From the NCBI GenBank assembly GCA_014802335.1, contig JAAVCL010000002.1, positions 1 to 64,000 of the forward strand: DNA of 64,000 bases, read 5' to 3'. This document shows positions 1 to 64,000 of this stretch, piece by piece. The notes under the pieces were generated by a model. The model saw only the letters and a list, made by a program, of their open reading frames with translations. It ran no database searches and was not told where the DNA came from. Origin of the DNA: Bacteroides sp. (GTDB lineage: Bacteria; Bacteroidota; Bacteroidia; Bacteroidales; Muribaculaceae). Made by a program: the position numbers and the translations under genes. Positions within the stretch are counted from its first letter, which is position 1, and each line of letters starts with the position of its first letter.

Positions 1-45
1 TGATTTTAAACACTAACTTGCTTAAAATCAGATTCTTAAAATTTG

Positions 46-119
46 TGGTCCCACTTGGGCTTGAACCAAGGACTCCCTGATTATGAGTCAGGTGCTCTGA
101 CCAACTGAGCTATAGGACC
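46..119 (-). tRNA. tRNA with CAU anticodon (Met or Ile2)
   Basis: The minus strand folds into a complete cloverleaf of 74 nt without an encoded CCA. The acceptor stem is GGTCCTA pairing with TGGGACC, the D arm contains AGCTCAGTTGGT, the anticodon stem CCTGA/TCAGG encloses loop CTCATAA, and the T loop is TTCAAGC. The anticodon is CAT. From sequence alone I cannot separate elongator tRNA-Met from the lysidine-modified tRNA-Ile2, which also carries CAU. The gene stands alone upstream of the AI-2E transporter 3' end. Confidence 0.93.
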
Positions 120-180
120 GGCTCACGTTTCAGATTTGCGTCTGATCGTTTGCGTTTGCAAATTTAATGCTTTTTTTTAT

Positions 181-285
181 TTCTTGCAAGTGTATACCTA
201 ATTTTTTCCAATATATCTCTTATTTTTCAAGTGCATCTCTAATTTTTTCAAGTGTATCGCTTGTTTTTTCAAGTGTATCTCTTGT
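181..285. repeat. Degenerate 21-bp tandem repeat
   Basis: About five degenerate copies of a 21-bp unit (consensus TTTTTTCAAGTGTATCTCTTG) lie just downstream of the AI-2E transporter stop codon. On the minus strand, in the frame one off from the transporter, the unit encodes a heptapeptide repeat of the type TSDTLEK, giving the short ORF at 220-453. That ORF starts inside the transporter gene and is probably not expressed by itself. The rest of the stretch down to the tRNA has no gene. Confidence 0.6.
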
Positions 286-349
286 ATTTTTGGTTGTTTT
301 TTCTTTTTCAGTCCGGCTCTTTTTGATTATTCCTCTTTTGCGCAATGCG

Positions 350-1582
350 TTAGTCGTTTTGTTTCTCTTTTGCGCCTGTCTCCGAGTCTTTGTGCTCTGT
401 TGCCGTCGCCGTGTCATCGGGCGTCGCCGTGTCATCGGATGTCGCGGTGGCACCGGGTGTGGCCGTGGTCACCGTGGTATCGGAGGTCACCGCGGTAGCA
501 TTGGCGGACTGCTTGGGGCGAGGGTTAGAGATGTATTTTTCGTAGTAGGTCAGGATGAGCGAGGTTACGGGCAAGGCTATTATCATTCCGATGATGCCGA
601 GCAAACTTCCCCATATCGAGAGCGAGAGCAGTATCATCGCCGGGTTGAGTCCCATTTCTTTTCCCATTATTCGCGGTGTGAGTATGTAGTCGCATATACT
701 CTGGCTCACGAGGTAGACAAGCAGGCTCTTCCCGAAGAGTGTCACGAAGTGTTCCTCGCCTCCCAATGAGGTGATGAAGCAGATGATTGCCACGGGAATC
801 AGGGTGACATATTGGAAGTATGGTATCATATAGAGGATGCCGACCAGTATGCCCATCGGGATTGCAAGGGGGAGCCTGATTATAGAGAATCCAATGCAGT
901 AGAACACGGCCGCGCAGAGTGCCACCAGTCCTTGCCCGCGGAAGTAGCTTTGCATGCTTTGTTTCACATCATTCACCACTACGAGGGCACGGTCGCGGTA
1001 TTTTCCGGGGAATATGAGTTTAAATCCGCGCACTATGTGGGGATAGTCTATCAGTATGAACAGTAGATATACAAGGGTCAGCGCCCAACCGAGGGTCTGG
1101 AGAATTACGTCTATTGATTCTTCAAGTAGCGATGAGCCTTTGGCCACGAGTTCCTCTATGTGCATTGAGCTGAGAGTCGCCTTTATTTGCTCCGGACTTA
1201 CGTATCGTTCCACAAATATAATAACCGATCGGTAGTAAGCCGGAACGGGCTGCCGCCCGTCTGTCACGTTTTTTATGATCTCTCCTAAATGATCGGCTTC
1301 CGAGATTATGGTCGGAACAAAGATATAGACAAATATCCCCAGAACGGCAAGTATATCAATAAGTGTTACCACGGATGGTAATGTTCTTCCCTTTACGTGC
1401 ATCCAGCGACGGTTAAATTCCACCAGTGGCTGGAGAAGATAGGCAAAGAAGCATGCCACCACAAAGGGAAGCAGCACATTGCTCAGATATCGTATCAGCA
1501 TTATCAGCACCGCGGCAATGGCAATGCCGATTATCAGGCGCATTATGCGGTCTATATTCCAATAAGGAGTCGTATTATTCAT
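350..1582 (-). CDS. AI-2E family transporter (PerM/TqsA-like membrane protein)
   Basis: A 410-residue integral membrane protein of the AI-2E transporter family (Pfam PF01594). It begins with a short cytoplasmic stretch and a pair of hydrophobic segments (IIGIAIAAVLIMLIRYL, LLPFVVACFFAYLL), followed by a soluble central region around residues 95-155 and a C-terminal block of helices including SIIRLPLAIPMGILVGILY and the family-like run ILTPRIMGKEMGLNPAMILL. Members export small molecules or ions; the substrate cannot be told from sequence. Roughly the last 60 residues are an unusual low-complexity Thr/Ala/Asp tail with short repeats (SDDTATPDDTATATE), matching a 17-18 bp repeat in the DNA near 403-500. 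It is a single gene, transcribed toward the tRNA. Family assignment is secure, function is not. Confidence 0.85.
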   Translation of the reverse strand: MNNTTPYWNIDRIMRLIIGIAIAAVLIMLIRYLSNVLLPFVVACFFAYLLQPLVEFNRRWMHVKGRTLPSVVTLIDILAVLGIFVYIFVPTIISEADHLGEIIKNVTDGRQPVPAYYRSVIIFVERYVSPEQIKATLSSMHIEELVAKGSSLLEESIDVILQTLGWALTLVYLLFILIDYPHIVRGFKLIFPGKYRDRALVVVNDVKQSMQSYFRGQGLVALCAAVFYCIGFSIIRLPLAIPMGILVGILYMIPYFQYVTLIPVAIICFITSLGGEEHFVTLFGKSLLVYLVSQSICDYILTPRIMGKEMGLNPAMILLSLSIWGSLLGIIGMIIALPVTSLILTYYEKYISNPRPKQSANATAVTSDTTVTTATPGATATSDDTATPDDTATATEHKDSETGAKEKQND

Positions 1583-1877
1583 TATTTCACTGTGGTAAAA
1601 GTGCGTGTTAACATTTTCTTAATGTGGAAACAATAATTAAAGTATTATGGTTTAAGATAAGCCGAATTGTTAATAAAATTTAATTTTTATTATCAATAGC
1701 TACTATATGCGCGAACCACGGGCGCTTTGTTACGGTTATTCAATTGAAGTCGTTTAAACTTTTAACGGCTTCATTAAGTTAACAATGTCGCCGTCTATTC
1801 TTTAATAATGATTTGCTCGCCTTGGCTTAAGTAGACTTCATTTAATAAGTTAGACAATAACCCCAGCCGCTTTTACA
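1583..1877. other. Divergent intergenic region with GTTTAAAC motif
   Basis: An AT-rich region between the divergent AI-2E transporter and efflux operon. It must hold promoters for both, but I see no clean TTTG/TAnnTTTG pair. It contains one copy of the recurrent intergenic motif GAAGTCGTTTAAACTTTT (1746-1763), which recurs near 38.6, 45.7 and 48.3 kb. Confidence 0.5.
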
Positions 1878-3305
1878 ATGAAAAACGCCTACCAGCGAAC
1901 TCACTTACACCCACGTTTCTTCTTCACTGTCAGCTTGATGATGGCTACGCTAATTGCCGTTGCCGGCGACCATGTGGAGAACCGATCTGAATGGTTGCTC
2001 GACACGGTGCCTCAACATTGGGTTCTTGAGCAGCAATATTTCATGACCACTCCCGACGAAGACCGTTGGTGGCATGAGTTCAACGATCCGGTTTTGGTGG
2101 CATTGATACAGAAAGGGGTTACCAACAATTATGATGTGCAGGTGGCTGCGCGCCGCATCGAGATGGCTCATCAGACCGAGCGGGCCACGAAAGCTGGCTA
2201 TTATCCCACTGTTAACCTGGCGGGGAACTGGACCCGTGAAATGACAGCCTCTACCGTTCATGGCGAGCACCCCCACGAGCAATCCATGAGTTATTTCCAA
2301 TTGGGTCTTGCCGTCAACTGGGAAATTGATTTATTCGGCCGGATCAAGCAGCAGCTCAAGGCCGACCGCGCGAATTATTATGTGTCGGTTGAAGATTACA
2401 ACGCGGCTCAGGTATCGTTGTGTTCCAATCTGGCCAAAGCATATTTTCAGCTTCGGCTTGCCCAGGAACAGGTGAAGATTGCCGAGGCGAATGTGGCAAT
2501 TGTCGAAAAGCAAAAGGTATTGGCCGATGCCCGTTATGAAGCGGGATTACGCCCCCTGCTCGATGAGGTTCAGGCACGGATGTCGGTGGTACAGACACGC
2601 GCCACTCTGCCCCAGCTTCGCGCCAATGTCCGCACTTATTTGAACCAGGTGGCGCTCCTGGTGGGTGAATATCCCGACAAACTTGAATATCTTCTTGAAG
2701 ATTCCGCACTCCCGTCTGCCCCCGAGCCGGGCAACGTGGCCGATCCTCAAGCCCTGTTGCGCCGTCGGCCCGACATAGTTAGCGCCGAGCAACAGCTGGC
2801 CGCCACCGCTGCCCAAATCGGCATTGCGAAAAAAGACTTCCTCCCCACCCTTTCGGTTACGGCCCACGTGGGCACTCAGGCCCACACGCTGAGTCAGATT
2901 TTCAGTAATAACGCCTATTATTACACCGTGTTACCCACACTGACGTGGACCGTCTTCGACGGTATGGCCCGCAATGCCAAATTAGCGCAGGCCCGATTGC
3001 AAATGGAGTCGCAGATTGATTCTTATAATCTTACGGTCATGACGGCCGTTTCCGAGGTAAACAACGCCATGCTTTCCTGGCAAAGCATCGGCGAGCAGAT
3101 TATATACCAGGAAATGATATTGAAGGATGCGCGCAAGCAACTCGAATTGCAGACAGACCGCTATCTTCAGGGTCTCAACGGGTTTTCGGATATTGCCGGC
3201 GCCCAGGCACAAGTGTTGCAGTATGAAAATTCTCTTATACAGCTCAAAGCCTCGCAGCTGGCGGCAATCGTAACTCTTTACACTGCTTTGGGCGGTGGTT
3301 TCTGA
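1878..3305 (+). CDS. RND efflux outer-membrane channel, TolC/OprM (NodT) family
   Basis: A 475-residue outer membrane efflux protein forming the exit duct of a tripartite RND pump. After a hydrophobic N-terminal segment (FFFTVSLMMATLIAVAG) the mature part shows the two repeated OEP halves: residues around 80-270, including VNWEIDLFGRIKQQLKADRA, and around 290-475, including LLRRRPDIVSAEQQLAATAAQIGIAKK. The motifs WEIDLFGR and RRRPDI are characteristic of the NodT/OprM branch. Most members of this branch are lipoproteins, but no lipobox cysteine is present here, so this one is probably cleaved by signal peptidase I. It is the first gene of the operon, before the adaptor and pump genes, an order common in Bacteroidetes. 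Confidence 0.92.
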   Translation: MKNAYQRTHLHPRFFFTVSLMMATLIAVAGDHVENRSEWLLDTVPQHWVLEQQYFMTTPDEDRWWHEFNDPVLVALIQKGVTNNYDVQVAARRIEMAHQTERATKAGYYPTVNLAGNWTREMTASTVHGEHPHEQSMSYFQLGLAVNWEIDLFGRIKQQLKADRANYYVSVEDYNAAQVSLCSNLAKAYFQLRLAQEQVKIAEANVAIVEKQKVLADARYEAGLRPLLDEVQARMSVVQTRATLPQLRANVRTYLNQVALLVGEYPDKLEYLLEDSALPSAPEPGNVADPQALLRRRPDIVSAEQQLAATAAQIGIAKKDFLPTLSVTAHVGTQAHTLSQIFSNNAYYYTVLPTLTWTVFDGMARNAKLAQARLQMESQIDSYNLTVMTAVSEVNNAMLSWQSIGEQIIYQEMILKDARKQLELQTDRYLQGLNGFSDIAGAQAQVLQYENSLIQLKASQLAAIVTLYTALGGGF

Positions 3306-3381
3306 AAGGCTTGATAAAGGTTCTGATTTTACCACTTTATCCCCGCTAAGTTTTATAAATTCCATTGTAAACATTTCCACT

Positions 3382-4506
3382 ATGAAAAATATTACCGCTG
3401 TGAAAGCCACACTCCTTTTCACCCTTATTGCCATAATGGCCGTCGGCTGCAAACGTAAAGACCCGGATGCTTCCCGTGAAGCTCCCGAAATAAACGTTGC
3501 CGAAGTCACCACAGATTCCATCGTGCTTCATAACGATTATCCCGGCTATCTTGAAGCTCACACCAAGGCCGAGGTTGTAGGGGAAGTCAGCGGCCGCCTT
3601 CTTACCCAGAATTTCACATCCGGAAGCTATGTCACCAAGGGCCAGGTGTTGTTTACCATCGAGTCCACCACCTACAGCGATGCCGTTCGGGAAGCAGAAG
3701 CCTCATTGGCCTCGGCCGCCAGCCAACGCGATTACTATTCATCTCAAAGCACGGCAATGCAGAAGGCCTACGAAAAGGAAGCTGTTTCCAAAATGGAGCT
3801 GCTCCAGTCGCAGAGTTCGTTGCGACAGGCTGAAGCTTCAATAGCAAGTGCCTCGGCGCAACTTGAAAACGCACGCACAAAACTATCGAAATGCACGGTG
3901 CGCGCCCCCATTTCTGGATATATCACACTGAATGAAGTTTCCGTTGGCAATTATATCAACGGCGAGGGCAACCCGCAGGTGCTGGCCACTATCTACGACA
4001 ACACCCTTTTTGATGCTGTCTTTTCGATTGAAGACGACCAATACCCTAAGCTTTTAGGAGCCGATAAAGGGGAAGGCTCGGTGCTGTATAGCAACATGCC
4101 GCTGAAATTCCAGACTTCCCTCCCCCATTCCTACACTGCCGACCTTTATTACGTGGCGCCGTCGGTGAATTCTTCCACAGGCTCGCTGCAACTGGTGGGA
4201 AAAGTCAACAATATCGACAACGAACTTAAAGACGGAATGTATGTCACCATCTCACTCCCCTACGGCACAAATCCGCGTGCCATGGTGGTGAAGGATGCAG
4301 CTCTCTCCACCGACCAGCTCGGCAAGTATCTCTATGTGGTGAACGATTCGAACAAGGTGGTTTACACCCCGGTTACGGTGGGTCCGCTTTATCACGATTC
4401 GTTGCGCGTTATAGAAAAAGGACTCAAGCCGGGGCAGAAATATGTGACCGAAGCCCTTCTCACCGTGCGCAACGGTATGACCGTCAAGCCAATTCTCAAG
4501 AAATAG
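3382..4506 (+). CDS. RND efflux periplasmic adaptor (AcrA/MexA type lipoprotein)
   Basis: A 374-residue membrane fusion protein that links the inner-membrane RND pump to the outer-membrane channel. The ORF track opens at 3295, but ATG 3382 starts a proper lipoprotein signal (MKNITAVKATLLFTLIAIMAVGC), with lipobox AVGC and Cys23, so that start is chosen. It lies 76 bp after the TolC gene. The biotinyl-lipoyl half (YLEAHTKAEVVGEVSGRLL) is followed by an alpha-helical hairpin rich in Ala, Ser and Gln (about residues 105-165), the second lipoyl half (KCTVRAPISGYITLNEVSVG), and beta-barrel and membrane-proximal domains ending in LTVRNGMTVKPILKK. Substrates are unknown. Confidence 0.92.
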   Translation: MKNITAVKATLLFTLIAIMAVGCKRKDPDASREAPEINVAEVTTDSIVLHNDYPGYLEAHTKAEVVGEVSGRLLTQNFTSGSYVTKGQVLFTIESTTYSDAVREAEASLASAASQRDYYSSQSTAMQKAYEKEAVSKMELLQSQSSLRQAEASIASASAQLENARTKLSKCTVRAPISGYITLNEVSVGNYINGEGNPQVLATIYDNTLFDAVFSIEDDQYPKLLGADKGEGSVLYSNMPLKFQTSLPHSYTADLYYVAPSVNSSTGSLQLVGKVNNIDNELKDGMYVTISLPYGTNPRAMVVKDAALSTDQLGKYLYVVNDSNKVVYTPVTVGPLYHDSLRVIEKGLKPGQKYVTEALLTVRNGMTVKPILKK

Positions 4507-4527
4507 TCTCTTCAACACCCCCGCTCC

Positions 4528-7500
4528 ATGTTCTCGAAATTCTTTATTAATCGCCCGATATTCGCCACGGTGCTGGCCATTCTTATGGTTATAGCCGGAG
4601 CTATATGCGTATTTACACTTCCAATTGCACAATATCCCGACATCACCCCGCCGACAGTCACCGTTTCCGCCACCTATCCCGGAGCGAACGCACGCACGGT
4701 GGCACAGGCCGTGGGCGTGCCTATCGAAGCGCAGGTGAACGGTGTGGAAGGAATGTTGTATATGAGTTCTTCAAGTTCCGACGGTTCCTATTCACTCACC
4801 ATTACCTTTGAAAACGGCACAGATCTTGACCAGGCTGCCATTAACGTTCAGAACCGCATGTCGCAAGTAACGTCCACTCTGCCCGAGGCCGTTACGCAAC
4901 AAGGCGTGAGCGTGCGGAAGGAGTCGACCAATCAGGTTCTGTTCTGCACGCTCGAGAGCGATGACCCGGAGCGTTATGACGCTCTCTATCTGGCCAACTA
5001 TGCACAGTTGAATCTTGTCGACCCTCTGTCGCGGGTGGAGGGCGTGGGCGGCGTGCAGGCTTTCGGCGCAGGGAAATACAGTATGCGCGTGTGGCTTGAC
5101 CCCGAGGCCATGCGGGCTCGTTCTGTCACGCCGGCCGATGTGGATGCAGCCATCAATTCCCAGAATATTGAAGTATCGGCCGGGCAGGTGGGTAATCCCC
5201 CCGGCAACACTTCTACCGAATTTCAATTCACCCTCACCAGTCAGGGCCAGCTGAAGACCCCTGAAGAATTCGGGAATATAATTATCCGCACCGATAAAAG
5301 CGGAATTTTGCGACTCAAGGATATTGCGCGTGTTGAACTCGGCAGTCAGAGCTATGATATGGTGTCGCGCGTCAATGGCAAGGAAGTGGCTTTGCTCGGA
5401 ATCCAGCAGTTGCCCGGCGCCAATGCAATTGAAGTGGCCGACGGCTCGCTCAAGGAACTCGACCAACTTGCCCAATATTTTCCCGACGGAGTGCATTACC
5501 GGGTTATTCTCAACACCACCGACTTTGTTCGCGAGTCGCTGAGCGATGTTGTCACCACCTTCTTTCTCACCAGCCTGATTGTGATGATCGTTATTCTGCT
5601 CTTCCTTCAGAACTGGCGCGCCGTGGTGATTCCGATGATAACCATTCCGGTGTCGTTGATCGCAACCTTCGCCGTAATGAAAATCATGGGCTTTTCGCTC
5701 AATACACTCACATTGTTCGGACTTGTGCTGGCCATCGCCATTGTGGTAGACGACGCGATCGTGGTGGTGGAGGATTGTTCGCGACTTGTCGATAAGGGCA
5801 CGCTCACTTCCCGCCAGGCTGCCGTAAAGGCTATGAACGAACTCACAGGCCCAGTTATCGGCGAAGTTCTCGTGCTTATGGCCGTCTTTATCCCCACTGC
5901 CTTTATCTCTGGCATCACCGGGCAGCTCTACAAGCAATTCGCACTCACCATTGCGGTTTCAACAGCATTCTCGGGCTTCAACGCCCTTACGCTCACCCCG
6001 GCTCTCTGCGCCTTGATGCTGAAACCGAGAAAACCTGCCAAATTCTTTATCTACCGCTGGTTTACAAAAGGGTTTGACAAGACTCTGCAGCTTTACGAGC
6101 GCACCATCGGGCGTCTTTTAAGATACCCGGGCACGACGCTGGCCATTTACGGTGCGTTGGCCGTCGTATCGCTGATATGGTTTGTAAATCGACCCTCCAC
6201 ATATATTCCTTCCGAGGATATGGGATACTTCATGGGGTCGGTGGAACTTCCCACCGGTGCCTCAATGGAACGCACTGAGAAAGTGGTGAATGCCATTGCT
6301 GCCGACATAAAACGCGAGATTCCACAGGTAAAAGATGTGATGAGCGTCACCGGCTTTTCCATGATGGGTGGAGGCGCCGCATCAAATATGGCCTCGTTCA
6401 ACATCATGCTTGTGCCTTGGAAAGACCGCGGCAAAGACGGCACAATCAACGACATCATAGCACGCGCCGAAGAAATAGCATCCCGTCATCAGGAAGCCCT
6501 GTGCTTCTTCCTCAATCCCCCCGCCATTCAGGGACTCGGCGTTTCTTCCGGACTGCAGATGCAACTTCTTGACATCAACAATCTCGGGGCGCAGCAGATG
6601 AAGCAGGCAATTTCCGACCTTTCGGCCGCCGCCGAGAAAGACCCGCGCATTGCCTCCATCTCCACGCTCTATCAAGGCACCGTGCCTCAATTTTCGATCG
6701 ATATAGACCGTAATCGTGCCGAGATGCAGGGAGTTGGCATATCCGACATCTATCAGGTGCTGGGCCAATATATGGGTGCAAGCTATGTTAATGATTTCGT
6801 TGACTTCGACCGCACGTTCCAGGTAACGATGCAGGCCGACGGGGTAGCCCGCGCAAACCCCGACGATGTTCTGAAGCTCAGTGTGCGCAATTCTCAGGGA
6901 GAAATGGTGCCCTTCTCTTCTTTCGCGAAAATAAAGGAAACCATGGGCGAGCCGAATGTCAGCCGTTACAATATGTACACCACGGCCTCGGTAACTGCAA
7001 CTCCAGCTCATGGCGTAAGCTCGAGCGAAGGCATCGAGGCAATGGAGCAACTTGTGTCGGACACTCTGGGAAAGAACTACTCTTACGCATGGACCGGAAT
7101 GGCATATCAGGAAACACAATCGGGCACAACCGTATCCATCGTGTTCATCTTTGCCATTATAATGACGCTGCTGGTTTTGGCTGCCCAATATGAAAGCTGG
7201 ACCGACCCGATTGCCGTCGTTCTTGCCATGCCGATAGCCGTGCTCGGAGCTCTTCTCGGCACAATGTTCATGAACGAAAGCATCAGCATCTACACCCAGA
7301 TCGGTCTTATACTCGTGCTGGGTATGTCGGCAAAAAATGCCATTCTGATCGTGGAATATGCCATGGACTTCCGAAAGGCCGGACAACCCATAATCAAAGC
7401 CGCCCACGATGCCGGAGTAATCAGATTCCGCCCGATCCTCATGACCGCCTTAGCCTTCATATTCGGAGTGATGCCGATGTTGTTTTCAACAGGTGCAGGC

Positions 7501-7719
7501 GCGAATTCGCGCATCGATTTAGGCACCGTCGTTGTTTTCGGCATGATAATCAATGCGTTGATCGGCACCACCTGTGTGCCGGCTTTCTGGGTGGTGATGC
7601 AGCGCCTTCAGGAGAAATTCCGCGGTTCGCGCACCACAACGGCAAACAGCACTTCTTCGCCCGGTCTTTCCTCATCTTCGGGGGCACCGGCCGCATCCGA
7701 CAGTGCAAACGAAGTGTGA
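4528..7719 (+). CDS. RND efflux pump permease, HAE1 (AcrB/MexB) family
   Basis: A 1063-residue proton-driven inner-membrane transporter, normal length for hydrophobe/amphiphile RND pumps. It opens with the typical MFSKFFINRPIFATVLAILM segment. The proton-relay aspartate pair is present in TM4 (LAIAIVVDDAIVVVED) and the conserved lysine in TM10 (GMSAKNAILIVEYAMDF). Two large periplasmic loops lie at about residues 40-330 and 560-870, as expected from internal duplication. It forms a pump with the two genes just upstream (21 bp gap). The C-terminal tail after VVMQRLQEKF is Ser/Thr/Ala-rich (TTTANSTSSPGLSSSSGAPA), and its last 112 bp are antisense to the end of the thioesterase gene. Likely exports drugs, bile salts or fatty compounds, but the substrate is inference. 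Confidence 0.95.
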   Translation: MFSKFFINRPIFATVLAILMVIAGAICVFTLPIAQYPDITPPTVTVSATYPGANARTVAQAVGVPIEAQVNGVEGMLYMSSSSSDGSYSLTITFENGTDLDQAAINVQNRMSQVTSTLPEAVTQQGVSVRKESTNQVLFCTLESDDPERYDALYLANYAQLNLVDPLSRVEGVGGVQAFGAGKYSMRVWLDPEAMRARSVTPADVDAAINSQNIEVSAGQVGNPPGNTSTEFQFTLTSQGQLKTPEEFGNIIIRTDKSGILRLKDIARVELGSQSYDMVSRVNGKEVALLGIQQLPGANAIEVADGSLKELDQLAQYFPDGVHYRVILNTTDFVRESLSDVVTTFFLTSLIVMIVILLFLQNWRAVVIPMITIPVSLIATFAVMKIMGFSLNTLTLFGLVLAIAIVVDDAIVVVEDCSRLVDKGTLTSRQAAVKAMNELTGPVIGEVLVLMAVFIPTAFISGITGQLYKQFALTIAVSTAFSGFNALTLTPALCALMLKPRKPAKFFIYRWFTKGFDKTLQLYERTIGRLLRYPGTTLAIYGALAVVSLIWFVNRPSTYIPSEDMGYFMGSVELPTGASMERTEKVVNAIAADIKREIPQVKDVMSVTGFSMMGGGAASNMASFNIMLVPWKDRGKDGTINDIIARAEEIASRHQEALCFFLNPPAIQGLGVSSGLQMQLLDINNLGAQQMKQAISDLSAAAEKDPRIASISTLYQGTVPQFSIDIDRNRAEMQGVGISDIYQVLGQYMGASYVNDFVDFDRTFQVTMQADGVARANPDDVLKLSVRNSQGEMVPFSSFAKIKETMGEPNVSRYNMYTTASVTATPAHGVSSSEGIEAMEQLVSDTLGKNYSYAWTGMAYQETQSGTTVSIVFIFAIIMTLLVLAAQYESWTDPIAVVLAMPIAVLGALLGTMFMNESISIYTQIGLILVLGMSAKNAILIVEYAMDFRKAGQPIIKAAHDAGVIRFRPILMTALAFIFGVMPMLFSTGAGANSRIDLGTVVVFGMIINALIGTTCVPAFWVVMQRLQEKFRGSRTTTANSTSSPGLSSSSGAPAASDSANEV

Positions 7720-8420
7720 AGATCATCGTCAACCCGCAGCAATCTCACGGTCTCTCCATAACGGGCTTCGCGCAGGAACGACAATTCGAGCCTGCGCACG
7801 AAGCTGCGGTCCATTTCTTCTAACGTAAACATATTCATCAGCAGAGAAACATAACGCACCGTGTTGACATGGCGATAGAAATCAAGGTCGCAATAACCAA
7901 ACACGTGGTTCACCCCCGGCGCAGTGGCTCGTATGGCCCCGCGTGGCAATTCACCGCTAAAGTTCATTGGCACGATTGCCGTGTGCTTACTTATCCGGTC
8001 GATTGGGCAGCGTGTACCGTCAATCATTTCATCGCTGAGGCTCAGATGCGACAAGCCGGCATTTGAGCGCGTGGCCATGTCGAGCACCATCCACACCGAT
8101 GTGGCATACCCTATCGGCTTGCCATCTTCACCGTCAACCCTGAAATTACGCACGGAAAAATGACGGTTCCAAGATTCAACCCACGTGCTGAGAGTGTAGG
8201 TCTCATTCACGCGCGGATAACGTTCCATCTCAATTGCTATGCGCGACAACACCCATCCACAACCCAAATGATCCATCACCGGATTCCCGATACCGAGACT
8301 GTTGGCATGGGCGGTAGCAATATCAATGATTTTTGAAGTCAAGAGGGGCAGCGACATCTCGCGCTCTGCATTCGACTCCCCTGCTGAAAGAAAAAAAGAC
8401 TGAGAATAAACAGATTCCAT
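7608..8420 (-). CDS. Acyl-ACP thioesterase (FatA/FatB-like)
   Basis: A 270-residue double hot-dog protein of the acyl-ACP thioesterase family (PF01643), which releases fatty acids from acyl carrier protein in the cytoplasm. The N-terminal half carries GWVLSRIAIEMERYPRVNET and STWVESWNRHFSVRNFRV, typical of the family. The second half contains DLDFYRHVNTVRYVSLLMN, the expected D-x(n)-HVN-x(2)-Y catalytic-type motif. The gene is convergent with the RND pump gene and overlaps it by 112 bp; the overlap encodes the C-terminal region (SDAAGAPEDEERPGEEVLF), so both tails are constrained. Upstream of its start lies the REP repeat island. Confidence 0.9.
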   Translation of the reverse strand: MESVYSQSFFLSAGESNAEREMSLPLLTSKIIDIATAHANSLGIGNPVMDHLGCGWVLSRIAIEMERYPRVNETYTLSTWVESWNRHFSVRNFRVDGEDGKPIGYATSVWMVLDMATRSNAGLSHLSLSDEMIDGTRCPIDRISKHTAIVPMNFSGELPRGAIRATAPGVNHVFGYCDLDFYRHVNTVRYVSLLMNMFTLEEMDRSFVRRLELSFLREARYGETVRLLRVDDDLHTSFALSDAAGAPEDEERPGEEVLFAVVVREPRNFS

Positions 8421-8829
8421 AGTTATTTAGGTTTTAGGTGTTAGGCGTTAGGTTTTAGGCGTTGGGTTTTAGGCGTTAGGTAGTAGGGACGTGATTCTTC
8501 ACGTCCGGGCAGACCCCAATACCCTGCGTCCCGGCAGAGTTCATTACCTTGCGTCGGTCCGGACGTGAAGAATCACGTCCCTACACTCGTCCGGTAATGA
8601 ATCGTAACGACCGTCCGGTAATGCCACCGGTAATTCGACGATATTTACCCAGACGTGGCGCGCCACGTCCCTACACTTGTCCGGTAATGAATCGTAGCGA
8701 CCGTCCGGTAATGAATGGTGTCGGCAAATGTAGGGACATGGCGTGCCATGTCTGAACGTTACGACGGGTAATTCGGCGATGTTTGCCCGGACGTGAAGAA
8801 TCACGTCCCTACTACCTAACGCCTAACGC
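8421..8829. repeat. REP-like palindrome cluster bounded by 40-bp inverted repeats and heptamer arrays
   Basis: No gene; the stretch is entirely repeat DNA. A heptamer-like array (TTAGGCG/TTAGGTT units) occupies 8425-8482. Two identical 40-bp sequences in inverted orientation (8472-8511 and 8784-8823) bound a 352-bp element, each holding a hairpin GGACGTGA-TTCT-TCACGTCC. Two further palindromes lie inside: GACGTGGCGCGCCACGTC (8652-8669) and GACATGGCGTGCCATGTC (8735-8752). Spacers repeat GTCCGGTAATGAATCGTA twice. The array of CCTAACG units at 8813-8829 runs into the RAYT stop. Related palindromes occur at 22.99, 62.95 and 63.7-64 kb. The ORFs called here in several frames are shadows. Confidence 0.85.
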
Positions 8830-9387
8830 CTAAAACTTAAAGCCTAATTGCGGCAACATGCGTTTTATCATTAACCTGCGCGGATTATCCGTCACATACT
8901 TGTATAAAACATCCAATTGACCCGATTTATAGACAATGCTGTCTGAAATTCCTGGATTAAAACAACTGCTATCCTCGCTCAGAATTCCCTCATCCCGAAG
9001 CCTCCGGGTACATGCCGACATAGTCAATCCTACATATACAGTGACAGGTTTTGGCAGCTCATTGAGAACTCTCACCACAAAATGCAAATGATCGGGCATA
9101 ATAACCGATTTGATTATCCTGATTTTGTCGCGACGGAAACTTTCCAACTTATCCAACTCCTCCTTAACAATCACCCCGGCACGGTTCAACACCGTATGAG
9201 GTGCATCTGCACCACTCATAATATATGGATTCCCCTCCAACTTTGAAAAAATTGGAGCCATCTGATGCTTGGTGATGGTGAACATATAAATACAAGGCTT
9301 CCTATAATCATGAAAGAAAGCACGCCGTGTATGCACATGCTTCACAGGAGAAAGCGGCCCGGAATAACACTTCGCATTTTGAGCCAT
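8830..9387 (-). CDS. REP-associated tyrosine transposase (RAYT, Y1/IS200-like)
   Basis: A 185-residue Y1-type HUH transposase of the TnpA_REP/RAYT class. The metal-binding HUH motif is MPDHLHFVVRV (His100 and His102), and the C-terminal part has the family-like run KYVTDNPRRL. The catalytic tyrosine is not assigned with certainty; Y119 and the Tyr of YKYVTDNPRR are candidates. The ORF track starts at 9546, but its first 53 residues come from a polypurine/polypyrimidine tract (repeated FSLFPF), so ATG 9387 (MAQNAKCYSG) is preferred. RAYTs nick and join single-stranded REP hairpins, and such hairpins lie directly 3' of this gene. It stands alone, flanked on both sides by heptamer repeat arrays. 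Confidence 0.85.
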   Translation of the reverse strand: MAQNAKCYSGPLSPVKHVHTRRAFFHDYRKPCIYMFTITKHQMAPIFSKLEGNPYIMSGADAPHTVLNRAGVIVKEELDKLESFRRDKIRIIKSVIMPDHLHFVVRVLNELPKPVTVYVGLTMSACTRRLRDEGILSEDSSCFNPGISDSIVYKSGQLDVLYKYVTDNPRRLMIKRMLPQLGFKF

Positions 9388-9392
9388 AAGCA

Positions 9393-9513
9393 AAGAAAAA
9401 TAAGGAATGAAAGGAAGAAGGGAGAAAAGGAGGGAAGAGGGAAGAGGGAAGGGAGGAAAAGGAAAAAGGGAAAAGGGAAAAGAAAAGAAAAGAGAAGAGA
9501 AGAGAAGGAGGGC
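9393..9513. repeat. Long polypurine tract upstream of RAYT
   Basis: About 120 nt of almost uninterrupted purines on the plus strand, made of irregular units such as GGGAAGAGG, GGAAAAGG and AAGAAAAGAG; only a few pyrimidines occur at its left end. It precedes the preferred RAYT start on the minus strand. Such mirror-rich tracts can adopt triplex (H-DNA) structure; whether it affects RAYT expression is inference. Confidence 0.7.
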
Positions 9514-9579
9514 ACTAAGCACGGGGCGCAGCCCCATGCCACGCAACCACCCAAACCCGGACCCTCCTAAAGCCCTCGT

Positions 9580-9728
9580 TGAGTGGCAGAGGCCCGCGGC
9601 CTCTGCTCCCCTGCGCGGCCTCTACTTCCCCGGGGCCTCTACTTCCTCGCGGCCTCGCCTGCCCCGCGCTGCCGGAGCCCAGATCCTAAAGCCTAAAGCC
9701 TAAAACCTAAAGCCCAAAGCCTATAACT
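9580..9728. repeat. GC-rich palindrome, GGCCTCTACTTCC repeats and CCTAAAG heptamer array
   Basis: A perfect hairpin GCAGAGGC-CCGCG-GCCTCTGC (9586-9606) is followed by two copies of GGCCTCTACTTCC and a third partial copy (about 9617-9665). Then comes a CCTAAAG-type heptamer array at 9686-9725, which abuts the stop codon of the lipoprotein gene. This is a second repeat family, unrelated in sequence to the ACGTGGC palindromes. No gene is seen between 9514 and 9728. Confidence 0.7.
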
Positions 9729-10271
9729 TTACTCTTCGAGAAGGTGAAGGAGATTGGCTGGTTCCATCACGTTGGCCTGCGCTGCCGGGACGGGAAGCTG
9801 ACGGAATTCCGTAACCTCAGCCCCCTTAATGATTGCGCTCTTTATCTCCGCGGGCGACGGAGTGGCCGGAAGTGCCATATATTCCTCAAACGTCCATTTC
9901 GTAAAAACAGAATTCGGACCCAGTCCCTGACGGTTCAGCCACCACCCATCGCCTATTGAGGTCGGCTTCGAGCCGGCACGGATATCACTAACTGCCGGGA
10001 AATAGACCAGATTCCCGGAGTCATCGAGCGTAACAGCCACGTTGTTGGCATAATCTCCACTCATTTTAAATGCTGAAGCTTTAAGCACAATAGCCTCTCC
10101 CCCCGTTTCCTGACCGGGCAATTGAACGGCATGAGGAGGCACAGTCATTGGAGGCTGAACTTGAGGTTGAGAAGCGGAAGAAGCCACATCCGAAACTCCG
10201 GGGTTGGAACGGTGCGAACATGCTGCTAAAACAGAGGCAGCAGCCGCAAAGATAAGAATTTTACTATTCAT
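9729..10271 (-). CDS. Lipoprotein of unknown function
   Basis: A 180-residue predicted lipoprotein. The signal peptide MNSKILIFAAAASVLAAC ends in lipobox LAAC with Cys18. A Ser/Pro/Gln-rich linker (to about residue 55) precedes a folded part with SGDYANNVAVTLDDSGNLVYFPA, IGDGWWLNRQGLGPNSVFTKW and a C-terminal stretch ending ANLLHLLEE. I do not recognise a characterised family; the pattern YANNVAVTLDDSGNLVYFP suggests a small envelope protein conserved in Bacteroidales. Its stop codon abuts a heptamer repeat array. Confidence 0.75.
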   Translation of the reverse strand: MNSKILIFAAAASVLAACSHRSNPGVSDVASSASQPQVQPPMTVPPHAVQLPGQETGGEAIVLKASAFKMSGDYANNVAVTLDDSGNLVYFPAVSDIRAGSKPTSIGDGWWLNRQGLGPNSVFTKWTFEEYMALPATPSPAEIKSAIIKGAEVTEFRQLPVPAAQANVMEPANLLHLLEE

Positions 10272-10546
10272 TGAAATTCACTAAAAAATAGAAACTTGGA
10301 ATATACTTACTCTAAGAAATCAGAATTTTCATAAAATTCAGATACTTCTGAAAAATCAGACTCTTCTGTAAATCAGATTCTTCTGTGAAATCAGAATTAT
10401 AAAAACTTTACATATATAAATTTTTGACGAAAAAGGCCCTGAGTAAAGAACTTAATGGAAGGCCTTAGGTGAACAATTCTGATGAAAAGAGTAACGTATA
10501 AAAATAAAGAGTGAGGTATAAAGACGTTGATTAGAAGAGTCTACCT
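10272..10546. repeat. Intergenic region with imperfect CAGA..CTTCTG repeats
   Basis: Between 10318 and 10402 there are three or four copies of a 17-18 bp unit of the type TCAGATACTTCTGAAAAA, spaced head to tail. Each unit is itself an imperfect palindrome (TCAGA...TCTGA). The remainder is AT-rich with no gene; it contains the upstream region of the lipoprotein gene. Confidence 0.55.
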
Positions 10547-10584
10547 AAAAATAAAAGGCGGACGCCAATGGGCGAACGCCTTTT
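10547..10584 (-). terminator. Rho-independent terminator after the secreted protein gene
   Basis: Inverted repeat AAAAGGCG...CGCCTTTT (10553-10560 with 10577-10584), with an inner GGACGCC/GGGCGAA loop and a T-rich run on the minus strand after the stem. It lies 22 bp past the stop codon at 10607. Confidence 0.75.
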
Positions 10585-10606
10585 AAAAGGTATCTAAGGT
10601 CGCAGA

Positions 10607-11959
10607 TTAGCGAACGATAGTTTTAGAAGTTTTGTTACCTTCTTTCACGATAACCACTTCGCCTGCAGCGGGCTGAGCGATTTCAACACCCTGGAGGTTG
10701 AAGTAGCGAGTAGCTGCGTTGTCAGCATCGTTGATGATACCGTTAACACCGGCACCTGTAGCAAGAGTGATTTTGCTAATCATGGGGATAGGTTCACGAT
10801 TTGAATTTACCCAATAGTTGATATCTTCGGGTTCGAAGTTAGGAACATTTTGGAAGATACAGTTGGGAAGAGTGATTACATTACCTTCCATTACGGGCAG
10901 AGGATCATCATAGAGTTCTGCTTCCTCAATAATTTCGTCGAATGTATATTCATTCAGATAGTAAGAAACACCTTCTCTTGTTGTGGTGGCAACACTTGCC
11001 ATCATACCTTGTTCTGCAGATGTATAACCGGACATAACGTGAGGTTTAACAACGACACAACCGGGATTTTCGATGTTAAGAATGAGGTAACCGTCAGCAT
11101 TGGGAGTATCGTTATCTGCTACTGAAGCAAAAGGTTTAAGAAGGAGATATTCATTAGGATTAGACTTGCTCTGATATGTTGCTACATTAAAAGCACCCTC
11201 TGAAAGGAACCAGCCATCTTCGAGTTTAGATGTGCCTGTAGAAGTCCATTCGCTTTCATCAAAGATGAACGCACCTGCTTCGGGATAAAAATCAGAAAGC
11301 TGAGGAAGAGCCACAGCATATTTCCAGCTACCTACCCAACCACTCATTGAGCCACCAGACTGAGCATTAAAATTAGAAGCAGTGTTGAAACAGAAGATAC
11401 GGTTGCCTTCCATTACAACCCAACCACCTTCATATCCTGTGCTGCCATCGCTGAATGTCACACCATAAGGACAATATTTAAATACGATTTCTGAAATCTC
11501 GTCCATATTGCCGGTGGCCTGATTGCTGGTAGTTACATACAGATATACGGGCTCATTTGAACCGCCAATTGAAGCAAACTCAGCTGCACTCATATACACT
11601 TGTTTTTTTACAGTAAGAGTCTGAGCGCTTGCATCGTATGTAGCTTTAACAGGATAATCACCAAAAACACCCAAGCCATAGATATTAACTTCAGTGTCGC
11701 TGATTTTACGAAGTTCAACAGCACCAAGTTGCTCACTGTTATCTTGAGTAGTCATTCCATAATAGTCCAAGCCATAGTAGTTGTTAAAGTAACCTACAGC
11801 GGGAGCTTTCATCATATCTGAATTCTCAACTGCAGTAAAATTAACTTCAACGTTCTCCAACTGAGAAGTAGCAGGAACAAGTTGCTTTTGTTGTGACGGA
11901 ACGGCAGCAGTAGCAGTTAATGCAGTTGCCAGTCCAAGTAATGCGTAAATTTTTTTCAT
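10607..11959 (-). CDS. Secreted protein with T9SS-like C-terminal tail, function unknown
   Basis: A 450-residue exported protein. It has a signal peptide (MKKIYALLGLATALTATAAVP) and ends in a short sorting-type module, TRYFNLQGVEIAQPAAGEVVIVKEG..KTIVR. The same module ends the C10 peptidase in this window (EYYNLQGLRVENPQKGQLLIKKSG), which supports common handling, probably by the type IX system encoded at 23-30 kb. The body is rich in aromatic, Gly and acidic residues and looks like all-beta repeats (GLDYYGM, YEGGWVVMEGNRIFCFN); I recognise no catalytic motif. It has its own promoter (12065-12095) and terminator. Confidence 0.8.
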   Translation of the reverse strand: MKKIYALLGLATALTATAAVPSQQKQLVPATSQLENVEVNFTAVENSDMMKAPAVGYFNNYYGLDYYGMTTQDNSEQLGAVELRKISDTEVNIYGLGVFGDYPVKATYDASAQTLTVKKQVYMSAAEFASIGGSNEPVYLYVTTSNQATGNMDEISEIVFKYCPYGVTFSDGSTGYEGGWVVMEGNRIFCFNTASNFNAQSGGSMSGWVGSWKYAVALPQLSDFYPEAGAFIFDESEWTSTGTSKLEDGWFLSEGAFNVATYQSKSNPNEYLLLKPFASVADNDTPNADGYLILNIENPGCVVVKPHVMSGYTSAEQGMMASVATTTREGVSYYLNEYTFDEIIEEAELYDDPLPVMEGNVITLPNCIFQNVPNFEPEDINYWVNSNREPIPMISKITLATGAGVNGIINDADNAATRYFNLQGVEIAQPAAGEVVIVKEGNKTSKTIVR

Positions 11960-12064
11960 ACAACTTACTTTTTTATAATTATTATTGGTTTTTATTTATC
12001 CTAATAAAGTATCATCCTGACAATAAAACGAGAATGATTTTAGCATTTATCAATAACTTATTTA

Positions 12065-12095
12065 CAAAATTACAATTTAATTTTTATTCTGCAAA
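12065..12095 (-). promoter_or_regulatory. Promoter, TTTG-N19-TAATTTTG
   Basis: On the minus strand a -33 TTTG (plus 12092-12095) and a -7 TAATTTTG (plus 12065-12072) are separated by 19 bp, matching the Bacteroidetes primary sigma consensus TTTG-N19..21-TAnnTTTG. It would give a leader of about 100 nt for the secreted protein gene starting at 11959. Confidence 0.65.
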
Positions 12096-12249
12096 TTTTT
12101 TTAAATTTATTTTTAGAATGACTATATGTAAATTATTTCATATTTAAGTTACATTTAGGCCACTCCCGACTCGAATTTATAAACATTCGAACTGATTAAC
12201 CATAATTTTAATAATATTTTAGTCTTCGTATTTGATATGAAATAAAGAG

Positions 12250-12297
12250 ATTAGGTGTATCTCTGAAGTTATTACTTTCTTTAGAGACACACCTAAT
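12250..12297. other. 19-bp imperfect inverted repeat in a 429-bp intergenic gap
   Basis: ATTAGGTGTATCTCTGAAG (12250-12268) pairs with 12279-12297 over 19 positions with two mismatches and a 10-nt loop. No T tract follows on either strand, so it is not an obvious terminator; it may be an RNA hairpin or protein site. The gap 11960-12388 is otherwise AT-rich and holds the promoter above and the 3' end of the BspA-like gene. Confidence 0.5.
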
Positions 12298-12323
12298 GAT
12301 TAAGCAGATTCTAAAAACTAATT

Positions 12324-12362
12324 GATGTTTCTATCTTTGAGATTCTGAATTACTGAAACATC
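12324..12362 (-). terminator. Possible weak terminator of the BspA-like gene
   Basis: GATGTTTC (12324-12331) and GAAACATC (12355-12362) form a stem on the minus strand, followed by AATTAGTTTTTAG. It sits 27 bp past the stop codon. The long loop makes it a moderate candidate only. Confidence 0.4.
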
Positions 12363-12367
12363 TTTAG

Positions 12368-12407
12368 TTATTTGTTATGAATCTTAATTTATTTGTTATG
12401 AATCTTA
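12368..12407. repeat. 19-bp direct duplication of the gene end
   Basis: TTATTTGTTATGAATCTTA occurs at 12368-12386 and again at 12389-12407. The second copy encodes the last residues KIHNK plus the stop of the BspA-like gene, so the first copy is a downstream duplicate with the stop in the same relative position. Confidence 0.75.
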
Positions 12408-14530
12408 CGGGTTGAGCCGTCAGAATATCTAACAATAAGAATACCCTTGGTGTCAATGGAAGCTTTAGTTCCATCAATCATATAGGCTTCCACCGGCTCA
12501 ACGACGTCAGTTGATATTTCTTGAACTTCTGATGTATCGGCCACAATCTGGAATCTTTTCCATATTGGAGCAGCTTTATATGCATCTACCGACCCGCCGG
12601 GGACAATAAGTTTAATCTCATCGTATTCCTCATCCATAACTATATTTTCAGACAGAACAGGAGGCACGGGATTTTTTATCTGTATAGATTCAAGTTCTGT
12701 CATGTGGGAAAAGGCTTCTTTGCCGATATTTTCGATAGTAGAGGGAAGAACGATGTTTGGCATAGCTTCGCAATAAGAGAAAGCCTGCATACCGATAGTC
12801 TCAAGACCTTCGTTAAGTTCTATTTCACGAAGTTTAGTATCTTTAGCAAATGCAAGATCCAAAATTGATTTCACATTCTCACCAAGTTTAACAGTTTCGA
12901 TAGAGGGAGAATAAGCAAAAGCCCACTCACCTATCACACGCAGATTCTCAGGAAATTCTATATTCACGAACGAAGTTCCGTAGAAAGCGGAGAAACCGAT
13001 GGAATCAAGTTGCTCGGGCCAAGTGAAGGAAGCATCCGTGACTTTTGTATTATAGAATGATGCACGCTCTATTGTCTTCACTGTATTCGGAAGAGTAACA
13101 TCATATAGATTGGTATCGTAGTTGAACATTTGGTCGGGTACGACAGTTGTGCCTTCTCCAAATTTAGCAACCATTAAACGAGTGCACTGATAAAAAATAG
13201 CGGCACCCCATTCTTTTATAGTTGAAGGAAGAGTGACTCTGCGAATTGATGTACATCCCAAGAATGCAGAATCACCGATCTTTTCAAGTCCTTCTGCAAT
13301 GGTGAGCGTAGAAATTTTCTCATCATAGCAGAACGCCTGCAGACCTAATTCGCGCATAGAGGCGGGAATTTTGACAGATGTAAGTTTTTTACAGTTTTGG
13401 AAACACATCCGTCCCACTTTTTGAATACCGTCTCCAAAATCAATTGAAGAGAGAGCAGCGCAGTTATAAAAAGCCAATTCACCAAGTTCGCGCATTGATG
13501 AAGGGAAAGTAACATCAGTAAGACCGGACATTTCAAAGAATGTATAGTCGTCGACTGTTTCAATTCCTTCTGGTATTTCCAATTCCCCTTCACGCCATTG
13601 AGAAAAGATCAGTCGTTTTCCGTCATAAGAGGTCAGATAACCGTCATTATATTTAAATGACTTGTTTGATGCATTGATTTCAATAGATTCGAGGTCGCGA
13701 GAGTTAGTTATTGCCATCATTCCAATTGAATCAACGGAAGCGGGAATAGAAAGAGAAGTAAGGTTACTCTTATACAGACATTTCTCTCCCATTGTGGTTA
13801 ACCCTTCGGGTAAAAGAACCGAAGTAAATACAGATCCTCTGAAACAAGATTCGGCAAGAGTGGTAACTGTCTGAGGCACTGAAAATGATGCATCTTTCTT
13901 TCCTGCGGGATAAGCCAACAGATTTTTTCCGTCTGCTGAATAAAGAACACCATCTATTGTGGAAAATAAATTGGAATCCGATGCAATAGAAGTTAAACCT
14001 GTGCAGCTATACCAGGGATTTGCTCCGATTTCAGTAACCGACGCCGGGATAACAAATTCATCAATAAGAGCCGCGTCTTCACCAAAGGCTTCCGTGCCTA
14101 TTGTTTTTAATGAATTTCCTAAATCTACAGATTGTAATTCCGTGCACTTTACAAAAGCCTTATCACCGATCACTTCAACGGCCGACAGAGTTATATTTTG
14201 AATTTTTGCACTCTTGAAAGCCTCGGTTCCAATCACCTTCAAATTCGGGCCGGTAGTAATGGAAGTGATTTTTGAATTTGAGATAAAGGCAGTTTCCAAA
14301 ATCTCAGTCACCTGATATTGCTTACCTTCATAAGAAACTTCATCGGGCACTGTAACGTCTCCGGTTAGCGAAGTTCCACCATAAACACCGGCAGTATTGT
14401 CGTCAGTGTTGATTATGTAAACAAACCCTGTGTCATAATCCTTATATTGAATTGACTCAGCCTTAGATTGGAAAGCAATCTGAAAAATTGATATTGCTCC
14501 CAAAATGTAAAACAGAAAATGTTTTTTCAT
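12389..14530 (-). CDS. BspA-like leucine-rich repeat surface protein
   Basis: A 713-residue secreted protein made almost wholly of LRR_5 (BspA/Treponema pallidum type) repeats. After a signal peptide (MKKHFLFYILGAISIFQIAFQSKAES) about twenty units of roughly 23 residues follow, for example IGDSAFLGCTSIRRVTLPSTI and IGMQAFSYCEAMPNIVLPSTI. The C-terminus (VVEPVEAYMIDGTKASID..ILIVRYSDGSTRKIHNK) resembles a T9SS-type sorting tail. Such proteins bind host or bacterial surface ligands; the ligand here is unknown. It has its own promoter (14578-14608). Confidence 0.9.
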   Translation of the reverse strand: MKKHFLFYILGAISIFQIAFQSKAESIQYKDYDTGFVYIINTDDNTAGVYGGTSLTGDVTVPDEVSYEGKQYQVTEILETAFISNSKITSITTGPNLKVIGTEAFKSAKIQNITLSAVEVIGDKAFVKCTELQSVDLGNSLKTIGTEAFGEDAALIDEFVIPASVTEIGANPWYSCTGLTSIASDSNLFSTIDGVLYSADGKNLLAYPAGKKDASFSVPQTVTTLAESCFRGSVFTSVLLPEGLTTMGEKCLYKSNLTSLSIPASVDSIGMMAITNSRDLESIEINASNKSFKYNDGYLTSYDGKRLIFSQWREGELEIPEGIETVDDYTFFEMSGLTDVTFPSSMRELGELAFYNCAALSSIDFGDGIQKVGRMCFQNCKKLTSVKIPASMRELGLQAFCYDEKISTLTIAEGLEKIGDSAFLGCTSIRRVTLPSTIKEWGAAIFYQCTRLMVAKFGEGTTVVPDQMFNYDTNLYDVTLPNTVKTIERASFYNTKVTDASFTWPEQLDSIGFSAFYGTSFVNIEFPENLRVIGEWAFAYSPSIETVKLGENVKSILDLAFAKDTKLREIELNEGLETIGMQAFSYCEAMPNIVLPSTIENIGKEAFSHMTELESIQIKNPVPPVLSENIVMDEEYDEIKLIVPGGSVDAYKAAPIWKRFQIVADTSEVQEISTDVVEPVEAYMIDGTKASIDTKGILIVRYSDGSTRKIHNK

Positions 14531-14577
14531 AAAATTAAGTTTGAAAATTAATAAATGCAGTATAGTCTCATTGCTTC

Positions 14578-14608
14578 CAAAATTATAAAATTTTAATAAT
14601 AAAACAAA
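14578..14608 (-). promoter_or_regulatory. Promoter, TTTG-N19-TAATTTTG
   Basis: The minus strand has TTTG (plus 14605-14608), 19 bp, then TAATTTTG (plus 14578-14585). It has the same spacing and -7 sequence as the 12065-12095 promoter and would give a leader of about 40 nt for the BspA-like gene. Confidence 0.65.
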
Positions 14609-14760
14609 ATATTTATATACATTAAATTAAATTTTATTTAAAAATGTTATTTAGCAAGTCTTATTGAAATCTATTTTTTATTTTTTAAACAATATACATT
14701 TAATATATATTCATATTATATGCATTTATCACATTTCTCGATAATTAATCAATAATAATC

Positions 14761-14829
14761 AAAACTGTTCCAACAAATAATAGCAGAGGAACAAGCCGCC
14801 CTCTGCCATTATTTATTGGAACAGTTTTA
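14761..14829 (-). terminator. Long-stem terminator of the C10 peptidase gene
   Basis: A 29-bp stem (AAAACTGTTCCAA... paired with ...TTGGAACAGTTTT) with only two mismatched or wobble positions encloses an 11-nt loop. It lies 38 bp past the peptidase stop codon. The remainder of the 337-bp gap 14531-14867 is very AT-rich and holds the BspA gene promoter. Confidence 0.85.
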
Positions 14830-14867
14830 TTACCTGGTTACCGGTTTATACCTGAAATGCTCTATGA

Positions 14868-17294
14868 TTAGAAAATAACTTTTTCAATCTTGGAACCTGA
14901 TTTCTTAATCAGAAGTTGACCCTTTTGAGGATTTTCCACGCGCAATCCCTGAAGGTTGTAATATTCTGCAGATTCTGTATCCGAGATTACCGCATCGATT
15001 CCCGTATCTTTGAATGTAAGATAAATAATTCCCAAAGACTTGTTTGAGCCACTTACTTTGTATGTACCTGCCACTCGATAAACACGGTTGCCGGGATAGT
15101 TTGAAAGATTGATATCTATATCTGTATCCAGACTGTCTCCCTGGCCGATAAGGGGCTGATCAGAGTAGAGATCTTCCGACAGATTCTCGAATTTGTTTGT
15201 CTCGGGGTTATACATTGCACCCATCAAACGGTAGGTCATGTCAAAATATCCCTGAGTTACATCAAAATTCAAATGAGCTGTAATGTCTGAAGAAGAAGAG
15301 ACTTCATATACATCCGAGAATTCTCTTGAACCGGAAACAACAGACTTGAGTTCAGCATCTTTAATTGAGAAATCAATTACATCAACAACAAGATTATTTG
15401 ATACGGAAGTCATATTGTAATCAGAGAATGAACCTATAAATTCACCCGTGCTGCAGTTCAGGACTTTGAGAGTGTATTCACCCGGACCGGTAAAAGTAGC
15501 ATCGTCAGCTGCAACGAATTTAACGAAAGTATCTTTCTCCAAAAGCTGACCGGCATCGACAGTCACCAAGGTATAGTCACCTCTGTATTGTATTCTGCCA
15601 TTTTTGTAAAGCACCGGCGAGTAGCATAGAGTCAATTGCTCATCAGTTGTATTTTTAAACGTTAAATTCAATTTTGCATTCCGGCCTAAGTAAAGGGGTG
15701 AATCAAATTCACATTTTTCGATATTGAGTGAAAGCGGGGAAGCGGTAGAAACAGAAGCCTTACCTCCGGCAACAGTGAGAAAACAATAGTTCACACATCC
15801 CCAATTCTTCATGATAGGCTGCAAAGGTGCATCCTCAACACTCATATCTTTAGCGGCTATTGTTACTTTATACTCACCGTCGGGCAATGCAGGCAAAGTG
15901 ATGCATGGATTGGAATTAGCAGTAGGCATGTAACTTCCTGGAGAAAGAGTTAACTGATTACTTAAATTTCCCGATGAACTTTTCATACCTCCGTCTACTT
16001 CCGCAACAACCGAACCGTCGGATACTTTTGTAATAATTGCACCGACACCAACCGTAATGTCTCGGAAAGAGGCATTACCCCAACCTTGGTAAGAACTTCC
16101 ATAGGCTGTAAATATCAAGTCATTTCCCGACATTTGGGGGCGGGCATTGCCATATATATTCAGATTTGCCAAAGGATACTGAGAACTATCGCCTTTAGAG
16201 GGACACATACCAAGCAAGGCGCCCTGACTGTAGTTGAAACCACCTTCAGCACCACCGATACCCTGCGATTCGGGGTTCAGGGAATCGAGAACATAGAATC
16301 CGTCAGACATACCTCCCCAACCCCAGTTGAAATGGAAGTAGCCATTGCCATCATATCCGTCACAAACGAAAGAGTGACCACCGTCGATTGAGCTTCCGTC
16401 ATAGATAACCGGACCTACATTCTTGATGTTGTTATAGATCAGATGAGCCCATTCATCGTACGAGAAGAACTCTCTTTCAGTGTAATATAAACCTTTGTCA
16501 TATTTAAAATAATCAACGGCGGCCTTAGCTAATTTAAAACTAACAGCACCTGATGCATATATCCCATAGTTCATTTCAACAGAATAACCGCATGCCTTCA
16601 TCAAAAATGCAACAGCGTCGGCCTGCTCGGTGGTATATCCGTCAGAATATGAATCCAACATATTATCCCAGTCGAATTTCTTATTAAAATTCATGCTGAG
16701 ATAACGGCCATTGGTTGCATATCTGATACTTCCCTGGCCACGCTCGGGATATTTGAAATAATTCATGACTTGCGCAAACGAAGTTGCGACACATCCGGTT
16801 GGAGTCTGAACATTGTTTATCACAGGTGTCTCCTTGTTATAAGGAGCATCCTGATTCCATGTTGTTGTCATCAATGCATCGATCGGAGTCATATCGGCAG
16901 GTGCGTAAGGTTTCACATTGCCGTCTTTGGCCTTTTCAGACACATTTTTTAATCTCGCAGACTGCTCACCGAGCCACCACACAAGAGAAGGGGGAAGATT
17001 ATTGACATCAATGTTGTTGGTATCAGAATATCCAAGTACCGGCACAGCGCGATCGTCAGAACTTAAAATTACGTATCCTGCCGAATTGGCATTACTGAAT
17101 ATATAAGACGTTGCCATCCCCGCAGCATCCACTGTTGTATATGCATGCTTTAACCCGGCCATGTTTATAGCACTTTTTTTGGCTATTCCGGAATCATCAA
17201 GACGAGAAAGCGCCTGTTCAGGGCTTATCAAAGCAGCTCCGGCTCCCGCTGTAATCGAGAAGCCGACAAACAAAGAAAGAAGTTGTTTTATCAT
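14868..17294 (-). CDS. Secreted cysteine peptidase, family C10 (streptopain/PrtT-like)
   Basis: An 808-residue exported protease. Residues 1-20 are a signal peptide and residues about 20-130 a Spi/prepro inhibitory domain (SYIFSNANSAGYVILSSDDR). The catalytic domain has the nucleophile in TPTGCVATSFAQVMNY (Cys168) and the general base in DGGHSFVCDGY (His307), followed by the family's FHFNWGWGGMSDGFY. The remaining 430 residues are beta-rich domains. The C-terminus EYYNLQGLRVENPQKGQLLIKKSG matches the tail of the 10607-11959 protein and suggests type IX secretion. The gene lies downstream of susCD in the same direction but has its own promoter. Confidence 0.93.
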   Translation of the reverse strand: MIKQLLSLFVGFSITAGAGAALISPEQALSRLDDSGIAKKSAINMAGLKHAYTTVDAAGMATSYIFSNANSAGYVILSSDDRAVPVLGYSDTNNIDVNNLPPSLVWWLGEQSARLKNVSEKAKDGNVKPYAPADMTPIDALMTTTWNQDAPYNKETPVINNVQTPTGCVATSFAQVMNYFKYPERGQGSIRYATNGRYLSMNFNKKFDWDNMLDSYSDGYTTEQADAVAFLMKACGYSVEMNYGIYASGAVSFKLAKAAVDYFKYDKGLYYTEREFFSYDEWAHLIYNNIKNVGPVIYDGSSIDGGHSFVCDGYDGNGYFHFNWGWGGMSDGFYVLDSLNPESQGIGGAEGGFNYSQGALLGMCPSKGDSSQYPLANLNIYGNARPQMSGNDLIFTAYGSSYQGWGNASFRDITVGVGAIITKVSDGSVVAEVDGGMKSSSGNLSNQLTLSPGSYMPTANSNPCITLPALPDGEYKVTIAAKDMSVEDAPLQPIMKNWGCVNYCFLTVAGGKASVSTASPLSLNIEKCEFDSPLYLGRNAKLNLTFKNTTDEQLTLCYSPVLYKNGRIQYRGDYTLVTVDAGQLLEKDTFVKFVAADDATFTGPGEYTLKVLNCSTGEFIGSFSDYNMTSVSNNLVVDVIDFSIKDAELKSVVSGSREFSDVYEVSSSSDITAHLNFDVTQGYFDMTYRLMGAMYNPETNKFENLSEDLYSDQPLIGQGDSLDTDIDINLSNYPGNRVYRVAGTYKVSGSNKSLGIIYLTFKDTGIDAVISDTESAEYYNLQGLRVENPQKGQLLIKKSGSKIEKVIF

Positions 17295-17353
17295 AATGTT
17301 GTTTTTAGTTATCCTACGATATTGAGTTTAACAGACAGATTACTACCTATTCA

Positions 17354-17385
17354 CAAAGTAAATTAAAATATATGAGAAAAACAAA
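17354..17385 (-). promoter_or_regulatory. Probable promoter of the C10 peptidase gene
   Basis: The minus strand has TTTG (plus 17382-17385), a 20-bp spacer, then TTACTTTG (plus 17354-17361), one base off the TAnnTTTG consensus. It abuts the susD terminator, suggesting that the peptidase is transcribed separately from susCD. Confidence 0.45.
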
Positions 17386-17412
17386 AAACTCCGGCAAAAA
17401 TGCCGGAGTTTT
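17384..17412 (-). terminator. Rho-independent terminator after susD
   Basis: A perfect hairpin, AAAACTCCGGCA / TGCCGGAGTTTT with an AAAA loop, lies 37 bp past the susD stop codon, followed on the minus strand by a run of T residues. Confidence 0.9.
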
Positions 17413-17448
17413 CTATCTGTGAAATAATCAATCCTGAGGATTAATCAA

Positions 17449-19281
17449 TTAATTATTGAACTCGATGAGGTTCTTGTCAATCGCGTGATTGTAATATGTC
17501 TCACTCTGAGGTATCAACATTCTCCAACCGCCATTGGCAGAAACCGGAGTTGTCACACCATACTCGGGCAGCCAGTTTCCTGAATTGGGATCGCCTGCAA
17601 CCCAAGCTCTACGCTCGATTGGCAAATTCCAACGCTTGAAGTCTGACCAGCTGTGACCCTCACCCCAAAGCTCGATACGTCTTGAAAGTCTGATTTCATC
17701 ACGCAGTGCAGTGCCTGATCCAGAGAAGTTATATCCCGGGATACGAACGCTGTTGATGGCAGTGAGGATATTCTTTGCTGTGGTGTAGTCTTGATTTTCG
17801 TAAGCAGCCTCAGCTTCAAGGAGCTTCATTTCAGCAGCACGCATGAAAGAGAATGTGCCTGATGAATAAGGAGCACGAGACCAGAACTTATACTGAGCAC
17901 CGAAAGGAATTGTATTCAGTGTGCCGTAATTTGATTTGTCGATACGCACAACGCCCTTATTGTTCAGGAAGTAATATGCATACTGGTCGCCCGATTCTGC
18001 GTCAGGGTTTACAATATCACTGATTTCGCCCTTGAAGATATTATTTGTGTAATAGTATGAATAGTAAAGCGCCACATTGTAGAGGCCCCATTTCTTATTT
18101 GGATTCTTACGGTCTCTTTCAGAAGGACCGAAGCTAAGGTCAAGATTAGAAGCTGAATTAACAAGGTCATTATTCCAGAAATCAGCTTCAGTGATCTTAC
18201 CGGGATTCCAAGAAGAATTCTCAGCTTCCACAACGGCAATCTTATCCGGAGTCAGATAGCACTGACGACGAATATCATTAACATCCATCTGGCGATAGAG
18301 ATCCATGTCTATACCATCAGGCACCTGCCATTTATTGGTATAGTTACCATTTGGAGCAAACATACAGTATTCAGACCAATAATAGATATCTGATTCTTCA
18401 TCTGAAGTTGTCCACATGAAATCATCGTTATCAGTGTAGAAACCGCTCAGATAAGTATCGTTATCCATCACTGTGTAACCTTCAGAAGCATTGTGAGCCA
18501 TTGTCTGAGCAGTAGAATAATCGTGAATGATCATTGCTGCACGTGCAAACACACCATAGGCAACATTTAAGTCGGGCATCCATTTAGCTTCACGTTTAAG
18601 GCCTGAGCTCTTATAAAGGTCGATAGCTGTGTTAAGGTCGCTGTAAATAAGCTCGAACACATCGTTCATTGTGCAAAGCGGAGCATCGGTCACACCACCC
18701 TTATCACGCATCACTGCACAAACGGCCTCACCATTGCGGCTATTTTCCCAACGGGGAGCGTAGTAAACCATCAACTTTGTGTATGCATGAGCACGCAGAG
18801 TGAGAAGCTGAGCCTTGATGAAATCGCGCTGATTTGCATCGCCTTCTGCTTCATCAATACCGTCGAGCACAGTGTTAGCCTGCTGGATAAGGTTATAACA
18901 GTATTTCCAAGGAATTACACACATCACATAGTTATCCTTCTGCCAGGGAGACTGACCGGTAATGATTTCATTACCCCACATTGCGTAACCAATACCGACA
19001 TGCATGTCAGGACCGAAGGCATCGTTCATACGGTGGTTCACAAAAGCCTCACCGTTCATGAAGTTGTAACCGGAAGTTGAACCTGACTGAATATCCTGAT
19101 ACTGCTGCCACATTGCCTGGCACACACCAATCATTGCAAGTCGAGCACCATCAACAGTGCTGATCGCAGTTGAGTTGGTTATTTGAGTTTCAGGAGCCAA
19201 TTGAAGATAATCACTTGAGCAGGAGGTCATCGCTGCTGTAGCAACAATAGCTGCTGAATATATTAATTTTTTAGCATTCAT
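17449..19281 (-). CDS. SusD/RagB family nutrient-binding lipoprotein
   Basis: A 610-residue outer-membrane lipoprotein that acts as the lid of a SusCD importer. The lipobox lies in AIVATAAMTSCSSDYLQLAPE (Cys21). The alpha-helical TPR-like core includes LTLRAHAYTKLMVYYAPRW, and the C-terminal RagB/SusD region includes GTFSFMRAAEMKLLEAEAAYEN and LSRRIELWGEGHSWSDFKRW. It lies 20 bp after susC. The ligand may be a glycan or peptide; no glycoside hydrolase is nearby, whereas a secreted peptidase is next to it. Confidence 0.95.
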   Translation of the reverse strand: MNAKKLIYSAAIVATAAMTSCSSDYLQLAPETQITNSTAISTVDGARLAMIGVCQAMWQQYQDIQSGSTSGYNFMNGEAFVNHRMNDAFGPDMHVGIGYAMWGNEIITGQSPWQKDNYVMCVIPWKYCYNLIQQANTVLDGIDEAEGDANQRDFIKAQLLTLRAHAYTKLMVYYAPRWENSRNGEAVCAVMRDKGGVTDAPLCTMNDVFELIYSDLNTAIDLYKSSGLKREAKWMPDLNVAYGVFARAAMIIHDYSTAQTMAHNASEGYTVMDNDTYLSGFYTDNDDFMWTTSDEESDIYYWSEYCMFAPNGNYTNKWQVPDGIDMDLYRQMDVNDIRRQCYLTPDKIAVVEAENSSWNPGKITEADFWNNDLVNSASNLDLSFGPSERDRKNPNKKWGLYNVALYYSYYYTNNIFKGEISDIVNPDAESGDQYAYYFLNNKGVVRIDKSNYGTLNTIPFGAQYKFWSRAPYSSGTFSFMRAAEMKLLEAEAAYENQDYTTAKNILTAINSVRIPGYNFSGSGTALRDEIRLSRRIELWGEGHSWSDFKRWNLPIERRAWVAGDPNSGNWLPEYGVTTPVSANGGWRMLIPQSETYYNHAIDKNLIEFNN

Positions 19282-19301
19282 AAATAATTACCATTAGGTT
19301 G

Positions 19302-22300
19302 TTAAAATTTAACAGAAAGCTGGAATGAGTACACGCGTGAAGGAACGTAGTATGCACCCTGACCTCCTGAGAAGCTGTACTGAGGATTGAAACCTTTCAT
19401 CTTAGAAAGGATGAAGAGGTTATCAACAGAGAAGCCAACGTTGATATTCTGCAGCATCAGAGCTTTCACCCACTTCATCGGAAGATCGTAAGTAAGGTTA
19501 AGGTTCTTGAGTGTCAGATAATCATTATTGATAAGGAAACGGCTTGAAGTTGCGTTAACGTACTGTGAAAGATAAGTATCAGCCACAGGAACACCACCAA
19601 CAACATCGGCTGTAGAAATGTTATAAGTACCGTCGGCTTCCTGAACATGAGGAAGAACACCTTCGGGAGCAGCTGTCCAAGATTTCAAGATATCCTTATG
19701 GAGGGCACCGGCGCTGTTTTCACCGAACGCCATAAGGCTCTGGTAGTTTCCGTTAGATGACTTACCGCCGAGGCTGTAAGTAAAGAGGAGGCTGAGGTTG
19801 ATACCTTTCCATGAAACATTAGTTCCGAAAGAACCGTAAACTGTGGGTAGAGCAGTACCCATGCAACGACGATATGCATACTGAGTACGGTCGGTATATT
19901 CGCGACCATTTTCATCAACGAAGTAGTGACCTGACTGTTTTGCGGCTGCTACGTTAGCATCCCATTCATCCTGATTATATGTGAGGTTACCGTTCTCGTC
20001 GTATGTATAAAGGTCGGGCGACTGAGGATTCATATAGTAGAGAGAGAGACCATTGGTTCTGTCAACACCTGCATACTCGTAGGTATAATGTTCGTAAATT
20101 GAACGACCTTGGAAAAGTGCCTGACCGGGGATGTCACGACCGTTAGGAAGTTTGTTGATCTTATTCTTGTTGAAAGTTGCATCGATGTTGAAGCGCCACT
20201 TCCAATCCTGATTGCGGATAATGTCAACACCGAAAGCAAGTTCCCAACCATAGTTGCTCATAGTACCGATGTTCTGCATAACGCGGAGGTTAGCACCGCC
20301 AAGGATTGTAGTACCTGCAGAAGCGGGAAGAGTTACATTATAAAGGAGGTCTGCATTACGCTTGTTGTAATAACCGATTGAGAAATCGAAGCGGTTATCA
20401 AACAATGTACCTTCGAGAGCGACGTCAAGAGTTTTGGTTGACTCCCATTTCAGATTGTCGGCTGCTACAGCATTGGGCTGCATATTTCCGAGGCCACCAT
20501 AGCTGAACAGATAATAGGTTGACCAATAAGAATAGTATGAAGCTGCGGCATCATTACCAACAGAACCGTATGCTGCACGAAGTTTAAGATAGTTCATCCA
20601 GTTAAGATCCTGCATGAATTTTTCCTTAGAAATAATCCAGCTACCACCAACTGACCAGAATGTACCCCAACGTCTGTCTTTTTTGAAGCGAGAAGTACCG
20701 TCACGACGGAGAGACACTTCACCAAAGTATTTCTGATCGAAGTTATAACGAGCACGGCCTAAGTAAGATTCGGTTCTTACTTCACCCTTGTACTGCTGAG
20801 AAGAGTCATCGCTTTCAAAGTTAGAAACGCCGATATTACCATCAAGCATCTGACCTGACTTACGCAAAGAGATTTCATCATAACCGTATGCATAGTTTTC
20901 ATGAGAAAGAAGAACGTCGATATTGTTCAAACCGTAATCATGATTCCAGGTAAGAGACTGGTTGAATGTATTAGAGAAATAGGTTGTATTATAAACATCC
21001 AGACCACCTTTGTTCTTCTGAGAACCCACGAGGTTGTTAGAATACTCGATACCGGTTTGTTTGAGGCGCATCATTGCACCGCGAACTGTAAGTTCGAAAC
21101 CGTAAGGAATAATTGCAGTTCCGTAAACATTACCATTGATAGTGTTGGTGGTATAGTTGTGCTTATTGAGGCGCATGCTCCATGCCACGTTATCACCCTT
21201 GGTAAGACCTGAAAGGTTCCAAGATGCTTCGCCTTCAGAATTGTATGCGATACTACCATCTTCGTTGTGAGCGTAGTAGGGCTGAACGGGAGCATAGAAG
21301 TCTGCGAGGAACGGATTAGCAACAGAGTTAAGCTCATCTGATTCTACCTGACCTGTCTCTGACTTTGAATAAGAAGAAGAAAGGTTCATACCGGTGCGGA
21401 AATATTTCACCGGAGTGTAGTTTGCAACCAAACGGCCATTGAAACGTTTGAAGTCTGTTCCTAAGATATAACCGTTTTCCTTAAGATAACCGATAGAACC
21501 GAAAACGTCAAATTTTTCAGTTGCGCCGGTAGCATTCACGTTATATTCTTCACGATAACCGGTTCTTGAGATGGCTTTCCACCAATCAAGGTCGTTATAG
21601 CCGGGCAAAATAGAACCGGTCAATTTACCATTGGCATCAAACAATTCGTCAGCGTCAACATCATAGATGTTCTGACCGAGCATAAATGTGCTGACAAACT
21701 GAGGAGCGCGATTGCTCATTGCATCCTGAAGATTTGCATAAGCACCGGGATTAGCACTCATCGCGCCGCGGCTCCATGCAGCTAAAGAAGACTCCATCCA
21801 ATCGTCGGCACCCATTTTATCGTAGAACGAGAGACCACGTTCATACATACCCTGACGTACCTGAAGGGTAACATCAACTTTACCCTGACCTTTTGCACGC
21901 TTGGTATTGATAAGGATCACACCGTTGGCACCACGGTTACCGTAGAGTGCACAAGAAGCAGCATCCTTAAGCACAGACATTGATTCGATGTCAGCGGGAT
22001 TTATATCGGCAATGCTACCGTCGTAAACAACACCGTCAACAACATAAAGAGGTTGCTGAGCAGTAGATGTGAACGAGTTGAAACCACGGATACGAATTGC
22101 AGGAGCAGAACCGGGAGTACCGGTAGAGTTATTTACCTGCACACCGGGGGCATTACCTTCAAGAGCCGCAGTAACAGTAGTTACAGGACGGTCTTCAATT
22201 TCTTTGGAACCTACAACGGCAACCGAACCGGTCAACGATTCTTTTGTACCGGTACCATAGGCGATAACCACCACGTCGTCGAGGTTGGTGGAAGAGGATG

Positions 22301-22580
22301 CGAGGCGGACTGTCATTCCGTTTGTGAGAGCTACAGTCTGCTCTTTGTAACCTACGTAGGATATTCTGGCCTGTTTTACGTTGGCCGGAACATTGAGAGT
22401 AAAGTTACCGTCGATATCAGTGGCTGCACCTTGCCCACCACCTATCGGCATGACTGTGGCGCCGATGAGGGGCTCGTTGTTGCCCGCATCAACGACTGTG
22501 CCGCTTATGGTACGATTCTGGGCCATAAGACTCCAGCTAACCGCACAAAGCGTCATCATGATTAAAAAGAGTTTTCTCAT
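19302..22580 (-). CDS. SusC/RagA family TonB-dependent outer-membrane transporter
   Basis: A 1092-residue TonB-dependent importer, normal size for SusC. A signal peptide ending at WSLMAQ is followed by a CarboxypepD_reg-like domain (TISGTVVDAGNNEPLIGATV), then the plug with the SusC signature SVLKDAASCALYGNRGANGVILI, then a 22-strand barrel ending in YVPSRVYSFQLSVKF with an aromatic terminus. Works with the SusD protein 20 bp downstream. No sigma/anti-sigma pair or hybrid two-component regulator lies beside it, so regulation is probably distant. Promoter at 22730-22761. Confidence 0.96.
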   Translation of the reverse strand: MRKLFLIMMTLCAVSWSLMAQNRTISGTVVDAGNNEPLIGATVMPIGGGQGAATDIDGNFTLNVPANVKQARISYVGYKEQTVALTNGMTVRLASSSTNLDDVVVIAYGTGTKESLTGSVAVVGSKEIEDRPVTTVTAALEGNAPGVQVNNSTGTPGSAPAIRIRGFNSFTSTAQQPLYVVDGVVYDGSIADINPADIESMSVLKDAASCALYGNRGANGVILINTKRAKGQGKVDVTLQVRQGMYERGLSFYDKMGADDWMESSLAAWSRGAMSANPGAYANLQDAMSNRAPQFVSTFMLGQNIYDVDADELFDANGKLTGSILPGYNDLDWWKAISRTGYREEYNVNATGATEKFDVFGSIGYLKENGYILGTDFKRFNGRLVANYTPVKYFRTGMNLSSSYSKSETGQVESDELNSVANPFLADFYAPVQPYYAHNEDGSIAYNSEGEASWNLSGLTKGDNVAWSMRLNKHNYTTNTINGNVYGTAIIPYGFELTVRGAMMRLKQTGIEYSNNLVGSQKNKGGLDVYNTTYFSNTFNQSLTWNHDYGLNNIDVLLSHENYAYGYDEISLRKSGQMLDGNIGVSNFESDDSSQQYKGEVRTESYLGRARYNFDQKYFGEVSLRRDGTSRFKKDRRWGTFWSVGGSWIISKEKFMQDLNWMNYLKLRAAYGSVGNDAAASYYSYWSTYYLFSYGGLGNMQPNAVAADNLKWESTKTLDVALEGTLFDNRFDFSIGYYNKRNADLLYNVTLPASAGTTILGGANLRVMQNIGTMSNYGWELAFGVDIIRNQDWKWRFNIDATFNKNKINKLPNGRDIPGQALFQGRSIYEHYTYEYAGVDRTNGLSLYYMNPQSPDLYTYDENGNLTYNQDEWDANVAAAKQSGHYFVDENGREYTDRTQYAYRRCMGTALPTVYGSFGTNVSWKGINLSLLFTYSLGGKSSNGNYQSLMAFGENSAGALHKDILKSWTAAPEGVLPHVQEADGTYNISTADVVGGVPVADTYLSQYVNATSSRFLINNDYLTLKNLNLTYDLPMKWVKALMLQNINVGFSVDNLFILSKMKGFNPQYSFSGGQGAYYVPSRVYSFQLSVKF

Positions 22581-22729
22581 ACCTTAATTAGTTAGTTAAG
22601 TTATTAATAATATTCCTCTATGATTCAACCTAAGAATCAACATTTTAACTTGTAAAAATAAAAAAATACCGCATCCGGCGAGAAATTTAAAACACACGTT
22701 AAAAAGCCTTTTTAATTCTTAAGTAATTG

Positions 22730-22761
22730 CAAATTTAAACTTTTATAACAAAAAAACCAAA
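22730..22761 (-). promoter_or_regulatory. susC promoter, TTTG-N20-TAAATTTG
   Basis: The minus strand has TTTG (plus 22758-22761), a 20-bp spacer, then TAAATTTG (plus 22730-22737), a perfect match to the Bacteroidetes consensus. It predicts a leader of about 145 nt before the susC ATG. The 558-bp gap 22581-23138 also holds REP-like copies and the gldN terminator. Confidence 0.7.
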
Positions 22762-22985
22762 TATTTGAGCAAATTTTAACAGAATAAATAAGACAAGTTT
22801 TTTCGATTTTCTCTTATAATTCAAAATAAAATCAGTTTTATGTTAACTTTAGTCACGTTTTTATCGTGTCTTTTTGACATTTTGGCATTTCAGTATTATT
22901 GGCGTGCATAAAAACATTACCCGATTTTTCTAAAAATTTGTTACCGCACCCACCCTCGGGGTCATGATTTTTAGGGAGTAATCCT

Positions 22986-23066
22986 CAGACGTGGCACACC
23001 TTGTCCCTACACTCGTCCGGTAATTTTTACTCAGACGTGGCACGCCATGTCCCTACACTTGTCGAC
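22986..23066. repeat. Two REP-like elements (CAGACGTGGC...GTCCCTACA)
   Basis: Two direct copies of CAGACGTGGCAC(A/G)CC(T/A)TGTCCCTACAC(T) occur at about 22986 and 23032, the first followed by TCGTCCGGTAAT as in the 8.5-kb cluster. They lie between the gldN terminator and susC. Confidence 0.8.
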
Positions 23067-23096
23067 ACATACCGGGTATTTGGGAATAATCCAAAA

Positions 23097-23130
23097 AAAA
23101 TGCTCTTCAAGATGACTTGAAGAGCATTTT
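23097..23130 (-). terminator. Terminator of the type IX secretion operon
   Basis: A perfect stem TGCTCTTCAAG/CTTGAAGAGCA with loop ATGA (23101-23126), flanked by A8 on the plus strand, which reads as a U tract on the minus-strand transcript. It lies just past the gldN stop codon. Confidence 0.9.
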
Positions 23131-23138
23131 GCTTGCTT

Positions 23139-24281
23139 TTAGCGTTTGCGGCGGCGCACTGATTTGGCGGCGCTGCTGTTCGGGCCGGATGATGAGGATC
23201 CTCCCGATGACACTTTCGGTTTCTTGGCCGTAGCACGTTTGCGCGTTGTTTTGCGCGGCTTGGCCTTTTTGGCTTGCGTCACGCCGGAATCGTCTGATAC
23301 GACCGTGCGGTCGGGAATGGTGTCGCCGGCGGCTATCGCCTTGGCTATTTCTTCTTCGCGTTCGCGCTGAGCCAGATATTCTTCGCGGGTCGGAACCCAC
23401 AGATTCTTTCCATAACTGCGCAGACGGTTGTCGATACTGTCTTGTGCTCGGGCCAGATCATCGGGATCGGGATACATCTGGTTCATTGAAAGATTCCGCA
23501 GGTTGCGGGTCTTGTAGATGTCTCCTTTATACATCCCGAGGTTGAAGTAGTCGTCTATCGAGTATTGCGCCAGATTGTTGTCGTCGTTAAGGAACACGTA
23601 TTGCGAAGCAAGATGCGGACGCAACTGGTCGTATTTAACCCAGAACATCGGGTAGCGGGTGTCGCCGCCGAAGTCGCTGATTCGGTTCAACACGGGGCAA
23701 ATGGCTTCCACACGGGTCTTCATCTGATTTGAACGGCGGTCGAATTCCCATTTCTCCACGATATAGTAATTAAGAACCTGCGTGGTCGGCACGTCGGCTT
23801 CTTCTATCACATATTTACCTTTCGCGCCGTTTCCGCGCCCTTCGGTATAGTAGATTCCGAAACGGTCCAGCATTTCGGGCACGTTGATTTTATAGTCGTC
23901 GGTGAAGACTTCGCGTCCGTCAAGATATTCGTAAGCCGGCAGCTGACCGCTGACAACGAGGTCGAGAATGAGTCGGAAAAGGTTTTTCTGGCCGTCGACC
24001 ACATCTTCCGGGTAATATAGAGGGGTGTTTTCGGGTTTGGAAAGGTCTAACTGGCGGTAAATTTCGCGCATATAAGCAAGGTCGGCGTCATGGGGAGCTT
24101 TCTGAGTAAAGAAACCTTGCATACGTTCGGTTACGGCACCCTGCTGTTGAGTATTCTTCTTGTCGCGGTCCGAACGACGACGAACGCCACCGGCGTTCTC
24201 GACTTGCGCCAGCCCGACGAACGCCACTGCCGCCACGGTGAAACAGAAAAGAAGTTTACGATATATTTTCATGAGGTTCAT
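23139..24281 (-). CDS. gldN: Type IX secretion system component GldN/PorN
   Basis: A 380-residue periplasmic protein with a signal peptide (LLFCFTVAAVAFVGLAQ). It contains the GldN core, for example YMREIYRQLDLSKPENTPLYYP, LFRLILDLVVSGQLPAYEYLDG and TRVEAICPVLNRISDF. GldN/PorN forms the periplasmic ring with GldK/PorK in the T9SS. The last 50 residues (KKAKPRKTTRKRATAKKPKV... RRRKR) are a very basic low-complexity tail. Last gene of the por/gld operon; a strong terminator follows. Confidence 0.93.
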   Translation of the reverse strand: MNLMKIYRKLLFCFTVAAVAFVGLAQVENAGGVRRRSDRDKKNTQQQGAVTERMQGFFTQKAPHDADLAYMREIYRQLDLSKPENTPLYYPEDVVDGQKNLFRLILDLVVSGQLPAYEYLDGREVFTDDYKINVPEMLDRFGIYYTEGRGNGAKGKYVIEEADVPTTQVLNYYIVEKWEFDRRSNQMKTRVEAICPVLNRISDFGGDTRYPMFWVKYDQLRPHLASQYVFLNDDNNLAQYSIDDYFNLGMYKGDIYKTRNLRNLSMNQMYPDPDDLARAQDSIDNRLRSYGKNLWVPTREEYLAQREREEEIAKAIAAGDTIPDRTVVSDDSGVTQAKKAKPRKTTRKRATAKKPKVSSGGSSSSGPNSSAAKSVRRRKR

Positions 24282-24339
24282 TATTTATGGAGCATACACG
24301 TCTTCATGACAGCAGCAACGCGATGCATGGATTTCTTGT

Positions 24340-25914
24340 TTAATTCAGGGCAACTTCCATGGGCGGGATGTCGCGGGTGACACCATCCGGCCCTTTTGCC
24401 TTTATATTTGATATGAAGAAGAATTTTCCGGGTTTCAGGCGCTTGAACTGTTCTTTCTGACGCGCGGAGAACCGGCTTCCTTCCGAGACTTCGGGGATTG
24501 CGTTTCCCATCTGGTCGTAAAAGACGGTCGAGAACGACACCACCGAGTATGTGACATTCAGAATGTCATCATCGATTGCGGCCCCGAGCCCGTCGGCACT
24601 CATCAGTGCGGCTTTCGAGATTCGTTTTGGCGCACCTTTATAGTGCGTCGTGTTGCCGGAGCCATCTTTTATCGGAAGGTAGGCAGTTGGGTCGGGCAGC
24701 TTGCGCACCCTGAATGTCATTGAGCCTACATTCATTGACCGGCCGTCAAACTGAGCCGTAACGGAAATCACGGCCTCCGAGCCTATATTGGAAGCCCGGG
24801 CCACCCAAAGGTCTCCGTTGCGTGTCAGCGAACCGTTGGTCATCGTGGCCTGCACCTGATTCATCGGGACGCCGGGCACCGAGATGCTTATCGGGTTGTC
24901 GATTCCGGCATACAGCACGTTCATCATGGTGGGAGAAATCGTGGCCATCGGCTCGAGCACCGTGTATGACGACTTGAAGGGATATTTGGCAATGGAGCCA
25001 TCACCGCGCGGCACCTCGATATAACCTGAATAATCGTGCGAACCCACGCCACCGGGCACAAATTCATAGAGTCCACCGGGATTGTTGAGTTTCGCTCCGT
25101 TCACGTATATCACGGGGCGACTTGTAGTGTCGACAGCCGCCAACACGATATTCGCGGAGTATTTTCCACCCTTCATCACCATATTGGAGTTGGGGATAAC
25201 GTATGCTTCGAGTTTGTTGACACGCACGTCGCCGATATCGACGTTGGTAATAAGATTACCCAAAGCCTCCGATTCGGCCTGGCGGATATCGTTCTGAAGC
25301 TTGGTGAGCATCGTGACCGCAGCAATGGCCGGCATATTCTCGAACATTTTCTGCTCCCACTGCATCGGGCCGACGGCTCCTTTCGGAACAGTAACCTCGG
25401 TGCTCAACATTTCGGCCACAGATTTCTTTTTGGCCGGGTCGTTTATAAGGTTTACCAGATAATCGCGGTATGCGTTTACGGCATTTCTGAGTTTCTCGCC
25501 TTTTTTAGAGGCGGGATTAAGCATAGTTACCGATGCGGCCTCAAGATCATCGTTGTTGACGATGTTGCTGTAATCGCCTTTTTCGCCGTCGGCCGCGCGC
25601 GCAATCTCAACCTTAAGATTTTCAATTTCACCATAAAGAGCGGCCGACTTGTCGCGAAGTTCCACACCTTTGGAATACCACACGCCTGCCTTTTCGGGAT
25701 TACGGCTGTAAATATCTTCAAGGAAGCGGAACTGCACTTCATTTCGGGCCGACATATTCAGGTTGGTGCGTTGGATTCCCTCCTGCACCTGGCTGAAGCC
25801 GTTGAGCACATCGCTCGAAACGTTGAGAGCGAGCATCGCGGTCAGCACAATATACATGAGGTTAATCATCCTCTGGCGCGGCGACATGCGCGCCACATTA
25901 TTACCACCTGCCAT
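24340..25914 (-). CDS. gldM: Type IX secretion motor component GldM/PorM
   Basis: A 524-residue protein, normal length for GldM. The N-terminal cytoplasmic stretch and single membrane helix (RMINLMYIVLTAMLALNVSSDVL) are characteristic, followed by a large periplasmic part in successive domains ending at GVTRDIPPMEVALN. GldM and GldL form the proton-driven motor that energises T9SS. It lies 6 bp after gldL and 58 bp before gldN. Confidence 0.95.
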   Translation of the reverse strand: MAGGNNVARMSPRQRMINLMYIVLTAMLALNVSSDVLNGFSQVQEGIQRTNLNMSARNEVQFRFLEDIYSRNPEKAGVWYSKGVELRDKSAALYGEIENLKVEIARAADGEKGDYSNIVNNDDLEAASVTMLNPASKKGEKLRNAVNAYRDYLVNLINDPAKKKSVAEMLSTEVTVPKGAVGPMQWEQKMFENMPAIAAVTMLTKLQNDIRQAESEALGNLITNVDIGDVRVNKLEAYVIPNSNMVMKGGKYSANIVLAAVDTTSRPVIYVNGAKLNNPGGLYEFVPGGVGSHDYSGYIEVPRGDGSIAKYPFKSSYTVLEPMATISPTMMNVLYAGIDNPISISVPGVPMNQVQATMTNGSLTRNGDLWVARASNIGSEAVISVTAQFDGRSMNVGSMTFRVRKLPDPTAYLPIKDGSGNTTHYKGAPKRISKAALMSADGLGAAIDDDILNVTYSVVSFSTVFYDQMGNAIPEVSEGSRFSARQKEQFKRLKPGKFFFISNIKAKGPDGVTRDIPPMEVALN

Positions 25915-25920
25915 TTTATA

Positions 25921-26892
25921 TTAAGCTTTCTGATTGTTGATGGACTGATCGAAGGGATTCACCGGGGCTTGTGATGAAGCATCGCGAGCGCCCCCTCCCA
26001 TCATCGGGTTTACCATATTGATGGTCATTGCCGTTATCATCTTTTCATAAACAGAGTTTAACTGTTTCATGTAACGGGCCATTTTTTCTGTTTCCTCGCA
26101 ATAGCGTGAAGATTCGGCAGCGGCCTTGTCATACATATCGCGGATGTCCTTGAGGCCACGGTTCACACGGTCGATGCTTTCGAGTTGCGAGCTTATGGAG
26201 CGCAACTGGATTTCATAGATAGTGTTGAGCCCGGCGATGTTACGGTTCAGATTTTCCATCTGGTCAACATATCCCTGCGAATTTGCCGAGATTGTCTCGG
26301 AATTCTGAGTTATCGCCGTGTATGAGCCTAAAAGTGTCTGCGTCACATTATTGAGGGCCTCTGTGGTCTCGTTGAGCGAGCTCATGCTCTCAGCAATACC
26401 CTGAATCTGCTCGAGGTATTTTTTAGAAGCATCGGCCATAGCCTCGGCATCGGAGGCCGCGGTCTCGGGGTCGGCAAATGCCACTCCCTGATTGCCGGAT
26501 AGGATGGACACACCTCCGCTGACCGCACCGATTGCTCCGGCGGCGTCAACATCACCATGGACGGAGCCGGAACCACCGTTGATTACAACACCACCACCCG
26601 ACGAGAAATCCGGACGGTCTTCCGGGTTCTTCGAATCGAGCACGGGGAACACATCTTCCCAGGAATATTCTTTGGGAGGACGATCGAAGGCGGTAAGGAC
26701 GAACATGGCAATTTCGGTGCCCATACCGATACAAAGCAGAGTGCTACCGCCGGGGAGATGAAGAATTTTGAAAAGTGCACCCCAGATCACAATAGCCGCA
26801 CCGATAGAGTATGCGAAATTGAAGAATCTCTGCCCTTTCTCTCCGTGGAGAAAGCGTTCGATGCCATTAGCGTATTTACGAATTTTTACCAT
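25921..26892 (-). CDS. gldL: Type IX secretion motor component GldL/PorL
   Basis: A 323-residue inner-membrane protein. Two transmembrane helices near the N-terminus (FFNFAYSIGAAIVIWGALFKIL and STLLCIGMGTEIAMFVLTAF) include the conserved Glu in GMGTEIAMF, which serves in proton coupling in studied homologues. A Gly-rich linker (SSGGGVVINGGSGSVHGDV) leads to a long cytoplasmic coiled-coil region (residues 165-290, rich in LNETTEALNNVTQTLL-type heptads). Located directly upstream of gldM. Confidence 0.95.
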   Translation of the reverse strand: MVKIRKYANGIERFLHGEKGQRFFNFAYSIGAAIVIWGALFKILHLPGGSTLLCIGMGTEIAMFVLTAFDRPPKEYSWEDVFPVLDSKNPEDRPDFSSGGGVVINGGSGSVHGDVDAAGAIGAVSGGVSILSGNQGVAFADPETAASDAEAMADASKKYLEQIQGIAESMSSLNETTEALNNVTQTLLGSYTAITQNSETISANSQGYVDQMENLNRNIAGLNTIYEIQLRSISSQLESIDRVNRGLKDIRDMYDKAAAESSRYCEETEKMARYMKQLNSVYEKMITAMTINMVNPMMGGGARDASSQAPVNPFDQSINNQKA

Positions 26893-26900
26893 GATGCTTG

Positions 26901-28394
26901 TTATTTCTTACCTTTTTTCTTTGTGCCGCGTGCAAATCCGATTTGCGATCTCACACAGCGGAAACCAATATAGGAACGTTGTTCGTTCTGATACTCCCAG
27001 GTGCGAAGGTCGGAACGTATGTTCTGAGCTGCATCTTTCCACGACCCGCCACGCACGATTTTACGCTTCATTTTATAGGGGTCTTCCTTTGCAGCATCAT
27101 ACCTGTATTCGGGGTTCAGATCTGAAGTCAGCTTGTCGATACTCTCTGTGTAAGCAGTTGAAGTCCATTCGGAAACGTTACCGGCCATGTCGTAAAGGCC
27201 GAAGTCGTTCGGTTTGAAGGTGCCCACCTGCGATGTAATTACATGGCCGTCGCGCACGAAATCGCCCTCACGAGGCTTGAAGTTGGCATAGAAACAACCG
27301 CGTTCGTCCATAGGCAAAGTTTCTTCCCAGGGGAAAGCACTTTCCGAGTTACCGGCACGCGCGGCATATTCCCATTCCGCTTCGGTGGGGAGTCGGTAAG
27401 GCTCGATATAGATACCCTCCTTGCCGAGCGAACGTTTCAGAAAGTCGGTTCGCCAGTTAGCGAAGGCATTGGCCTGCTCCCAGCTTACTCCCACCACCGG
27501 GTATTCGTTGTAACCGGCATGAGAGAAATACATTCGGGTGTAGGGCTCGTTATACGCATTGTCGAAATCGTTTATCCATGCCGTTGTGTCGGGATAAATA
27601 TTTACGATATAAGTGTTAAGGAAGTCGTAATCTCCGGTTAGCGGGCGAGATACGGTTTCGCGCACAATGCGTCCCTCCTCGGTGAGATAAGCCGTATCTT
27701 TTGAGATTACAGGCAGGTCGGTGGGTGTGGGAAGGTCTGTGTTGTATTCACGTCTCTCGGCATCCAGGCGGTTGCGACGCCGGGCGGCCTCGGTGTGATT
27801 GTATATCTCATACCGATAATTCATCTGCGTGGGGTCGAGTTCGCGCTGCCCGGTGATGGGATTTGTGCGATACACGCTTTCGATGGCACGGAGTTCGTCT
27901 TCGTTGGGATTGCGCCAAGGAATTGCCTTGTTCCAGTTAAGATAAGGTTTTATCGGATTGCCATCGCGGTCTTCTTCAATCTTAAAAGCCTCGTTGCCCC
28001 CGAAAGCCGGGTCGGCAAGACGCTCGCGGATAATAGAATCGCGCACCCAAAATACAAACTGTTTATATTTCGAGTTTGTGATTTCAGTCTCGTCCATCCA
28101 GAAAGAGTCAATCGAGACACCGCGTGCATTCTTTCTAATTCCGGAAATGGAGTCGTCGGCACCCGGCCCCATGGCAATAGTGCCACGGTCAACGAGAACC
28201 ATGCCGTAAGGGGTAGGTTCGGCAAAAGAGGAGCCACCGACCCCGGTCACCTCTCCCCCCGCACTGCTGCGACGCGCGCCGGCGCAGGAGACAAGAAGCA
28301 GAGAACTGAGTGCAAAAGCCGCAATAGATAAAATCGCATAGCGGAATGTCACAGTTTTAAAATATGACGTTGGTTTGTTTTTCATTTTTATCAT
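26901..28394 (-). CDS. gldK: Type IX secretion lipoprotein GldK/PorK
   Basis: A 497-residue outer-membrane lipoprotein with an FGE-sulfatase (SUMF1-like) fold. The lipobox is LLLVSCAGARR. The FGE fold shows as GMVLVDRGTIAMGP, FWMDETEITNSKYKQFV, YPVVGVSWEQANAFANWR, LPTEAEWEYAARAG and VRGGSWKDAAQNIRSDLR. GldK/PorK forms a ring with GldN/PorN in the periplasm. Another possible start, MKNKPTSYF, lies three codons further in. A long insertion (about residues 200-265) separates the two halves of the fold. Confidence 0.94.
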   Translation of the reverse strand: MIKMKNKPTSYFKTVTFRYAILSIAAFALSSLLLVSCAGARRSSAGGEVTGVGGSSFAEPTPYGMVLVDRGTIAMGPGADDSISGIRKNARGVSIDSFWMDETEITNSKYKQFVFWVRDSIIRERLADPAFGGNEAFKIEEDRDGNPIKPYLNWNKAIPWRNPNEDELRAIESVYRTNPITGQRELDPTQMNYRYEIYNHTEAARRRNRLDAERREYNTDLPTPTDLPVISKDTAYLTEEGRIVRETVSRPLTGDYDFLNTYIVNIYPDTTAWINDFDNAYNEPYTRMYFSHAGYNEYPVVGVSWEQANAFANWRTDFLKRSLGKEGIYIEPYRLPTEAEWEYAARAGNSESAFPWEETLPMDERGCFYANFKPREGDFVRDGHVITSQVGTFKPNDFGLYDMAGNVSEWTSTAYTESIDKLTSDLNPEYRYDAAKEDPYKMKRKIVRGGSWKDAAQNIRSDLRTWEYQNEQRSYIGFRCVRSQIGFARGTKKKGKK

Positions 28395-28399
28395 TGTCG

Positions 28400-29413
28400 C
28401 TACATTATACGAATGGAACGGTGTTTATTCTTGTTTTTTTCGCCGTAGTTAAGTTTAATCATATATCCGGCCACAATTTCGTGGCTGCCTGAAGATGCCT
28501 TGGAAATAGCCGATGTCGGGTAGTCGTATGCATAGCCGAGGAAGAAGTTCTTGAATTCGGCTGCAATCATTGCACTGACAGCGTCTTTATATCTATAGCC
28601 GATACCGAAAGAGATGAACCTGTTGTAGGTGGCCCTCATGGTTACTTCGGCCGAAAAATTGCTGAAATCGGTGCGGACCAACAGGGAAGGTTGCAATGTA
28701 AATAACGAGTTTTTCAACGGGATATTGCCATCGGCGGTAAAATAGGCCTGCCGGGGCAGTGTTGTCGAAAATTCTATTGTCTCGCTGTCTGAGCCACCTT
28801 CGGAGTCCATTGTGAGCTGGGGTTCGAAGATATGAAGCACCGACATTCCCACCGAAAAGTATTTGTGCGCATACCTGAGTCCGGCCGACAAATCAAACGC
28901 ATTTCCTGAGACGTCGGTGTTGGGAAGATCGGGGTCGTCGGGTTGATGATAATCATCGCCTTCGGGAATGTAAACTTCCGATCCTTTGAACTTCGTATTG
29001 TAATAACCGGGTTGTATTCCCACTGAAAGAGAGCCTTTCAGGAAATTGAACTTATAACTCACCTGCGCGCTGACTCCGAGATTGTTAAAGAGGCCGATAG
29101 ACTCCTGATTAAAGAGCGCGCCGACACCGAGCCGATGCTTTTTGCCAAGTTTTATGGGCATGTCGGCGGCGCCGATGAAGTCGCGCGGCGCGTTGTCGAT
29201 GCCTATCCATTGCAGCCTTGCGGCGCCACGGATGCGGATAAAGTCGGAAGAGCCGACGGCAGCCGGGTTATAGTATGTGGGAACAGCCCAATATTGAGTG
29301 AGCTGAGCGTCGCCCTGAGCGTTTGAATAAAATGAAACTCCCGTGAGAAGAGCCACCAAGCCAAACATTCGCAACGCGCCCCGTTTAAGTTTAAAGAGAA
29401 AGCGTTTCATCAT
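28400..29413 (-). CDS. porP: Type IX secretion outer-membrane protein PorP/SprF family
   Basis: A 337-residue beta-barrel protein. A signal peptide ending SFYSNAQG precedes the family-specific DAQLTQYWAVPTYYNPAAVG, and barrel strands end in GSHEIVAGYMIKLNYGEK. PorP/SprF proteins associate with PorK/PorN or act with individual T9SS partners. Its ATG overlaps the porT stop by 4 bp (ATGA), and gldK follows after 5 bp, so translational coupling through the operon is likely. Confidence 0.93.
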   Translation of the reverse strand: MMKRFLFKLKRGALRMFGLVALLTGVSFYSNAQGDAQLTQYWAVPTYYNPAAVGSSDFIRIRGAARLQWIGIDNAPRDFIGAADMPIKLGKKHRLGVGALFNQESIGLFNNLGVSAQVSYKFNFLKGSLSVGIQPGYYNTKFKGSEVYIPEGDDYHQPDDPDLPNTDVSGNAFDLSAGLRYAHKYFSVGMSVLHIFEPQLTMDSEGGSDSETIEFSTTLPRQAYFTADGNIPLKNSLFTLQPSLLVRTDFSNFSAEVTMRATYNRFISFGIGYRYKDAVSAMIAAEFKNFFLGYAYDYPTSAISKASSGSHEIVAGYMIKLNYGEKNKNKHRSIRIM

Positions 29414-30162
29414 TCGAAATAGAAAGTTATCATAAACATGTTTGACTTGACCTTCGACAAAGACTGTGTCATTTTTATTTTCTCGGGGTCATCCACCAGA
29501 TCGGGACGATCGTGACGGAGAATATCGGTGAGTCCGAAACAGAATTTAATCTCAGGGTTGAATTTGAAGAAAGGAAGATAGAAATCGCAACCAAGTCCGA
29601 GGGTGAGATAGGCGTCGGCCGTGTTGAACTGAAGGAAATCAGAACGTTTTTTGCTGACATCGAACGCCCCCATTGCACCGACCGTGACGTATGGGCGGGA
29701 GTTGTGCAGCCGGTCGCCCGATATTTTTAAATCGATCGGAGTGATGACATATACGCTTTTCACATCCTGGCGCTGCGTGAGGCCACTGTTGAAATCGCGC
29801 ATTTCCACATTCTTGAAGCTAAACGACATGCCCGGAGTGAAACGCAGATTAAGATACTGATGCAGTCTTAAGTCGGCAAGCACCTGCACATTGATTCCGG
29901 GATTCCATGCAGGGACCTCGGCATACCATTGCTGGCCGTCGTCGGTGATGAGGCCATTATGGGTGAATTTTAAGTCCTGCATTGTCATTCCGATTGAAAA
30001 ACCGAGGTGCCAGCGCTTCAAGTCGGCGTAAGGGCGATTCAATACCTTGTCACCGGGACGGGCCTCGAGACGCGGAATAAAAATTCCGGAGAGCGAGGCG
30101 AGCCCGATCACTGCAATTACAATGATTCGATAAAAAAATATGTGTTGCGTTCTGAAATTCAT
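29410..30162 (-). CDS. porT: Type IX secretion outer-membrane protein PorT
   Basis: A 250-residue outer-membrane beta-barrel protein. After an N-terminal hydrophobic segment the mature part begins NRPYADLKRWHLGFSIGMTMQDL, then QYLNLRFTPGMSFSF, PIDLKISGDRLHNSRPYV and GLGCDFYLPFFKFNPEIKFCFGL, which I recognise as PorT of Bacteroidales; the protein ends in Phe-Glu (MITFYFE). PorT is needed for T9SS function in Porphyromonas gingivalis. It is encoded directly upstream of porP here and overlaps it by 4 bp. Confidence 0.88.
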   Translation of the reverse strand: MNFRTQHIFFYRIIVIAVIGLASLSGIFIPRLEARPGDKVLNRPYADLKRWHLGFSIGMTMQDLKFTHNGLITDDGQQWYAEVPAWNPGINVQVLADLRLHQYLNLRFTPGMSFSFKNVEMRDFNSGLTQRQDVKSVYVITPIDLKISGDRLHNSRPYVTVGAMGAFDVSKKRSDFLQFNTADAYLTLGLGCDFYLPFFKFNPEIKFCFGLTDILRHDRPDLVDDPEKIKMTQSLSKVKSNMFMITFYFE

Positions 30163-30230
30163 TAATAACTTAACGCAACACTATTGTTCATTATTAGATA
30201 TGAGCCTTTAAAATTAACATAAATTTTGGG

Positions 30231-31556
30231 TCACCAGCTTGAGCCTGCACCGCCGCCCCCGGTCGCACCCCCTCCGAAGCCGCCGAAACCGCCGAAGCCT
30301 CCTCCCCCACCTCCGAAGCCACCGCCACCGCGGCGCCCGGCACTTGCGGCGGCTGCCCCAATGGCAGCGGCGGCCGCCAGGGAAGCATCATCCTGTTTGC
30401 GCGGAATCCGATATTTTTTCCTGTCGTGGTGGTTGCAGTATTTGCAAACATAAGTCCTGACACCCTCGCCTTCTGCATATTTTGAGGCAGGACGTGTCAC
30501 TGCATCTGATTCAAGACACATCGCAACCGTGTGACAGTTGGGACATTCGGTATATTTCTTTTGCGGAACCTTGAAGGGAAGTCGTTCGATTGTGCCGCAG
30601 CTGTCACATTTCCACACATCCCAATCGATAGTGTTGAGTTTTTCTTCAAAATCCTGGGCCGGAGTAAGAAACTCGTTATCCATTGATTCTGAGAGCCTGT
30701 GCATCTTCGAGCCGCAGGTGGGGCATTTTATTTTGCGCGTCCGCCACCAACGATAGAGGATGAAGGAAAGAAACAGGAAAATTATCCCTGCGCCCAGGGA
30801 AAGAATGGTGAATACCGCTTGAATCATCAAAGATTTGCGCCACATCAGCGATTTTTCATAATTAGTCATTCCACGCTTGCGGCGACACAACATCACAAAA
30901 AACCATATTGCCGCAACGGTGAAGAAAATTGCCGCGAGCCACTTAATCAACTTTAAGAAGACCTCGCCGTCAAGGGCTTCCAATTCTCCGTTATATTTTT
31001 CTTTTTGCCCTGAAGCGATTTCGGCAGCCGCCGTGGGATCGGAAATAATTTGCGACACGCTGCTTACAATACCGCGGGCCGCCGCGTCGAGATCATTCTG
31101 ACGCATTGCAGGCACGATAACATTATCGGCAAGGCGCTTGCAGACAATATCAGGGAAAATGCCTTCCATGCCATACCCGGTCATTATATACGTTTGTCGC
31201 GCACCGGGCGAAATCATGATCAAAAGGCCGTTATCTTCCTTTTCCTTACCTATCTTGAGGCGAGTGAAGAGCTTTTCGCACCATTGGTTGGGGTCCATAC
31301 CGTCAAGGTCGGGGACCACCACGAGTTCCACTTCGGCCGTTGAGCGAAGCCGGAGTTGCTCAAGACTGTCGGTGAGCTGTGAGCGCACAGAGGGTGAAAG
31401 AAGGGATGCCGGGTCAATAACAGTCATAACCCTGCCGTCGGCAGCGCGATAGGGCACATCATCGGGCCGCATGGCGCGCCCTGCAAGGGATACAAGAAGA
31501 GAGACTATTAATATCGAAAGTAATCTGCAACCGGATTTTATATTATTTTTCATCAT
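30231..31556 (-). CDS. TPM-domain membrane protein with zinc-ribbon-like region and Gly-rich tail
   Basis: A 441-residue protein. A signal peptide (LLSILIVSLLVSLAGRA) is followed by a TPM domain (residues about 40-180; SLLSPSVRSQLTDSLEQLRL, LIMISPGARQTYIMTGYGMEG). Two membrane helices follow (IKWLAAIFFTVAAIWFFVMLC; FTILSLGAGIIFLFLSFILY), then a cytoplasmic segment with four CxxC pairs (CPTCGSK, CDSCGT, CPNCHT, CKYCNHH) that could bind zinc. The C-terminus is GGGGFGGGGGGFGG-type. TPM proteins of the YgcG class are poorly understood envelope proteins. It overlaps dgt by 4 bp and sits 68 bp before porT. Confidence 0.85.
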   Translation of the reverse strand: MMKNNIKSGCRLLSILIVSLLVSLAGRAMRPDDVPYRAADGRVMTVIDPASLLSPSVRSQLTDSLEQLRLRSTAEVELVVVPDLDGMDPNQWCEKLFTRLKIGKEKEDNGLLIMISPGARQTYIMTGYGMEGIFPDIVCKRLADNVIVPAMRQNDLDAAARGIVSSVSQIISDPTAAAEIASGQKEKYNGELEALDGEVFLKLIKWLAAIFFTVAAIWFFVMLCRRKRGMTNYEKSLMWRKSLMIQAVFTILSLGAGIIFLFLSFILYRWWRTRKIKCPTCGSKMHRLSESMDNEFLTPAQDFEEKLNTIDWDVWKCDSCGTIERLPFKVPQKKYTECPNCHTVAMCLESDAVTRPASKYAEGEGVRTYVCKYCNHHDRKKYRIPRKQDDASLAAAAAIGAAAASAGRRGGGGFGGGGGGFGGFGGFGGGATGGGGAGSSW

Positions 31557-32911
31557 ACAGCAGGAAGTGAGTGGCCGTTAAGTTTTCTGAATAAATCGAG
31601 GGCGTAGACGTCGGTCATGCCCGACACATGGTCGAGCACAGCCTGAATACGCCCGTAGGGAGTTGGGGAAGCAACATCATATTGCTGGGGAATTATATTG
31701 AACAGCAAGCCGGAATAGTTGCGTTCGGGATGCATCACAGCCTCCACCAGCGTCTGCATCAGGAAAGAGATGATGCGGTGTCCGGCAAGTTCGATATCCA
31801 CCACCATCGGAGCGGTATAAATTTTTTTCCATGCAGTTTCCGAGCATTTCCTATATGCATTGCTCAGCAACGGGGGCAAGGAGCCCACCAGTGTCCCGGC
31901 AAACCGACCCGAAAGTATTTCATCTTCATTTTTAACAAAGGTCTCGGCACACTCTTCCACTAAAGCACCGACAACTCCCGAGCGCAAATATGCTATCTGC
32001 TCGTTGGGGTCCGACAGATGAGCCATTACTTTGCGCAGACGTTCGTGTTGCGATTCGGGGAAGAAACCCATGAAAAGATCGTGCACGTGGCCGGTGGAGA
32101 GAATATTGAGTTTGTGGGCATCTTCAATATCCATTATCTGATAACAGATATCATCGGCAGCCTCAAGAATATATACCAAAGGGTGACGGGCGAACTTTCC
32201 CGGTTCAAGCTCGGGGATACCAAGTTCGGCTGCTACCTTTCTATAAATTGGCTCCTCGCTTTCAAAGAACCCGAATTTTCCTTTTGGTCCCGAGTGGAGT
32301 GACGTAAACGGATATTTCACAATTGCAGCGAGGGTTGAATAGGTCATTGCCATTCCGCCGCGCCGACGCCCCTTGAATTGATGGGTGAGAAGTCGGAATG
32401 AATTTGCATTACCCTCAAAATTCACCAGATCGGCCCATTGCCGCGGCGAGAATTGGTCTTTGAGGCTCAGACCGGCCCCTTCGCTGAAGAAAGTCGATAT
32501 GGATTTTTCGCCTGAATGTCCGAAGGGAGGATTGCCTAAATCGTGGCACAGACAGGCGGCGGCCACAATATCACGCAAATTGTCGAATTTACGATTAAGT
32601 TCTTCGGAGTTGTATTTGTTTTTGAGTCTTATTGCAACTTCGTGTGCCAACGAGCGTCCCACTGATGACACTTCGAGAGAGTGCGTGAGACGGTTGTGAA
32701 CAAAAATACTACCGGGCAAGGGGAAAACCTGGGTCTTATTCTGCAGCCGGCGGAAGGGCGATGAGAATATGAGCCGGTCATAGTCGCGCTGAAAATCCGA
32801 ACGGGTGTGATGACGCCCGTCGTGATATTCCTCCATGCCGAGCCGCTTGTCGCATATCAGTTTATCCCAATCCATTATTTTATTTGAATTCAAATCTTTA
32901 ACAGAATCCAT
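31553..32911 (-). CDS. dgt: Deoxyguanosinetriphosphate triphosphohydrolase (dGTPase)
   Basis: A 452-residue cytoplasmic HD-domain enzyme that hydrolyses dGTP (or other dNTPs) to the nucleoside and triphosphate. The metal site is visible as NRLTHSLEVSSVGR and AACLCHDLGNPPFGHSGE, and the N-terminal SPFRRLQNKTQVFPL is typical. The start at 32911 has a purine-rich GGGAAAAG just upstream; a later ATG at 32875 (MDWDKLICDKRLG) would also keep the full domain. Its 3' end overlaps the TPM gene by 4 bp, so it probably heads the transcription unit that includes the T9SS genes. Confidence 0.93.
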   Translation of the reverse strand: MDSVKDLNSNKIMDWDKLICDKRLGMEEYHDGRHHTRSDFQRDYDRLIFSSPFRRLQNKTQVFPLPGSIFVHNRLTHSLEVSSVGRSLAHEVAIRLKNKYNSEELNRKFDNLRDIVAAACLCHDLGNPPFGHSGEKSISTFFSEGAGLSLKDQFSPRQWADLVNFEGNANSFRLLTHQFKGRRRGGMAMTYSTLAAIVKYPFTSLHSGPKGKFGFFESEEPIYRKVAAELGIPELEPGKFARHPLVYILEAADDICYQIMDIEDAHKLNILSTGHVHDLFMGFFPESQHERLRKVMAHLSDPNEQIAYLRSGVVGALVEECAETFVKNEDEILSGRFAGTLVGSLPPLLSNAYRKCSETAWKKIYTAPMVVDIELAGHRIISFLMQTLVEAVMHPERNYSGLLFNIIPQQYDVASPTPYGRIQAVLDHVSGMTDVYALDLFRKLNGHSLPAV

Positions 32912-32928
32912 ATCTTTTCCCTGTTTCT

Positions 32929-32985
32929 AATAATCTTATATTCCCCACCTCTATTCGAATAATCTTATATTCCCCTCTCTATTCC
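32929..32985. repeat. Short tandem direct repeat between two genes
   Basis: AATAATCTTATATTCCCC is repeated at 32929-32946 and 32958-32975, each followed by a CTCTATTC-like run (period 29 bp). The second copy runs into the stop codon of the LysE-type gene at 32979. Confidence 0.65.
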
Positions 32986-34649
32986 CGAATTTTTCTAAGT
33001 CGCATATTTGAACCCCCGTATTCCGGAAATTTAAAGGCGAGAATTCCGGGGGATTCCAGCTGAGCTTTAATCTCCCCCCTCAGGGGGCGGCCCGCGGGGT
33101 CAAGCCATTCCACGTTGAACACACCCGGAAAAGGTGTTTTTGAAAGAGTTCCCTTGGTCATACCCGGTTTCCACCGGGATTCCAGTTTTTTAGCCCCGTC
33201 AAGGAATATGATGTCATAACCACTTTTGTTTTTCACAATCGCCACCCTGTATGAACCGCCTGACCGCAATGAGCTTTCATCCAACATCACATCAAACATT
33301 TCCCATACACCCTCCATGCTGTCGGCCGAGCGCGAGAAATAAGAATTCCTCACATCGGGGTTGGCAAAGTGAGACAAGCCGGAAGCATCTTCCGAACTTC
33401 TCATACCATTGATGTCCAATACTATATCATCTATCTCAATTTTCCCTCCGGGGGGCGTCCAGAATCCAATCGAATCAGTGCGCCCAAGCGTCATTTCTAA
33501 CGGAACCGGATTATACCTGCGGTTTCCGGCAAGAAGGGTAAGGCGGCCGTAGGCCACGCTGAGTCTGAATGAATTGAATCCGGTGAAGAGATCCATCCCC
33601 GCCGGGATGATATATTTATGCACTTCTCCCTGCGAATTGGTTTGAACTTCAATTCCGGAGGGGGAAATGTCGTCGAAACGATCATAAAGAGTGCTGAAAG
33701 AAATAAGAGATTTTCCGTTTTCACCCTTAAACACGAGCCCCCACGGCACGTGCGCCGATTTCTTCACTTTTCCGGTTGAGTCGGTAAAAGCATATTTCTT
33801 TCCGGGCATATTATTAAGGTTGGCACATCGAAACGAAAAAGAGAATTCCTCCGCCTTCGAATCAAGGGGGAGGAATCGGAATACGGTGTCGGATGTAACG
33901 GCTGATAATGTAAGCACCTGCCCCTTCGAATCGTCATCGGGCCCTCTGAGCGAGCCGAATCCTCTGCCGGAATTGAAACAGATGGTTTGGGGCCCGGCAG
34001 CAGAAGCAATGCCTCGCACAGCAGTGACCACACCCACCACGGCAAATATCATTATTATCACACCGGTGATTCGATTGATAAGCCACATGGAGCGCAGGTT
34101 GAAGTGACTTCTTACTTTATCGATAAAGAAAGTCACAATCCACCACCACATCAACGCGCCCCCGAATATGCAGATGAAGCCCACGATATAATGCAGGAAG
34201 GAAATATCGGGCAGCATGAAGTTGAAGCGCGCGAAGAGCCCGATAATCAGGAAAATAATCAGCGGATTGGAAAAGGTGAAGAGGAATCCGCTGAGCACGA
34301 ATTTTCCTTTTGAGTCGTGGCCATCGCCGGGCTTTTTGAGTGAACGTGCCGGGTTTGAGCGAAACAGATAGACACCGAAGAGCACCAGCACCAGACTGCC
34401 CACAATCTGGATGACATTCTGATTTTCATTCAGGAATTCTTCGATAAAGGAAAGTCCGAATCCGGTGAGCAGACAATAGAACAGATCGGAAACAGCAGCG
34501 CCCAACCCGGTGAAGAAGCCCGCCCGCCTCCCCTTTTCAAGGGTTCGCTGCACGCATAGGATTCCAACGGGTCCCATCGGCGCCGAGATAATGACACCAA
34601 TGGCGATTCCACGCCAAATTACATAAATCAGACTTTCTAAAAAATCCAT
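32979..34649 (-). CDS. LysE-type exporter fused to a large C-terminal beta-rich domain
   Basis: A 556-residue protein. Residues 1-215 form a LysE/RhtB amino-acid exporter with about six helices and the family signature GVIISAPMGPVGILCVQRTLEKG plus SGFLFTFSNPLIIFLIIGLF. Members are normally about 210 residues. Here a further 340 residues follow the last helix, starting ICFNSGRGFGSLRGP, with a concanavalin-like look (EFSFSFRCANLNNM, GFNSFRLSVAYGRLTLLAG, GKIEIDDIVLDINGM). I do not recognise this domain; by the last helix and its composition it is probably periplasmic. A substrate is not indicated. Confidence 0.85.
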   Translation of the reverse strand: MDFLESLIYVIWRGIAIGVIISAPMGPVGILCVQRTLEKGRRAGFFTGLGAAVSDLFYCLLTGFGLSFIEEFLNENQNVIQIVGSLVLVLFGVYLFRSNPARSLKKPGDGHDSKGKFVLSGFLFTFSNPLIIFLIIGLFARFNFMLPDISFLHYIVGFICIFGGALMWWWIVTFFIDKVRSHFNLRSMWLINRITGVIIMIFAVVGVVTAVRGIASAAGPQTICFNSGRGFGSLRGPDDDSKGQVLTLSAVTSDTVFRFLPLDSKAEEFSFSFRCANLNNMPGKKYAFTDSTGKVKKSAHVPWGLVFKGENGKSLISFSTLYDRFDDISPSGIEVQTNSQGEVHKYIIPAGMDLFTGFNSFRLSVAYGRLTLLAGNRRYNPVPLEMTLGRTDSIGFWTPPGGKIEIDDIVLDINGMRSSEDASGLSHFANPDVRNSYFSRSADSMEGVWEMFDVMLDESSLRSGGSYRVAIVKNKSGYDIIFLDGAKKLESRWKPGMTKGTLSKTPFPGVFNVEWLDPAGRPLRGEIKAQLESPGILAFKFPEYGGSNMRLRKIRE

Positions 34650-34745
34650 GGAAATTTCATGCCCGGTTTCATCGGCTTAACCGGGATTGAAAAAATTTTG
34701 GGTTAAATCAGACATCGGATAATTAATCAGACATCAGATAATAGA

Positions 34746-35285
34746 TCAGATATCGGATATATAGTATCCTCCATAAGCGCCGGGCCTGGTTTCGTAACGG
34801 GTGAGGCCGTATTTAAGATCGCGCGCGGGACCGGAAATCGGTGCTCCGCCACTCTCCACCACGTCATAATGCGAATCGCAGACCGGGCAGACAGCCACAG
34901 GGAGCGACTCGGTATCTTTCATTTGGACACGTATATCCATTTTTGCTTCGACGGGGCAGCTGAGGTCATAGACCATTGGCACTGCGGCCTCCATTGTGTA
35001 GGGATTCAGTCCGCACACCAACAGCACACCTCCGAATCCGGTGCGTGAGCCGTCGGAATATGGGAAATTACGCGGTTCGCCCAAAGATTTGATGAATATT
35101 CTCCAGTCTCCGTAAGCACTCACTCCGTAGGTGTTCCACAAGGGGGTGGAGGCCAGATTCAAACTCACCTGCATGGCCGGAATCCGAGTGTCATCAACCG
35201 TGTTGCATGAGGCTGCAGCCAGGAGCACCGAGCAGATGACTCCACATCGAACGGAATTCAGGATGTAAGGGCCGATCTTCATCAA
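34746..35285 (-). CDS. Lipoprotein with a degenerate Rieske-like domain
   Basis: A 179-residue lipoprotein with lipobox LLAAASC (about Cys27). The C-terminal half contains CPVCDSHYDVVESGGAPISG followed by PARDLKYGLTRYE, which closely resembles the second half of a Rieske [2Fe-2S] domain (C-P-x-C-x-S-x-[FY]-D ... SGPA..PL..Y). The first ligand box, normally CxH, reads DLSCPVEAKMDI and lacks the histidine; the second pair has Cys and His in altered order. Cluster binding is therefore uncertain. It overlaps the SRPBCC gene by 4 bp, so the two are probably coexpressed. Partner and function unknown. Confidence 0.7.
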   Translation of the reverse strand: MMKIGPYILNSVRCGVICSVLLAAASCNTVDDTRIPAMQVSLNLASTPLWNTYGVSAYGDWRIFIKSLGEPRNFPYSDGSRTGFGGVLLVCGLNPYTMEAAVPMVYDLSCPVEAKMDIRVQMKDTESLPVAVCPVCDSHYDVVESGGAPISGPARDLKYGLTRYETRPGAYGGYYISDI

Positions 35286-35719
35286 TTGAAGGGAATCTGA
35301 CGGAGCATGTGGGCAAACTGGTCGGCCATCTTCTGGATAGTGCCTCCAATCATCGGCGCAAGCATCATGGGAATCTTGACATCGATCTCAACGTATGCTT
35401 CGCAAGAATCATCATTAAGGGGCATTATGTGCATGGCCATACTCATGGGCACGGGGGTTCCGCGTCCTTCGAGACGGATGAGCGTCGGATCAATTTTTTC
35501 GGCCACAGCCAATGTCAGCTCACCCACCGGACCGGCCGGGAAACTGATGGTGTCGGGGGTTACAACGACCTGTTCGAGCATGCCGCGTTGATCGGCCGGA
35601 ACCTGATCGAGAGGCACGTTCTTGAGCAAATCGCCGAGGCCTTCGAGATTTGACAATTTGGCGTACACTTTATTGGCAGAAGCCAAAAGCGTTACATTTT
35701 CACTTTTATAATTTGCCAT
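35282..35719 (-). CDS. SRPBCC-fold protein
   Basis: A 145-residue cytoplasmic protein without signal peptide. The sequence, beginning YKSENVTLLASANKVYAKLSNLEGLGDLL and ending MIGGTIQKMADQFAHMLRQIPF, has the layout of the START/SRPBCC ligand-binding superfamily: N-terminal strand, two short helices, beta sheet and long C-terminal helix. Ligand unknown. It lies 9 bp after pyrE and overlaps the Rieske-like gene. Confidence 0.75.
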   Translation of the reverse strand: MANYKSENVTLLASANKVYAKLSNLEGLGDLLKNVPLDQVPADQRGMLEQVVVTPDTISFPAGPVGELTLAVAEKIDPTLIRLEGRGTPVPMSMAMHIMPLNDDSCEAYVEIDVKIPMMLAPMIGGTIQKMADQFAHMLRQIPFN

Positions 35720-35728
35720 AATATACTG

Positions 35729-36367
35729 TTAATTTTCAGGCACCCAGTTCGCCGGGTCCTTGCGCCATCCTTTCAGCAGTGATTCCTGCGAGGGATGAAT
35801 ATATTTAACGGAAATTGCTGCTTCGACAAGCACGTCATAACGGCATAAAGCTTTCATTTCAATGTTGGCGTCGCGCAATCGTTTCACGGTGGCCGGGAAT
35901 TCGTAATCGAACACGCACACACCGCCCAACACTTCGCAAGCGCTGAAACGTATGGCTTCGGCTGCGCGCAATGAGCCGCCCCCGGTTGCCACAATATCTT
36001 CGACCATCACCACTTTCTTGCCAACGTGCAGGTCTCCTTCAATCTGATTCTCAAGACCATGATCTTTCGGAGAAGAACGCACATACACAAACGGAACTCC
36101 CAACACATCGGCCACCATCGTGCCGAATGGTATTGCAGCCACAGACACGGCCGCAATAGTCTCCACTTCGGGATAGGATTCAAGAACTGTCTTTGCCAAT
36201 TCTACCTTTACGAAATTCCGCACATCAGGATAGGAAAGAATACGACGATTGTCGTTATAGATGGGTGAATTCCAACCCGAACCCCACACGAAAGGCATTT
36301 CCGGCTGAAGTTTCACAGCAGAAATTTCAAGAAATTTGTCTGCAAGCAGGCGATCTGGATTTTTCAT
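35729..36367 (-). CDS. pyrE: Orotate phosphoribosyltransferase
   Basis: A 212-residue enzyme of pyrimidine synthesis that joins orotate and PRPP to form OMP. The PRPP loop is VMVEDIVATGGGSLRAAEA, and the substrate region VYVRSSPKDHGLENQIEGDL is conserved. The ORF track opens at 36388, but a candidate -7 element (TAAATTTG) occupies 36386-36393, so ATG 36367 (MKNPDRLLADKFLEI) is chosen. It begins a three-gene unit with the SRPBCC and Rieske-like genes. Confidence 0.95.
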   Translation of the reverse strand: MKNPDRLLADKFLEISAVKLQPEMPFVWGSGWNSPIYNDNRRILSYPDVRNFVKVELAKTVLESYPEVETIAAVSVAAIPFGTMVADVLGVPFVYVRSSPKDHGLENQIEGDLHVGKKVVMVEDIVATGGGSLRAAEAIRFSACEVLGGVCVFDYEFPATVKRLRDANIEMKALCRYDVLVEAAISVKYIHPSQESLLKGWRKDPANWVPEN

Positions 36368-36385
36368 AATACTCACTTTAAACTG

Positions 36386-36417
36386 CAAATTTACATTTAC
36401 CTGTATAAAAAAACAAG
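36386..36417 (-). promoter_or_regulatory. Probable pyrE promoter
   Basis: The minus strand has CTTG (plus 36414-36417), a 20-bp spacer and TAAATTTG (plus 36386-36393). The -7 box is perfect and the -33 box one base off. It places transcription start close to 36380 and supports ATG 36367 for pyrE. Confidence 0.5.
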
Positions 36418-36489
36418 TGCCATAAGCGAAAAAAGCGTAAAAATACAGATAAATAACTTAAAATAGTTAAAAAGACAATTAAAAGAGCC

Positions 36490-37182
36490 TTAGAATGTCA
36501 CCCCGATTGTGAGAAGCGAAACTTTACAGGAGGGATATTTTCGGGTTATTGTGATGGCGGCTTCGGCCAAGGTGGCACCGGTTGTGCAAACATCGTCGAC
36601 TATCAACACACCTTTTCCCGACAGGTCACTCCCGCCCACGCTGAACACGCCTTCGATATTGTCTATACGACTGCTTCGGCTCATGGAGGTCTGGGTGCGG
36701 TGGTTGTGCACGGCCTTAAGGCTCTGAACCACCGGCAGCCCCGTGGCTTCAGAAAGCCCCTTTGCAATTTCAAGACTCTGGTTGTATCCTCTCTTGAGGA
36801 TTCGTTTCCAATGCAGCGGAACCGGAACAATTATATCCACCCCGTCGAAAAAGGGGGTTATCGCAATTTCCTGACCCACAAAACGACCGAATTCGCGAGC
36901 AAGCCCCGGAAAGTTGTGATATTTAAAATCATGAATCAGACGGGCAATATCCGAATCTCGTGAATAAAAGAAATGTCCGGCAGCTCTTTGATATGGGAAA
37001 CGTCCCATGAAACGTTGCTCCATGGCATTTCCGGGCAGCCGATGATAATTTGTGCGCGGCAAAGCGGCCCTGCAGGTGTCGCAAATAAACAGGGTTTCTC
37101 CACTCAGAATATTTCCACACAGATGACATTCACGCGGAAACAGCGCATCTAAAAAGCCGCGAATCACTCCCCGGGGTCTCAT
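36490..37182 (-). CDS. comF: ComF family phosphoribosyltransferase-like protein
   Basis: A 230-residue protein with an N-terminal zinc-ribbon (CHLCGNILSGETLFICDTC) and a C-terminal type I phosphoribosyltransferase fold with loop VLIVDDVCTTGATLAEAAI. The conserved ComF run IIVPVPLHWKRILKRGYNQS is present. In naturally competent bacteria ComF assists DNA uptake; in Bacteroidales the role is unproven. It overlaps recX by 4 bp. Confidence 0.9.
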   Translation of the reverse strand: MRPRGVIRGFLDALFPRECHLCGNILSGETLFICDTCRAALPRTNYHRLPGNAMEQRFMGRFPYQRAAGHFFYSRDSDIARLIHDFKYHNFPGLAREFGRFVGQEIAITPFFDGVDIIVPVPLHWKRILKRGYNQSLEIAKGLSEATGLPVVQSLKAVHNHRTQTSMSRSSRIDNIEGVFSVGGSDLSGKGVLIVDDVCTTGATLAEAAITITRKYPSCKVSLLTIGVTF

Positions 37183-37700
37183 TCGCCGTCCTCTCTTTTA
37201 ATTATTTCCACGGCCCTCATCGATTCTTCGGACGTAAAACCCCGACTCAACAAATAACGAATAATTTTTATCCTTTCCGAATAAACATTGACGTCGAATT
37301 TCCGGGCTCGGGCACGGGCGGCGTTCAGCAGCACCGACCCGTAGGTTTCAGAATCCAATTCATCGAGAGCGGCGGCGATATCGCAAGCAGGAATTTTCTT
37401 CTGCATCAATGCGGCTTTAATCTTGACTCTGCCCCAGCCCGAGAACTTCACCTTGTCGTTGGCAAAACTTCGCGCAAACCGCGAAGAATCTAAAAATTTT
37501 CTTTTCTCGAGTTCAGAAATTATCAAGGCAATATCACTATCTGCCATTCCTTTGAGGCGCAACTTCCTGACAATATCTGAAGGCGCCTGCTCGGAACGGG
37601 CACATAGCCCGGCAAGTTTAAGCAAAGTCTCCTTTAAAACTTGTTGGGAGGCACCCGGAGTGTGACGTTCGGATCCGCTATCTGATTTATTTTCAACCAT
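37179..37700 (-). CDS. recX: Regulatory protein RecX
   Basis: A 173-residue RecX family protein, which modulates RecA filaments. It is composed of three-helix repeats, for example LAGLCARSEQAPSDIVRKLRL and SRFARSFANDKVKFSGWGRVKI, the latter being the usual conserved core. recA is not nearby. It lies 5 bp after prmC, with its end overlapping comF. Confidence 0.88.
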   Translation of the reverse strand: MVENKSDSGSERHTPGASQQVLKETLLKLAGLCARSEQAPSDIVRKLRLKGMADSDIALIISELEKRKFLDSSRFARSFANDKVKFSGWGRVKIKAALMQKKIPACDIAAALDELDSETYGSVLLNAARARARKFDVNVYSERIKIIRYLLSRGFTSEESMRAVEIIKREDGE

Positions 37701-37705
37701 CCTGA

Positions 37706-38566
37706 TTATTTTTTAGCCACGGCAAATCTGTCGCGGCCTGAAATATCTTTTACAATTCTTATATCGGTATATTTCAATTCTTTAAGAAGGGCTGTCAAGC
37801 CGGAGACAAAAAGAGGATTTATTTCAAAGTATAATTTTCCGCCGGGAGCAAGGGCCTCGGCACCCATGCCGGCAATCCGCCTATAAAAGAGCAAGGGGTC
37901 GGAATCGGGCACAAACAGAGCTATATCAGGCTCATACTCAAGCACATTTCTCTCCATATCCTTTTTCTCGCTTTCCGCAATATATGGAGGATTGCTTACG
38001 ATTATATCAAAAGAATCCCCGAGGGGAGTCCATTTAAAAATATCGGCACAGATAAAGTTGATTGCCGCATGCTTGTCGCGCCCATTCTTGCGGGCCACCT
38101 CCAAAGCAGCCGGGGAGACATCAAGAGCCGTGACTTCCGGAAATTTCAGGTTACGCGCCAGAGCAATCGCGATAGCACCCGAACCGGTGCCGACATCGAG
38201 AACTCTCAAATCCGACTCCTGATTTTCGGATATAATCAGATCGACAAGCTCATCGGTTTCCGGCCGTGGAATCAACACGTCGGGAGTGACATCAAGTTCA
38301 AAACCATGAAACCGTGCTTTTCCCGTCACATACTGCACCGGCTCGCCATTAAGAATCCGCGTGGAATATGATTCAAGCTTTTCAATCATATAATCAGAGA
38401 GCATCCATTCGGAATTCAAGACGAGATCCACCGGGCGCCAACCCTTAAGGTCCTCGAAAATGAGTTCGGTCATCGCCTGCGCCTCGCGGCGACCATATTC
38501 ATCGGCCAGGGCATTGATCAATTGCGTCCTGACGTTACCAACACTATAAGGGGGAGTAAATTTCAT
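37706..38566 (-). CDS. prmC: Release factor glutamine N5-methyltransferase
   Basis: A 286-residue SAM-dependent methyltransferase that modifies the GGQ glutamine of peptide chain release factors. SAM-binding motif I is LRVLDVGTGSGAIAIALA and the catalytic motif is NPPYIAESEKKDMERNVLEYEP. The N-terminal helical domain, responsible for release factor recognition, spans residues 1-85. First gene of the prmC-recX-comF unit, with a promoter candidate at 38584-38615. Confidence 0.94.
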   Translation of the reverse strand: MKFTPPYSVGNVRTQLINALADEYGRREAQAMTELIFEDLKGWRPVDLVLNSEWMLSDYMIEKLESYSTRILNGEPVQYVTGKARFHGFELDVTPDVLIPRPETDELVDLIISENQESDLRVLDVGTGSGAIAIALARNLKFPEVTALDVSPAALEVARKNGRDKHAAINFICADIFKWTPLGDSFDIIVSNPPYIAESEKKDMERNVLEYEPDIALFVPDSDPLLFYRRIAGMGAEALAPGGKLYFEINPLFVSGLTALLKELKYTDIRIVKDISGRDRFAVAKK

Positions 38567-38863
38567 ATCGGCCGTTTTACCTGCAAATATAATAAAAGTC
38601 TGTCTTCTTCACAATTATTGAAGTCGAAGTTGTTTAAACTTATTTTCGAATGTTAATATGAAATTTTTTACCTTCTTTTATTAACCTTGCGGATCTTTTC
38701 AGCTGCTTTTTACTCTCTCATCGACGCCAACCATGAGGTTGCAGCCTCTTCAAAAGTCAAAATCAGCTAAAAATTAAAATCGATAAGTTTTCAAATATAG
38801 AATATGACGAGCCAAATCTCTCGCAATTGTTAAGAAATTTTAGTGGATAGAACCTTAGCTAAC
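38567..38863. other. Intergenic region between prmC and the adhesin-like gene
   Basis: Holds the prmC promoter candidate and one GTTTAAAC motif copy (GAAGTCGAAGTTGTTTAAACTTATTTTCG core at 38620-38648, quoted here in part: GTTGTTTAAACTTATTTT). No ORF or RNA gene is evident in the remainder up to the hairpin at 38864. Confidence 0.45.
38584..38615 (-). promoter_or_regulatory. Probable prmC promoter
   Basis: The minus strand has ATTG (plus 38612-38615), a 20-bp spacer and a perfect -7 TATATTTG (plus 38584-38591), leaving a short leader of about 10 nt before the ATG at 38566. Confidence 0.45.
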
Positions 38864-38892
38864 AGGGGTGAGCCGAAAATCGGCTCACCCCT
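38864..38892 (-). terminator. Terminator of the adhesin-like gene
   Basis: A perfect 13-bp stem, AGGGGTGAGCCGA / TCGGCTCACCCCT with an AAA loop, lies 38 bp past the stop codon at 38931. The U tract on the minus strand is poor, so it could also stabilise the mRNA end. Confidence 0.75.
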
Positions 38893-38930
38893 ATTTTATA
38901 GAGAAACTTGATTGAATATTATTCATTTTA

Positions 38931-41900
38931 TCACCGTTTCCGATAGACGAAACGCTCGCCGCGGGTCACGTAGATATTTCCTTCCGTAAGTGTGTACACA
39001 CGTAGTCCGTTAAGATCATATACCGGGATTGTTGCCGGGTCGATATCGAAAATCACAGTCTCAATACCGGAAGTTCTTACGGTGACCATATTGCTTGCAG
39101 GAGCCTCCCCGCAATCGTAAGCAGCGCGCACTACATACTGGTTCTCTTCTTCAGTCACCATCGTATCAAGATATGTAGTCGCAGTTGTCGGGGTGTCATT
39201 GAGACGCCGGCCATTGCGATATATATTATAGCCCACGAACTCAGCATCTACCGGAGTTGCCGCACTCTCATATATGAAGTCATCAATGTGCATAGCCAAA
39301 CGGTTGTGGCTTACGCAACGCACGGCGAAATACTTCGTACCCTCGGGAACTTTGAACTTGAACTCACTCCAACCCTCCGGCTGAGTGCGGTAGCTCGTAT
39401 CGTCAAGACGCTTGAAGTCTGTGAGTTCGGTGCCGGTGGTTGAGTAATACACCTCAAACATCTCACGTCCCTGGTCGAACGATTCAGCGCGGGCCATGAA
39501 AGAGATTTCCTGAGCGTTGCCTGACAGCAGAGGAGTAATCAGCCAGTCTCTATTGTCGCCGGATGAGGGTCGATAAGCCACCATATACTTCTCGCCTGAG
39601 TAAGCAGGCAGTCGGTCTGCGAGTGTTTCACTATCACCTGTAGGGATAGAACTCGGCTGCATCACGGCCCAACCGATGGCATCAGTCGAACCGGGAAAGA
39701 AATAAGACACTGCAATCCCTGCCGACTTGTCTTCGTCAATGATGGTCCACTTACCTGCGCGATTAATATCGAATGTACGGTATGACTCAAAATCATCAGT
39801 TACGGTGCGAACCGGTTTCCCTGCTAAGTCAGCAGCTTTCCATGAGAGAGCAATGCCCGACTCTTCACAATTGGCAGCAAGTTCGGTAGCGGAGGGTAGT
39901 TCGGGTTTAACCACATAGACGCTCACGCCATTCGATATGTTGTTGTTTATATCCTGATCATCAGCATAATTGAGGCGGGCTGTAATAATGGCGGGGTCGG
40001 CATCGTCGATGTTGGGCATATATTCGGCAGTGTAGTCGGAGTAGCCGGAAGCAGCCATCATCTCCTTGCCGGGTATTGAAGCAAACATGCGGTCGCCAGC
40101 GTAGAAATCAATGCTATAGGAATCGGCTATCATAGGCTTGGTACCCTGGTTACTTACCCATACCTTGACAGAGGCGCCCTTACGCAACACCTCTACCTCA
40201 TCGGTATCAACATTTATATTGGTCATTGCACCATCATGTTCCAGATCAGTTCTTATCATGAGATTGTCGATGCCAATAAGCACACCGCCTTCATCGGCAG
40301 GGCAGCCTTCAAAAGCAAGATATATATCCTTACCGGCGAATTGCTTCATCGACACTTCAATCATCTGCCATGAGCTGTCGGTGTCCTTGGTGAACGTGCG
40401 GGTGAAAATCGGGGCATAGTCCTTGCCGTAAGACTCTGAGGCGAGAAGACTGAATGTGCCGCCGTTTTCAGAATAACCTCGGCCCATGATCCAGAGGCGC
40501 AGGGTTATATCGCCGGTCTCAGGTATATGGATTTTACCGCTTGCCAGCTTCTGACTGTCACCGGGGTATTCACCATAGTAAGTCGAAACGCCCTGAAGTC
40601 CGTCAATACCAATGGTCTCTTCCTCAGGTTGCCAGCCGGTCAAATCATCTTCGAGATTTCCGATTCGGGTCCAGCTATAGTCAGTGTTATGCCCGAAATG
40701 TTCATGGAAAGGCAACTGATAAGCGGGCCCTATCTTAATTGTAGGACTTACTACCCCTTCGGTGTTGGTGCCCGCCTCGTTCATTACGAGGAGACCGAGA
40801 GTGAGAGAATTCTGAGTTGTCAGATCCTGGAAAGTTAAATCAGCTTCGGTCACACCCTTCGCAGTGGCAATCTGATATTGATAGGTAGGATGAATAATAA
40901 GATACGTCACTTCGGCCGGATCTACATATCCACCGTTGATGCCGGTAGCAGGCAAATTCCAACTCATGTGTACACCGTTTGTGATCTCGTAGATATTGAA
41001 ATCGGTGGGAGTGGAAGGAATATCAAGGCCCACCCATCCTGACACGTTAGCGCTCACGCCCTGCGTGCCGTCGTCACTATAGGCCACTACAGTGTATCGG
41101 TTAGTGCCCTGATTGGCGTTGCTGTCGGTGAGAGTACATTCAGCGCCGGGAGTAATGTCGTTAGCCGTATCCACAAGGCTATCTCCGTTATATAGCTCGA
41201 CTTTTGAGAGACCCTTGAGTTCAGTTCCATCGGAATCCTTTTCAGGCAACGTGAATGTCACGAAGGCTTTCAGTTCACCAAGAGGTGCGGCAGTAACGCT
41301 CATGGCAGTAACGGCCGCCGGGCCTGATGATGACGCTAATTTATTAATTTCTATACCTCTAAGACCCATTTGTTGTCCTTTTTCAGATATGGCATGGAAT
41401 CCAAGTCGGTAAGTGCCTGTAGTGGGAACGGAGAATGAGGCTGTGTAGGTGTTGAATTTAGTTATACCGTAAGTTTTCACGGTCTGAGAATCGATGAGGG
41501 TGGTCATGGAATCGGCAGTATCACCGTCACCCATCATGACTTCTATGATTTCAGGCGAGAGCACACCCATCTTGGCTGAAACTGAATACTCAAGTTGGTA
41601 AAGAGTGCCGGCTTCAAGTTTGATTTGCGGTGTCAGCATCCAGTCATCAGCTGGTTCTGAACCCGATGTATAACTTGCAAATCCTCCGTAATTTGGTTCC
41701 CACGTGTTGTCATCATCGTTGGCATCAATCACGATGAATTTAGTGAAATCGCTATTGGGCGAAAGACTCACAGGAATTTCCATTATTTCCGGACCGACAT
41801 GAACCCAGTCAGAATACGTAGTGCGACCTGCCATATCCTGATATTCAGTGCGTACTGAATACCTTACATCAGCTGAAACACCCTCACCGAGTTCGTCTTC

Positions 41901-43307
41901 GAATGTAGTACTTGTGTAATCACGTACGAATTTGTTGCCAAAGCCGTCGCGAGTGATGATATAGGTAACATCATCGGGGTTGACATAACCACCATGCTGA
42001 CCTTCAAGAGGAGCATCCCAAGTAACGGTCACCTTGGTGCCATCGACTTTGGCTTCGAGATTACTCACACCCAAGGGATTATCAGGGCCTACCCATTTCT
42101 GCACATATTTTTTGTTGCCGGCAGTCGTGGAGGTTGACACCCATGCAGCCACATTATAGAGACCTCCGTATTTCGTGCTTACTTCGAATGTAACAGGCTC
42201 ACCCGGATGCACGCTCTTCTCATAGTGATTGCCATCGACTGCCACATGAGCCGTAAGTGAGCCATTGATAGCCTTGCCATCGCCATATACATCGGGAGCT
42301 GTAAAGGATACCGTACCTTCAGTGGTATCTCGCACAAAGGAGGCTGTAAGATCAAGCACCTCGGCAGGCATGTCGGCCGAAGTGCGATTGTCAACCACAT
42401 AGAGGCCCACTATCTCCTGATTGTCAGGGAAGGTCGCGATCAACGAGGCCATGTAAGTCTCAGGATCTACTACATAAAGGCCACCCTGACCCTCATCGGT
42501 GAAGCCGGCCCAGTAAAATTTACCGGTAGCAGGGTCGATTGCAGCGCTCTGCACATACTGGGGCTTCACATCGGTATGCCCCAGTTTGGTGACTTCCCCC
42601 TTCTTAGTGATACGGCAGTACATGCCGGTGGCGTTCACGCCGTAGAGATAACCATCGGTACCGGTAGCTATTGCACGGAATCCCTCTTTAGTATCCACAT
42701 TGTTAAGGCCAAGCACTTCGCCTGTGGCTAAATTCATACGGCCAAACATCTGCCATGTCTCGTCGCTGTCATCATTCATGAAATATCCATAGACGGCATT
42801 GGTGGCCGGGTCATAGGTCATGCAGTAACCGCTTGACGATGGCATCAGCCCCTCGCGCTCGTCAATTATATCCCAAGTCTCGGCATCATAGATTGTCATC
42901 AGCGTTTCGATACCGCCAACGTAAGGCTGGTCTACAGTCATTACATAGAATTTGCCTTCGGCGTAGAAAGCGCCGCCTGAAGCCTCTTCCATGTAGGGAT
43001 CGGAGAAAATATTAGTTACCTGCAGTCCTTTCTCGGCCTTGAACTCACATATGTAGGGCACATTGCCGCTCACCACGAGTCCGCGCAGCGTGGGCGCTTC
43101 GGCCTCCGACACGCGGTTGACAAACGATGATGTCGTGCGCGCGGGCACTTGATGACTCCGTTCGGCAAAACGCTTTACTTGTGAATTATCCACGCTGAAT
43201 GTGGAGTTGGCCTCCCGCTGCTTCAAGTAGGCAAAGGCAGGCAACGTAATAGCTGAAGCCACCACTCCTGCCGTCGCGAACGACCATAATAGTTTCGAAT
43301 GTTTCAT
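38931..43307 (-). CDS. Large secreted adhesin-like protein (beta-propeller, Fn3, cleaved-adhesin domains, T9SS tail)
   Basis: A 1458-residue exported protein. After an N-terminal signal segment (LLWSFATAGVVASAITLPAFA), residues about 90-310 form a propeller-like region (MTIYDAETWDIIDEREG, VQSAAIDPATGKFYWAGF). Several fibronectin type III-like modules follow (SNLEAKVDGTKVTVTWDAP; TPTDFNIYEITNGVHMSWNL). Three jelly-roll modules of the choice-of-anchor/cleaved-adhesin type are recognisable by SEPADDWMLTPQIKLEAGT and SSGDNRDWLITPLLSGNAQE, as in gingipain and HagA adhesin regions. The C-terminus IPVYDLNGLRVYTLTEGNIYV is a type A T9SS sorting signal. A probable surface or secreted adhesin; ligand unknown. 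Transcribed divergently from the AraC/TPR regulator. Confidence 0.88.
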   Translation of the reverse strand: MKHSKLLWSFATAGVVASAITLPAFAYLKQREANSTFSVDNSQVKRFAERSHQVPARTTSSFVNRVSEAEAPTLRGLVVSGNVPYICEFKAEKGLQVTNIFSDPYMEEASGGAFYAEGKFYVMTVDQPYVGGIETLMTIYDAETWDIIDEREGLMPSSSGYCMTYDPATNAVYGYFMNDDSDETWQMFGRMNLATGEVLGLNNVDTKEGFRAIATGTDGYLYGVNATGMYCRITKKGEVTKLGHTDVKPQYVQSAAIDPATGKFYWAGFTDEGQGGLYVVDPETYMASLIATFPDNQEIVGLYVVDNRTSADMPAEVLDLTASFVRDTTEGTVSFTAPDVYGDGKAINGSLTAHVAVDGNHYEKSVHPGEPVTFEVSTKYGGLYNVAAWVSTSTTAGNKKYVQKWVGPDNPLGVSNLEAKVDGTKVTVTWDAPLEGQHGGYVNPDDVTYIITRDGFGNKFVRDYTSTTFEDELGEGVSADVRYSVRTEYQDMAGRTTYSDWVHVGPEIMEIPVSLSPNSDFTKFIVIDANDDDNTWEPNYGGFASYTSGSEPADDWMLTPQIKLEAGTLYQLEYSVSAKMGVLSPEIIEVMMGDGDTADSMTTLIDSQTVKTYGITKFNTYTASFSVPTTGTYRLGFHAISEKGQQMGLRGIEINKLASSSGPAAVTAMSVTAAPLGELKAFVTFTLPEKDSDGTELKGLSKVELYNGDSLVDTANDITPGAECTLTDSNANQGTNRYTVVAYSDDGTQGVSANVSGWVGLDIPSTPTDFNIYEITNGVHMSWNLPATGINGGYVDPAEVTYLIIHPTYQYQIATAKGVTEADLTFQDLTTQNSLTLGLLVMNEAGTNTEGVVSPTIKIGPAYQLPFHEHFGHNTDYSWTRIGNLEDDLTGWQPEEETIGIDGLQGVSTYYGEYPGDSQKLASGKIHIPETGDITLRLWIMGRGYSENGGTFSLLASESYGKDYAPIFTRTFTKDTDSSWQMIEVSMKQFAGKDIYLAFEGCPADEGGVLIGIDNLMIRTDLEHDGAMTNINVDTDEVEVLRKGASVKVWVSNQGTKPMIADSYSIDFYAGDRMFASIPGKEMMAASGYSDYTAEYMPNIDDADPAIITARLNYADDQDINNNISNGVSVYVVKPELPSATELAANCEESGIALSWKAADLAGKPVRTVTDDFESYRTFDINRAGKWTIIDEDKSAGIAVSYFFPGSTDAIGWAVMQPSSIPTGDSETLADRLPAYSGEKYMVAYRPSSGDNRDWLITPLLSGNAQEISFMARAESFDQGREMFEVYYSTTGTELTDFKRLDDTSYRTQPEGWSEFKFKVPEGTKYFAVRCVSHNRLAMHIDDFIYESAATPVDAEFVGYNIYRNGRRLNDTPTTATTYLDTMVTEEENQYVVRAAYDCGEAPASNMVTVRTSGIETVIFDIDPATIPVYDLNGLRVYTLTEGNIYVTRGERFVYRKR

Positions 43308-43578
43308 ATCTTAAGTGGTTAATATTTTTTCAGCGACAAAATTAATGTTGTCAATATATTTCTCTAACTGATTTTTTATCTTCATGTTGCCAATGTCAAA
43401 TTTACGACAAATTTTTATTACACGATGTTCGGATTTATAAATTTAAACAGATTATCAATAAGTTGACTCACTAAAAATAAGGGGTGCATACGCCATCTTG
43501 TGAAATCAGATCAACATAAATGATGTTAAAAATAACTTAGAATTTACAATCATATTATTAAATACGGATTTAATTAAC
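43308..43578. other. Divergent intergenic region before the AraC/TPR regulator
   Basis: AT-rich, about 300 bp, with no gene. It must carry the promoter of the adhesin-like gene; boxes CAAAATTA (43337) and CAAATTTA (43397) on the plus strand are possible -7 elements in minus orientation, but neither has a matching -33 TTTG at the right spacing. Confidence 0.4.
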
Positions 43579-43586
43579 TATATTTG
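43579..43586 (+). promoter_or_regulatory. -7 element TATATTTG of the AraC/TPR regulator gene
   Basis: TATATTTG matches TAnnTTTG; the -33 region is poor. It predicts transcription start near 43592, which lies after the ORF-track start (GTG 43589) and before ATG 43616, so it decides the start in favour of the latter. Confidence 0.45.
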
Positions 43587-43615
43587 CTGTGTTAACCTGT
43601 TACCTGCTAACCTTT

Positions 43616-45268
43616 ATGTCAAAAAGCTTCTTTAAAAGAAATTGGTGGTTATGTCTCCTTATTATGGGGCTTCTTATACTTGCAAGCAGTTTCTTCACAG
43701 TAGGTGATGATTCCCTTAAATTCCGTGCCACCCTACACAACGGAAGCAACAAAGAACTTATGGAGCGAGGTCGCGATTATTACAGGCAAAACCACATGGA
43801 CAGTGCCTTAATAATTTTCACCTACATAGGCGACAGTTTCGATGAGAAACTGTCTGATCAGGAAAAGCGTCTGGCTTTGTTGGCAAAAAACAATGTAGGT
43901 ATCATATATAGTTTCGAGTATATGGATTATTCGCGGGGCTACGCAACGCTCTCCGAAGCCTTCGAAATGGCAGACGCACCCGGCTTTGAGGATACCCAGG
44001 CTGTTCTGGCTCATAATATTGTTGAGGTCTTAAGATTATATAGAGTATGTCTGCGATCCGATAATGCCAATGAGCGTATAGCAGATTATCTGAATCTGGG
44101 CATTGAGAAAGCTATCATAGGAAAAGAATTTCCCTGTCTGGCTTCAATGGTTATTAATGCCCTGCAGTCTGATCTGTCAACTCCGGTTAATAATATCAAG
44201 GCGATTGAAAGTAGTGAAATTCCTGATACAATTGAGGGTGTGAAATATGCGCAAGAACTGCTCAGAGCCGCTCGCCTGTATCAGAAAGGGAATTCCGAAG
44301 AATCACGAAATGCTCTTTACTCGGCTTTTCAAAGACTCCCCGCATATAGTAAACCTTTCCAATATATTATAGGATATAAGCGGGCGGTAGCACAGACCTA
44401 TGCTGCAGAAAAAAATTACGAGATGGCTGAAAAGTTGGGACTGGAGGCTCTGAAAATTGCCGACAATATCAATTCCCGTGACGACAGATTACACACACTG
44501 GCATTCCTTTCAGATCTACCGACAAGCCGGAAGGATCTCTACTCTACCCAATTGATGCAGGTTAAGGATTCGGCAATAAGTAATGGTCAACTCCAGATGG
44601 TTAGTGAGATTGAATTTATCCGGTCATTAGCCAAAGAACGCGAGGAGAATAAGAAACTTGCCGAGCAACGCACACGACTATACTGGAGTCTGAGCATTGG
44701 TGGAGTTCTTGTTGTAATTTTTACTGTCCTGATAGGATTGCTTGTCCGTAATACGCACCGTTTGAGAGAACGTAATGCCTCGCTTTATGAAAAGATTCAG
44801 GTCCAACTTGCTTCCGGCAAACCACCGGTAAGCAAGTTAAAAAATATCGACAAGACAGCTTTGTCCGAAAACCCTAAATATGCAGGTTCAAGTTTGTCTC
44901 AAGAAAAAATGGACCAACTCCAAAGTCGTCTCACTGAATTGTTGAATAATGAAGAATGGTTATGTGATCCTGACGTTTCACTTGGCCGCACAGCCGGTGA
45001 GTTGGGTGTCAACACCACTTATCTTAGCCGCACGATCAACGAGCGTTTCGGCATGTCGTTCTCGGCGTTGCTCAATGAATACAGAGTGCCTATAGCTACG
45101 CGCCACTTGAGCAAGCATTCCCCCTACGCCAATCATACAATCGAGTCCATCGCACGTGCAGTAGGCTATTCATCGCGCAGCGCATTTATCGCAGCATTCA
45201 AGAAAATCAATGGAATGACCCCCTCGGAATATCTCAAGTGTCAGAATGCTGCGGAGAGTAGATCTTGA
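43616..45268 (+). CDS. Membrane-anchored TPR protein with C-terminal AraC-type DNA-binding domain
   Basis: A 550-residue regulator. Residues 8-27 form an N-terminal membrane segment (WWLCLLIMGLLILASSFF). A region of about 330 residues of TPR-like helices follows (ELMERGRDYYRQNHMDSALIIF; MAEKLGLEALKIADNI), probably periplasmic. The second membrane helix is YWSLSIGGVLVVIFTVLIGLLV (about 357-379), then a coiled linker, then an AraC-family double HTH (LGVNTTYLSRTINERFGMSF; IESIARAVGYSSRSAFIAAF). The design implies sensing outside the cytoplasm and direct gene regulation inside, without phosphorelay. Likely target: the divergent adhesin gene or itself, by position only. Start ATG 43616 chosen as explained under the promoter. 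Confidence 0.88.
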   Translation: MSKSFFKRNWWLCLLIMGLLILASSFFTVGDDSLKFRATLHNGSNKELMERGRDYYRQNHMDSALIIFTYIGDSFDEKLSDQEKRLALLAKNNVGIIYSFEYMDYSRGYATLSEAFEMADAPGFEDTQAVLAHNIVEVLRLYRVCLRSDNANERIADYLNLGIEKAIIGKEFPCLASMVINALQSDLSTPVNNIKAIESSEIPDTIEGVKYAQELLRAARLYQKGNSEESRNALYSAFQRLPAYSKPFQYIIGYKRAVAQTYAAEKNYEMAEKLGLEALKIADNINSRDDRLHTLAFLSDLPTSRKDLYSTQLMQVKDSAISNGQLQMVSEIEFIRSLAKEREENKKLAEQRTRLYWSLSIGGVLVVIFTVLIGLLVRNTHRLRERNASLYEKIQVQLASGKPPVSKLKNIDKTALSENPKYAGSSLSQEKMDQLQSRLTELLNNEEWLCDPDVSLGRTAGELGVNTTYLSRTINERFGMSFSALLNEYRVPIATRHLSKHSPYANHTIESIARAVGYSSRSAFIAAFKKINGMTPSEYLKCQNAAESRS

Positions 45269-45336
45269 AAATCCTGCGTCGAGGTCACAGAAAAGACCAT
45301 CAACAGCAATATTTGCTGCGGAAGCCGGCTGATAAT

Positions 45337-45588
45337 TTAGTCTATCCTGTCTTCTATCTCGAAAAGATCGGCATGATTTTCTGCCTGTGGCTCTGCCATG
45401 GCAATGGGTATCCCCTGATTATCCGAAAGGAAAAATCGCCACCGGCATCCGCTCTTGAGCTTGTAGAGTATTGCATTTACAATCTCCACAAGATCAAATT
45501 TGGAGGTGAATCCTCTTTCTGCTATCGAAAGACAGGACATAATTTCAGATTTTATTGCATCTTTGTCAAGTACAGCGTATTCTGGCAT
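45337..45588 (-). pseudogene. Internally deleted IS5/IS4-type transposase remnant
   Basis: The 83-residue ORF begins with the N-terminal part of a DUF4096-type transposase (FDLVEIVNAILYKLKSGCRWRF) and then jumps to FLSDNQGIPIAMAEPQAENHADLFEIE, which resembles a segment from the middle of the DDE domain of the same transposase class. Several hundred base pairs in between are missing although the frame is kept. No terminal inverted repeats were found. The plus-strand ORF 45265-45675 over the same DNA is a shadow. Confidence 0.65.
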
Positions 45589-45674
45589 TGGTACGATATA
45601 TTAATGTGTGGTAACTATAATATAGTGCGTTCTTTGCGTAATGCGTTGTATTTTAATTATTTTATTAACTTATA

Positions 45675-45713
45675 GAAAAAAGTTTAAACGATTTCGTCGT
45701 TTAAACTTTTTTC
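45675..45713. terminator. Bidirectional terminator built from two GTTTAAAC motifs
   Basis: A perfect 17-bp inverted repeat, GAAAAAAGTTTAAACGA / TCGTTTAAACTTTTTTC with loop TTTCG. The A and T runs at both sides allow termination in both directions. It is made of two inverted copies of the recurrent intergenic motif. Confidence 0.75.
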
Positions 45714-46008
45714 AAGGTTAAGATTTATCAAGATTTTGAGAGAATTTTGATTATTGAAGAAGAAACACAGCCGGCTATGCGACTGATTAAAGAATCGAAA
45801 GACGCCAATAAATAATAGGCTTAAAGAAAACAATTTTAAACACTTCGTGGGTTCTCGTAAAAAGTTTAAATGACTTAATTATAAAAATTATTTCTTAATA
45901 CCTTTAGTTCAAATTATTTGATTATCTTTGCGAAATATTGGCGAAAAGATTTGCCGATGAAATTTTTGAGGATTTTTTGACTACAAACATAAGGCTTATA
46001 AGAGTCAA
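45714..46008. promoter_or_regulatory. Upstream region of the CHASE2-caspase locus
   Basis: No gene. A perfect -7 element TATCTTTG lies at 45923-45930, preceded by a palindrome TCAAATTATTTGA (45909-45921) near the -33 position that could be an operator. A reversed, degenerate motif copy AAAAAGTTTAAATGACTT lies at 45859-45876. The -7 box implies a leader of about 70 nt before ATG 46009. Confidence 0.5.
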
Positions 46009-47386
46009 ATGAAACGTCGTTCACGCCACAAGGCAAATACAAATTTCACACTGAAACCGGGCTCAAATGAGGCCGGGCAAACATTTGACGCTCTTTACCC
46101 CACAGCCATTTCCGCTACAGAATCGCCAAACCAAAACGCATCCCAAGATTCAAACCCAACTCGCCCGAATGTAATTTATATCACTGATAATCAACGTATT
46201 ACCCCCCCCCGATAACCACGATTTAAAGTCAAAACACAAGAGTTTTCTCAAGCTTTGTTGCAAGGCAGCCGGCGTTACAGCACTTGCATTTCTCTTATCT
46301 TTTTTATTAAGTTCACCTTTTGCGGCATCAATATCGGCTCTTTTCTCACCGTCAGAAAAGAGCGACTTCAATATGACCGATCTGTTCTTTCAAATTGCAG
46401 ACAATCGCCCTGTACGCACCTTTGAAAACCGTTTCGCCATACTTGACATTGGAAATCTCAACCGCCTTGAAATAGCAGAGTTGCTTGATATGCTGGCTTT
46501 GTGTGAACCTAAAGCCGTGGCTATCGATGTTAATTTTGAAACCGCTACAGAAAACGATTCACTATTACTAAATACCCTGTCGCACCTTCCTGCCCTTGTT
46601 CTCCCGGTTGGAGTGGAGCAGGAAGGCGACAGGTTCCGACTTGTCGACAAGCCCTTCTTCTATGGCAAAATACCCGGAATAGAATATGGAGTTGTGAATT
46701 TTCCCACATCGCATCGGGGCGGAACAGTGAGGGAGTTTGCCCATTCATTTCCGATGTCTGACGGCAAGACACTCCTCTCTTTCCCCGAAGCCGCCGCTAA
46801 AGCCGGCGGTCTTGACCCGGCAATATCCCCGGCATCGGCAGAGGATGTACCGACCGGTATCATCTCATATCATTCGAAAGAAATAACGGTCATCCCTCAC
46901 GACGACTTGGCAGACCGCCTTGAAGAACTCCATGACAAGATTGTGCTTGTAGGCACAACCACCGAAGCCGGCGATATCTACTCCACCCCACTGAGCCGGG
47001 GCGTGTCGGGACTTGAAATCCACGCCTACGCTTTAAGCACTATACTTGACGGCTCTAAATTGAAGAAAATGCCCGTATTCATCGGGAACATCATCGCGAT
47101 TGTCCTCTGCTTCCTGATGGTGCTCGGAGCAATCGGAATCAAGACGGGCATAAAAGGGCTGGTATTAAGGCTCGCACAGATCATATCGCTCTATTTTCTT
47201 GTATGGGGCGGCTACTCGATGCTCGTTGACCATGAGATCGTGGGCGACTTTTCGCAGGCAATTCTAATGGTGGCGTTCGGACTCTTCTCTGCCGATCTTT
47301 GGAACGGAACCGAAGCACTTATAAAATGGATTAAACAGAAATTCAAGAAAAGGCGTGCCGGGACATCACAGCCCTCCAACCAATAA
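46009..47386 (+). CDS. CHASE2-domain membrane sensor, reading frame split at a C9 tract
   Basis: ATG 46009 opens a frame that stops at 46215, directly after a run of nine C (46202-46210). The frame encoding the CHASE2 domain reads through that run as PPPDNHDLKSKHKS and continues without a stop to 47386, but has no ATG before 46373. With eight C the two parts join into a 458-residue protein: a polar N-terminus, a membrane helix (GVTALAFLLSFLLSSPFAAS), an extracytoplasmic CHASE2 domain (FAILDIGNLNRLEIAELLDM; HDKIVLVGTTTEAGDIYSTP) and three C-terminal helices ending in a basic tail. No output domain follows. Using ATG 46373 alone (337 residues) would lose the first helix. Slippage or phase variation is likely; an assembly error is possible. 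Confidence 0.8.
46202..46210 (+). repeat. C9 homopolymer at the CHASE2 frame junction
   Basis: Nine consecutive C residues lie within the coding region. Loss of one C joins the upstream frame (ATG 46009) with the downstream CHASE2 frame; homopolymers of this length are classic sites of slipped-strand change. Confidence 0.8.
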
Positions 47387-47407
47387 TGTCAAAGTAAACC
47401 AAAAACC

Positions 47408-48256
47408 ATGATACAGAGAATATTATTTACACTTTGTTTAGCAATCGTGAGCTTTACAGCCGGTGCCCACTACACTCTTCACAGCGTGAGTGGCGATGTA
47501 AAAGTGGAAAGCGGAGGGAAGACTGTTTCCGCCGCGAAAGGTATGACCGTCAAGGCCATCGACTACATAATTATTCCCAAAGGGGGGAAGGTAGAGATTC
47601 TGAACGGACTCGACAAACGCATCTATACCTCCATAACCCCGGGAAGAATATCGGTGACACGTCTAATGATCGATGCACGCGGGGCAGCCTCCGACAATGC
47701 GAAGAACGTTGCCTCAAGAATGAACCTCGGGAGAAAATCGCCAAATGACAGTAAGAATGTATACGTGGAGAAAGGAATGGTGCGCCGTTCGCTTGCCGTG
47801 TACGATCCGGAAGGCGAAATGATGGAGATGGATGCCGAGACACTCGGCAAGTATGTGGCGGCAAGGTTGAACGATACAGCCGGGATAGCAACGGACACGT
47901 GTCCTGTGAATCTTACAAGCACCCACCTTCAAGACGGAGGACTCGCCTTCAAGCTGGAGAATACTCTCGGGTTCCCTGTCTATTTCAATGTGCTGAGAGT
48001 AAAGAAAGGAGAAAAGCCGACGGTTGAGATCTCGCAGTTGGGCCAGCCGGCCGGAAGCTATGTAGTGCTTCCGCGTCAGACCATCTCCCGGGAACATTTT
48101 CCCACCCTTGACCCCGCCGAGACTCATCTGGTTGTAATCACCAACTGTCAATATGATGTGGACAAGGTGATAGAAGAGATCACAAAAGCTCTTGAAAACA
48201 AGAATGACCTTGACGGTAGCGCCCGTGACCTGCCTGTATATATCGACTATCTTTAG
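47408..48256 (+). CDS. Secreted FecR-like protein
   Basis: A 282-residue exported protein with signal peptide MIQRILFTLCLAIVSFTAGAH. Residues about 20-75 (LHSVSGDVKVESGGKTVSAAKGMTV...IPKGGKVEIL) have the pattern of a FecR-type beta domain. The C-terminal 120 residues (LAFKLENTLGFPVYFNVLRV; SYVVLPRQTISREHFPTL) form a second beta-rich domain I do not recognise. It starts 21 bp after the CHASE2 gene. FecR-like and CHASE2 proteins are found together elsewhere as extracytoplasmic sensors. Its stop codon overlaps a GTTTAAAC motif copy (48256-48277). Confidence 0.72.
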   Translation: MIQRILFTLCLAIVSFTAGAHYTLHSVSGDVKVESGGKTVSAAKGMTVKAIDYIIIPKGGKVEILNGLDKRIYTSITPGRISVTRLMIDARGAASDNAKNVASRMNLGRKSPNDSKNVYVEKGMVRRSLAVYDPEGEMMEMDAETLGKYVAARLNDTAGIATDTCPVNLTSTHLQDGGLAFKLENTLGFPVYFNVLRVKKGEKPTVEISQLGQPAGSYVVLPRQTISREHFPTLDPAETHLVVITNCQYDVDKVIEEITKALENKNDLDGSARDLPVYIDYL

Positions 48257-48277
48257 AAGTCGTTTAAACTTTTTACG
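48256..48277 (+). promoter_or_regulatory. GTTTAAAC motif copy in the locus
   Basis: GAAGTCGTTTAAACTTTTT starts at the last base of the FecR-like gene stop codon, in the 57-bp gap before the WD40 gene. The same 16-18 bp core occurs at 1746, 38620 and 45675. Role unknown; perhaps an internal regulatory or processing site. Confidence 0.5.
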
Positions 48278-48313
48278 CAAACCCAAGAAATATTTAACTA
48301 ATCATAACGCATC

Positions 48314-50494
48314 ATGAATGGCAAACATCTACTCACTGCAATACTGATCGGAGGCACGATAATAGGTGTCCCAACGACCGGATATGCCAAGAAAAAAGAA
48401 AAGACACAACCGGAGCAACAGCAAGAACAAGAGCAGAAGCTGACTTACAAGTTCAAGCGTTATTTCCCAACGGTGTGTATGGATCCATATATAACCACCG
48501 TCTATTCAGCAGATAATTTTGCTGTAATGACAATGAGTGGTGATCCGGTGCACGAAGGTAACGACACTGTGAAGTCACTCAAAGTTAATCCGGCAGGCGT
48601 GAACTACGGTATTATCACAAAGAGCAAGAAAGGCAAGATTGAAGCCGACATATATCACTCGCTAAAAGGGGAAACCGTAAAGGCAAATAATTCGTATAGA
48701 AATAATGTCAAATTCAAGTCGCAACATCTGAACAAATTTGATTCAAAGCGCTACGGCACACCTACTGCCATAGGTTACACGCCTGACGCACGCCTGATAG
48801 TTGTGGCAGCGGAAAGTCCTGTCTTGGGCAAAAACATTTTTTTCCTGGAACCAAAGAATTTTCAGCCCGTATCGAAAATTCAGAGCGTTCCTTTTGAAGT
48901 GGGAAAGATGGTGTTCAGTCCCAACGGCTATTATCTGGCAGCTTCAAACGGCAATAAAATAATAATTTACAATCTTGAAGAGAAAAATATACGCAAGCAG
49001 CTTGATGCCGGTGAGAAAGTGAATGATATGGCTTTCAATCCCGACAACAGCGACTTTGCAGTTCTCACCGACGACGGCCTATTGTCTCTCTACAACACAC
49101 GCACGTTCGAAGTGCGCAAGATGATAGACGAATTGGGCGAGGCACGGGCCATGTCTTATAACCTTGACGGCAAATACATGGCCATAGTAACCGGAGACGA
49201 CATGGTGACATTGGTGAACCTGCTGCGTGAGTCTGACAGAGAAACATTCAATGCAGAAGGTGGTGCCGTGCGCGATGTTGATTTTGTGACCGACGCCGGC
49301 AATAACACCCTGCTTGTGATTCCGGCGGCCGACGCCATGATAGCCCAAAGGCTGCCCCATCTCAAACCTTTTTACAACAAGCTGATAGCGGACGAGGTGG
49401 AAAGAAAGATGGATGAATGGCTCAAGATGATGCCGGGCGAAACTATGGAAGACTACCGGAAACGTGTCACCGAAGAAAGTCGCGCACGCCAGCGCAGACT
49501 CTTTGAAGACGAGATCTCGACTAATTTTGCAGGCGACCTGCTTTCCGGAGCCACCATGAGTCTCGGCACATACGACCGTGCAAACGGTGTTCTTGCTCTC
49601 AATTTCGACTCCATGCCAACAATTTATCTTCCTGTTCCGGAATCTGATGTCACATCCTTCCATAATGCAGGCGACCTGACTCTGAGCGATGTGATGTATG
49701 GCATTCTTCCCGATGACAGCTTTGAAATCGTCTATGCCAAAGTGACCAACAAAACAGACGGCAAGAGCTATATCTATGACAATCTGATGCGCGCCGACCT
49801 GCAATATATGGCGGCCGATGATGCCATAACGCTCGAGATGCTCCAACAGCAGCAAATGGAGGAATTGAAACTTCAGGAACTGCGGCAGAAAGTGGTGGAT
49901 GAAGCAAAGAAAATGAATGTGATTTCAGACCACACACAGATCGCCGTGGACTCAAAGGTGGTGCCAGAGTATGACGCAAACGGCAACAAGATCTTGAATT
50001 ATGTAGTGAGCGTGACTTATACCGTCGATCCTGAATTCTCTGTCACTGAAGATTTCGGACCCGGCAAGTACCATATCAATGAATCCGGAGCTGCCTCTTC
50101 GATGCTTAACATACTCAAACAAGCTTTCGAGGGGGAATTCAACCAGTATCTTGCGCCGGGCAAAAAGATAAAAGTCCGTCTTCTGGGAACAGCCGATGCA
50201 ACTCCCATTGTGCATGGAATCGCATACGACGGTTCATACGGAGAATTTGAAGAGGAACCCGTATACATCGACGGGCGTCTGCAGGCTATCTCGGTGAACA
50301 GTAAAGATGGCATAAAGCAGAATGAACAGCTTGCATTCCTGCGCGCCCTTGGTGTGAAAGACTATCTTAACCGCAACGTGGCGAAATTCGAATCAATGGA
50401 TACCGACTATCGCTACGAAGTTAATGTGAGCAAAGACAAAGGAAGCGAACACCGTCGCATTACTCTTGAATTAACCTTCATTGATGCCTATTAA
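48314..50494 (+). CDS. Exported WD40-repeat protein with central shared domain and OmpA-like C-terminus
   Basis: A 726-residue protein. A signal peptide (LLTAILIGGTIIGVPTTGYAK) and a Gln/Glu-rich linker precede WD40-like blades (residues about 150-340; MVFSPNGYYLAASNGNKIIIYN, MAFNPDNSDFAVLTDDGLLSLYN). Residues about 358-515 (VERKMDEWLKMMPGETMEDYRKRV...GKSYIYDNLMRAD) match in pattern a central region of the caspase protein encoded next. The C-terminal 170 residues include KIKVRLLGTADATP and NEQLAFLRALGVKDYL, reminiscent of an OmpA-type peptidoglycan-binding fold with an insertion. This suggests a periplasmic scaffold attached to the cell wall. Gap to the caspase gene is 15 bp. Confidence 0.78.
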   Translation: MNGKHLLTAILIGGTIIGVPTTGYAKKKEKTQPEQQQEQEQKLTYKFKRYFPTVCMDPYITTVYSADNFAVMTMSGDPVHEGNDTVKSLKVNPAGVNYGIITKSKKGKIEADIYHSLKGETVKANNSYRNNVKFKSQHLNKFDSKRYGTPTAIGYTPDARLIVVAAESPVLGKNIFFLEPKNFQPVSKIQSVPFEVGKMVFSPNGYYLAASNGNKIIIYNLEEKNIRKQLDAGEKVNDMAFNPDNSDFAVLTDDGLLSLYNTRTFEVRKMIDELGEARAMSYNLDGKYMAIVTGDDMVTLVNLLRESDRETFNAEGGAVRDVDFVTDAGNNTLLVIPAADAMIAQRLPHLKPFYNKLIADEVERKMDEWLKMMPGETMEDYRKRVTEESRARQRRLFEDEISTNFAGDLLSGATMSLGTYDRANGVLALNFDSMPTIYLPVPESDVTSFHNAGDLTLSDVMYGILPDDSFEIVYAKVTNKTDGKSYIYDNLMRADLQYMAADDAITLEMLQQQQMEELKLQELRQKVVDEAKKMNVISDHTQIAVDSKVVPEYDANGNKILNYVVSVTYTVDPEFSVTEDFGPGKYHINESGAASSMLNILKQAFEGEFNQYLAPGKKIKVRLLGTADATPIVHGIAYDGSYGEFEEEPVYIDGRLQAISVNSKDGIKQNEQLAFLRALGVKDYLNRNVAKFESMDTDYRYEVNVSKDKGSEHRRITLELTFIDAY

Positions 50495-50509
50495 CCGAGC
50501 ACTTCAATA

Positions 50510-53119
50510 ATGAAAAGAAAGATAAGAAATTTATCCTTTATCGGGGTAATCCTTCTGTCGGCGATAGTGATGCCGAGGGTGGTTGCCTCCTCGGGAGCAC
50601 AGGAGCCGGCTATGGAAGCCACCGAGAATTCAGACGGCGCGCTTAACACTGATTCCATAGAAATCGCAGAGACCGCCCGATTGGTCGAGGAAGCCACCTC
50701 GGTATATAAGAACCTTAAATTTATTCAATACGACGGAGTTACGGAGGCGGAACTTTATCCGGCTGTAATGAATGTCTATGGGAAAGTGCGTGCAGCAATG
50801 CAGGCACCACGCATAAGCGCAGAGGATAAGAAAAGATTCAAGGGAATATTGCTGGATGTCAGCGATCTCTTGAAACGTGGATCCATGTATTACTCTAATC
50901 AGGGTGCGTCGCAGGATATGACGCTCTTCTCTACAGCCTATGTCGACACACGTCTCGACCCGGAGATGAGCGATATGAACTTCGGGACCGACACCGACTT
51001 GTATCCGGCACTGATTTATTGCGCGGCCTCGGGAGCATACAATAATGGTGATTTCGAAAAGGCGGCCGATTATCTGGAAGCTTACCTCAACACCGGTGCG
51101 AACGACCGGAGGGAGCAGGTGAGTCTCTTCTTCGGCCAGGCATGCCTCAACGCCAAATGTCCTGAACGAGCTGTGGATAAGCTCATTGCAGCAGTTGACA
51201 AGTATCCGGCAAATTTCAATATTCTGATGATTGCGCTTCAGAATTGCCTTGAAGCCGGCCAGACCGACAGGATGCAGCCCCTTCTCGACAAGGCGTTGAT
51301 GATGAGGCCCAACGACGAGCAGCTTCTCACCGCGCAGGCACGTCTGTTCGAGAATAACGGTAATTATTCCTCTGCAATCGACCTCTATCAGAAACTCTAC
51401 GAAATGAAGCCCAACAGCCTGCAGATTAACCAGCATATTGCACTGTGCTACTATAATCTTGGAGCCGACTACTATAATAGAGCCTTGATGGAGAAAGAAG
51501 ATAAGGTCTCCAAGCGCTATTCACGCCAGTCGCAGGCTTATTTCATGAGTGCTTTAGGCAATCTTGCGACAGTGGTCGAGAATGACCCGACGAACACCAA
51601 ATATCTTCGTGCACTTGCCGTAACCTACGGGTGTCTCGGCAACAAGACCAAGCTTGACGAAATAAATGTAAGGCTTCAGGCATTGGGAATGAACCCCATG
51701 CCAATGAACGGCATGCCGGAGTCAATCGCATTTAACGATCAGACGGCTAAAAGCAGTAATTCCGGAAGCTATGTACCCGATTTTCAAGAATTTGCCCGCG
51801 GATATGTGGAAAATGAACTGGCAGCATGGACCAAACGCGGTGAATTCGAGAAAATCGAGGACTTCGAAAAGCGTGTGAACCAAAACAATGTTTACCGGAA
51901 ATATCAGGAACTCTGCAAAAAGGCAGAAGCTGATTATTTGCAGAAATATGCAGGCCGTTTGAGAATTTCCGATTTGTCGCTGCAACCGTATGATGTTGAC
52001 AATGAAAGTTACATGATAACTTCCGCGATGGGTCCGATTGTGGTCAAAGTGCCTCTTAAGAACAAAGAAGCTGAAACTTTCAAGTCATCATGGAACACCA
52101 TCCAGCTTCGCAACCCGAAGTATTTCATAAAAGACAACCACGTAGCAATAGCCTCGGTAGAGCTTGTCACCTCGGCCGGAAAGAGCTATCGGTATGATTC
52201 CGACAGGGCTGCCGATTATGATTTCACTGACGTAACAATTGACATGCAGTCATTCCTTGCACAAGGGAATTCAAGGCGCGATCGAGCTGAAAACACATCC
52301 ACGGGATCGGGTACTCCTAAAGTGATACGAGCCAAGAGTGATGTAGATGAGAATATCCCGGTGACAAGTCGCAAAGCTGAAAAAACCGTGGCACTGATCA
52401 TCGCGAACGAGAATTACAAACAAGTGACAGATGTTGAATCGGCCCTGAACGACGGCGAAACCTTTGCAAAATACTGCCGGATGACCTTGGGTGTTCCTGA
52501 GAGTCAGATCATGAACTATGAAAACGTGACGTATGCAGAGATGCTGGGCGCCGTCCAGAAGCTGCGTCAATTTGTCGGTGCGCTTGGCGACGGTGTGGAC
52601 ATTATAGTTTATTATGCCGGTCACGGCTTCCCTGACGAAGGGAACAAGGATGCCTATCTGTTGCCGGTGGACGGCGACGGTTTCACCACCGTGACTTCCT
52701 ATCCGCTCAAGAAACTGTATTCAGACCTTTCATCAACCGGAGCAGACAATGTGATGGTATTCCTTGATGCTTGCTTCAGCGGAGCAACCCGCGACGGGGG
52801 TATGCTTGCGGAAGCTCGAGGCGTTGCCTTAAAACCCCGTGTGGCTGAGCCGGAGGGCAATATGTTTGTACTCAGTGCCGCGAGCGATCAGGAGACAGCG
52901 CTCCCCTATAAAGAGAAGAATCACGGTCTTTTCACCTATTATATCCTTAAGAAGATTCAGGATTCGAAAGGCAACGTGACTCTAAAGGATCTGAGCAAGT
53001 ATGTGGAGGAAAATGTAAAGAAAAATTCTCTTACTGTAAACCGCAAACTGCAGACCCCACGCACAAGTGTTTCGGGCAAGATGCGCGATATATGGGAAAA
53101 CAAGCGACTTCGACAGTAA
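50510..53119 (+). CDS. Exported TPR protein with C-terminal caspase-like (C14) protease domain
   Basis: An 869-residue protein. The N-terminal hydrophobic segment (LSFIGVILLSAIVMPRVVAS) acts as signal or anchor. TPR-like helices run to about residue 390 (FEKAADYLEAYLNTGA; YSSAIDLYQKLYEMKPNSLQIN). Residues 430-590 hold the domain shared with the WD40 protein (YVENELAAWTKRGEFEKIED...GKSYRYDSDRAAD). Residues 620-860 are a caspase/metacaspase domain with VALIIANENYK, the catalytic His705 in IIVYYAGHGF and Cys755 in VFLDACFSG. Both catalytic residues are intact, so it is probably an active Arg/Lys- or Asp-directed endopeptidase facing the periplasm or outside. Central gene of the locus. Confidence 0.88.
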   Translation: MKRKIRNLSFIGVILLSAIVMPRVVASSGAQEPAMEATENSDGALNTDSIEIAETARLVEEATSVYKNLKFIQYDGVTEAELYPAVMNVYGKVRAAMQAPRISAEDKKRFKGILLDVSDLLKRGSMYYSNQGASQDMTLFSTAYVDTRLDPEMSDMNFGTDTDLYPALIYCAASGAYNNGDFEKAADYLEAYLNTGANDRREQVSLFFGQACLNAKCPERAVDKLIAAVDKYPANFNILMIALQNCLEAGQTDRMQPLLDKALMMRPNDEQLLTAQARLFENNGNYSSAIDLYQKLYEMKPNSLQINQHIALCYYNLGADYYNRALMEKEDKVSKRYSRQSQAYFMSALGNLATVVENDPTNTKYLRALAVTYGCLGNKTKLDEINVRLQALGMNPMPMNGMPESIAFNDQTAKSSNSGSYVPDFQEFARGYVENELAAWTKRGEFEKIEDFEKRVNQNNVYRKYQELCKKAEADYLQKYAGRLRISDLSLQPYDVDNESYMITSAMGPIVVKVPLKNKEAETFKSSWNTIQLRNPKYFIKDNHVAIASVELVTSAGKSYRYDSDRAADYDFTDVTIDMQSFLAQGNSRRDRAENTSTGSGTPKVIRAKSDVDENIPVTSRKAEKTVALIIANENYKQVTDVESALNDGETFAKYCRMTLGVPESQIMNYENVTYAEMLGAVQKLRQFVGALGDGVDIIVYYAGHGFPDEGNKDAYLLPVDGDGFTTVTSYPLKKLYSDLSSTGADNVMVFLDACFSGATRDGGMLAEARGVALKPRVAEPEGNMFVLSAASDQETALPYKEKNHGLFTYYILKKIQDSKGNVTLKDLSKYVEENVKKNSLTVNRKLQTPRTSVSGKMRDIWENKRLRQ

Positions 53120-53139
53120 CAATCCAAGAAAAGAGAGAC

Positions 53140-54009
53140 ATGAAACGACTGCTGCTATTTATGGCTTTTCTGCCCGCCATGCTCGGTGTGGCCTCCGACA
53201 TTGTCACAGTGTCGGGTGAGTCTACATATTATGATGACGGCACAAAATCGAAAGTAGAATGCATGAGGCTCGCCTCCGAACAGGCAAGGATAGATGCCCT
53301 TGCAAAAAAATTCGGAACTATTGTGGCGCAGGATATTCTTCAGGCAGACCGCATAAAAGGCAACCGCGAACAAAATGATTTCCTGGCCCTATCCTCAACC
53401 GAGGTGAGAGGGGAATGGGTGGCCGATGACGGCGAACCTGAATATGAATTCTCTCACGACTCGAAGTCCAACCTTATAGTTCATTGCAAAGTAAAAGGCA
53501 AGGCTAAGGAAATTTCAAATGAGTCACCGGCTTTTGAGGCGAGTGTACTCAGGAATGGCACCGACACGCGCAATGCCGACAATCTGTTCCGCGACGGTGA
53601 TGATATGTATTTGCACTTCAGGGGTTCTGCCGACGGATTTCTCTCCGTGTTTCTCGAGGATGAGACCGGGAATGTATATCTACTGCTCCCCTACCCTCGT
53701 GATTCAAAGACTCGTGTTGCGGTGAAGCGCGACCATGATTATGTGTTCTTCAGTCCGGATCACGAAATTAAGGCAGGAGGTAACGGTTCCGTTGTTGAGG
53801 AATTGATACTGACAGCTCCCGATAATGCGGAATACAACCGCGTGTATGTTGTGTTTTCTCCCGAGAGTTTTTCACGCCCCGTAATGGACACCGGAAGCGG
53901 ACTGCCGATGATGAAAAGCGGGGAATTCAACAAATGGCTTTTAAAGGCCCGACGCAATGATAGCAAAATGGGTGTGAAAGCCATGAATATCATGATATCG
54001 CCTCGTTGA
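53140..54009 (+). CDS. Exported DUF4384-domain protein
   Basis: A 289-residue protein. ATG 53140 (MKRLLLFMAFLPAMLGVAS) gives a clear signal peptide and is preceded by AAGAGAGAC, whereas the ORF-track start lies inside the caspase gene. The N-terminal part (CMRLASEQARIDALAKKFGTI) resembles the helical motif of LPP20-like domains. The C-terminal part (DGDDMYLHFRGSADGFLSVF; YLLLPYP; VVFSPESF) is a DUF4384 domain. DUF4384 domains are often fused to or neighbours of caspase-like proteases, which fits the context. Follows the caspase gene by 20 bp. Confidence 0.8.
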   Translation: MKRLLLFMAFLPAMLGVASDIVTVSGESTYYDDGTKSKVECMRLASEQARIDALAKKFGTIVAQDILQADRIKGNREQNDFLALSSTEVRGEWVADDGEPEYEFSHDSKSNLIVHCKVKGKAKEISNESPAFEASVLRNGTDTRNADNLFRDGDDMYLHFRGSADGFLSVFLEDETGNVYLLLPYPRDSKTRVAVKRDHDYVFFSPDHEIKAGGNGSVVEELILTAPDNAEYNRVYVVFSPESFSRPVMDTGSGLPMMKSGEFNKWLLKARRNDSKMGVKAMNIMISPR

Positions 54010-54157
54010 GTCAAATGATTGGAGGATAGCCCGCTGTGATCCTTCTTTACGAATTGGACTCCGCTCAAAATCTAAAAAACTGACGTTGAAAAAAGTATAG
54101 ACGTTTTTTCATCTCGAAATACAATTAACCGTAATAATAACTAAAAACATCAGGAAA
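54010..54157. other. Short gap inside the caspase locus
   Basis: A 148-bp gap with two GACGTT(G)AAAAAA-like runs around 54083-54110, which form a weak stem (GAAAAAA/TTTTTTC). It may be a partial terminator or a second promoter region. No ORF. Confidence 0.35.
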
Positions 54158-54784
54158 ATGAAAAGAATCATTTTATGCCTTATTGCAGCCATGCTCCTGC
54201 TTCCCGGCTATTCGGAAGCAGCCAACAAACAGCTTGAAAAAGCCCGCAAGAAAGAGTTGAACCAGAAGCTCAAGGAGTATAAGAAAGGCAAATGGGAAAT
54301 CATGGGCAGCCACACCCTTGACTTTGCCCTTGCAAAACATTTCGACAGGCTCAACACTCTTGGCGATGACGCGCATGAAGTTGAAGGAATATCAACCAAG
54401 ACAAAATCGAAGAATACAGGAAAGCAGGCGGCCATAAACAACGCAGTGGTGACTTACGCTCAGGAAGCGGGAAGCACTCTTCAGGGACGTGTAGTGAGCG
54501 ACATGAATGCCAACGGAGCTGATCCCTCGGGAGAGTTCGATAATTTCTATGCCGCTTACGAGCGTTTGGTTGAAAAGGAAATCAGAGGCGAGATGGAGCC
54601 ATCATACTCAATTATCCGCACCAACCCCGATGGAACCTATGAAATCCGCACATATTTCATCATTACCGAAAGCGCTGCCAGCAAAGCGAGAATGCGTGCC
54701 CTTGAGGAAGCCCTCAAGAACTCTGAAGCCGCTCAGAAATATGGCGCGAAGATCACCGAGTTTGTAAAACAAGGATTTGAATAA
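54158..54784 (+). CDS. Small exported protein, LPP20-like, function unknown
   Basis: A 208-residue protein with signal peptide ending YSEAANK. A Lys-rich amphipathic helix (QLEKARKKELNQKLKEYKKG) is followed by GKQAAINNAVVTYAQEAGST and a C-terminal region YEIRTYFIITESAASKARMRALEEAL. The order resembles LPP20-type proteins of Bacteroidetes, also hinted at in the DUF4384 protein before it. No catalytic motif is visible. Probably in the locus by orientation and shared architecture. Confidence 0.7.
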   Translation: MKRIILCLIAAMLLLPGYSEAANKQLEKARKKELNQKLKEYKKGKWEIMGSHTLDFALAKHFDRLNTLGDDAHEVEGISTKTKSKNTGKQAAINNAVVTYAQEAGSTLQGRVVSDMNANGADPSGEFDNFYAAYERLVEKEIRGEMEPSYSIIRTNPDGTYEIRTYFIITESAASKARMRALEEALKNSEAAQKYGAKITEFVKQGFE

Positions 54785-54840
54785 TCTTGGGGTATGGCCC
54801 GGACTTTACATGATTATAAAGTTGAGGCTTATTTTTAAAC

Positions 54841-54869
54841 AGTCAAGCCGCGATCCTTGCGGCTTGACT
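54841..54869 (+). terminator. Hairpin after the small exported protein gene
   Basis: AGTCAAGCCGC / GCGGCTTGACT, an 11-bp perfect stem with loop GATCCTT, located 57 bp past the stop. The U tract is weak (TATAAG), so termination may be partial, allowing readthrough into the transglutaminase-like gene. Confidence 0.65.
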
Positions 54870-54959
54870 ATAAGTGGCTCTTAGAAATTAGCTACTTAAG
54901 TATATATTCGAATAAAAAAAATCCAACACTATCATCAGTAACACAGAGTAACGCAGGGT

Positions 54960-56465
54960 ATGAAAAACAGAGGTAAGGTTTTGGCTATGCTTATGGCTAT
55001 TCTAACAATTACTGCTCCCTCAGCCCAAAGCCGGGACAGGAAGTCGTTTGAGGAATTTCGGAATGGGATTCTGAACAGCTATTCTGATTTCAGGAAGACT
55101 ATCCTTGACAACTATGCGGATTTTCTTAACGGAGAATGGCACGAATATGAAAGCCTCAACGGAGAACGTCGCGACCGCACGCCCAAACCTTCGCAGGTGC
55201 CTACATTCAAACCCGAGACACCCGCAAAGCCCAATCCTGCACCCCCTCTGCCGGCAAAGTCAAAACCGGCAACTGCCGTTCCGGTCAAGCCCGAGCCTGC
55301 GAAATCAGAACCTATTGTTCATTCTCAACCCAAACACCGCACTCCCCAATCCGCCCAAGAAGATTTTGATTTCTTCGGGTTGCCGGTCTCACTCCCCGGA
55401 ATTGAATATAACATTGCCTACCGCCTTTCCTCCACAACCGACTATGCATCACAATGGAAGGACCTTGACCGTTCGGGAGTTGCAAAGGCCCTTCTGCCGG
55501 CCATAAAAGAGAAAGCGAATGAAATGGGGCTGAATGACTATCTTGTATATGAATTTATAAAGGCCTATGTAACTTCAAAGTTTCCACAGGCAGATGTGAG
55601 TTCACGTTTTTCGGCCATGCACTACCTGCTCGCCAACTTAGGATACGATGCACGCATAGCAGTGAGCGGCACCGGAACTCCCCTGCTGTTGCTACCCTTC
55701 AAGCAGACAATTTATGCACGGAACTATATGATGATGGCCGATGGGAAATACTATGTGTTCGCACCCGACGACTATGACTATTCACTTCTTGGCCGGGAAC
55801 GGTTAAGAACCTGTACTCTTCCAAAGGATGCCGACAAAGGAGAAAAGTTCGACCTTGTACTCGGCCAACTGAATATACCTGTGAAACCGAAGAGCTTTGA
55901 ACTCGAATACGGGCCGTTGAAACTAACCGGGGAAGTAAACGAAAACCTTATGCCCATTCTTTACCACTATCCACAGATGCCGATAGCTGATTATGCCATT
56001 TCGCAGCCTGATCCTGAACTACGGCGCAAACTCGTGGAGCAGATGAAAGCCCAGATCGGTAATATGGAAGGAGACGAAGCTGTGGAACAGTTGCTGAGTT
56101 TCATGCACCATGTGTTTGAATATGCCACCGACGAGGAATTCCACGGCTTTGAAAAGCCATATTTTATTGAAGAGACACTCTACTATCCTAAAAATGACTG
56201 TGAAGATCGGGCGATATTCTATACTTACTTCCTTTGGAACGCACTTGGCAAGGAAGCACAGTTGATAACATTCCCGGGGCATGAGGCTGCCACTGTCCGA
56301 CTTGACAATCCGGTGGAAGGCACGTCCTATGATTTTTCAGGAAAGACTTTTTATATATCAGACCCGACATATATCGGTTCGCACACTGGCATGTTAATGC
56401 CGATATACAAAAACAACGAGCCGAAAGTGGACTATACCTTCACCCATAAATCTTCACGACGCTGA
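54960..56465 (+). CDS. Exported transglutaminase-fold protein with complete catalytic triad
   Basis: A 501-residue protein with a signal peptide (VLAMLMAILTITAPSAQS). Residues 25-60 form an amphipathic segment (FRNGILNSYSDFRKTILDNY), and residues 75-125 a Pro/Lys linker with PAKSKPAT-type repeats typical of a wall-spanning stalk. The C-terminal half is a transglutaminase-like papain fold: Cys414 in PKNDCEDRAIFYTYFLW, His441 in TFPGHEAATV and Asp468 in FYISDPTYIG. The fold may act as a protease or cross-link/cleave peptides in the envelope. It is not separated from the caspase locus by a strong terminator; membership is inference. Confidence 0.82.
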   Translation: MKNRGKVLAMLMAILTITAPSAQSRDRKSFEEFRNGILNSYSDFRKTILDNYADFLNGEWHEYESLNGERRDRTPKPSQVPTFKPETPAKPNPAPPLPAKSKPATAVPVKPEPAKSEPIVHSQPKHRTPQSAQEDFDFFGLPVSLPGIEYNIAYRLSSTTDYASQWKDLDRSGVAKALLPAIKEKANEMGLNDYLVYEFIKAYVTSKFPQADVSSRFSAMHYLLANLGYDARIAVSGTGTPLLLLPFKQTIYARNYMMMADGKYYVFAPDDYDYSLLGRERLRTCTLPKDADKGEKFDLVLGQLNIPVKPKSFELEYGPLKLTGEVNENLMPILYHYPQMPIADYAISQPDPELRRKLVEQMKAQIGNMEGDEAVEQLLSFMHHVFEYATDEEFHGFEKPYFIEETLYYPKNDCEDRAIFYTYFLWNALGKEAQLITFPGHEAATVRLDNPVEGTSYDFSGKTFYISDPTYIGSHTGMLMPIYKNNEPKVDYTFTHKSSRR

Positions 56466-56499
56466 CCCAGAGTAAGGGATAAAAACTTATTACCGTTGC

Positions 56500-56554
56500 G
56501 GAATAATCTTTTTTTTGTTAATTTTGCATATTGACCTCTAAAAAAGATTATTCC
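56500..56554. promoter_or_regulatory. 15-bp inverted repeat enclosing the parE promoter
   Basis: GGAATAATCTTTTTT (56500-56514) and AAAAAAGATTATTCC (56540-56554) are perfect inverted copies separated by 25 bp. The loop holds the -7 box TAATTTTG (56519-56526); a GTTG lies about 20 bp before it. The arms could form a cruciform, an operator or a leader hairpin ahead of the parE ATG (56562). Confidence 0.6.
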
Positions 56555-56561
56555 CTTTCAC

Positions 56562-58589
56562 ATGAACGATACTCTCTTCAACAACAGCGAAGACAACACC
56601 ACGGAAAACGAGACAGAAGCCGAAGCTCTGGTGATAGGGCATCCGGCCACGGAAGCAGGCTCATACACTGATGATGCCATCCAGACCCTTAGTTGGAACG
56701 AGCATATCCGCAGGCGTCCCGGTATGTATATCGGTAAGCTCGGAGACGGCTCGCACAGCGATGACGGTATTTACATCCTTGTAAAGGAGGTTGTCGATAA
56801 CTCTATCGACGAATTCAACATGGGTATGGGCACACGCATTGATATTACCCTTACCGACGACGGCGAAGTGAGTGTGCGCGACTATGGACGAGGCATACCT
56901 TTGGGTAAAGTCAAGAACGTTGCCTCGGAGATTAACACCGGTGGTAAGTTTGACGATAAGAATTTTAAGAAGTCTGTCGGTCTGAACGGAGTTGGTCTCA
57001 AAGCAGTGAACGCTCTTTCCGAAACCTGCACGGTGGCATCCGTGCGCGACGGCAAGAAGGTGACCGTAATGTTCGAAAAAGGAGAGTTGATTTCTCAAAG
57101 TGAGCCGACCGACACGAACGAGCCTAACGGAACCCTGGTCAAGTTCAAGCCTGATGATGCACTTTTCCAACATTTCAAGTTCAACCCGGAAACGGTGGAG
57201 ACAATGGTGGATCATTACACCTATCTTAACTGCGGGTTGCAGATATATTACAATGGCAAAAAGTATCTGTCGCGTCACGGTCTTCTTGATCTTCTTAAGG
57301 ATAATCTGACTTCCACCCCGCTCTACCCGATTATTCATCTTAAGGGGGAGGATATAGAAGTTGTGCTTACCCACACCGACCAGAACGGCGAGGAGTATTA
57401 TTCGTTTGTAAACGGCCAGCACACCACTCAGGGTGGTACACACCTATCGGCTTTCAGAGAACACGTGAGCCGCACCATAAAGGAATTTTCGGGGAAGGGT
57501 TATGAATTTTCCGACATACGCAACGGTATGGTGGCTGCGGTGAGTGTACGTATCCAGGAGCCGGTGTTCGAGTCGCAGACAAAGACAAAACTTGGCAGTA
57601 AAGAGGTTGCACCCGACAGCCCGCTGACCGTTAATAAATTTGTGGGGGATTTCCTTAAAAAGGAGCTTGACGACTACCTTCATAAACACACGGATGTGGC
57701 GGAGGCAATGCTGCAGAAAATCGCCCAATCGGAAAAGGAGCGGAAGTCTATGGCCGGAGTCGCGAAACTGGCCCGTGAAAAGGCAAAGAAAGTGAGCCTT
57801 CACAATCGCAAACTGCGAGACTGCCGCATCCATTATAACGACACCCTTAAACAAAAGAAGAATAAGGATGGAGATATTGCCGATGATCCGCGCGAAGAGA
57901 CTGCAATCTTCATCACCGAGGGTGATTCGGCATCAGGCACAATCACCAAAGTTCGCAATGCCGAGACGCAAGCCGTGTTCTCGCTGAGGGGTAAGCCCCT
58001 CAACTCATACGGTATGACTCAGGAAGTTGTGTACAAGAATGATGAGTTTAACCTTCTTCAAGCAGCCTTGAACATAGAGGACGGTATCGAAGGGCTTCGA
58101 TATAACAAGGTTATCATTGCAACCGATGCCGATGTTGACGGAATGCATATCCGCCTGCTGATGCTGACTTTCTTCCTGATGTTCTTTCCCGACCTTGTTA
58201 AAAAAGGGCACGTCTATATTCTCCAAACTCCTTTGTTCCGCGTAAGGGATAAAAATTCCGTGAGACGTTCCAAAACAAAGAAGCGGAAAAAAGAGAGCGA
58301 AGAGGGGGAAAACAAGGATACCGTGTATTGTTATACCGACCAGGAGCGAGAAGCGGCGATTGCACGTTTCGGCAGCAATGCGGAAATTACGCGCTTCAAA
58401 GGTCTTGGAGAAATCAACGATGCGGAATTCGCCGACTTTATCGGCCCCGACATGCGCCTGGAACGAGTGAAACTCCGCAAGGAGGATTCGCCCGACTCTC
58501 TTCTGGAATTTTACTGTGGTAAAAACACTATGGAGAGACAGAATTTTATTATCGACAATCTGATAATTGAAGATGACTCGGAAATATAA
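56562..58589 (+). CDS. parE: DNA topoisomerase IV subunit B
   Basis: A 675-residue type IIA topoisomerase ATPase subunit. The GHKL domain shows [27 protein letters not shown] and GRGIPLGKV; the transducer and Toprim domains follow, with EGDSASGTI and [19 protein letters not shown]. Length and the lack of the large GyrB insertion favour ParE over GyrB, as do its Bacteroidales neighbours coaD and an S41 protease. An acidic N-terminal extension of about 45 residues ([17 protein letters not shown]) precedes the domain. Acts with ParC (not in window) in decatenation. Confidence 0.92.
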
Positions 58590-59040
58590 GACAGCCTTGT
58601 TTGCGGGCACGTTCAATCCTTTTACCATAGGGCATAAATCCATAGCCGACAGGGCCTTAAAGATAGCTGACGCTTTGGTTATCGGCTTCGGAGTAAATCC
58701 CGCCAAACCGGATCCCGACTCTGTGGCCCGCGTGGCTGCAGTAAAAAGGCTTTATGCAGACAATCCGCGTGTAACGGTTGTGCAATATGCCGGTCTCACC
58801 ACTGAATTCGCCCGCGAATGTGGCGCTGATTTTATGGTAAGGGGTGTTCGCAGCGTGGCCGATTTCGAGTATGAACGCAATCTGGCTGATATAAATCTTA
58901 AAATATCGGGCATTGAGACAGTGTTATTACCGGCACTGCCCGAACTTAGCTATGTCTCGTCGAGCATGGTGCGCGAACTTGAGGCTAATGGGGTTGACAT
59001 CTCCCCCTATCTGCCAAGATTCATAAGTAGCTACGAATAA
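58573..59040 (+). CDS. coaD: Pantetheine-phosphate adenylyltransferase
   Basis: A 155-residue enzyme of coenzyme A synthesis that adenylates 4'-phosphopantetheine. Nucleotide-binding motif [18 protein letters not shown] and the C-terminal [19 protein letters not shown] are diagnostic. The ORF track uses TTG 58567; ATG 58573 ([14 protein letters not shown]) is preferred. It overlaps the parE 3' end by 17 bp, implying coupled translation. Its last six codons lie in one arm of a 21-bp inverted repeat. Confidence 0.94.
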
Positions 59041-59218
59041 TTAATCGATATATGTTAAACAAAGTAGTTAGGAATATCTTGAACGCTAAAACTCGTTCTT
59101 TTTGGCATATTTTGCTTTGTCATTCAGTCGCATACGAATGTATGCTCCTTCATTCCGCAGCAAAATATGCTCAAAAATAACTTCGTTTTATCTGTTCATT
59201 AATTATTCGTAGCTACTT
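59025..59218. repeat. Nested palindromic element of about 195 bp after coaD
   Basis: Outer arms AAGTAGCTACGAATAATTAA(T) at 59025-59045 and 59198-59218 are perfect 21-bp inverted copies; the left arm contains the coaD stop codon. Inside are GCATATTTTGCT (59105-59116) with its inverse (59159-59170) and a central hairpin GCATACGAATGTATGC (59130-59145). Flanks of the inner stem also pair imperfectly (AACGAGTTTT-like against AACTTCGTTTT). The layout suggests a mobile non-coding repeat or structured RNA rather than a plain terminator. No ORF inside. Confidence 0.8.
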
Positions 59219-59243
59219 AAAAAATTATCCTGACATCAATCTT

Positions 59244-60851
59244 ATGAAAAAAATACTTTATTTCGTGATTTGCTGCGGTTTGGCCGCCACTATTTTTGCT
59301 GATAACAATATCATGCCTCCGGCGCAAAAATTACGTTGGGCGGAAACGGCGATTGCCGACCTCTATGTAGACACGGTGAATGAAGACCAACTGGTAGAAA
59401 CAGCAATCAAGAGTATGCTTGAGGAACTTGATCCTCATTCCTCTTACACCACGGCCGAGGAAACACGCGAAATGAATGAGCCTTTGAATGGCAATTTCAG
59501 CGGTATAGGCATCACTTTCAACATGAACAAAGACACGCTCTATGTTATCTCCACAGTGGCCGGAGGCCCTTCGGAAAGAGCGGGTATTTTGGCCGGCGAC
59601 CGAATCATAACTGTAAACGACACATCAATCGCCGGTGTAAAGATGAAGAATTCTGACATAATGAAGCGTCTTCGCGGCCCGAAAGGCACCCGCGTAGATG
59701 TGAGAGTGCTCCGACACAGTTCGGGCAAGAATGATTCGATAGATTTCCGCCTGACCCGTGCCGACATTCCAATATATAGTATTGACGCCGCTTATATGGC
59801 CGACCCGACTACAGGCTATATCCGCGTAAATCGTTTTGCCGCCGAAACCAACAATGAGTTTATTGAAGCCGTAGAGAAGCTTAAGAAGCAGGGCATGACC
59901 GGGCTTATACTTGATCTGGTGGATAACGGAGGGGGCTATCTCAATGCCGCTGTTGATATTTTGGGTGAACTTCTCGAACCGGGCAATACAGCTGTCTACA
60001 CCGAAGGACGCCAGTCGCCCATCCACTATTTCGAAGCACATCCAAAATCGAGAACACCTTTATTCAACAAGGGGCGTCTGGTGGTGATGGTGAATCAGAA
60101 CAGTGCCTCGGCTGCCGAGATCACTTCGGGGGCCATTCAAGACTGGGACCGCGGTGTTATTGTGGGACGACGCACTTTCGGAAAAGGACTTGTGCAACGC
60201 CCCATTCCGTTCCCTGACGGGTCAATGATTCGCCTCACGGTGGCACATTATTACACTCCCTCGGGACGCGACATTCAAAAGCCTTACACGAAGGGGGATG
60301 CCAGCGGTTACCGACATGATATTCTTGATCGCCTCAACAGCGGAGAACTCATGCACGCCGACTCTATAAAATATATTGATTCACTAAAAGTCAGCACCCT
60401 CAAACTTGGACGTGAAATCTATGGGGGCGGCGGCATATCGCCCGACTTGTTTGTGCCGCTCGATACAACAGCTTTTACCAACTACTATCGCGACGTGATT
60501 GCCAAAGGGGCTCTTAACCAATTTGTGATAAAGTATGTTGATACTCATCGCAAAGAGATAAAAAAGCTCTATGGAAATGACCGGAAATTTATTGACGGCT
60601 TCAAGGTGACCGATGAAATGCTGGCCGATCTTTATGAAACGGCCAAAGCCGAAGGTGTTGAACCAAATGAAGAAGAAGCCGCCCGCAGCCGTCAACTCTT
60701 TGAAATGCAAATAAAAGCACTCATCGGCCGTGATATATATGATCAGGCCACATATTTCAAGGTCTATAATCTATATGATCCGATATTCAAAGAGGCTCTC
60801 AGGATTGTAAACAGCCCCGACTATGACTCGATTTTAAGTAAAAAAAATTAA
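59244..60851 (+). CDS. S41 family C-terminal processing protease
   Basis: A 535-residue exported protease (CtpA/Prc class) with signal peptide MKKILYFVICCGLAATIFA. An N-terminal helical region (AETAIADLYVDTVNEDQLVE) leads to a PDZ domain (residues about 85-175; GPSERAGILAGDRIITVND), then the S41 core with Ser287 in NQNSASAAEITSGAI and Lys314 in RRTFGKGLVQ. A C-terminal helical extension of some 130 residues follows. Such enzymes trim periplasmic or outer-membrane proteins. The conserved neighbourhood parE-coaD-S41 is familiar from Bacteroidales. Confidence 0.93.
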   Translation: MKKILYFVICCGLAATIFADNNIMPPAQKLRWAETAIADLYVDTVNEDQLVETAIKSMLEELDPHSSYTTAEETREMNEPLNGNFSGIGITFNMNKDTLYVISTVAGGPSERAGILAGDRIITVNDTSIAGVKMKNSDIMKRLRGPKGTRVDVRVLRHSSGKNDSIDFRLTRADIPIYSIDAAYMADPTTGYIRVNRFAAETNNEFIEAVEKLKKQGMTGLILDLVDNGGGYLNAAVDILGELLEPGNTAVYTEGRQSPIHYFEAHPKSRTPLFNKGRLVVMVNQNSASAAEITSGAIQDWDRGVIVGRRTFGKGLVQRPIPFPDGSMIRLTVAHYYTPSGRDIQKPYTKGDASGYRHDILDRLNSGELMHADSIKYIDSLKVSTLKLGREIYGGGGISPDLFVPLDTTAFTNYYRDVIAKGALNQFVIKYVDTHRKEIKKLYGNDRKFIDGFKVTDEMLADLYETAKAEGVEPNEEEAARSRQLFEMQIKALIGRDIYDQATYFKVYNLYDPIFKEALRIVNSPDYDSILSKKN

Positions 60852-60879
60852 GAAATCCAACGCAGGTAGAAAAGAAGAC

Positions 60880-62364
60880 ATGACAGATCGAGGCATCAGA
60901 CTGACATTCAGCTTATTATTATTATTTATCTTCGGAATATTTTCCATACATGCCGACCAGCCATATCTTGATAGCGACCCGTTGCCGCACGACTCACTCC
61001 CGGTTCTTGATTTGAGCGGAGAAATCTATGAAACTCCGGTTAACAAATCATTGTTTCCACGTGTATTCACGGGCTATCGACACATTTCACGACGCCGCCC
61101 TTATTCTCAATTCCCCGATGCGGGGGTGGTGAGCGAAGTTATGGCCGAAGTTTGGAGAGACCCGGTGGTAACACCTGATTCTGTCGTATTATCTGACGAA
61201 GATCTGCAACCCGACCCTGATGCACTGTCTCCCGTAACGCCGCAACCGGCTACAACCGAATCTTCTTACGAAGCTGAGATGCCAACCCGCGAAGAACTGT
61301 CGGTTGCTTTCGGCTCGGTGATTCCCTCCTGGTTGAGAAAGTCGATAGATACGTATCGCTTTCAGGAAGATTTTGCATACACCATGATGATTGATAATCC
61401 TTCTCTGATAGAGTATGCGTATTGGGATCTTCCGGAACCGCCGCGTCTGCCCGAAGAAGATTATTCATTCCGAGGTTATCTGAAACGACTTAATCTTCCG
61501 GAAATCAAACCCGCGGCAAATCTGCCTGTCCACGCCAACGGTGGCCGTATAAACTGGCTGCACTCATTCAATGTTGCCATTCAACTCTCGCAGGCCTACG
61601 TATCAAGCAACTGGTATCAGGGCGGAACAAGTCATCTCGCTTTCTTCGCTAACACCTCTTGGGACGTACAACTCAATCAAGTGTATTATCCCAAGGCGAT
61701 GTTTCAAAGCACAGTGTCGTATAAATTGGCCATTAACTCGACTCCCGACGACCAATATCACCGCTACAACGTGTCGCAAGATTTATTTCAATATAATCTG
61801 AAGGCCGGTTATAAGGCACTTGAGAACTGGTACTACTCGTTTACGATGCAATTCAAGACTCAGTTCTTCAACAGTTATCCGACCAATTCACCCGACCGCA
61901 GCGCCTCTTTTCTATCACCCGGTGAATTCAACGTGGGTCTCGGTATGACTTATTCAAAACAAAACGAGAAAAAGACCTTGACTTTCACAGCCTCCATTTC
62001 TCCGATATCTTACAACCTGAAAACGTGCATCGATAAATGGGTGGATCACTCACAATTCGGTATCCGCGCCGACCGCAAATTGCTTAATGAAATAGGTAGC
62101 AACGCAGAAGTAAACTTCACTGCATTGCTATGGGGAAACACCACGTATACAACCCGTCTGTTTATATTCTCCGATTATAAGAATATGCAGACAGACTGGG
62201 AGAATACGTTAAACTTTCAATTTTCGCGGCTCTTTTCAACTCAAATCTATGCCCATTTGAGGTATGACACATCAGCAGATTCTTCCATATCAAGAAAATG
62301 GAGAAAACTTATGATGAAAGAGATTTTGAGTGTGGGAATAAGTTACAGCTTTTCAACCAAATGA
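60880..62364 (+). CDS. DUF3078 outer-membrane beta-barrel protein
   Basis: A 494-residue protein with signal peptide ending FSIHADQ. Residues 20-200 are an acidic, Pro-rich region of unknown structure. Residues 210-494 form the DUF3078 barrel: WLHSFNVAIQLSQAYVSSNWYQGG, LNQVYYPKAMFQSTVSYKLAIN, PGEFNVGLGMTYSKQNEKKT, ending in SVGISYSFSTK. Function unknown; barrel location is inferred from the alternating C-terminal strands. It overlaps the next gene by 4 bp (ATGA). Confidence 0.85.
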   Translation: MTDRGIRLTFSLLLLFIFGIFSIHADQPYLDSDPLPHDSLPVLDLSGEIYETPVNKSLFPRVFTGYRHISRRRPYSQFPDAGVVSEVMAEVWRDPVVTPDSVVLSDEDLQPDPDALSPVTPQPATTESSYEAEMPTREELSVAFGSVIPSWLRKSIDTYRFQEDFAYTMMIDNPSLIEYAYWDLPEPPRLPEEDYSFRGYLKRLNLPEIKPAANLPVHANGGRINWLHSFNVAIQLSQAYVSSNWYQGGTSHLAFFANTSWDVQLNQVYYPKAMFQSTVSYKLAINSTPDDQYHRYNVSQDLFQYNLKAGYKALENWYYSFTMQFKTQFFNSYPTNSPDRSASFLSPGEFNVGLGMTYSKQNEKKTLTFTASISPISYNLKTCIDKWVDHSQFGIRADRKLLNEIGSNAEVNFTALLWGNTTYTTRLFIFSDYKNMQTDWENTLNFQFSRLFSTQIYAHLRYDTSADSSISRKWRKLMMKEILSVGISYSFSTK

Positions 62365-62924
62365 AGATGAAATTATCCTCTCTTCTTATCCCGGCGATCC
62401 TCTGCCTTATCCTGACATTCAAGCCGGAGATCAAAGCCGAGGAAATAACGATCCGAGATATAATAGCCGCCCGGGATTGGTGCGACCGGAACATGTTGCA
62501 CCGTATAGAAGGCATTTGGGAATTTCCGGATGATGAAACGACAGTGCTGATAAAACGCAGCAATGTCCGCCCGCATTACTACGAAATAGTAACCGTTTCC
62601 TCACCCGACACGCGTCTCAAACCGGGCGATGTGGCAGGATATTTAAAAGAGTCGGCGGAAAGCAATAAGTTTGAAATGGCTCTTTATCGCGACAGGATGA
62701 ACGATGTCCTCGCCGAACCGGCCAAGTGTCTTGCCCAACTCACCGAAAACGATAATGCAATTGTTGCAAAAGGGAGAAAAATTAAATTCTCGTTAAAAAG
62801 CAACCGCCTGCTTCCTCTTTTTTGGAGAATGATACATCTGACTGTAAAGGACCCTCTCGAGAATTTACCTAAAGGTCTGATCAGAGTTTATCCTTCCTCC
62901 TCCCGAAATCCAGACTACCTTTAA
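62361..62924 (+). CDS. Small exported protein of unknown function
   Basis: A 187-residue protein. ATG 62361 overlaps the stop of the DUF3078 gene and gives a clear signal peptide (MKMKLSSLLIPAILCLILTF), so the ORF-track start at 62298 was rejected. The mature part contains ARDWCDRNMLHRIEGIWEFPDDETTVLIK and ends with KGLIRVYPS. I recognise no characterised domain; the IEGIWEF(P)DD segment suggests a lipocalin-like or beta-barrel small fold. Translationally coupled to the DUF3078 gene. Confidence 0.78.
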   Translation: MKMKLSSLLIPAILCLILTFKPEIKAEEITIRDIIAARDWCDRNMLHRIEGIWEFPDDETTVLIKRSNVRPHYYEIVTVSSPDTRLKPGDVAGYLKESAESNKFEMALYRDRMNDVLAEPAKCLAQLTENDNAIVAKGRKIKFSLKSNRLLPLFWRMIHLTVKDPLENLPKGLIRVYPSSSRNPDYL

Positions 62925-62953
62925 AGGGGCAAACCGGAAGTTGAGTCAATTCA

Positions 62954-62971
62954 GACATGGCACCCCATGTC
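62954..62971. repeat. Single REP-like palindrome
   Basis: GACATGG-CACC-CCATGTC, a variant of the ACGTGGC palindrome family with both arms changed together. It lies between two small genes and could act as a transcript-stabilising hairpin. Confidence 0.7.
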
Positions 62972-63027
62972 TCCACATTCAAGATTATCAAACAAGAATA
63001 TTAATCAAGATCACAAATAAAGCTGCT

Positions 63028-63543
63028 GTGAGAAAGATTTCATTAATAATTTTCCTTCTGGCCCTTCTCCCGGTCGCCGACATGTATTCATCCACAAACG
63101 GACGACGCAAAGGATATACCTTGAAAACAGATAAGAAAACAGACGTTTCATCAAATGACGATATGGTGAAAGGGAGCTTTATGGTCGCTTCGCAATGCGA
63201 GGATTGCAATCATGGCTACCGTCTTGATGAAGTTAAGTTTTCGGGCTTTGACAAGCCGCGGAACAGTAAGTATGAAACTTTTTTTATAACAAATAATACC
63301 GACCGTATTCTGACCGGCGTAAATCTCTATATAGAATATCAGACAACCGACGGGCAGATGCTGCACAAGCGTTTCTATCCCTTGCGCTGTAATATTCCAC
63401 CCGGAGAAACGCGAAATGTTCAACTCAACAGTTGGGACACTCAACACTCTTTCGTCTTTGAAAAAAGTGCAACCTCTTCAAAATCCAATGCCACACCTTT
63501 CAAAGTTATTTTCGACCCAGTAGCCTTCTACCTCCGTTTCTGA
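63028..63543 (+). CDS. Small exported protein of unknown function, GTG start
   Basis: A 171-residue protein. The ORF track starts at TTG 62941, but that stretch contains a REP-like palindrome; GTG 63028 begins a signal peptide (VRKISLIIFLLALLPVADMYS) and is chosen. The mature part has SQCEDCNHGYRLDEVKFSGFDKP, a CxxC pair, and a beta-rich region FFITNNTDRILTGVNLYIEYQT and LRCNIPPGETRNVQLNSWDT resembling an immunoglobulin-like fold. Family unknown to me. Confidence 0.7.
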   Translation: MRKISLIIFLLALLPVADMYSSTNGRRKGYTLKTDKKTDVSSNDDMVKGSFMVASQCEDCNHGYRLDEVKFSGFDKPRNSKYETFFITNNTDRILTGVNLYIEYQTTDGQMLHKRFYPLRCNIPPGETRNVQLNSWDTQHSFVFEKSATSSKSNATPFKVIFDPVAFYLRF

Positions 63544-63676
63544 AATTACACCCATGCCCTCTCATACATCTCACCTCCACTAAATGAATTCAAAATTTAG
63601 AAACTTGATTAAATAATCTTATATTAGCAATCAAGCCGTCTGAACACTTTAATCGGCACATTGCCGACTTGATTCC
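63544..63676. other. Gene-free gap before the terminal repeat array
   Basis: About 130 bp with no ORF, terminator or promoter that I can support; it leads directly into the REP-like tandem array. Confidence 0.4.
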
Positions 63677-64000
63677 CAGACGTGGCACGCCCTACATTGG
63701 CATCGCTACTATTCATTCCCGGAGGGTCGGTGCGATTCGTTACCGGACCAGTGGCGGTCTCCATTACCGGACCAATGTAGGGACGTGGCGTGCCACGTCT
63801 GGGGAATCACCATACATAATACATCGTCGCAAGGTTCAGACGTGGCACGCCAAGTCCCTACATTGGCGTCGCTCCGATTCATTTCCGGAGGGTCGTTGCG
63901 ATTCGTTACCGGACGAGTGGCGGTCCCCATTACCGGACGAGTGTTGGGACGTGGCGTGCCACGTCTGGGGAATCACCATACATAATACATCGTCGCAAGC
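63677..64000. repeat. Tandem REP-like (BIME-type) array, about 160-bp unit
   Basis: Two direct copies of a roughly 160-bp unit begin at 63677 and 63837; the second runs to the window end. Each unit has CAGACGTGGCACGCC at its left, an inner TTCATTYCCGGAGGGTCG and paired TTACCGGAC boxes, and at its right the perfect palindrome GACGTGGCGTGCCACGTC (63782-63799 and 63948-63965). The first copy lacks six bases (AAGTCC) from its left element. The ORFs called here in both strands are shadows. Confidence 0.85.

Follow-up and report, generated by a model that had tools for sequence, protein, structure and literature searches.

The closest described counterparts of the elements considered here are the REP sequences of the GTAG super-family and the RAYT (TnpA_REP) transposases. 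The GTAG REPs, and the dimers that they form, were defined by Di Nocera 2013 (PMC3733652); the palindromes of the present locus share with this super-family and its REPIN/BIME arrangements the length of 20-40 bp, the GTAG at one foot, the high copy number, the extragenic location and the occurrence as inverted pairs. In the text of that survey the Bacteroidetes are named only for CGTC repeats, whereas the Muribaculaceae compared here are rich in GTAGGGAC repeats. Among the transposases, subclass 2.4 is marked by REPs within the gene and is abundant in Bacteroidetes (Quentin 2018, PMC6006769). Short RAYTs of relatives of our genome have the same NHxH, WQ and YIxNN motifs, the same flanking and in-frame GTAG REPs and the same phylum as this subclass (PMC6006769). 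A difference is that in the genome of the window, by which we mean the whole stretch of 64,000 nucleotides that was analyzed, we saw only a decayed gene.

Subclasses 2.1 and 2.3 (PMC6006769) resemble the family of the window RAYT: the proteins are RAYT-like and long, and their C-terminal domain is conserved. These subclasses are reported without REPs, 2.1 with HTH or DnaA-like tails (PMC6006769), whereas in the window family the tail is weakly DprA-like and one clade possesses GTGG-tagged REPs. The combination of a GTAG REP with a subclass 2.4 RAYT is of a kind already described in Bacteroidetes. The preliminary description of this DNA placed the known systems mainly in Proteobacteria; this view is outdated, as subclass 2.4 RAYTs and their REPs are reported to abound in Bacteroidetes (PMC6006769) and several relatives of our genome carry 95-215 copies of the GTAGGGAC REP. 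Our search of the literature on RAYTs in Bacteroides, or on palindromes in Muribaculaceae, found nothing relevant.

GTAG-tagged hairpins of the window and its genome

The palindrome cluster beside an HUH gene with the MPDHLHFVV motif, and the dispersed copies at 22988-23056, 62954 and 63679-63965, are present as first described, some of the copies intact and others worn (Table 1). A third hairpin type, GACGTGATTCTTCACGTC, had been overlooked.

Table 1 Elements of the window, with positions counted from its first nucleotide.
Element	Position	Strand	Remark
GTAG REP, ATTCTT-loop type, GTAGGGACGTGATTCTTCACGTC	8483..8505	+	
GTAG REP, ATTCTT-loop type	8562..8584	-	
GTAG REP, GACGTGGC type	8652..8674	-	
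GTAG REP, GACATGGC type	8730..8752	+	
GTAG REP, ATTCTT-loop type	8790..8812	-	
REP array, both ends made of TTAGG(C/T)-type simple repeats	8421..8850	.	Occupies the place of the RAYT 3' half and thioesterase spacer in the ortholog
RAYT-like Y1 HUH gene of 185 aa, truncated at the C-terminus and left with the catalytic domain	8830..9387	-	HUH DHLH, Y in YVTDNP
Probable relic of the window RAYT family's own REP, GTGGCAGAGGCC-CGC-GGCCTCTGC	9583..9606	+	
Degenerate GTAG REP, GACGTGGCACACCTTGTCCCTAC	22988..23010	-	
GTAG REP	23034..23056	-	
REP of GTAG type, tag altered	62954..62976	-	
Truncated GTAG REP	63679..63695	-	
GTAG REP	63777..63799	+	
Degenerate GTAG REP	63839..63861	-	
REP of GTAG type, GTTG tag	63943..63965	+	

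A genome-wide pattern search, which the preliminary description had suggested as a check, was run as GACRTGRN{2,6}YCAYGTC on the MAG to which the window belongs (2.09 Mb, 30 contigs, 83.6% complete). It returned 158 sites, compared with 0 for the reversed-pattern control; the positions of the copies were taken from the matches listed and from stretches of contigs. Although these sites were recruited without the tag, 133 of the 158 have an exact TAGG. When sites were anchored by TAGGGACRTG in the stretches of the genome examined, with no requirement for the second arm, GTAG was present in 104 of 106. The tag of every intact copy is one-sided, located at the 5' foot and unpaired. We write the hairpin as GTAGGGACGTGGC, and the type counted across relatives as the GTAGGGAC REP. 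There are three sub-types: GACGTGGC-RY-GCCACGTC, GACATGGC-RY-GCCATGTC and GACGTG-ATTCTT-CACGTC. No Rfam family covers the hairpins at gathering threshold. The window itself holds 27 perfect stems of at least 8 bp, against 8-13 in Markov shuffles.

The preliminary description had noted that the two arms change together, and this coupling is borne out. Among the 106 sites recruited by TAGGGACRTG (tag and 5' arm only), 92 have a matching 3' arm, and tabulating R/Y for stem position 4 gives 24/3/1/68 (Fisher p = 2.7e-18). Across REP variants of the genome itself and its relatives, changes on both sides are seen at 7 of 8 stem pairs and 97.6% of cells are paired, a level reached by 0 of 500 shuffles. 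Since this variant set was picked from hairpins, it describes how the stem varies and is no proof of the stem; the tag-anchored table is the unbiased test. As copies from the same genome cannot be treated as independent, the covariation counts back the hairpin and do not provide a rate. The notion of chance or low-complexity palindromes, in favor of which we found no point, is refuted by the 158 sites against 0 and by the shuffles, and deserves next to no credence.

Crude ORF models take up 80% of the sequence; 67 of 79 sites fall outside them and 12 inside. Close neighbor pairs (n = 57) include 31 in the +- orientation, spaced by 47-138 bp, and 3 in the -+ orientation; the GTAG REPs stand mostly in inverted pairs (REPIN/BIME). 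The palindromes are GTAG-tagged REPs: high in copy number, extragenic, tagged with GTAG at one foot, paired and covarying. It is highly improbable that they are, instead, RNA or DNA signals maintained by the host (terminators, mRNA 3' stabilizers or protein sites) and not mobilized by a RAYT. The genes neighboring the REPs (13 convergent, 31 tandem and 17 divergent arrangements) have no convergent excess over the baseline, which is unlike terminators. Extragenic position and conserved stems would suit host signals, and such roles have been proposed for REPs elsewhere (PMC3733652), but the unpaired GTAG is near-invariant and one-sided, the copies form inverted pairs and belong to several coexisting sub-types, and RAYT genes contain related copies in frame, as described below.

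The RAYT gene beside the array

The catalytic half of the window RAYT is unbroken: the reading frame of the gene (9387..8833, minus strand) is open, MPDHLHFVV and YVTDNP are both present, and the HUH and catalytic Y columns are invariant in the family alignment A2, with the Y of the window protein as the candidate catalytic tyrosine. The protein scores 28.6 bits against NF047646 (NCBIfam REP_Tyr_transpos), under the cut-off of 80. The preliminary description proposed a REPtron, for which a full-length RAYT would be expected; the window protein matches the family profile A2 (323 positions) at 3-171 only, and its last residues, QLGFKF, are encoded by TTAGGC-type simple repeat. Homologs of the family are common in the genus and are mostly 300-400 aa long, with ~130-150 extra C-terminal residues.

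The nearest homolog, at 53% identity, is found in another Muribaculaceae MAG (G006, JAIDDJ010000025.1). This ortholog is syntenic, between thioesterase and lipoprotein genes, and is full length and without the array. It runs ~200 codons further, which leaves ~110 bp to the thioesterase gene; the window has the REP array and simple repeats of the TTAGG type in the equivalent room, and the domain loss falls exactly at the start of the array. A search of the window for remains of the lost C-terminal domain was negative. The missing domain may be DprA-like: in searches with the C-terminal profile, DprA chains were among the top matches (E ~0.004-0.006). The signal is weak, and a pyridoxine-phosphate synthase scored equally. 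An AlphaFold model of the full-length G006 protein from a two-row alignment had a pLDDT of 41. The window gene is a C-terminally truncated member of a family that couples the HUH domain to a weakly DprA-like one, with the array standing at its former 3' half; we infer in what order these changes took place.

The array is bounded by TTAGGC / CCTAAAGCC simple repeats (8421-8482 and 8813-8850), which recur upstream of the RAYT gene (9683-9727) and may mark the rearrangement that truncated it. A long purine-rich strand (GGGAAGA/AAGGGAAAA) extends over 9388-9515, immediately upstream of the truncated gene. The same genome has two other genes of the family, both intact (C3 and C9) and neither with a REP nearby, and a search of viral contigs gave one weak fragment.

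It is conceivable that the truncated protein is itself the active partner of the GTAG REPs, the loss of the C-terminus having left a minimal enzyme that switched REP. The RAYT of E. coli is also short (~165 aa) and has no large C-terminal domain, a point that we counted for this possibility together with the intact HUH and Y motifs in an open frame and the five REPs at distances of 18-350 bp, which form the largest cluster in the list of 100 sites. However, the array (8483-8812) is confined to the 3' side, whereas cognate REPs would be expected on both flanks. With the evidence from relatives that follows, we judge this partnership unlikely.

RAYTs and GTAG REPs across relatives

A search of REP-rich relatives with RAYT models disclosed a short RAYT in G039 that contains the window REP type; this REP is in frame and falls between the HUH motif and the tyrosine, and a second one lies next to the gene. 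Exact GTAGGGACATGGCGTGCCATGTC REPs lie inside or beside the genes G039:C29 and G043:C56. With a threshold of E < 1e-20, 29 of the 121 genomes of the family have relatives of the G039 RAYT, and such relatives occur in other Bacteroidales too. Their motifs in alignment A1 are NH[IFV]H, WQ and YIxNN(P), the final P often being replaced in Muribaculaceae, and GTAG REPs both flank the genes and sit in frame inside them. We refer to these genes as subclass 2.4-type, an assignment that rests on motifs and REP insertion and not on the profiles of Quentin 2018.

In-frame translation of REPs inside RAYT genes is seen in L167 (G039:C29), L185 and L186 (G071, G035); in G035 and G071 the in-gene REP encodes a GTRF(F/I)AS stretch ahead of the HUH motif. 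Another short RAYT, L128 (G112:C104), is adjoined by GTAGCCGCGGTTTTTAACCGCGG hairpins, a further Muribaculaceae REP type. The IS200-like gene on C17, the only Pfam Y1_Tnp match in the window genome, was rejected as a partner and lies among other palindromes. The Y1 transposase L063 (G000:C17:46487-46831), which has the subclass 1.2 motif YIRNQEEHH, is bordered on both sides by repeated CCCCGCTACGCGGGG palindromes, whereas subclass 1.2 is reported generally without terminal hairpins.

Comparison of loci separates the two RAYT families. Subclass 2.4-type loci (n = 30) hold 72 GTAG hairpins against 0.8 expected, while window-family loci (n = 29) hold 3, none of them GTAGGGAC, and 9 GTGG hairpins. 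Among eight further window-family loci a single GTAGGGAC REP is present, ~0.7 kb upstream at G098:C18, and the other seven have none; it is absent as well at 20 more, taken from REP-rich genomes. Overall, 1 of 57 other window-family loci has a GTAGGGAC REP, while REPs of the same sequence occur in and around another RAYT clade; both observations speak against the truncated protein as partner. In the tree the two families split with 100/100 support, and the window gene clusters with L020-L023.

The preliminary description had held that equal abundance of the palindromes in relatives lacking a RAYT would argue against the pairing. The genomes of the closest homologs of the window RAYT (G006, G060, G089 and G095) have 5, 1, 0 and 0 GTAGGGAC REPs genome-wide, G079, G098 and G039 carry REPs without a close ortholog of the window RAYT, and it is another RAYT clade at which the REPs stand. 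The median number of GTAGGGAC REPs is 11 where a subclass 2.4 RAYT is present in the genome, compared with 1 where it is not (p = 2e-5); the difference is weaker for the window family (medians 5 and 1, p = 0.018). As these tests are uncorrected for ancestry and genome quality, and as several REP-rich relatives (G053, G112, G088 and G090) have no strong subclass 2.4 match, adjacency is the stronger evidence.

The window genome has a subclass 2.4 gene (G000:C29) that is frameshifted and decayed, with GTAGGGACGCGATTCTTCGCGTCC inside. An intact one was not found in the 83.6%-complete MAG, so the mobilizer is deduced from relatives and from this relic; an intact gene may sit in the unassembled ~16% of the genome, or may have been lost. 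Most likely, the window RAYT and the GTAG REPs are neighbors rather than partners. We consider it probable that two unrelated things meet at this locus, namely the GTAG REPs of a subclass 2.4-type TnpA_REP and the truncated gene of another RAYT family. The dispersed, covarying REP-like hairpins of the proposed REPtron are supported; the window RAYT as their partner is not, being truncated, with a GTGG-tagged sister clade, a one-sided array and the near-absence of the REP from the loci of its family.

The GTAG REPs, present in ~130-160 copies, would be non-autonomous: a short TnpA_REP of subclass 2.4 type would recognize the GTAG foot and the folded single strand and spread the hairpins. We infer their mobilization and cleavage by a RAYT from the TnpA_REP proteins of E. 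coli, S. maltophilia and Marinomonas, which serve as models for binding and cleavage (PMC8266576): the enzyme would bind the folded strand and the GTAG guide, cut at a nearby CT or CA, and move the element. A T directly 3' of the last stem C is present in 85 of 106 REPs, which places CT at the foot; by the same analogy, this CT and the ACT that precedes the GTGG REPs would fit such cleavage.

GTGG hairpins of the sister clade

The homologs in G060, G095 and G089 (L021-L023) are accompanied by hairpins of the form ACT-GTGG-nnn-AAGCC-CGC-GGCTT, and GTGG-tagged hairpins also adjoin L024, L025 and L027. The three are closely related to each other and count as one lineage. In G060 the hairpins lie on both sides of the gene and number 14 copies genome-wide, with stems that are varied yet matched and with ACT ahead of nearly all of them. 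Located 196 bp upstream of the RAYT gene, the window hairpin at 9583-9606 has the opposite orientation, as do the hairpins beside L021-L023; it shares the tag and the stem core with them, is without ACT, and is the sole copy in its genome. It is best read as a probable relic of the original REPtron of the window gene. The GTGG REPs of the sister clade and this relic 5' of the window gene also count against the truncated protein as partner of the GTAG REPs.

At L021, L022 and L023 and at L092-L115 there is a RAYT clade whose C-terminus bears an additional, weakly DprA-like domain and which has ACT-GTGG hairpins of its own. We advance, tentatively and with some doubt, that the window gene could be a broken member of a new type of REPtron, in which RAYTs of a Muribaculaceae clade, bearing a DprA/Rossmann-like domain at the C-terminus, would mobilize their own ACT-GTGG hairpins. 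This clade, with its extra domain and its own GTGG REPs, is the more interesting by-product of the analysis. If the proposal is true, it would be an exception to the reported absence of REPs in RAYT subclasses with large C-terminal domains, and it would point to a RAYT equipped with a module of its own for handling single-stranded DNA.

Pairing by adjacency alone would have named what is probably the wrong transposase for a repeat of ~150 copies; REP type and RAYT clade need to be matched across relatives. One gut family presents two matched sets, GTAG with the short subclass 2.4 RAYT and GTGG with the RAYT that has the extra C-terminal domain, in which tag recognition would be directly comparable.

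Follow-up and report, generated by a model that had tools for sequence, protein, structure and literature searches.

The gene for a CHASE2 sensor at the head of a caspase locus is split by a homopolymer, and the question raised by this locus is whether the split marks a phase-variable switch, as the sequence-only reading had proposed, or whether it reflects recoding, an internal start, a dead gene or simply an error in the assembly. The analysis covers the whole 64-kb stretch of DNA in which the locus lies, referred to as the window, together with homologous loci in related genomes.

A sensor gene interrupted at a run of nine C

Nine consecutive C occupy positions 46202-46210 of the forward strand, and these constitute the sole C/G run of at least seven nucleotides across the 64-kb window. 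The elements around this run are the following:

45923..45931, forward strand: promoter-like motif TATCTTTGC, of the Bacteroidetes TAnnTTTG type, from motif reading
46009..46215, forward strand: N-terminal frame, MKRRSRHK...ITPPR, which at C9 is out of register with CHASE2
46175..47386, forward strand: open CHASE2 frame (Pfam CHASE2 PF05226, E=5e-21), with no usual start codon before 46373
46202..46210, forward strand: C9 tract, the proposed slippage site, for which orthologues show C7, C8, C9, C10 and G8
46253..46345, forward strand: coding region of the first hydrophobic (membrane) segment, from hydropathy, upstream of ATG 46373

The frame that opens at ATG 46009 has 68 codons and, as previously noted, breaks off just past the run, with a TAA stop codon at 46213-46215. 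The CHASE2 frame, which extends from stop to stop between 46175 and 47386, is open through the tract; the earlier statement that it lacks an ATG until 46373 holds, and applies equally to GTG and TTG. Computation of the frames also confirmed that both parts fuse into one protein of 458 residues when the run has eight C, while eleven C would give 459 residues. Among all lengths from C6 to C12, full-length products are predicted only for C8 and C11, and the remaining lengths lead to products of 67-72 residues. The run is, in other words, a simple repeat within a coding sequence, in which a change of one unit shifts the reading frame.

The genome from which the window comes is assembled into 30 contigs totaling 2.09 Mb, with an estimated completeness of ~84%. 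It contains nine C/G runs of eight or more nucleotides, of which only the C9 tract lies within a protein-coding gene, the other eight being located in intergenic or GC-rich non-coding sequence. Judging from these sequences, the bare presence of one C9 per genome would be unsurprising, and it is the conservation of the tract at the same place that is telling. The count of nine in this assembly may be off by one.

In the fused protein, the CHASE2 domain lies between membrane segments, with hydrophobic stretches on both sides, as in a CHASE2 sensor. The first of these segments spans residues 82-112, whereas the Met encoded by ATG 46373 is residue 122; thus, a product started there would be without the first helix, in agreement with the earlier placement of this codon past the helix. 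From its sequence, such an internal start would cost the protein the segment that anchors and exports its sensor domain.

The CHASE2 gene is the first of seven, all on the same strand; the other six are:

47408..48256, forward strand: gene 2, exported protein of unknown family; no Pfam match, order conserved
48314..50494, forward strand: gene 3, WD40-like propeller protein, from domain search; order conserved
50510..53119, forward strand: gene 4, TPR and caspase (Peptidase_C14, E=5e-21) with a signal-peptide-like N-terminus; order conserved
53092..54009, forward strand: gene 5, DUF4384-like, just under the Pfam cut-off, true start possibly further in; order conserved
54158..54784, forward strand: gene 6, exported protein; order conserved
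54960..56465, forward strand: gene 7, exported protein; order conserved

The first five genes are separated by gaps of 16-58 bp, plus one overlap, and the last two gaps measure 149 and 176 bp. Where contigs reach far enough, the ten relatives checked have these seven genes in the same order. All six downstream products have signal-peptide-like N-termini, as read by eye from the translations, and the CHASE2 sensor seems, on this sequence evidence, to be the sole inner-membrane protein amid the envelope proteins of the operon. When the seven operon proteins were compared with the PADLOC models, only a generic caspase match was obtained (E=1.3e-8), and the other six proteins matched nothing.

Conservation of the tract and selection on the gene

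The CHASE2 protein was used as query against the genus and the family, and the 5' ends of 50 homologues were read. Nine CHASE2 genes, namely, the one in the window and those of eight other species, each represented by one genome, have a C/G run of 7-10 nucleotides in the N-terminal coding stretch, and in all nine a TAnnTTTG promoter-like motif is found 5' of the start ATG. The run leaves the gene out of frame in seven cases (C9 in the window, L002, L003 and L024; C10 in L004; C8 in L010; C7 in L008) and in frame in two, both from other genera (C8 in L059; G8 in L051). All the genomes compared are draft assemblies, probably derived from metagenomes, and the length counted for any one tract may be off by one or reflect the majority in a population. 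A repeat of variable length is therefore kept across relatives, and both ON and OFF states occur, between species. The predominance of out-of-frame genes, seven out of nine, is a point against free switching, but the two in-frame genes agree with the one third expected under it (p=0.73).

The location of these runs is far from random. Across 187 kb of loci there are twelve C/G runs of at least seven nucleotides, and ten of them fall within 300 bases upstream of the homologue of ATG 46373, a clustering with p=5e-10 when ancestry is left uncorrected. These ten include a C9 in L060 that precedes the promoter motif and lies outside the gene, and which was excluded from the nine tract-bearing genes. 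A tree of 49 homologues implies that the tract was gained or lost six times or more; synonymous sites are near saturation between most tract species and the C run nevertheless persists. An order-wide search retrieved CHASE2 relatives in other Bacteroidales families, with no tract in those inspected, and a search of viral contigs found no relative.

The same N-terminal extension, of 193-196 bases from ATG to tract, is present in L002, L003, L004 and L024. Among L003, L004 and L024, dN/dS of this extension is 0.47-0.64, and the gaps within it are all in-frame, which together indicate a loosely constrained coding sequence. For the CHASE2 core, dN/dS among these same genes, the closest out-of-frame relatives, is ~0.06-0.07. 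Thus, the sensor is not decaying, and the gene has the selective signature of a functional gene rather than that of a pseudogene.

Two relatives depart from the simple arrangement. In L005, which is nested in the tract clade, a T interrupts the run and an ATG in the CHASE2 frame lies just upstream, at a position matching that of an in-frame ATG in L003; from its sequence, this gene looks like a locked switch. In L003 itself (G041:C43), an ATG lies in the CHASE2 frame 12 bases ahead of the C9 run. With this arrangement, the outcome in L003 could be a choice between isoforms, long at C8 and short at C9, instead of ON and OFF states.

Probable slippage and the competing explanations

Based on these results, we consider that the C9 tract is probably a slipped-strand phase-variable contingency locus in the CHASE2 sensor gene, with a likelihood of roughly 80%. 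The switch proposed in the sequence-only reading is supported by tracts of differing length at the same site, some in frame and some not, and by the purifying selection acting on these genes. Replication slippage would add or remove C near codons 65-67 of the gene for this inner-membrane sensor of 458 residues. With C8 or C11, the full sensor would be made, comprising a cytoplasmic N-terminus, the first helix, a periplasmic CHASE2 domain and C-terminal helices; with C9 or C10, translation would end after ~68-72 codons and no membrane-anchored sensor would result, so that the assembled window genome would represent the OFF state. We infer both that slippage is the origin of the length changes and that these are reversible within a strain. 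The OFF state would be expected to silence sensing for the caspase operon, and perhaps to lower expression of the operon by polarity. Since a conserved operon of seven genes begins with CHASE2, it is plausible that sensing is switched for the whole caspase system.

Unlikely, but the strongest of the rivals, is recoding, by which mRNA with C9 would yield full-length sensor through +1 frameshifting at the CCC-C proline codons, or through slippage of RNA polymerase. If so, which we doubt to the same degree, the sensor would be produced at a low, constant or regulated yield, and there would be no heritable switch. CCC-C is indeed prone to +1 shifts (PMC7577736, PMC4519876), a +1 shift is what five of the nine tract genes need, and the strong purification of out-of-frame genes requires some expression over evolutionary time. 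A programmed shift should nevertheless hold one direction, and this is not what the nine genes show: L004 and L008 need the opposite shift (-1), L059 and L051 need none, and the run in L051 consists of G instead of C. The same genomes, moreover, bear tracts in methylase and secreted-protein genes that resemble ordinary contingency loci. Leaky recoding on top of switching is possible.

Assembly error, internal start and pseudogene were all rejected as main explanations. The sequence-only reading had itself allowed that a basecalling or assembly error might turn a real C8, and with it a simply intact gene, into C9; homopolymers are error-prone, and the window comes from a draft genome of unknown sequencing method. 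Such an error would not strike the same homologous site again and again in genomes that were assembled separately: it cannot explain a long C/G run in eight other species, and in five close relatives (C9, C9, C9, C9 and C10) an error of the same kind would be needed each time. Even with eight C, the run would stay a slippage site, and we regard error as a very improbable account of the locus. More improbable still is translation of CHASE2 from ATG 46373, with the upstream frame as a separate small gene or leader. Several relatives have a Met at the corresponding position, but this is missing in L008, L009 and L010, and the start would remove a first membrane helix that is conserved in homologues. 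Tract-free orthologues, both within the family and in others of the Bacteroidales, start shortly before that helix; a start at the position of ATG 46373, which had been named as an observation that would count against a switch, was looked for and found in none of the readable orthologues. Recent loss of the gene by a single frameshift, which would fit with the out-of-frame state of the window gene and of six relatives, is just as hard to credit, given the dN/dS of the core, the lack of any other lesion and the intact operon. Variable tracts at the same site, purified CHASE2 cores and an intact operon thus make both an assembly error and a dead gene unlikely.

Known systems and further tracts in Muribaculaceae

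Descriptions of phase variation in Bacteroidales usually concern DNA inversion, and most known cases of homopolymer switching come from other phyla, where intragenic poly-G/C contingency loci occur, among others, in Helicobacter and Neisseria. In Campylobacter jejuni, such loci have typical lengths of G9-G10 (PMC8355987). The tract described here is like them in being a C/G run of about this length within a coding sequence, with in-frame and out-of-frame states, and in that several loci are found per genome, with methylases and surface proteins as typical targets; unlike them, it belongs to Bacteroidales and to the sensor gene of a caspase operon, and its switching is predicted from sequences. 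With the invertase-driven phase variation of Bacteroides (PMC11868660) it would have in common that envelope functions are switched at random in a member of the Bacteroidales, but the Bacteroides mechanism is DNA inversion by a recombinase, and no inversion is proposed for the C9 tract. A closer precedent in mechanism is an O-acetyltransferase-related gene of Bacteroides fragilis YCH46, whose frame is shifted by one additional C within a C run, with slippage as the proposed cause; that run, however, has four C only, three strains were compared, and there is no conserved tract (PMC3090145). Within the literature covered, which is incomplete, nothing specific on homopolymer phase variation in Muribaculaceae or Bacteroidales was found beyond this report. 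Regarding the protein, the caspase-CHASE2 fusion of Trichodesmium erythraeum likewise links a caspase to a CHASE2 receptor that has membrane helices (PMC3501461), although as one fused protein, whereas here the two are encoded by separate operon genes, the caspase is seemingly exported, and the sensor gene has a C tract.

The conservation of a variable-length tract in a gene that encodes the sensor of a caspase operon points to a randomised response in gut commensals, either to envelope stress or resembling cell death. Caution is also called for with metagenome-assembled genomes, whose annotation will show genes of this kind as truncated or missing.

Four sister genomes likewise have several of their other C/G runs of at least nine nucleotides within genes. 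In L085 (G009:C3, minus strand), a G9 near locus position 1502 splits a gene for an N6/N4 DNA methylase: the N-terminal frame begins at an ATG located 224 bases upstream and does not match the frame of the methylase domain; from this arrangement, the methyltransferase is likely phase-variable. A sample of TA-C8+ sites in further genomes provided genes for a C5 cytosine methylase and an HsdS-like specificity protein (L138, G033:C36; L125, G060:C4), each split by a G8 near position 1501. Tracts also occur in the signal peptides of secreted proteins: a G9 in an M6-type peptidase (L087, G100:C16), C10 in a large secreted protein in two genomes (L091, G100:C35; L099, G041:C51) and a C/G run of 9-10 in another (L126, G023:C2) are out of frame, and a G10 (L090, G015:C27) is in frame. 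Since these are typical phase-variation targets, they support the switch reading of the window gene, and the sequences suggest that its tract is one locus of a family-wide poly-C/G phasome in uncultured Muribaculaceae. We tentatively propose, at somewhat less than even odds, that a genome-wide phasome, often of TA-C8 to TA-C11, switches methylases, secreted proteins and, via CHASE2, the caspase operon, randomly splitting the population. If this were true, cells of one population would differ at random in their ability to trigger the caspase pathway.

The sequence context of these runs is skewed. In 61 genomes of the genus, TA-C8+ occurs 198 times and the reversed pattern 65 times, with totals summed by hand. 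In a separate comparison of sequences, TA precedes ~80% of the C9+ runs, compared with 4-6% of the C3-C5 runs, in counts where some loci enter twice. A recurring short sequence, MLFGTNIT.RETRNA..., found in several copies (L084 and L098 in G041; L094 in G100), has C9 or C10 just 5' of a hairpin-like stretch. Lastly, L092 (G041:C26) has an in-frame G9 in the glycine-rich MGGGSADASF of what appears, from its sequence, to be an ispE-like kinase gene.

Follow-up and report, generated by a model that had tools for sequence, protein, structure and literature searches.

An unnamed domain shared by a WD40 protein and a caspase encoded side by side in Bacteroidales

Two adjacent genes in the window (the whole stretch of 64,000 nucleotides analysed here) encode proteins of different architecture that carry one and the same homologous domain, hereafter the core, at residues ~350–498 of a WD40 protein and ~422–573 of a caspase protein. 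Beyond this locus, the core recurs as a module dispersed among Bacteroidales caspases, with variable N-terminal repeats (TPR, BspA-type LRR or WD40) on one side of it and an exported caspase on the other.

The first gene (positions 48314–50494, on the forward strand, as are all features described here) encodes a 726-residue WD40 protein that consists of a signal peptide, a propeller (residues ~45–344), the first core (residues 347–515 as modelled; 49352–49858) and an OmpA-like C-terminal domain (residues 520–726; 49871–50491). The second gene (50510–53119) starts 15 nt past the first and encodes an 869-residue protein with a signal peptide, a TPR region (residues ~45–400; 50642–51709; Pfam TPR_14, 2.2e-9), the second core (residues 417–592 as modelled; 51758–52285) and a caspase (Peptidase_C14) domain (residues 626–853; 52385–53068; Pfam, 4.9e-21). 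The two copies thus have different flanking domains, as the initial annotation had described: propeller and OmpA-like domain for one, TPR and caspase for the other.

A domain common to the two proteins

The homology was recovered by several comparisons of the two proteins and their relatives. BLASTP of the full proteins aligned residues 352–498 with 423–572 (24% identity over 153 aa, E = 3e-4), the Smith–Waterman score was 85, whereas 2,000 shuffles averaged 31 (sd 5) and peaked at 61 (z ~10), and phmmer with the WD40 core as query found caspase homologues with E values down to 4e-10. Profile–profile comparison, the check that the initial annotation had proposed, aligned 21 homologues of each core by hhalign at 98.9% probability (E = 1.8e-17, 144 columns); control comparisons of the core profiles with propeller, OmpA-like, TPR and caspase profiles all gave a probability of 1% or less.

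All five motif blocks named in the initial annotation were found in both proteins in the order it gave. Listing the WD40 protein before the caspase protein, these are the V-E..W block (VERKMDEW, 362–369; VENELAAW, 433–440), the E-D-[YF]-x-K-R-V block (EDYRKRV, 379–385; EDFEKRV, 450–456), a YD box (420; 494), an [IV]-x-[VL]-P box (IYLP, 437–440; VKVP, 512–515) and a final block (GKSYIYDNLMRAD, 483–495; GKSYRYDSDRAAD, 557–569). The residue ranges first proposed (about 358–515 and 430–590) were near the mark, with the bounds ~350–498 and ~422–573 differing slightly from them. Across 32 diverse cores, the sole invariant residues were the E and R of E-x(7)-R; W, Y, VP, G and Y-x-Y were near-invariant, and the VE, AD and KS positions were loose across the wider relatives. 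Mean column identity was 63% and 48% in the two core alignments.

The domain had been reported as nameless, and it is covered by no Pfam or NCBIfam family; scans of Pfam, NCBIfam and PADLOC returned no model covering the core, and sequence searches of the PDB with the core gave no meaningful match. The KTSC domain (PF13619), a short domain with no tie to caspases, was considered and rejected, its likeness to the core amounting to weak matches in 5 of the 32 cores (best 8e-5) and none in 10 single scans.

AlphaFold models were built from two alignments with no sequence in common (67 rows for the WD40 cores and 70 for the caspase cores). The resulting models had a pLDDT of 86.3 and a pTM of 0.75 for the WD40 core (residues 347–515), and a pLDDT of 90.7 and a pTM of 0.80 for the caspase core (residues 417–592). 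In both, the elements follow the same order: three helices lead into a beta-hairpin region, after which come a short helix and three strands. The core is predicted to be a domain of ~150 residues in which three helices precede a beta-rich half. Comparing the predicted secondary structures through the profile alignment, the two models agreed at 83% of positions in three states when in register and at 42–54% when the register was slid. Foldseek searches of the PDB with the core models had best E values of 0.048 and 0.11, none at or below the threshold of 0.001, and query-normalised TM-scores of at most 0.25 among the matches listed, and a Foldseek search of viral models gave no match for the core. 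The predicted fold is therefore unmatched in the PDB and viral model libraries searched.

Distribution of the core and pairing of the two genes

Homologues were taken from 119 genomes of the same family and from 80 public loci, the latter fetched with the WD40 core. As sampling partly started from the WD40/caspase pair, and half of the set was fetched with the WD40 core, the shares that follow are biased frequencies. Among 259 core proteins and fragments, we counted 101 with the WD40–core–OmpA-like architecture, 95 TPR–core–caspases, 39 core–caspases with other N termini, 8 WD40–core proteins, 2 WD40–core–caspases and 14 others or fragments. A caspase domain lies in the same chain in 136 of the 259, and 104 are WD40–core–OmpA-like proteins or pieces of them. 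The 35 carriers outside the pair (caspases and WD40–core proteins) include 10 with LRR_5 (BspA-type) and 9 with WD40 repeats. By eye, WG-type repeats were also seen (L058–L061 and L066), and two single proteins unite a propeller with the core and a caspase-like domain (L206:2-1627 and L208:3244-5493), the one in L208 without the catalytic motifs.

The core was found in 36 of 247 genomes drawn from the order Bacteroidales and in 10 of 396 genomes of the phylum, including the window's own, the other nine having mostly short partial matches. Five proteins of 234–266 aa from other Bacteroidota families (L230, L232, L233, L235 and L236) match the first half of the core only. The initial annotation had asked whether the domain is always found beside caspases, and for the most part it is. 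No caspase was seen within the stretch read for WD40–core proteins that lack the OmpA-like part (460–540 aa) or for a few further core proteins.

The pairing of the two genes is close to perfect. A WD40–core–OmpA-like gene is followed by a TPR–caspase gene in 100 of the 101 cases with downstream sequence (the exception being L129), including three in which a contig end cuts the caspase gene and the TPR part alone is seen. Conversely, a WD40 gene lies directly 5′ of the TPR–core–caspase gene in all 94 cases with upstream sequence, at a median gap of 29 nt. The counts do not represent independent events: a large number of the loci are related, and some genomes were fetched twice. The core is missing from four partner caspases. 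In two (L069 and L135) it is absent without replacement, and in the other two, from two other families of the order (L195:5678-8443 and L196:4774-7554), a region of ~300 aa stands in its place in the TPR–caspase; this region looks Ig/CARDB-like by eye.

The rest of the operon varies. In Muribaculaceae relatives it includes genes for CHASE2, FecR-like, DUF4384, 208-aa and 501-aa proteins. In the window, a gene for a sensor-type CHASE2 membrane protein (46012–47386; Pfam CHASE2, 5.2e-21, and frame analysis) and one for an exported protein that is FecR-like by eye (47408–48256; no Pfam match above threshold; same place conserved in many relatives) precede the pair. Downstream are three conserved operon members encoding exported proteins: a DUF4384-containing protein (53092–54009; Pfam, 2.9e-5, under the cut-off; a neighbour in relatives), a 208-aa protein with no family assigned (54158–54784) and a 501-aa protein (54960–56465) that is possibly transglutaminase-like, the weak match to Transglut_core (0.025) being confined to a relative. 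One locus (L049) has genes for carboxypeptidase-regulatory-like and outer-membrane-barrel proteins downstream of the pair. A plasmid search gave no match. In the window's CHASE2 gene, a run of nine C (46202–46210) interrupts the reading frame and leaves its first part and its membrane/CHASE2 part in different frames, the listed open frame beginning at 46373. Several relatives (L033/L073, L037/L108, L044/L132, L075, L076, L079 and L085) have runs of 7–10 C at about this location, and the CHASE2 genes of other relatives have no C run and read without interruption. The run possibly reflects phase variation or an assembly error.

An exported caspase and a putative wall-anchored partner

The propeller of the WD40 protein is recognized by ANAPC4_WD40 (27.3 bits; cut-off 22.9) and by many other propeller models, and its score against the single-repeat model PF00400 is below the cut-off. 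Its C terminus resembles the OmpA-like domain (PF00691) in ending with the G-x-(T/A)-D and N-x-x-L-(S/A)-x-x-R-A signature, conserved here as G-x-A-D and N-x-x-L-A-x-x-R-A and found by a strict pattern in 81 of 104 proteins. It differs in having a long insert between the two motifs and in the weakness of the Pfam match: 6 of 24 homologues have weak matches (best E 0.0054), and the window's WD40 protein has none. In the 24 OmpA-like homologues, D116 and R165 (alignment A6) are invariant; in the WD40 protein these are Asp628 and Arg677, at the positions of the peptidoglycan-binding residues of OmpA-type domains, the Asp and Arg that we take to be the ones binding diaminopimelate. These residues suggest that the WD40 protein is probably anchored to the wall through its OmpA-like domain. 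Two relatives have irregular WD40 genes. In one (L034:5531-7601) the gene lies in two open frames (266 and 394 aa), from a broken gene or an assembly error, and in the other (L082:2840-5076) the complete gene is preceded by a truncated second copy of it (356 aa) and by another FecR-like fragment, a partial tandem duplication.

The caspase protein scores 75.9 bits against Peptidase_C14 (PF00656; cut-off 21.4) and has an intact catalytic dyad, His705 (YYAGHG) and Cys755 (DACFSG). Both catalytic motifs are kept in 123 of 136 core-bearing caspases; of the other 13, several are incomplete or may fail only a strict pattern. Judged by a crude hydrophobicity count, most core proteins (229 of 252) have a signal-like hydrophobic stretch at the N terminus.

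Bacterial caspases are usually viewed as cytoplasmic defence or cell-death proteases. According to passages of an earlier study, prokaryotic caspases with WD40, TPR or Sel1 repeats are already known (Asplund-Samuelsson 2012, PMC3501461); the metacaspases and orthocaspases described there resemble the window's protein in fusing a Peptidase_C14 His–Cys dyad to protein–protein interaction repeats, and some have N-terminal helices that may be signal peptides. Those passages mention neither a domain separating the repeats from the caspase nor a WD40 gene as an obligate partner, unlike what we find here. Bacterial caspases linked to adaptors are also on record from conflict systems (PMC8195603), where the EACC1/EAD caspases are similar in that a caspase effector is recruited by a small constant adaptor with variable partners. 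The proteins studied here differ from these in looking exported and carrying the unnamed core, and the window's caspase is not EACC1-associated (NF047832, caspase_w_EACC1, 70.2 bits; cut-off 140). The enzyme class and its repeats were known already, and the present system stands out by the unnamed connecting domain, the exported setting and the near-obligate WD40 partner; neither the domain nor the gene pair is described in the open-licence literature searched.

Sequence features lead us to give roughly even chances to an envelope-side protease complex, made up of a probably wall-anchored WD40 scaffold and a repeat–core–caspase, in which the core is an adaptor or switch. The core would join a variable N-terminal repeat sensor to a C-terminal effector, mostly a caspase, in exported Bacteroidales proteins, and the architecture suggests a sequence of steps, from sensing or binding by the repeats through transmission or docking by the core to cleavage by the caspase, with binding by the repeats controlling the caspase through the core. 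The WD40 protein would act as a hub on the cell wall, held there by its OmpA-like domain, docking the caspase at its side in the periplasm, outside the cytoplasm, and regulating it. In most lineages the two cores may also touch or share a binding partner, and the complex may serve in envelope stress or self-limitation. The homology, the predicted element order, the gene pairing, the export-type N termini and the intact dyad support this reading; the four partners without a core, the many core–caspases without a WD40 neighbour and the weak OmpA-like assignment weaken it.

The initial annotation had also proposed physical pairing, which is plausible and in part backed by the near-perfect adjacency of the two genes and a small core-specific correlation. 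The residual evolutionary-distance correlation between caspase core and WD40 core was 0.21 (p = 0.0005), with none between the caspase core and the propeller or OmpA-like domain, a small hint that the cores may meet. Since four partner caspases have no core, core–core contact cannot be obligatory, and since the TPR region showed distance correlation with all domains of the WD40 protein, contact through the TPR is at least as likely as contact through the core.

A common ligand rather than core contact may unite both proteins, with each using its core independently to bind, for example, an envelope glycan, lipid or peptide. The core is kept in carriers without a partner, WD40–core proteins without a nearby caspase exist, and coreless partner caspases still adjoin core-bearing WD40 proteins, all of which would suit such a role. 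However, the core matches no known ligand-binding family or fold, and its conserved residues look mostly structural (W, Y, G and VP) with one invariant E and R only, and we consider this account possible but distinctly less probable than an envelope protease complex. It is improbable that the core, placed between repeats and effector, is a passive spacer or folding unit without a regulatory role: its position between the two, its clean loss in L135 and L069 and the different region found in the same place in L195 and L196 would be expected of a spacer, but the core is strongly conserved with invariant residues, and in WD40–core proteins it is the C-terminal end, with nothing there to space.

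The envelope-complex reading can be taken further, to a core that is a new fold and the homotypic adaptor of an exported caspase network with exchangeable repeat sensors and a wall-anchored WD40–core hub, a proposal that we regard as doubtful. If true, this network would be a bacterial envelope counterpart, in logic and not in descent, of the adaptors that recruit animal caspases. More broadly, a large set of Bacteroidales caspases looks exported, keeps its dyad and has varied sensor repeats joined through one unnamed domain, and naming the core would offer a way into the study of gut-bacterial caspases as a class, and of how they are switched.

Origin of the two copies

A further proposal of the initial annotation, a duplication inside the locus as the source of both cores, did not hold up in the form stated. 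In a tree of cores, the WD40 copies formed one clade (100/99) and the TPR–caspase copies another (99/81), the latter grouping at 99/96 with 17 caspases of other architecture, which lack a WD40 neighbour, and apart from the WD40 copies. We dropped a reading of this tree as rejecting duplication outright after an AU test did not reject a tree joining the WD40 and TPR–caspase copies (p = 0.32), a result that leaves room for the two groups being sisters. That result, the adjacency of the genes and the reality of the homology are in favour of a duplication inside this locus; it is nevertheless very unlikely given the core tree, the stronger caspase A–B profile match (E ~1e-39, versus ~1e-17 to the WD40 core), and the deep relatives L195 and L196, which carry the core in the WD40 protein only. 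In a quick and weakly supported tree of the caspase domain the architectures were mixed, a pattern that would fit an exchange of core–caspase units.
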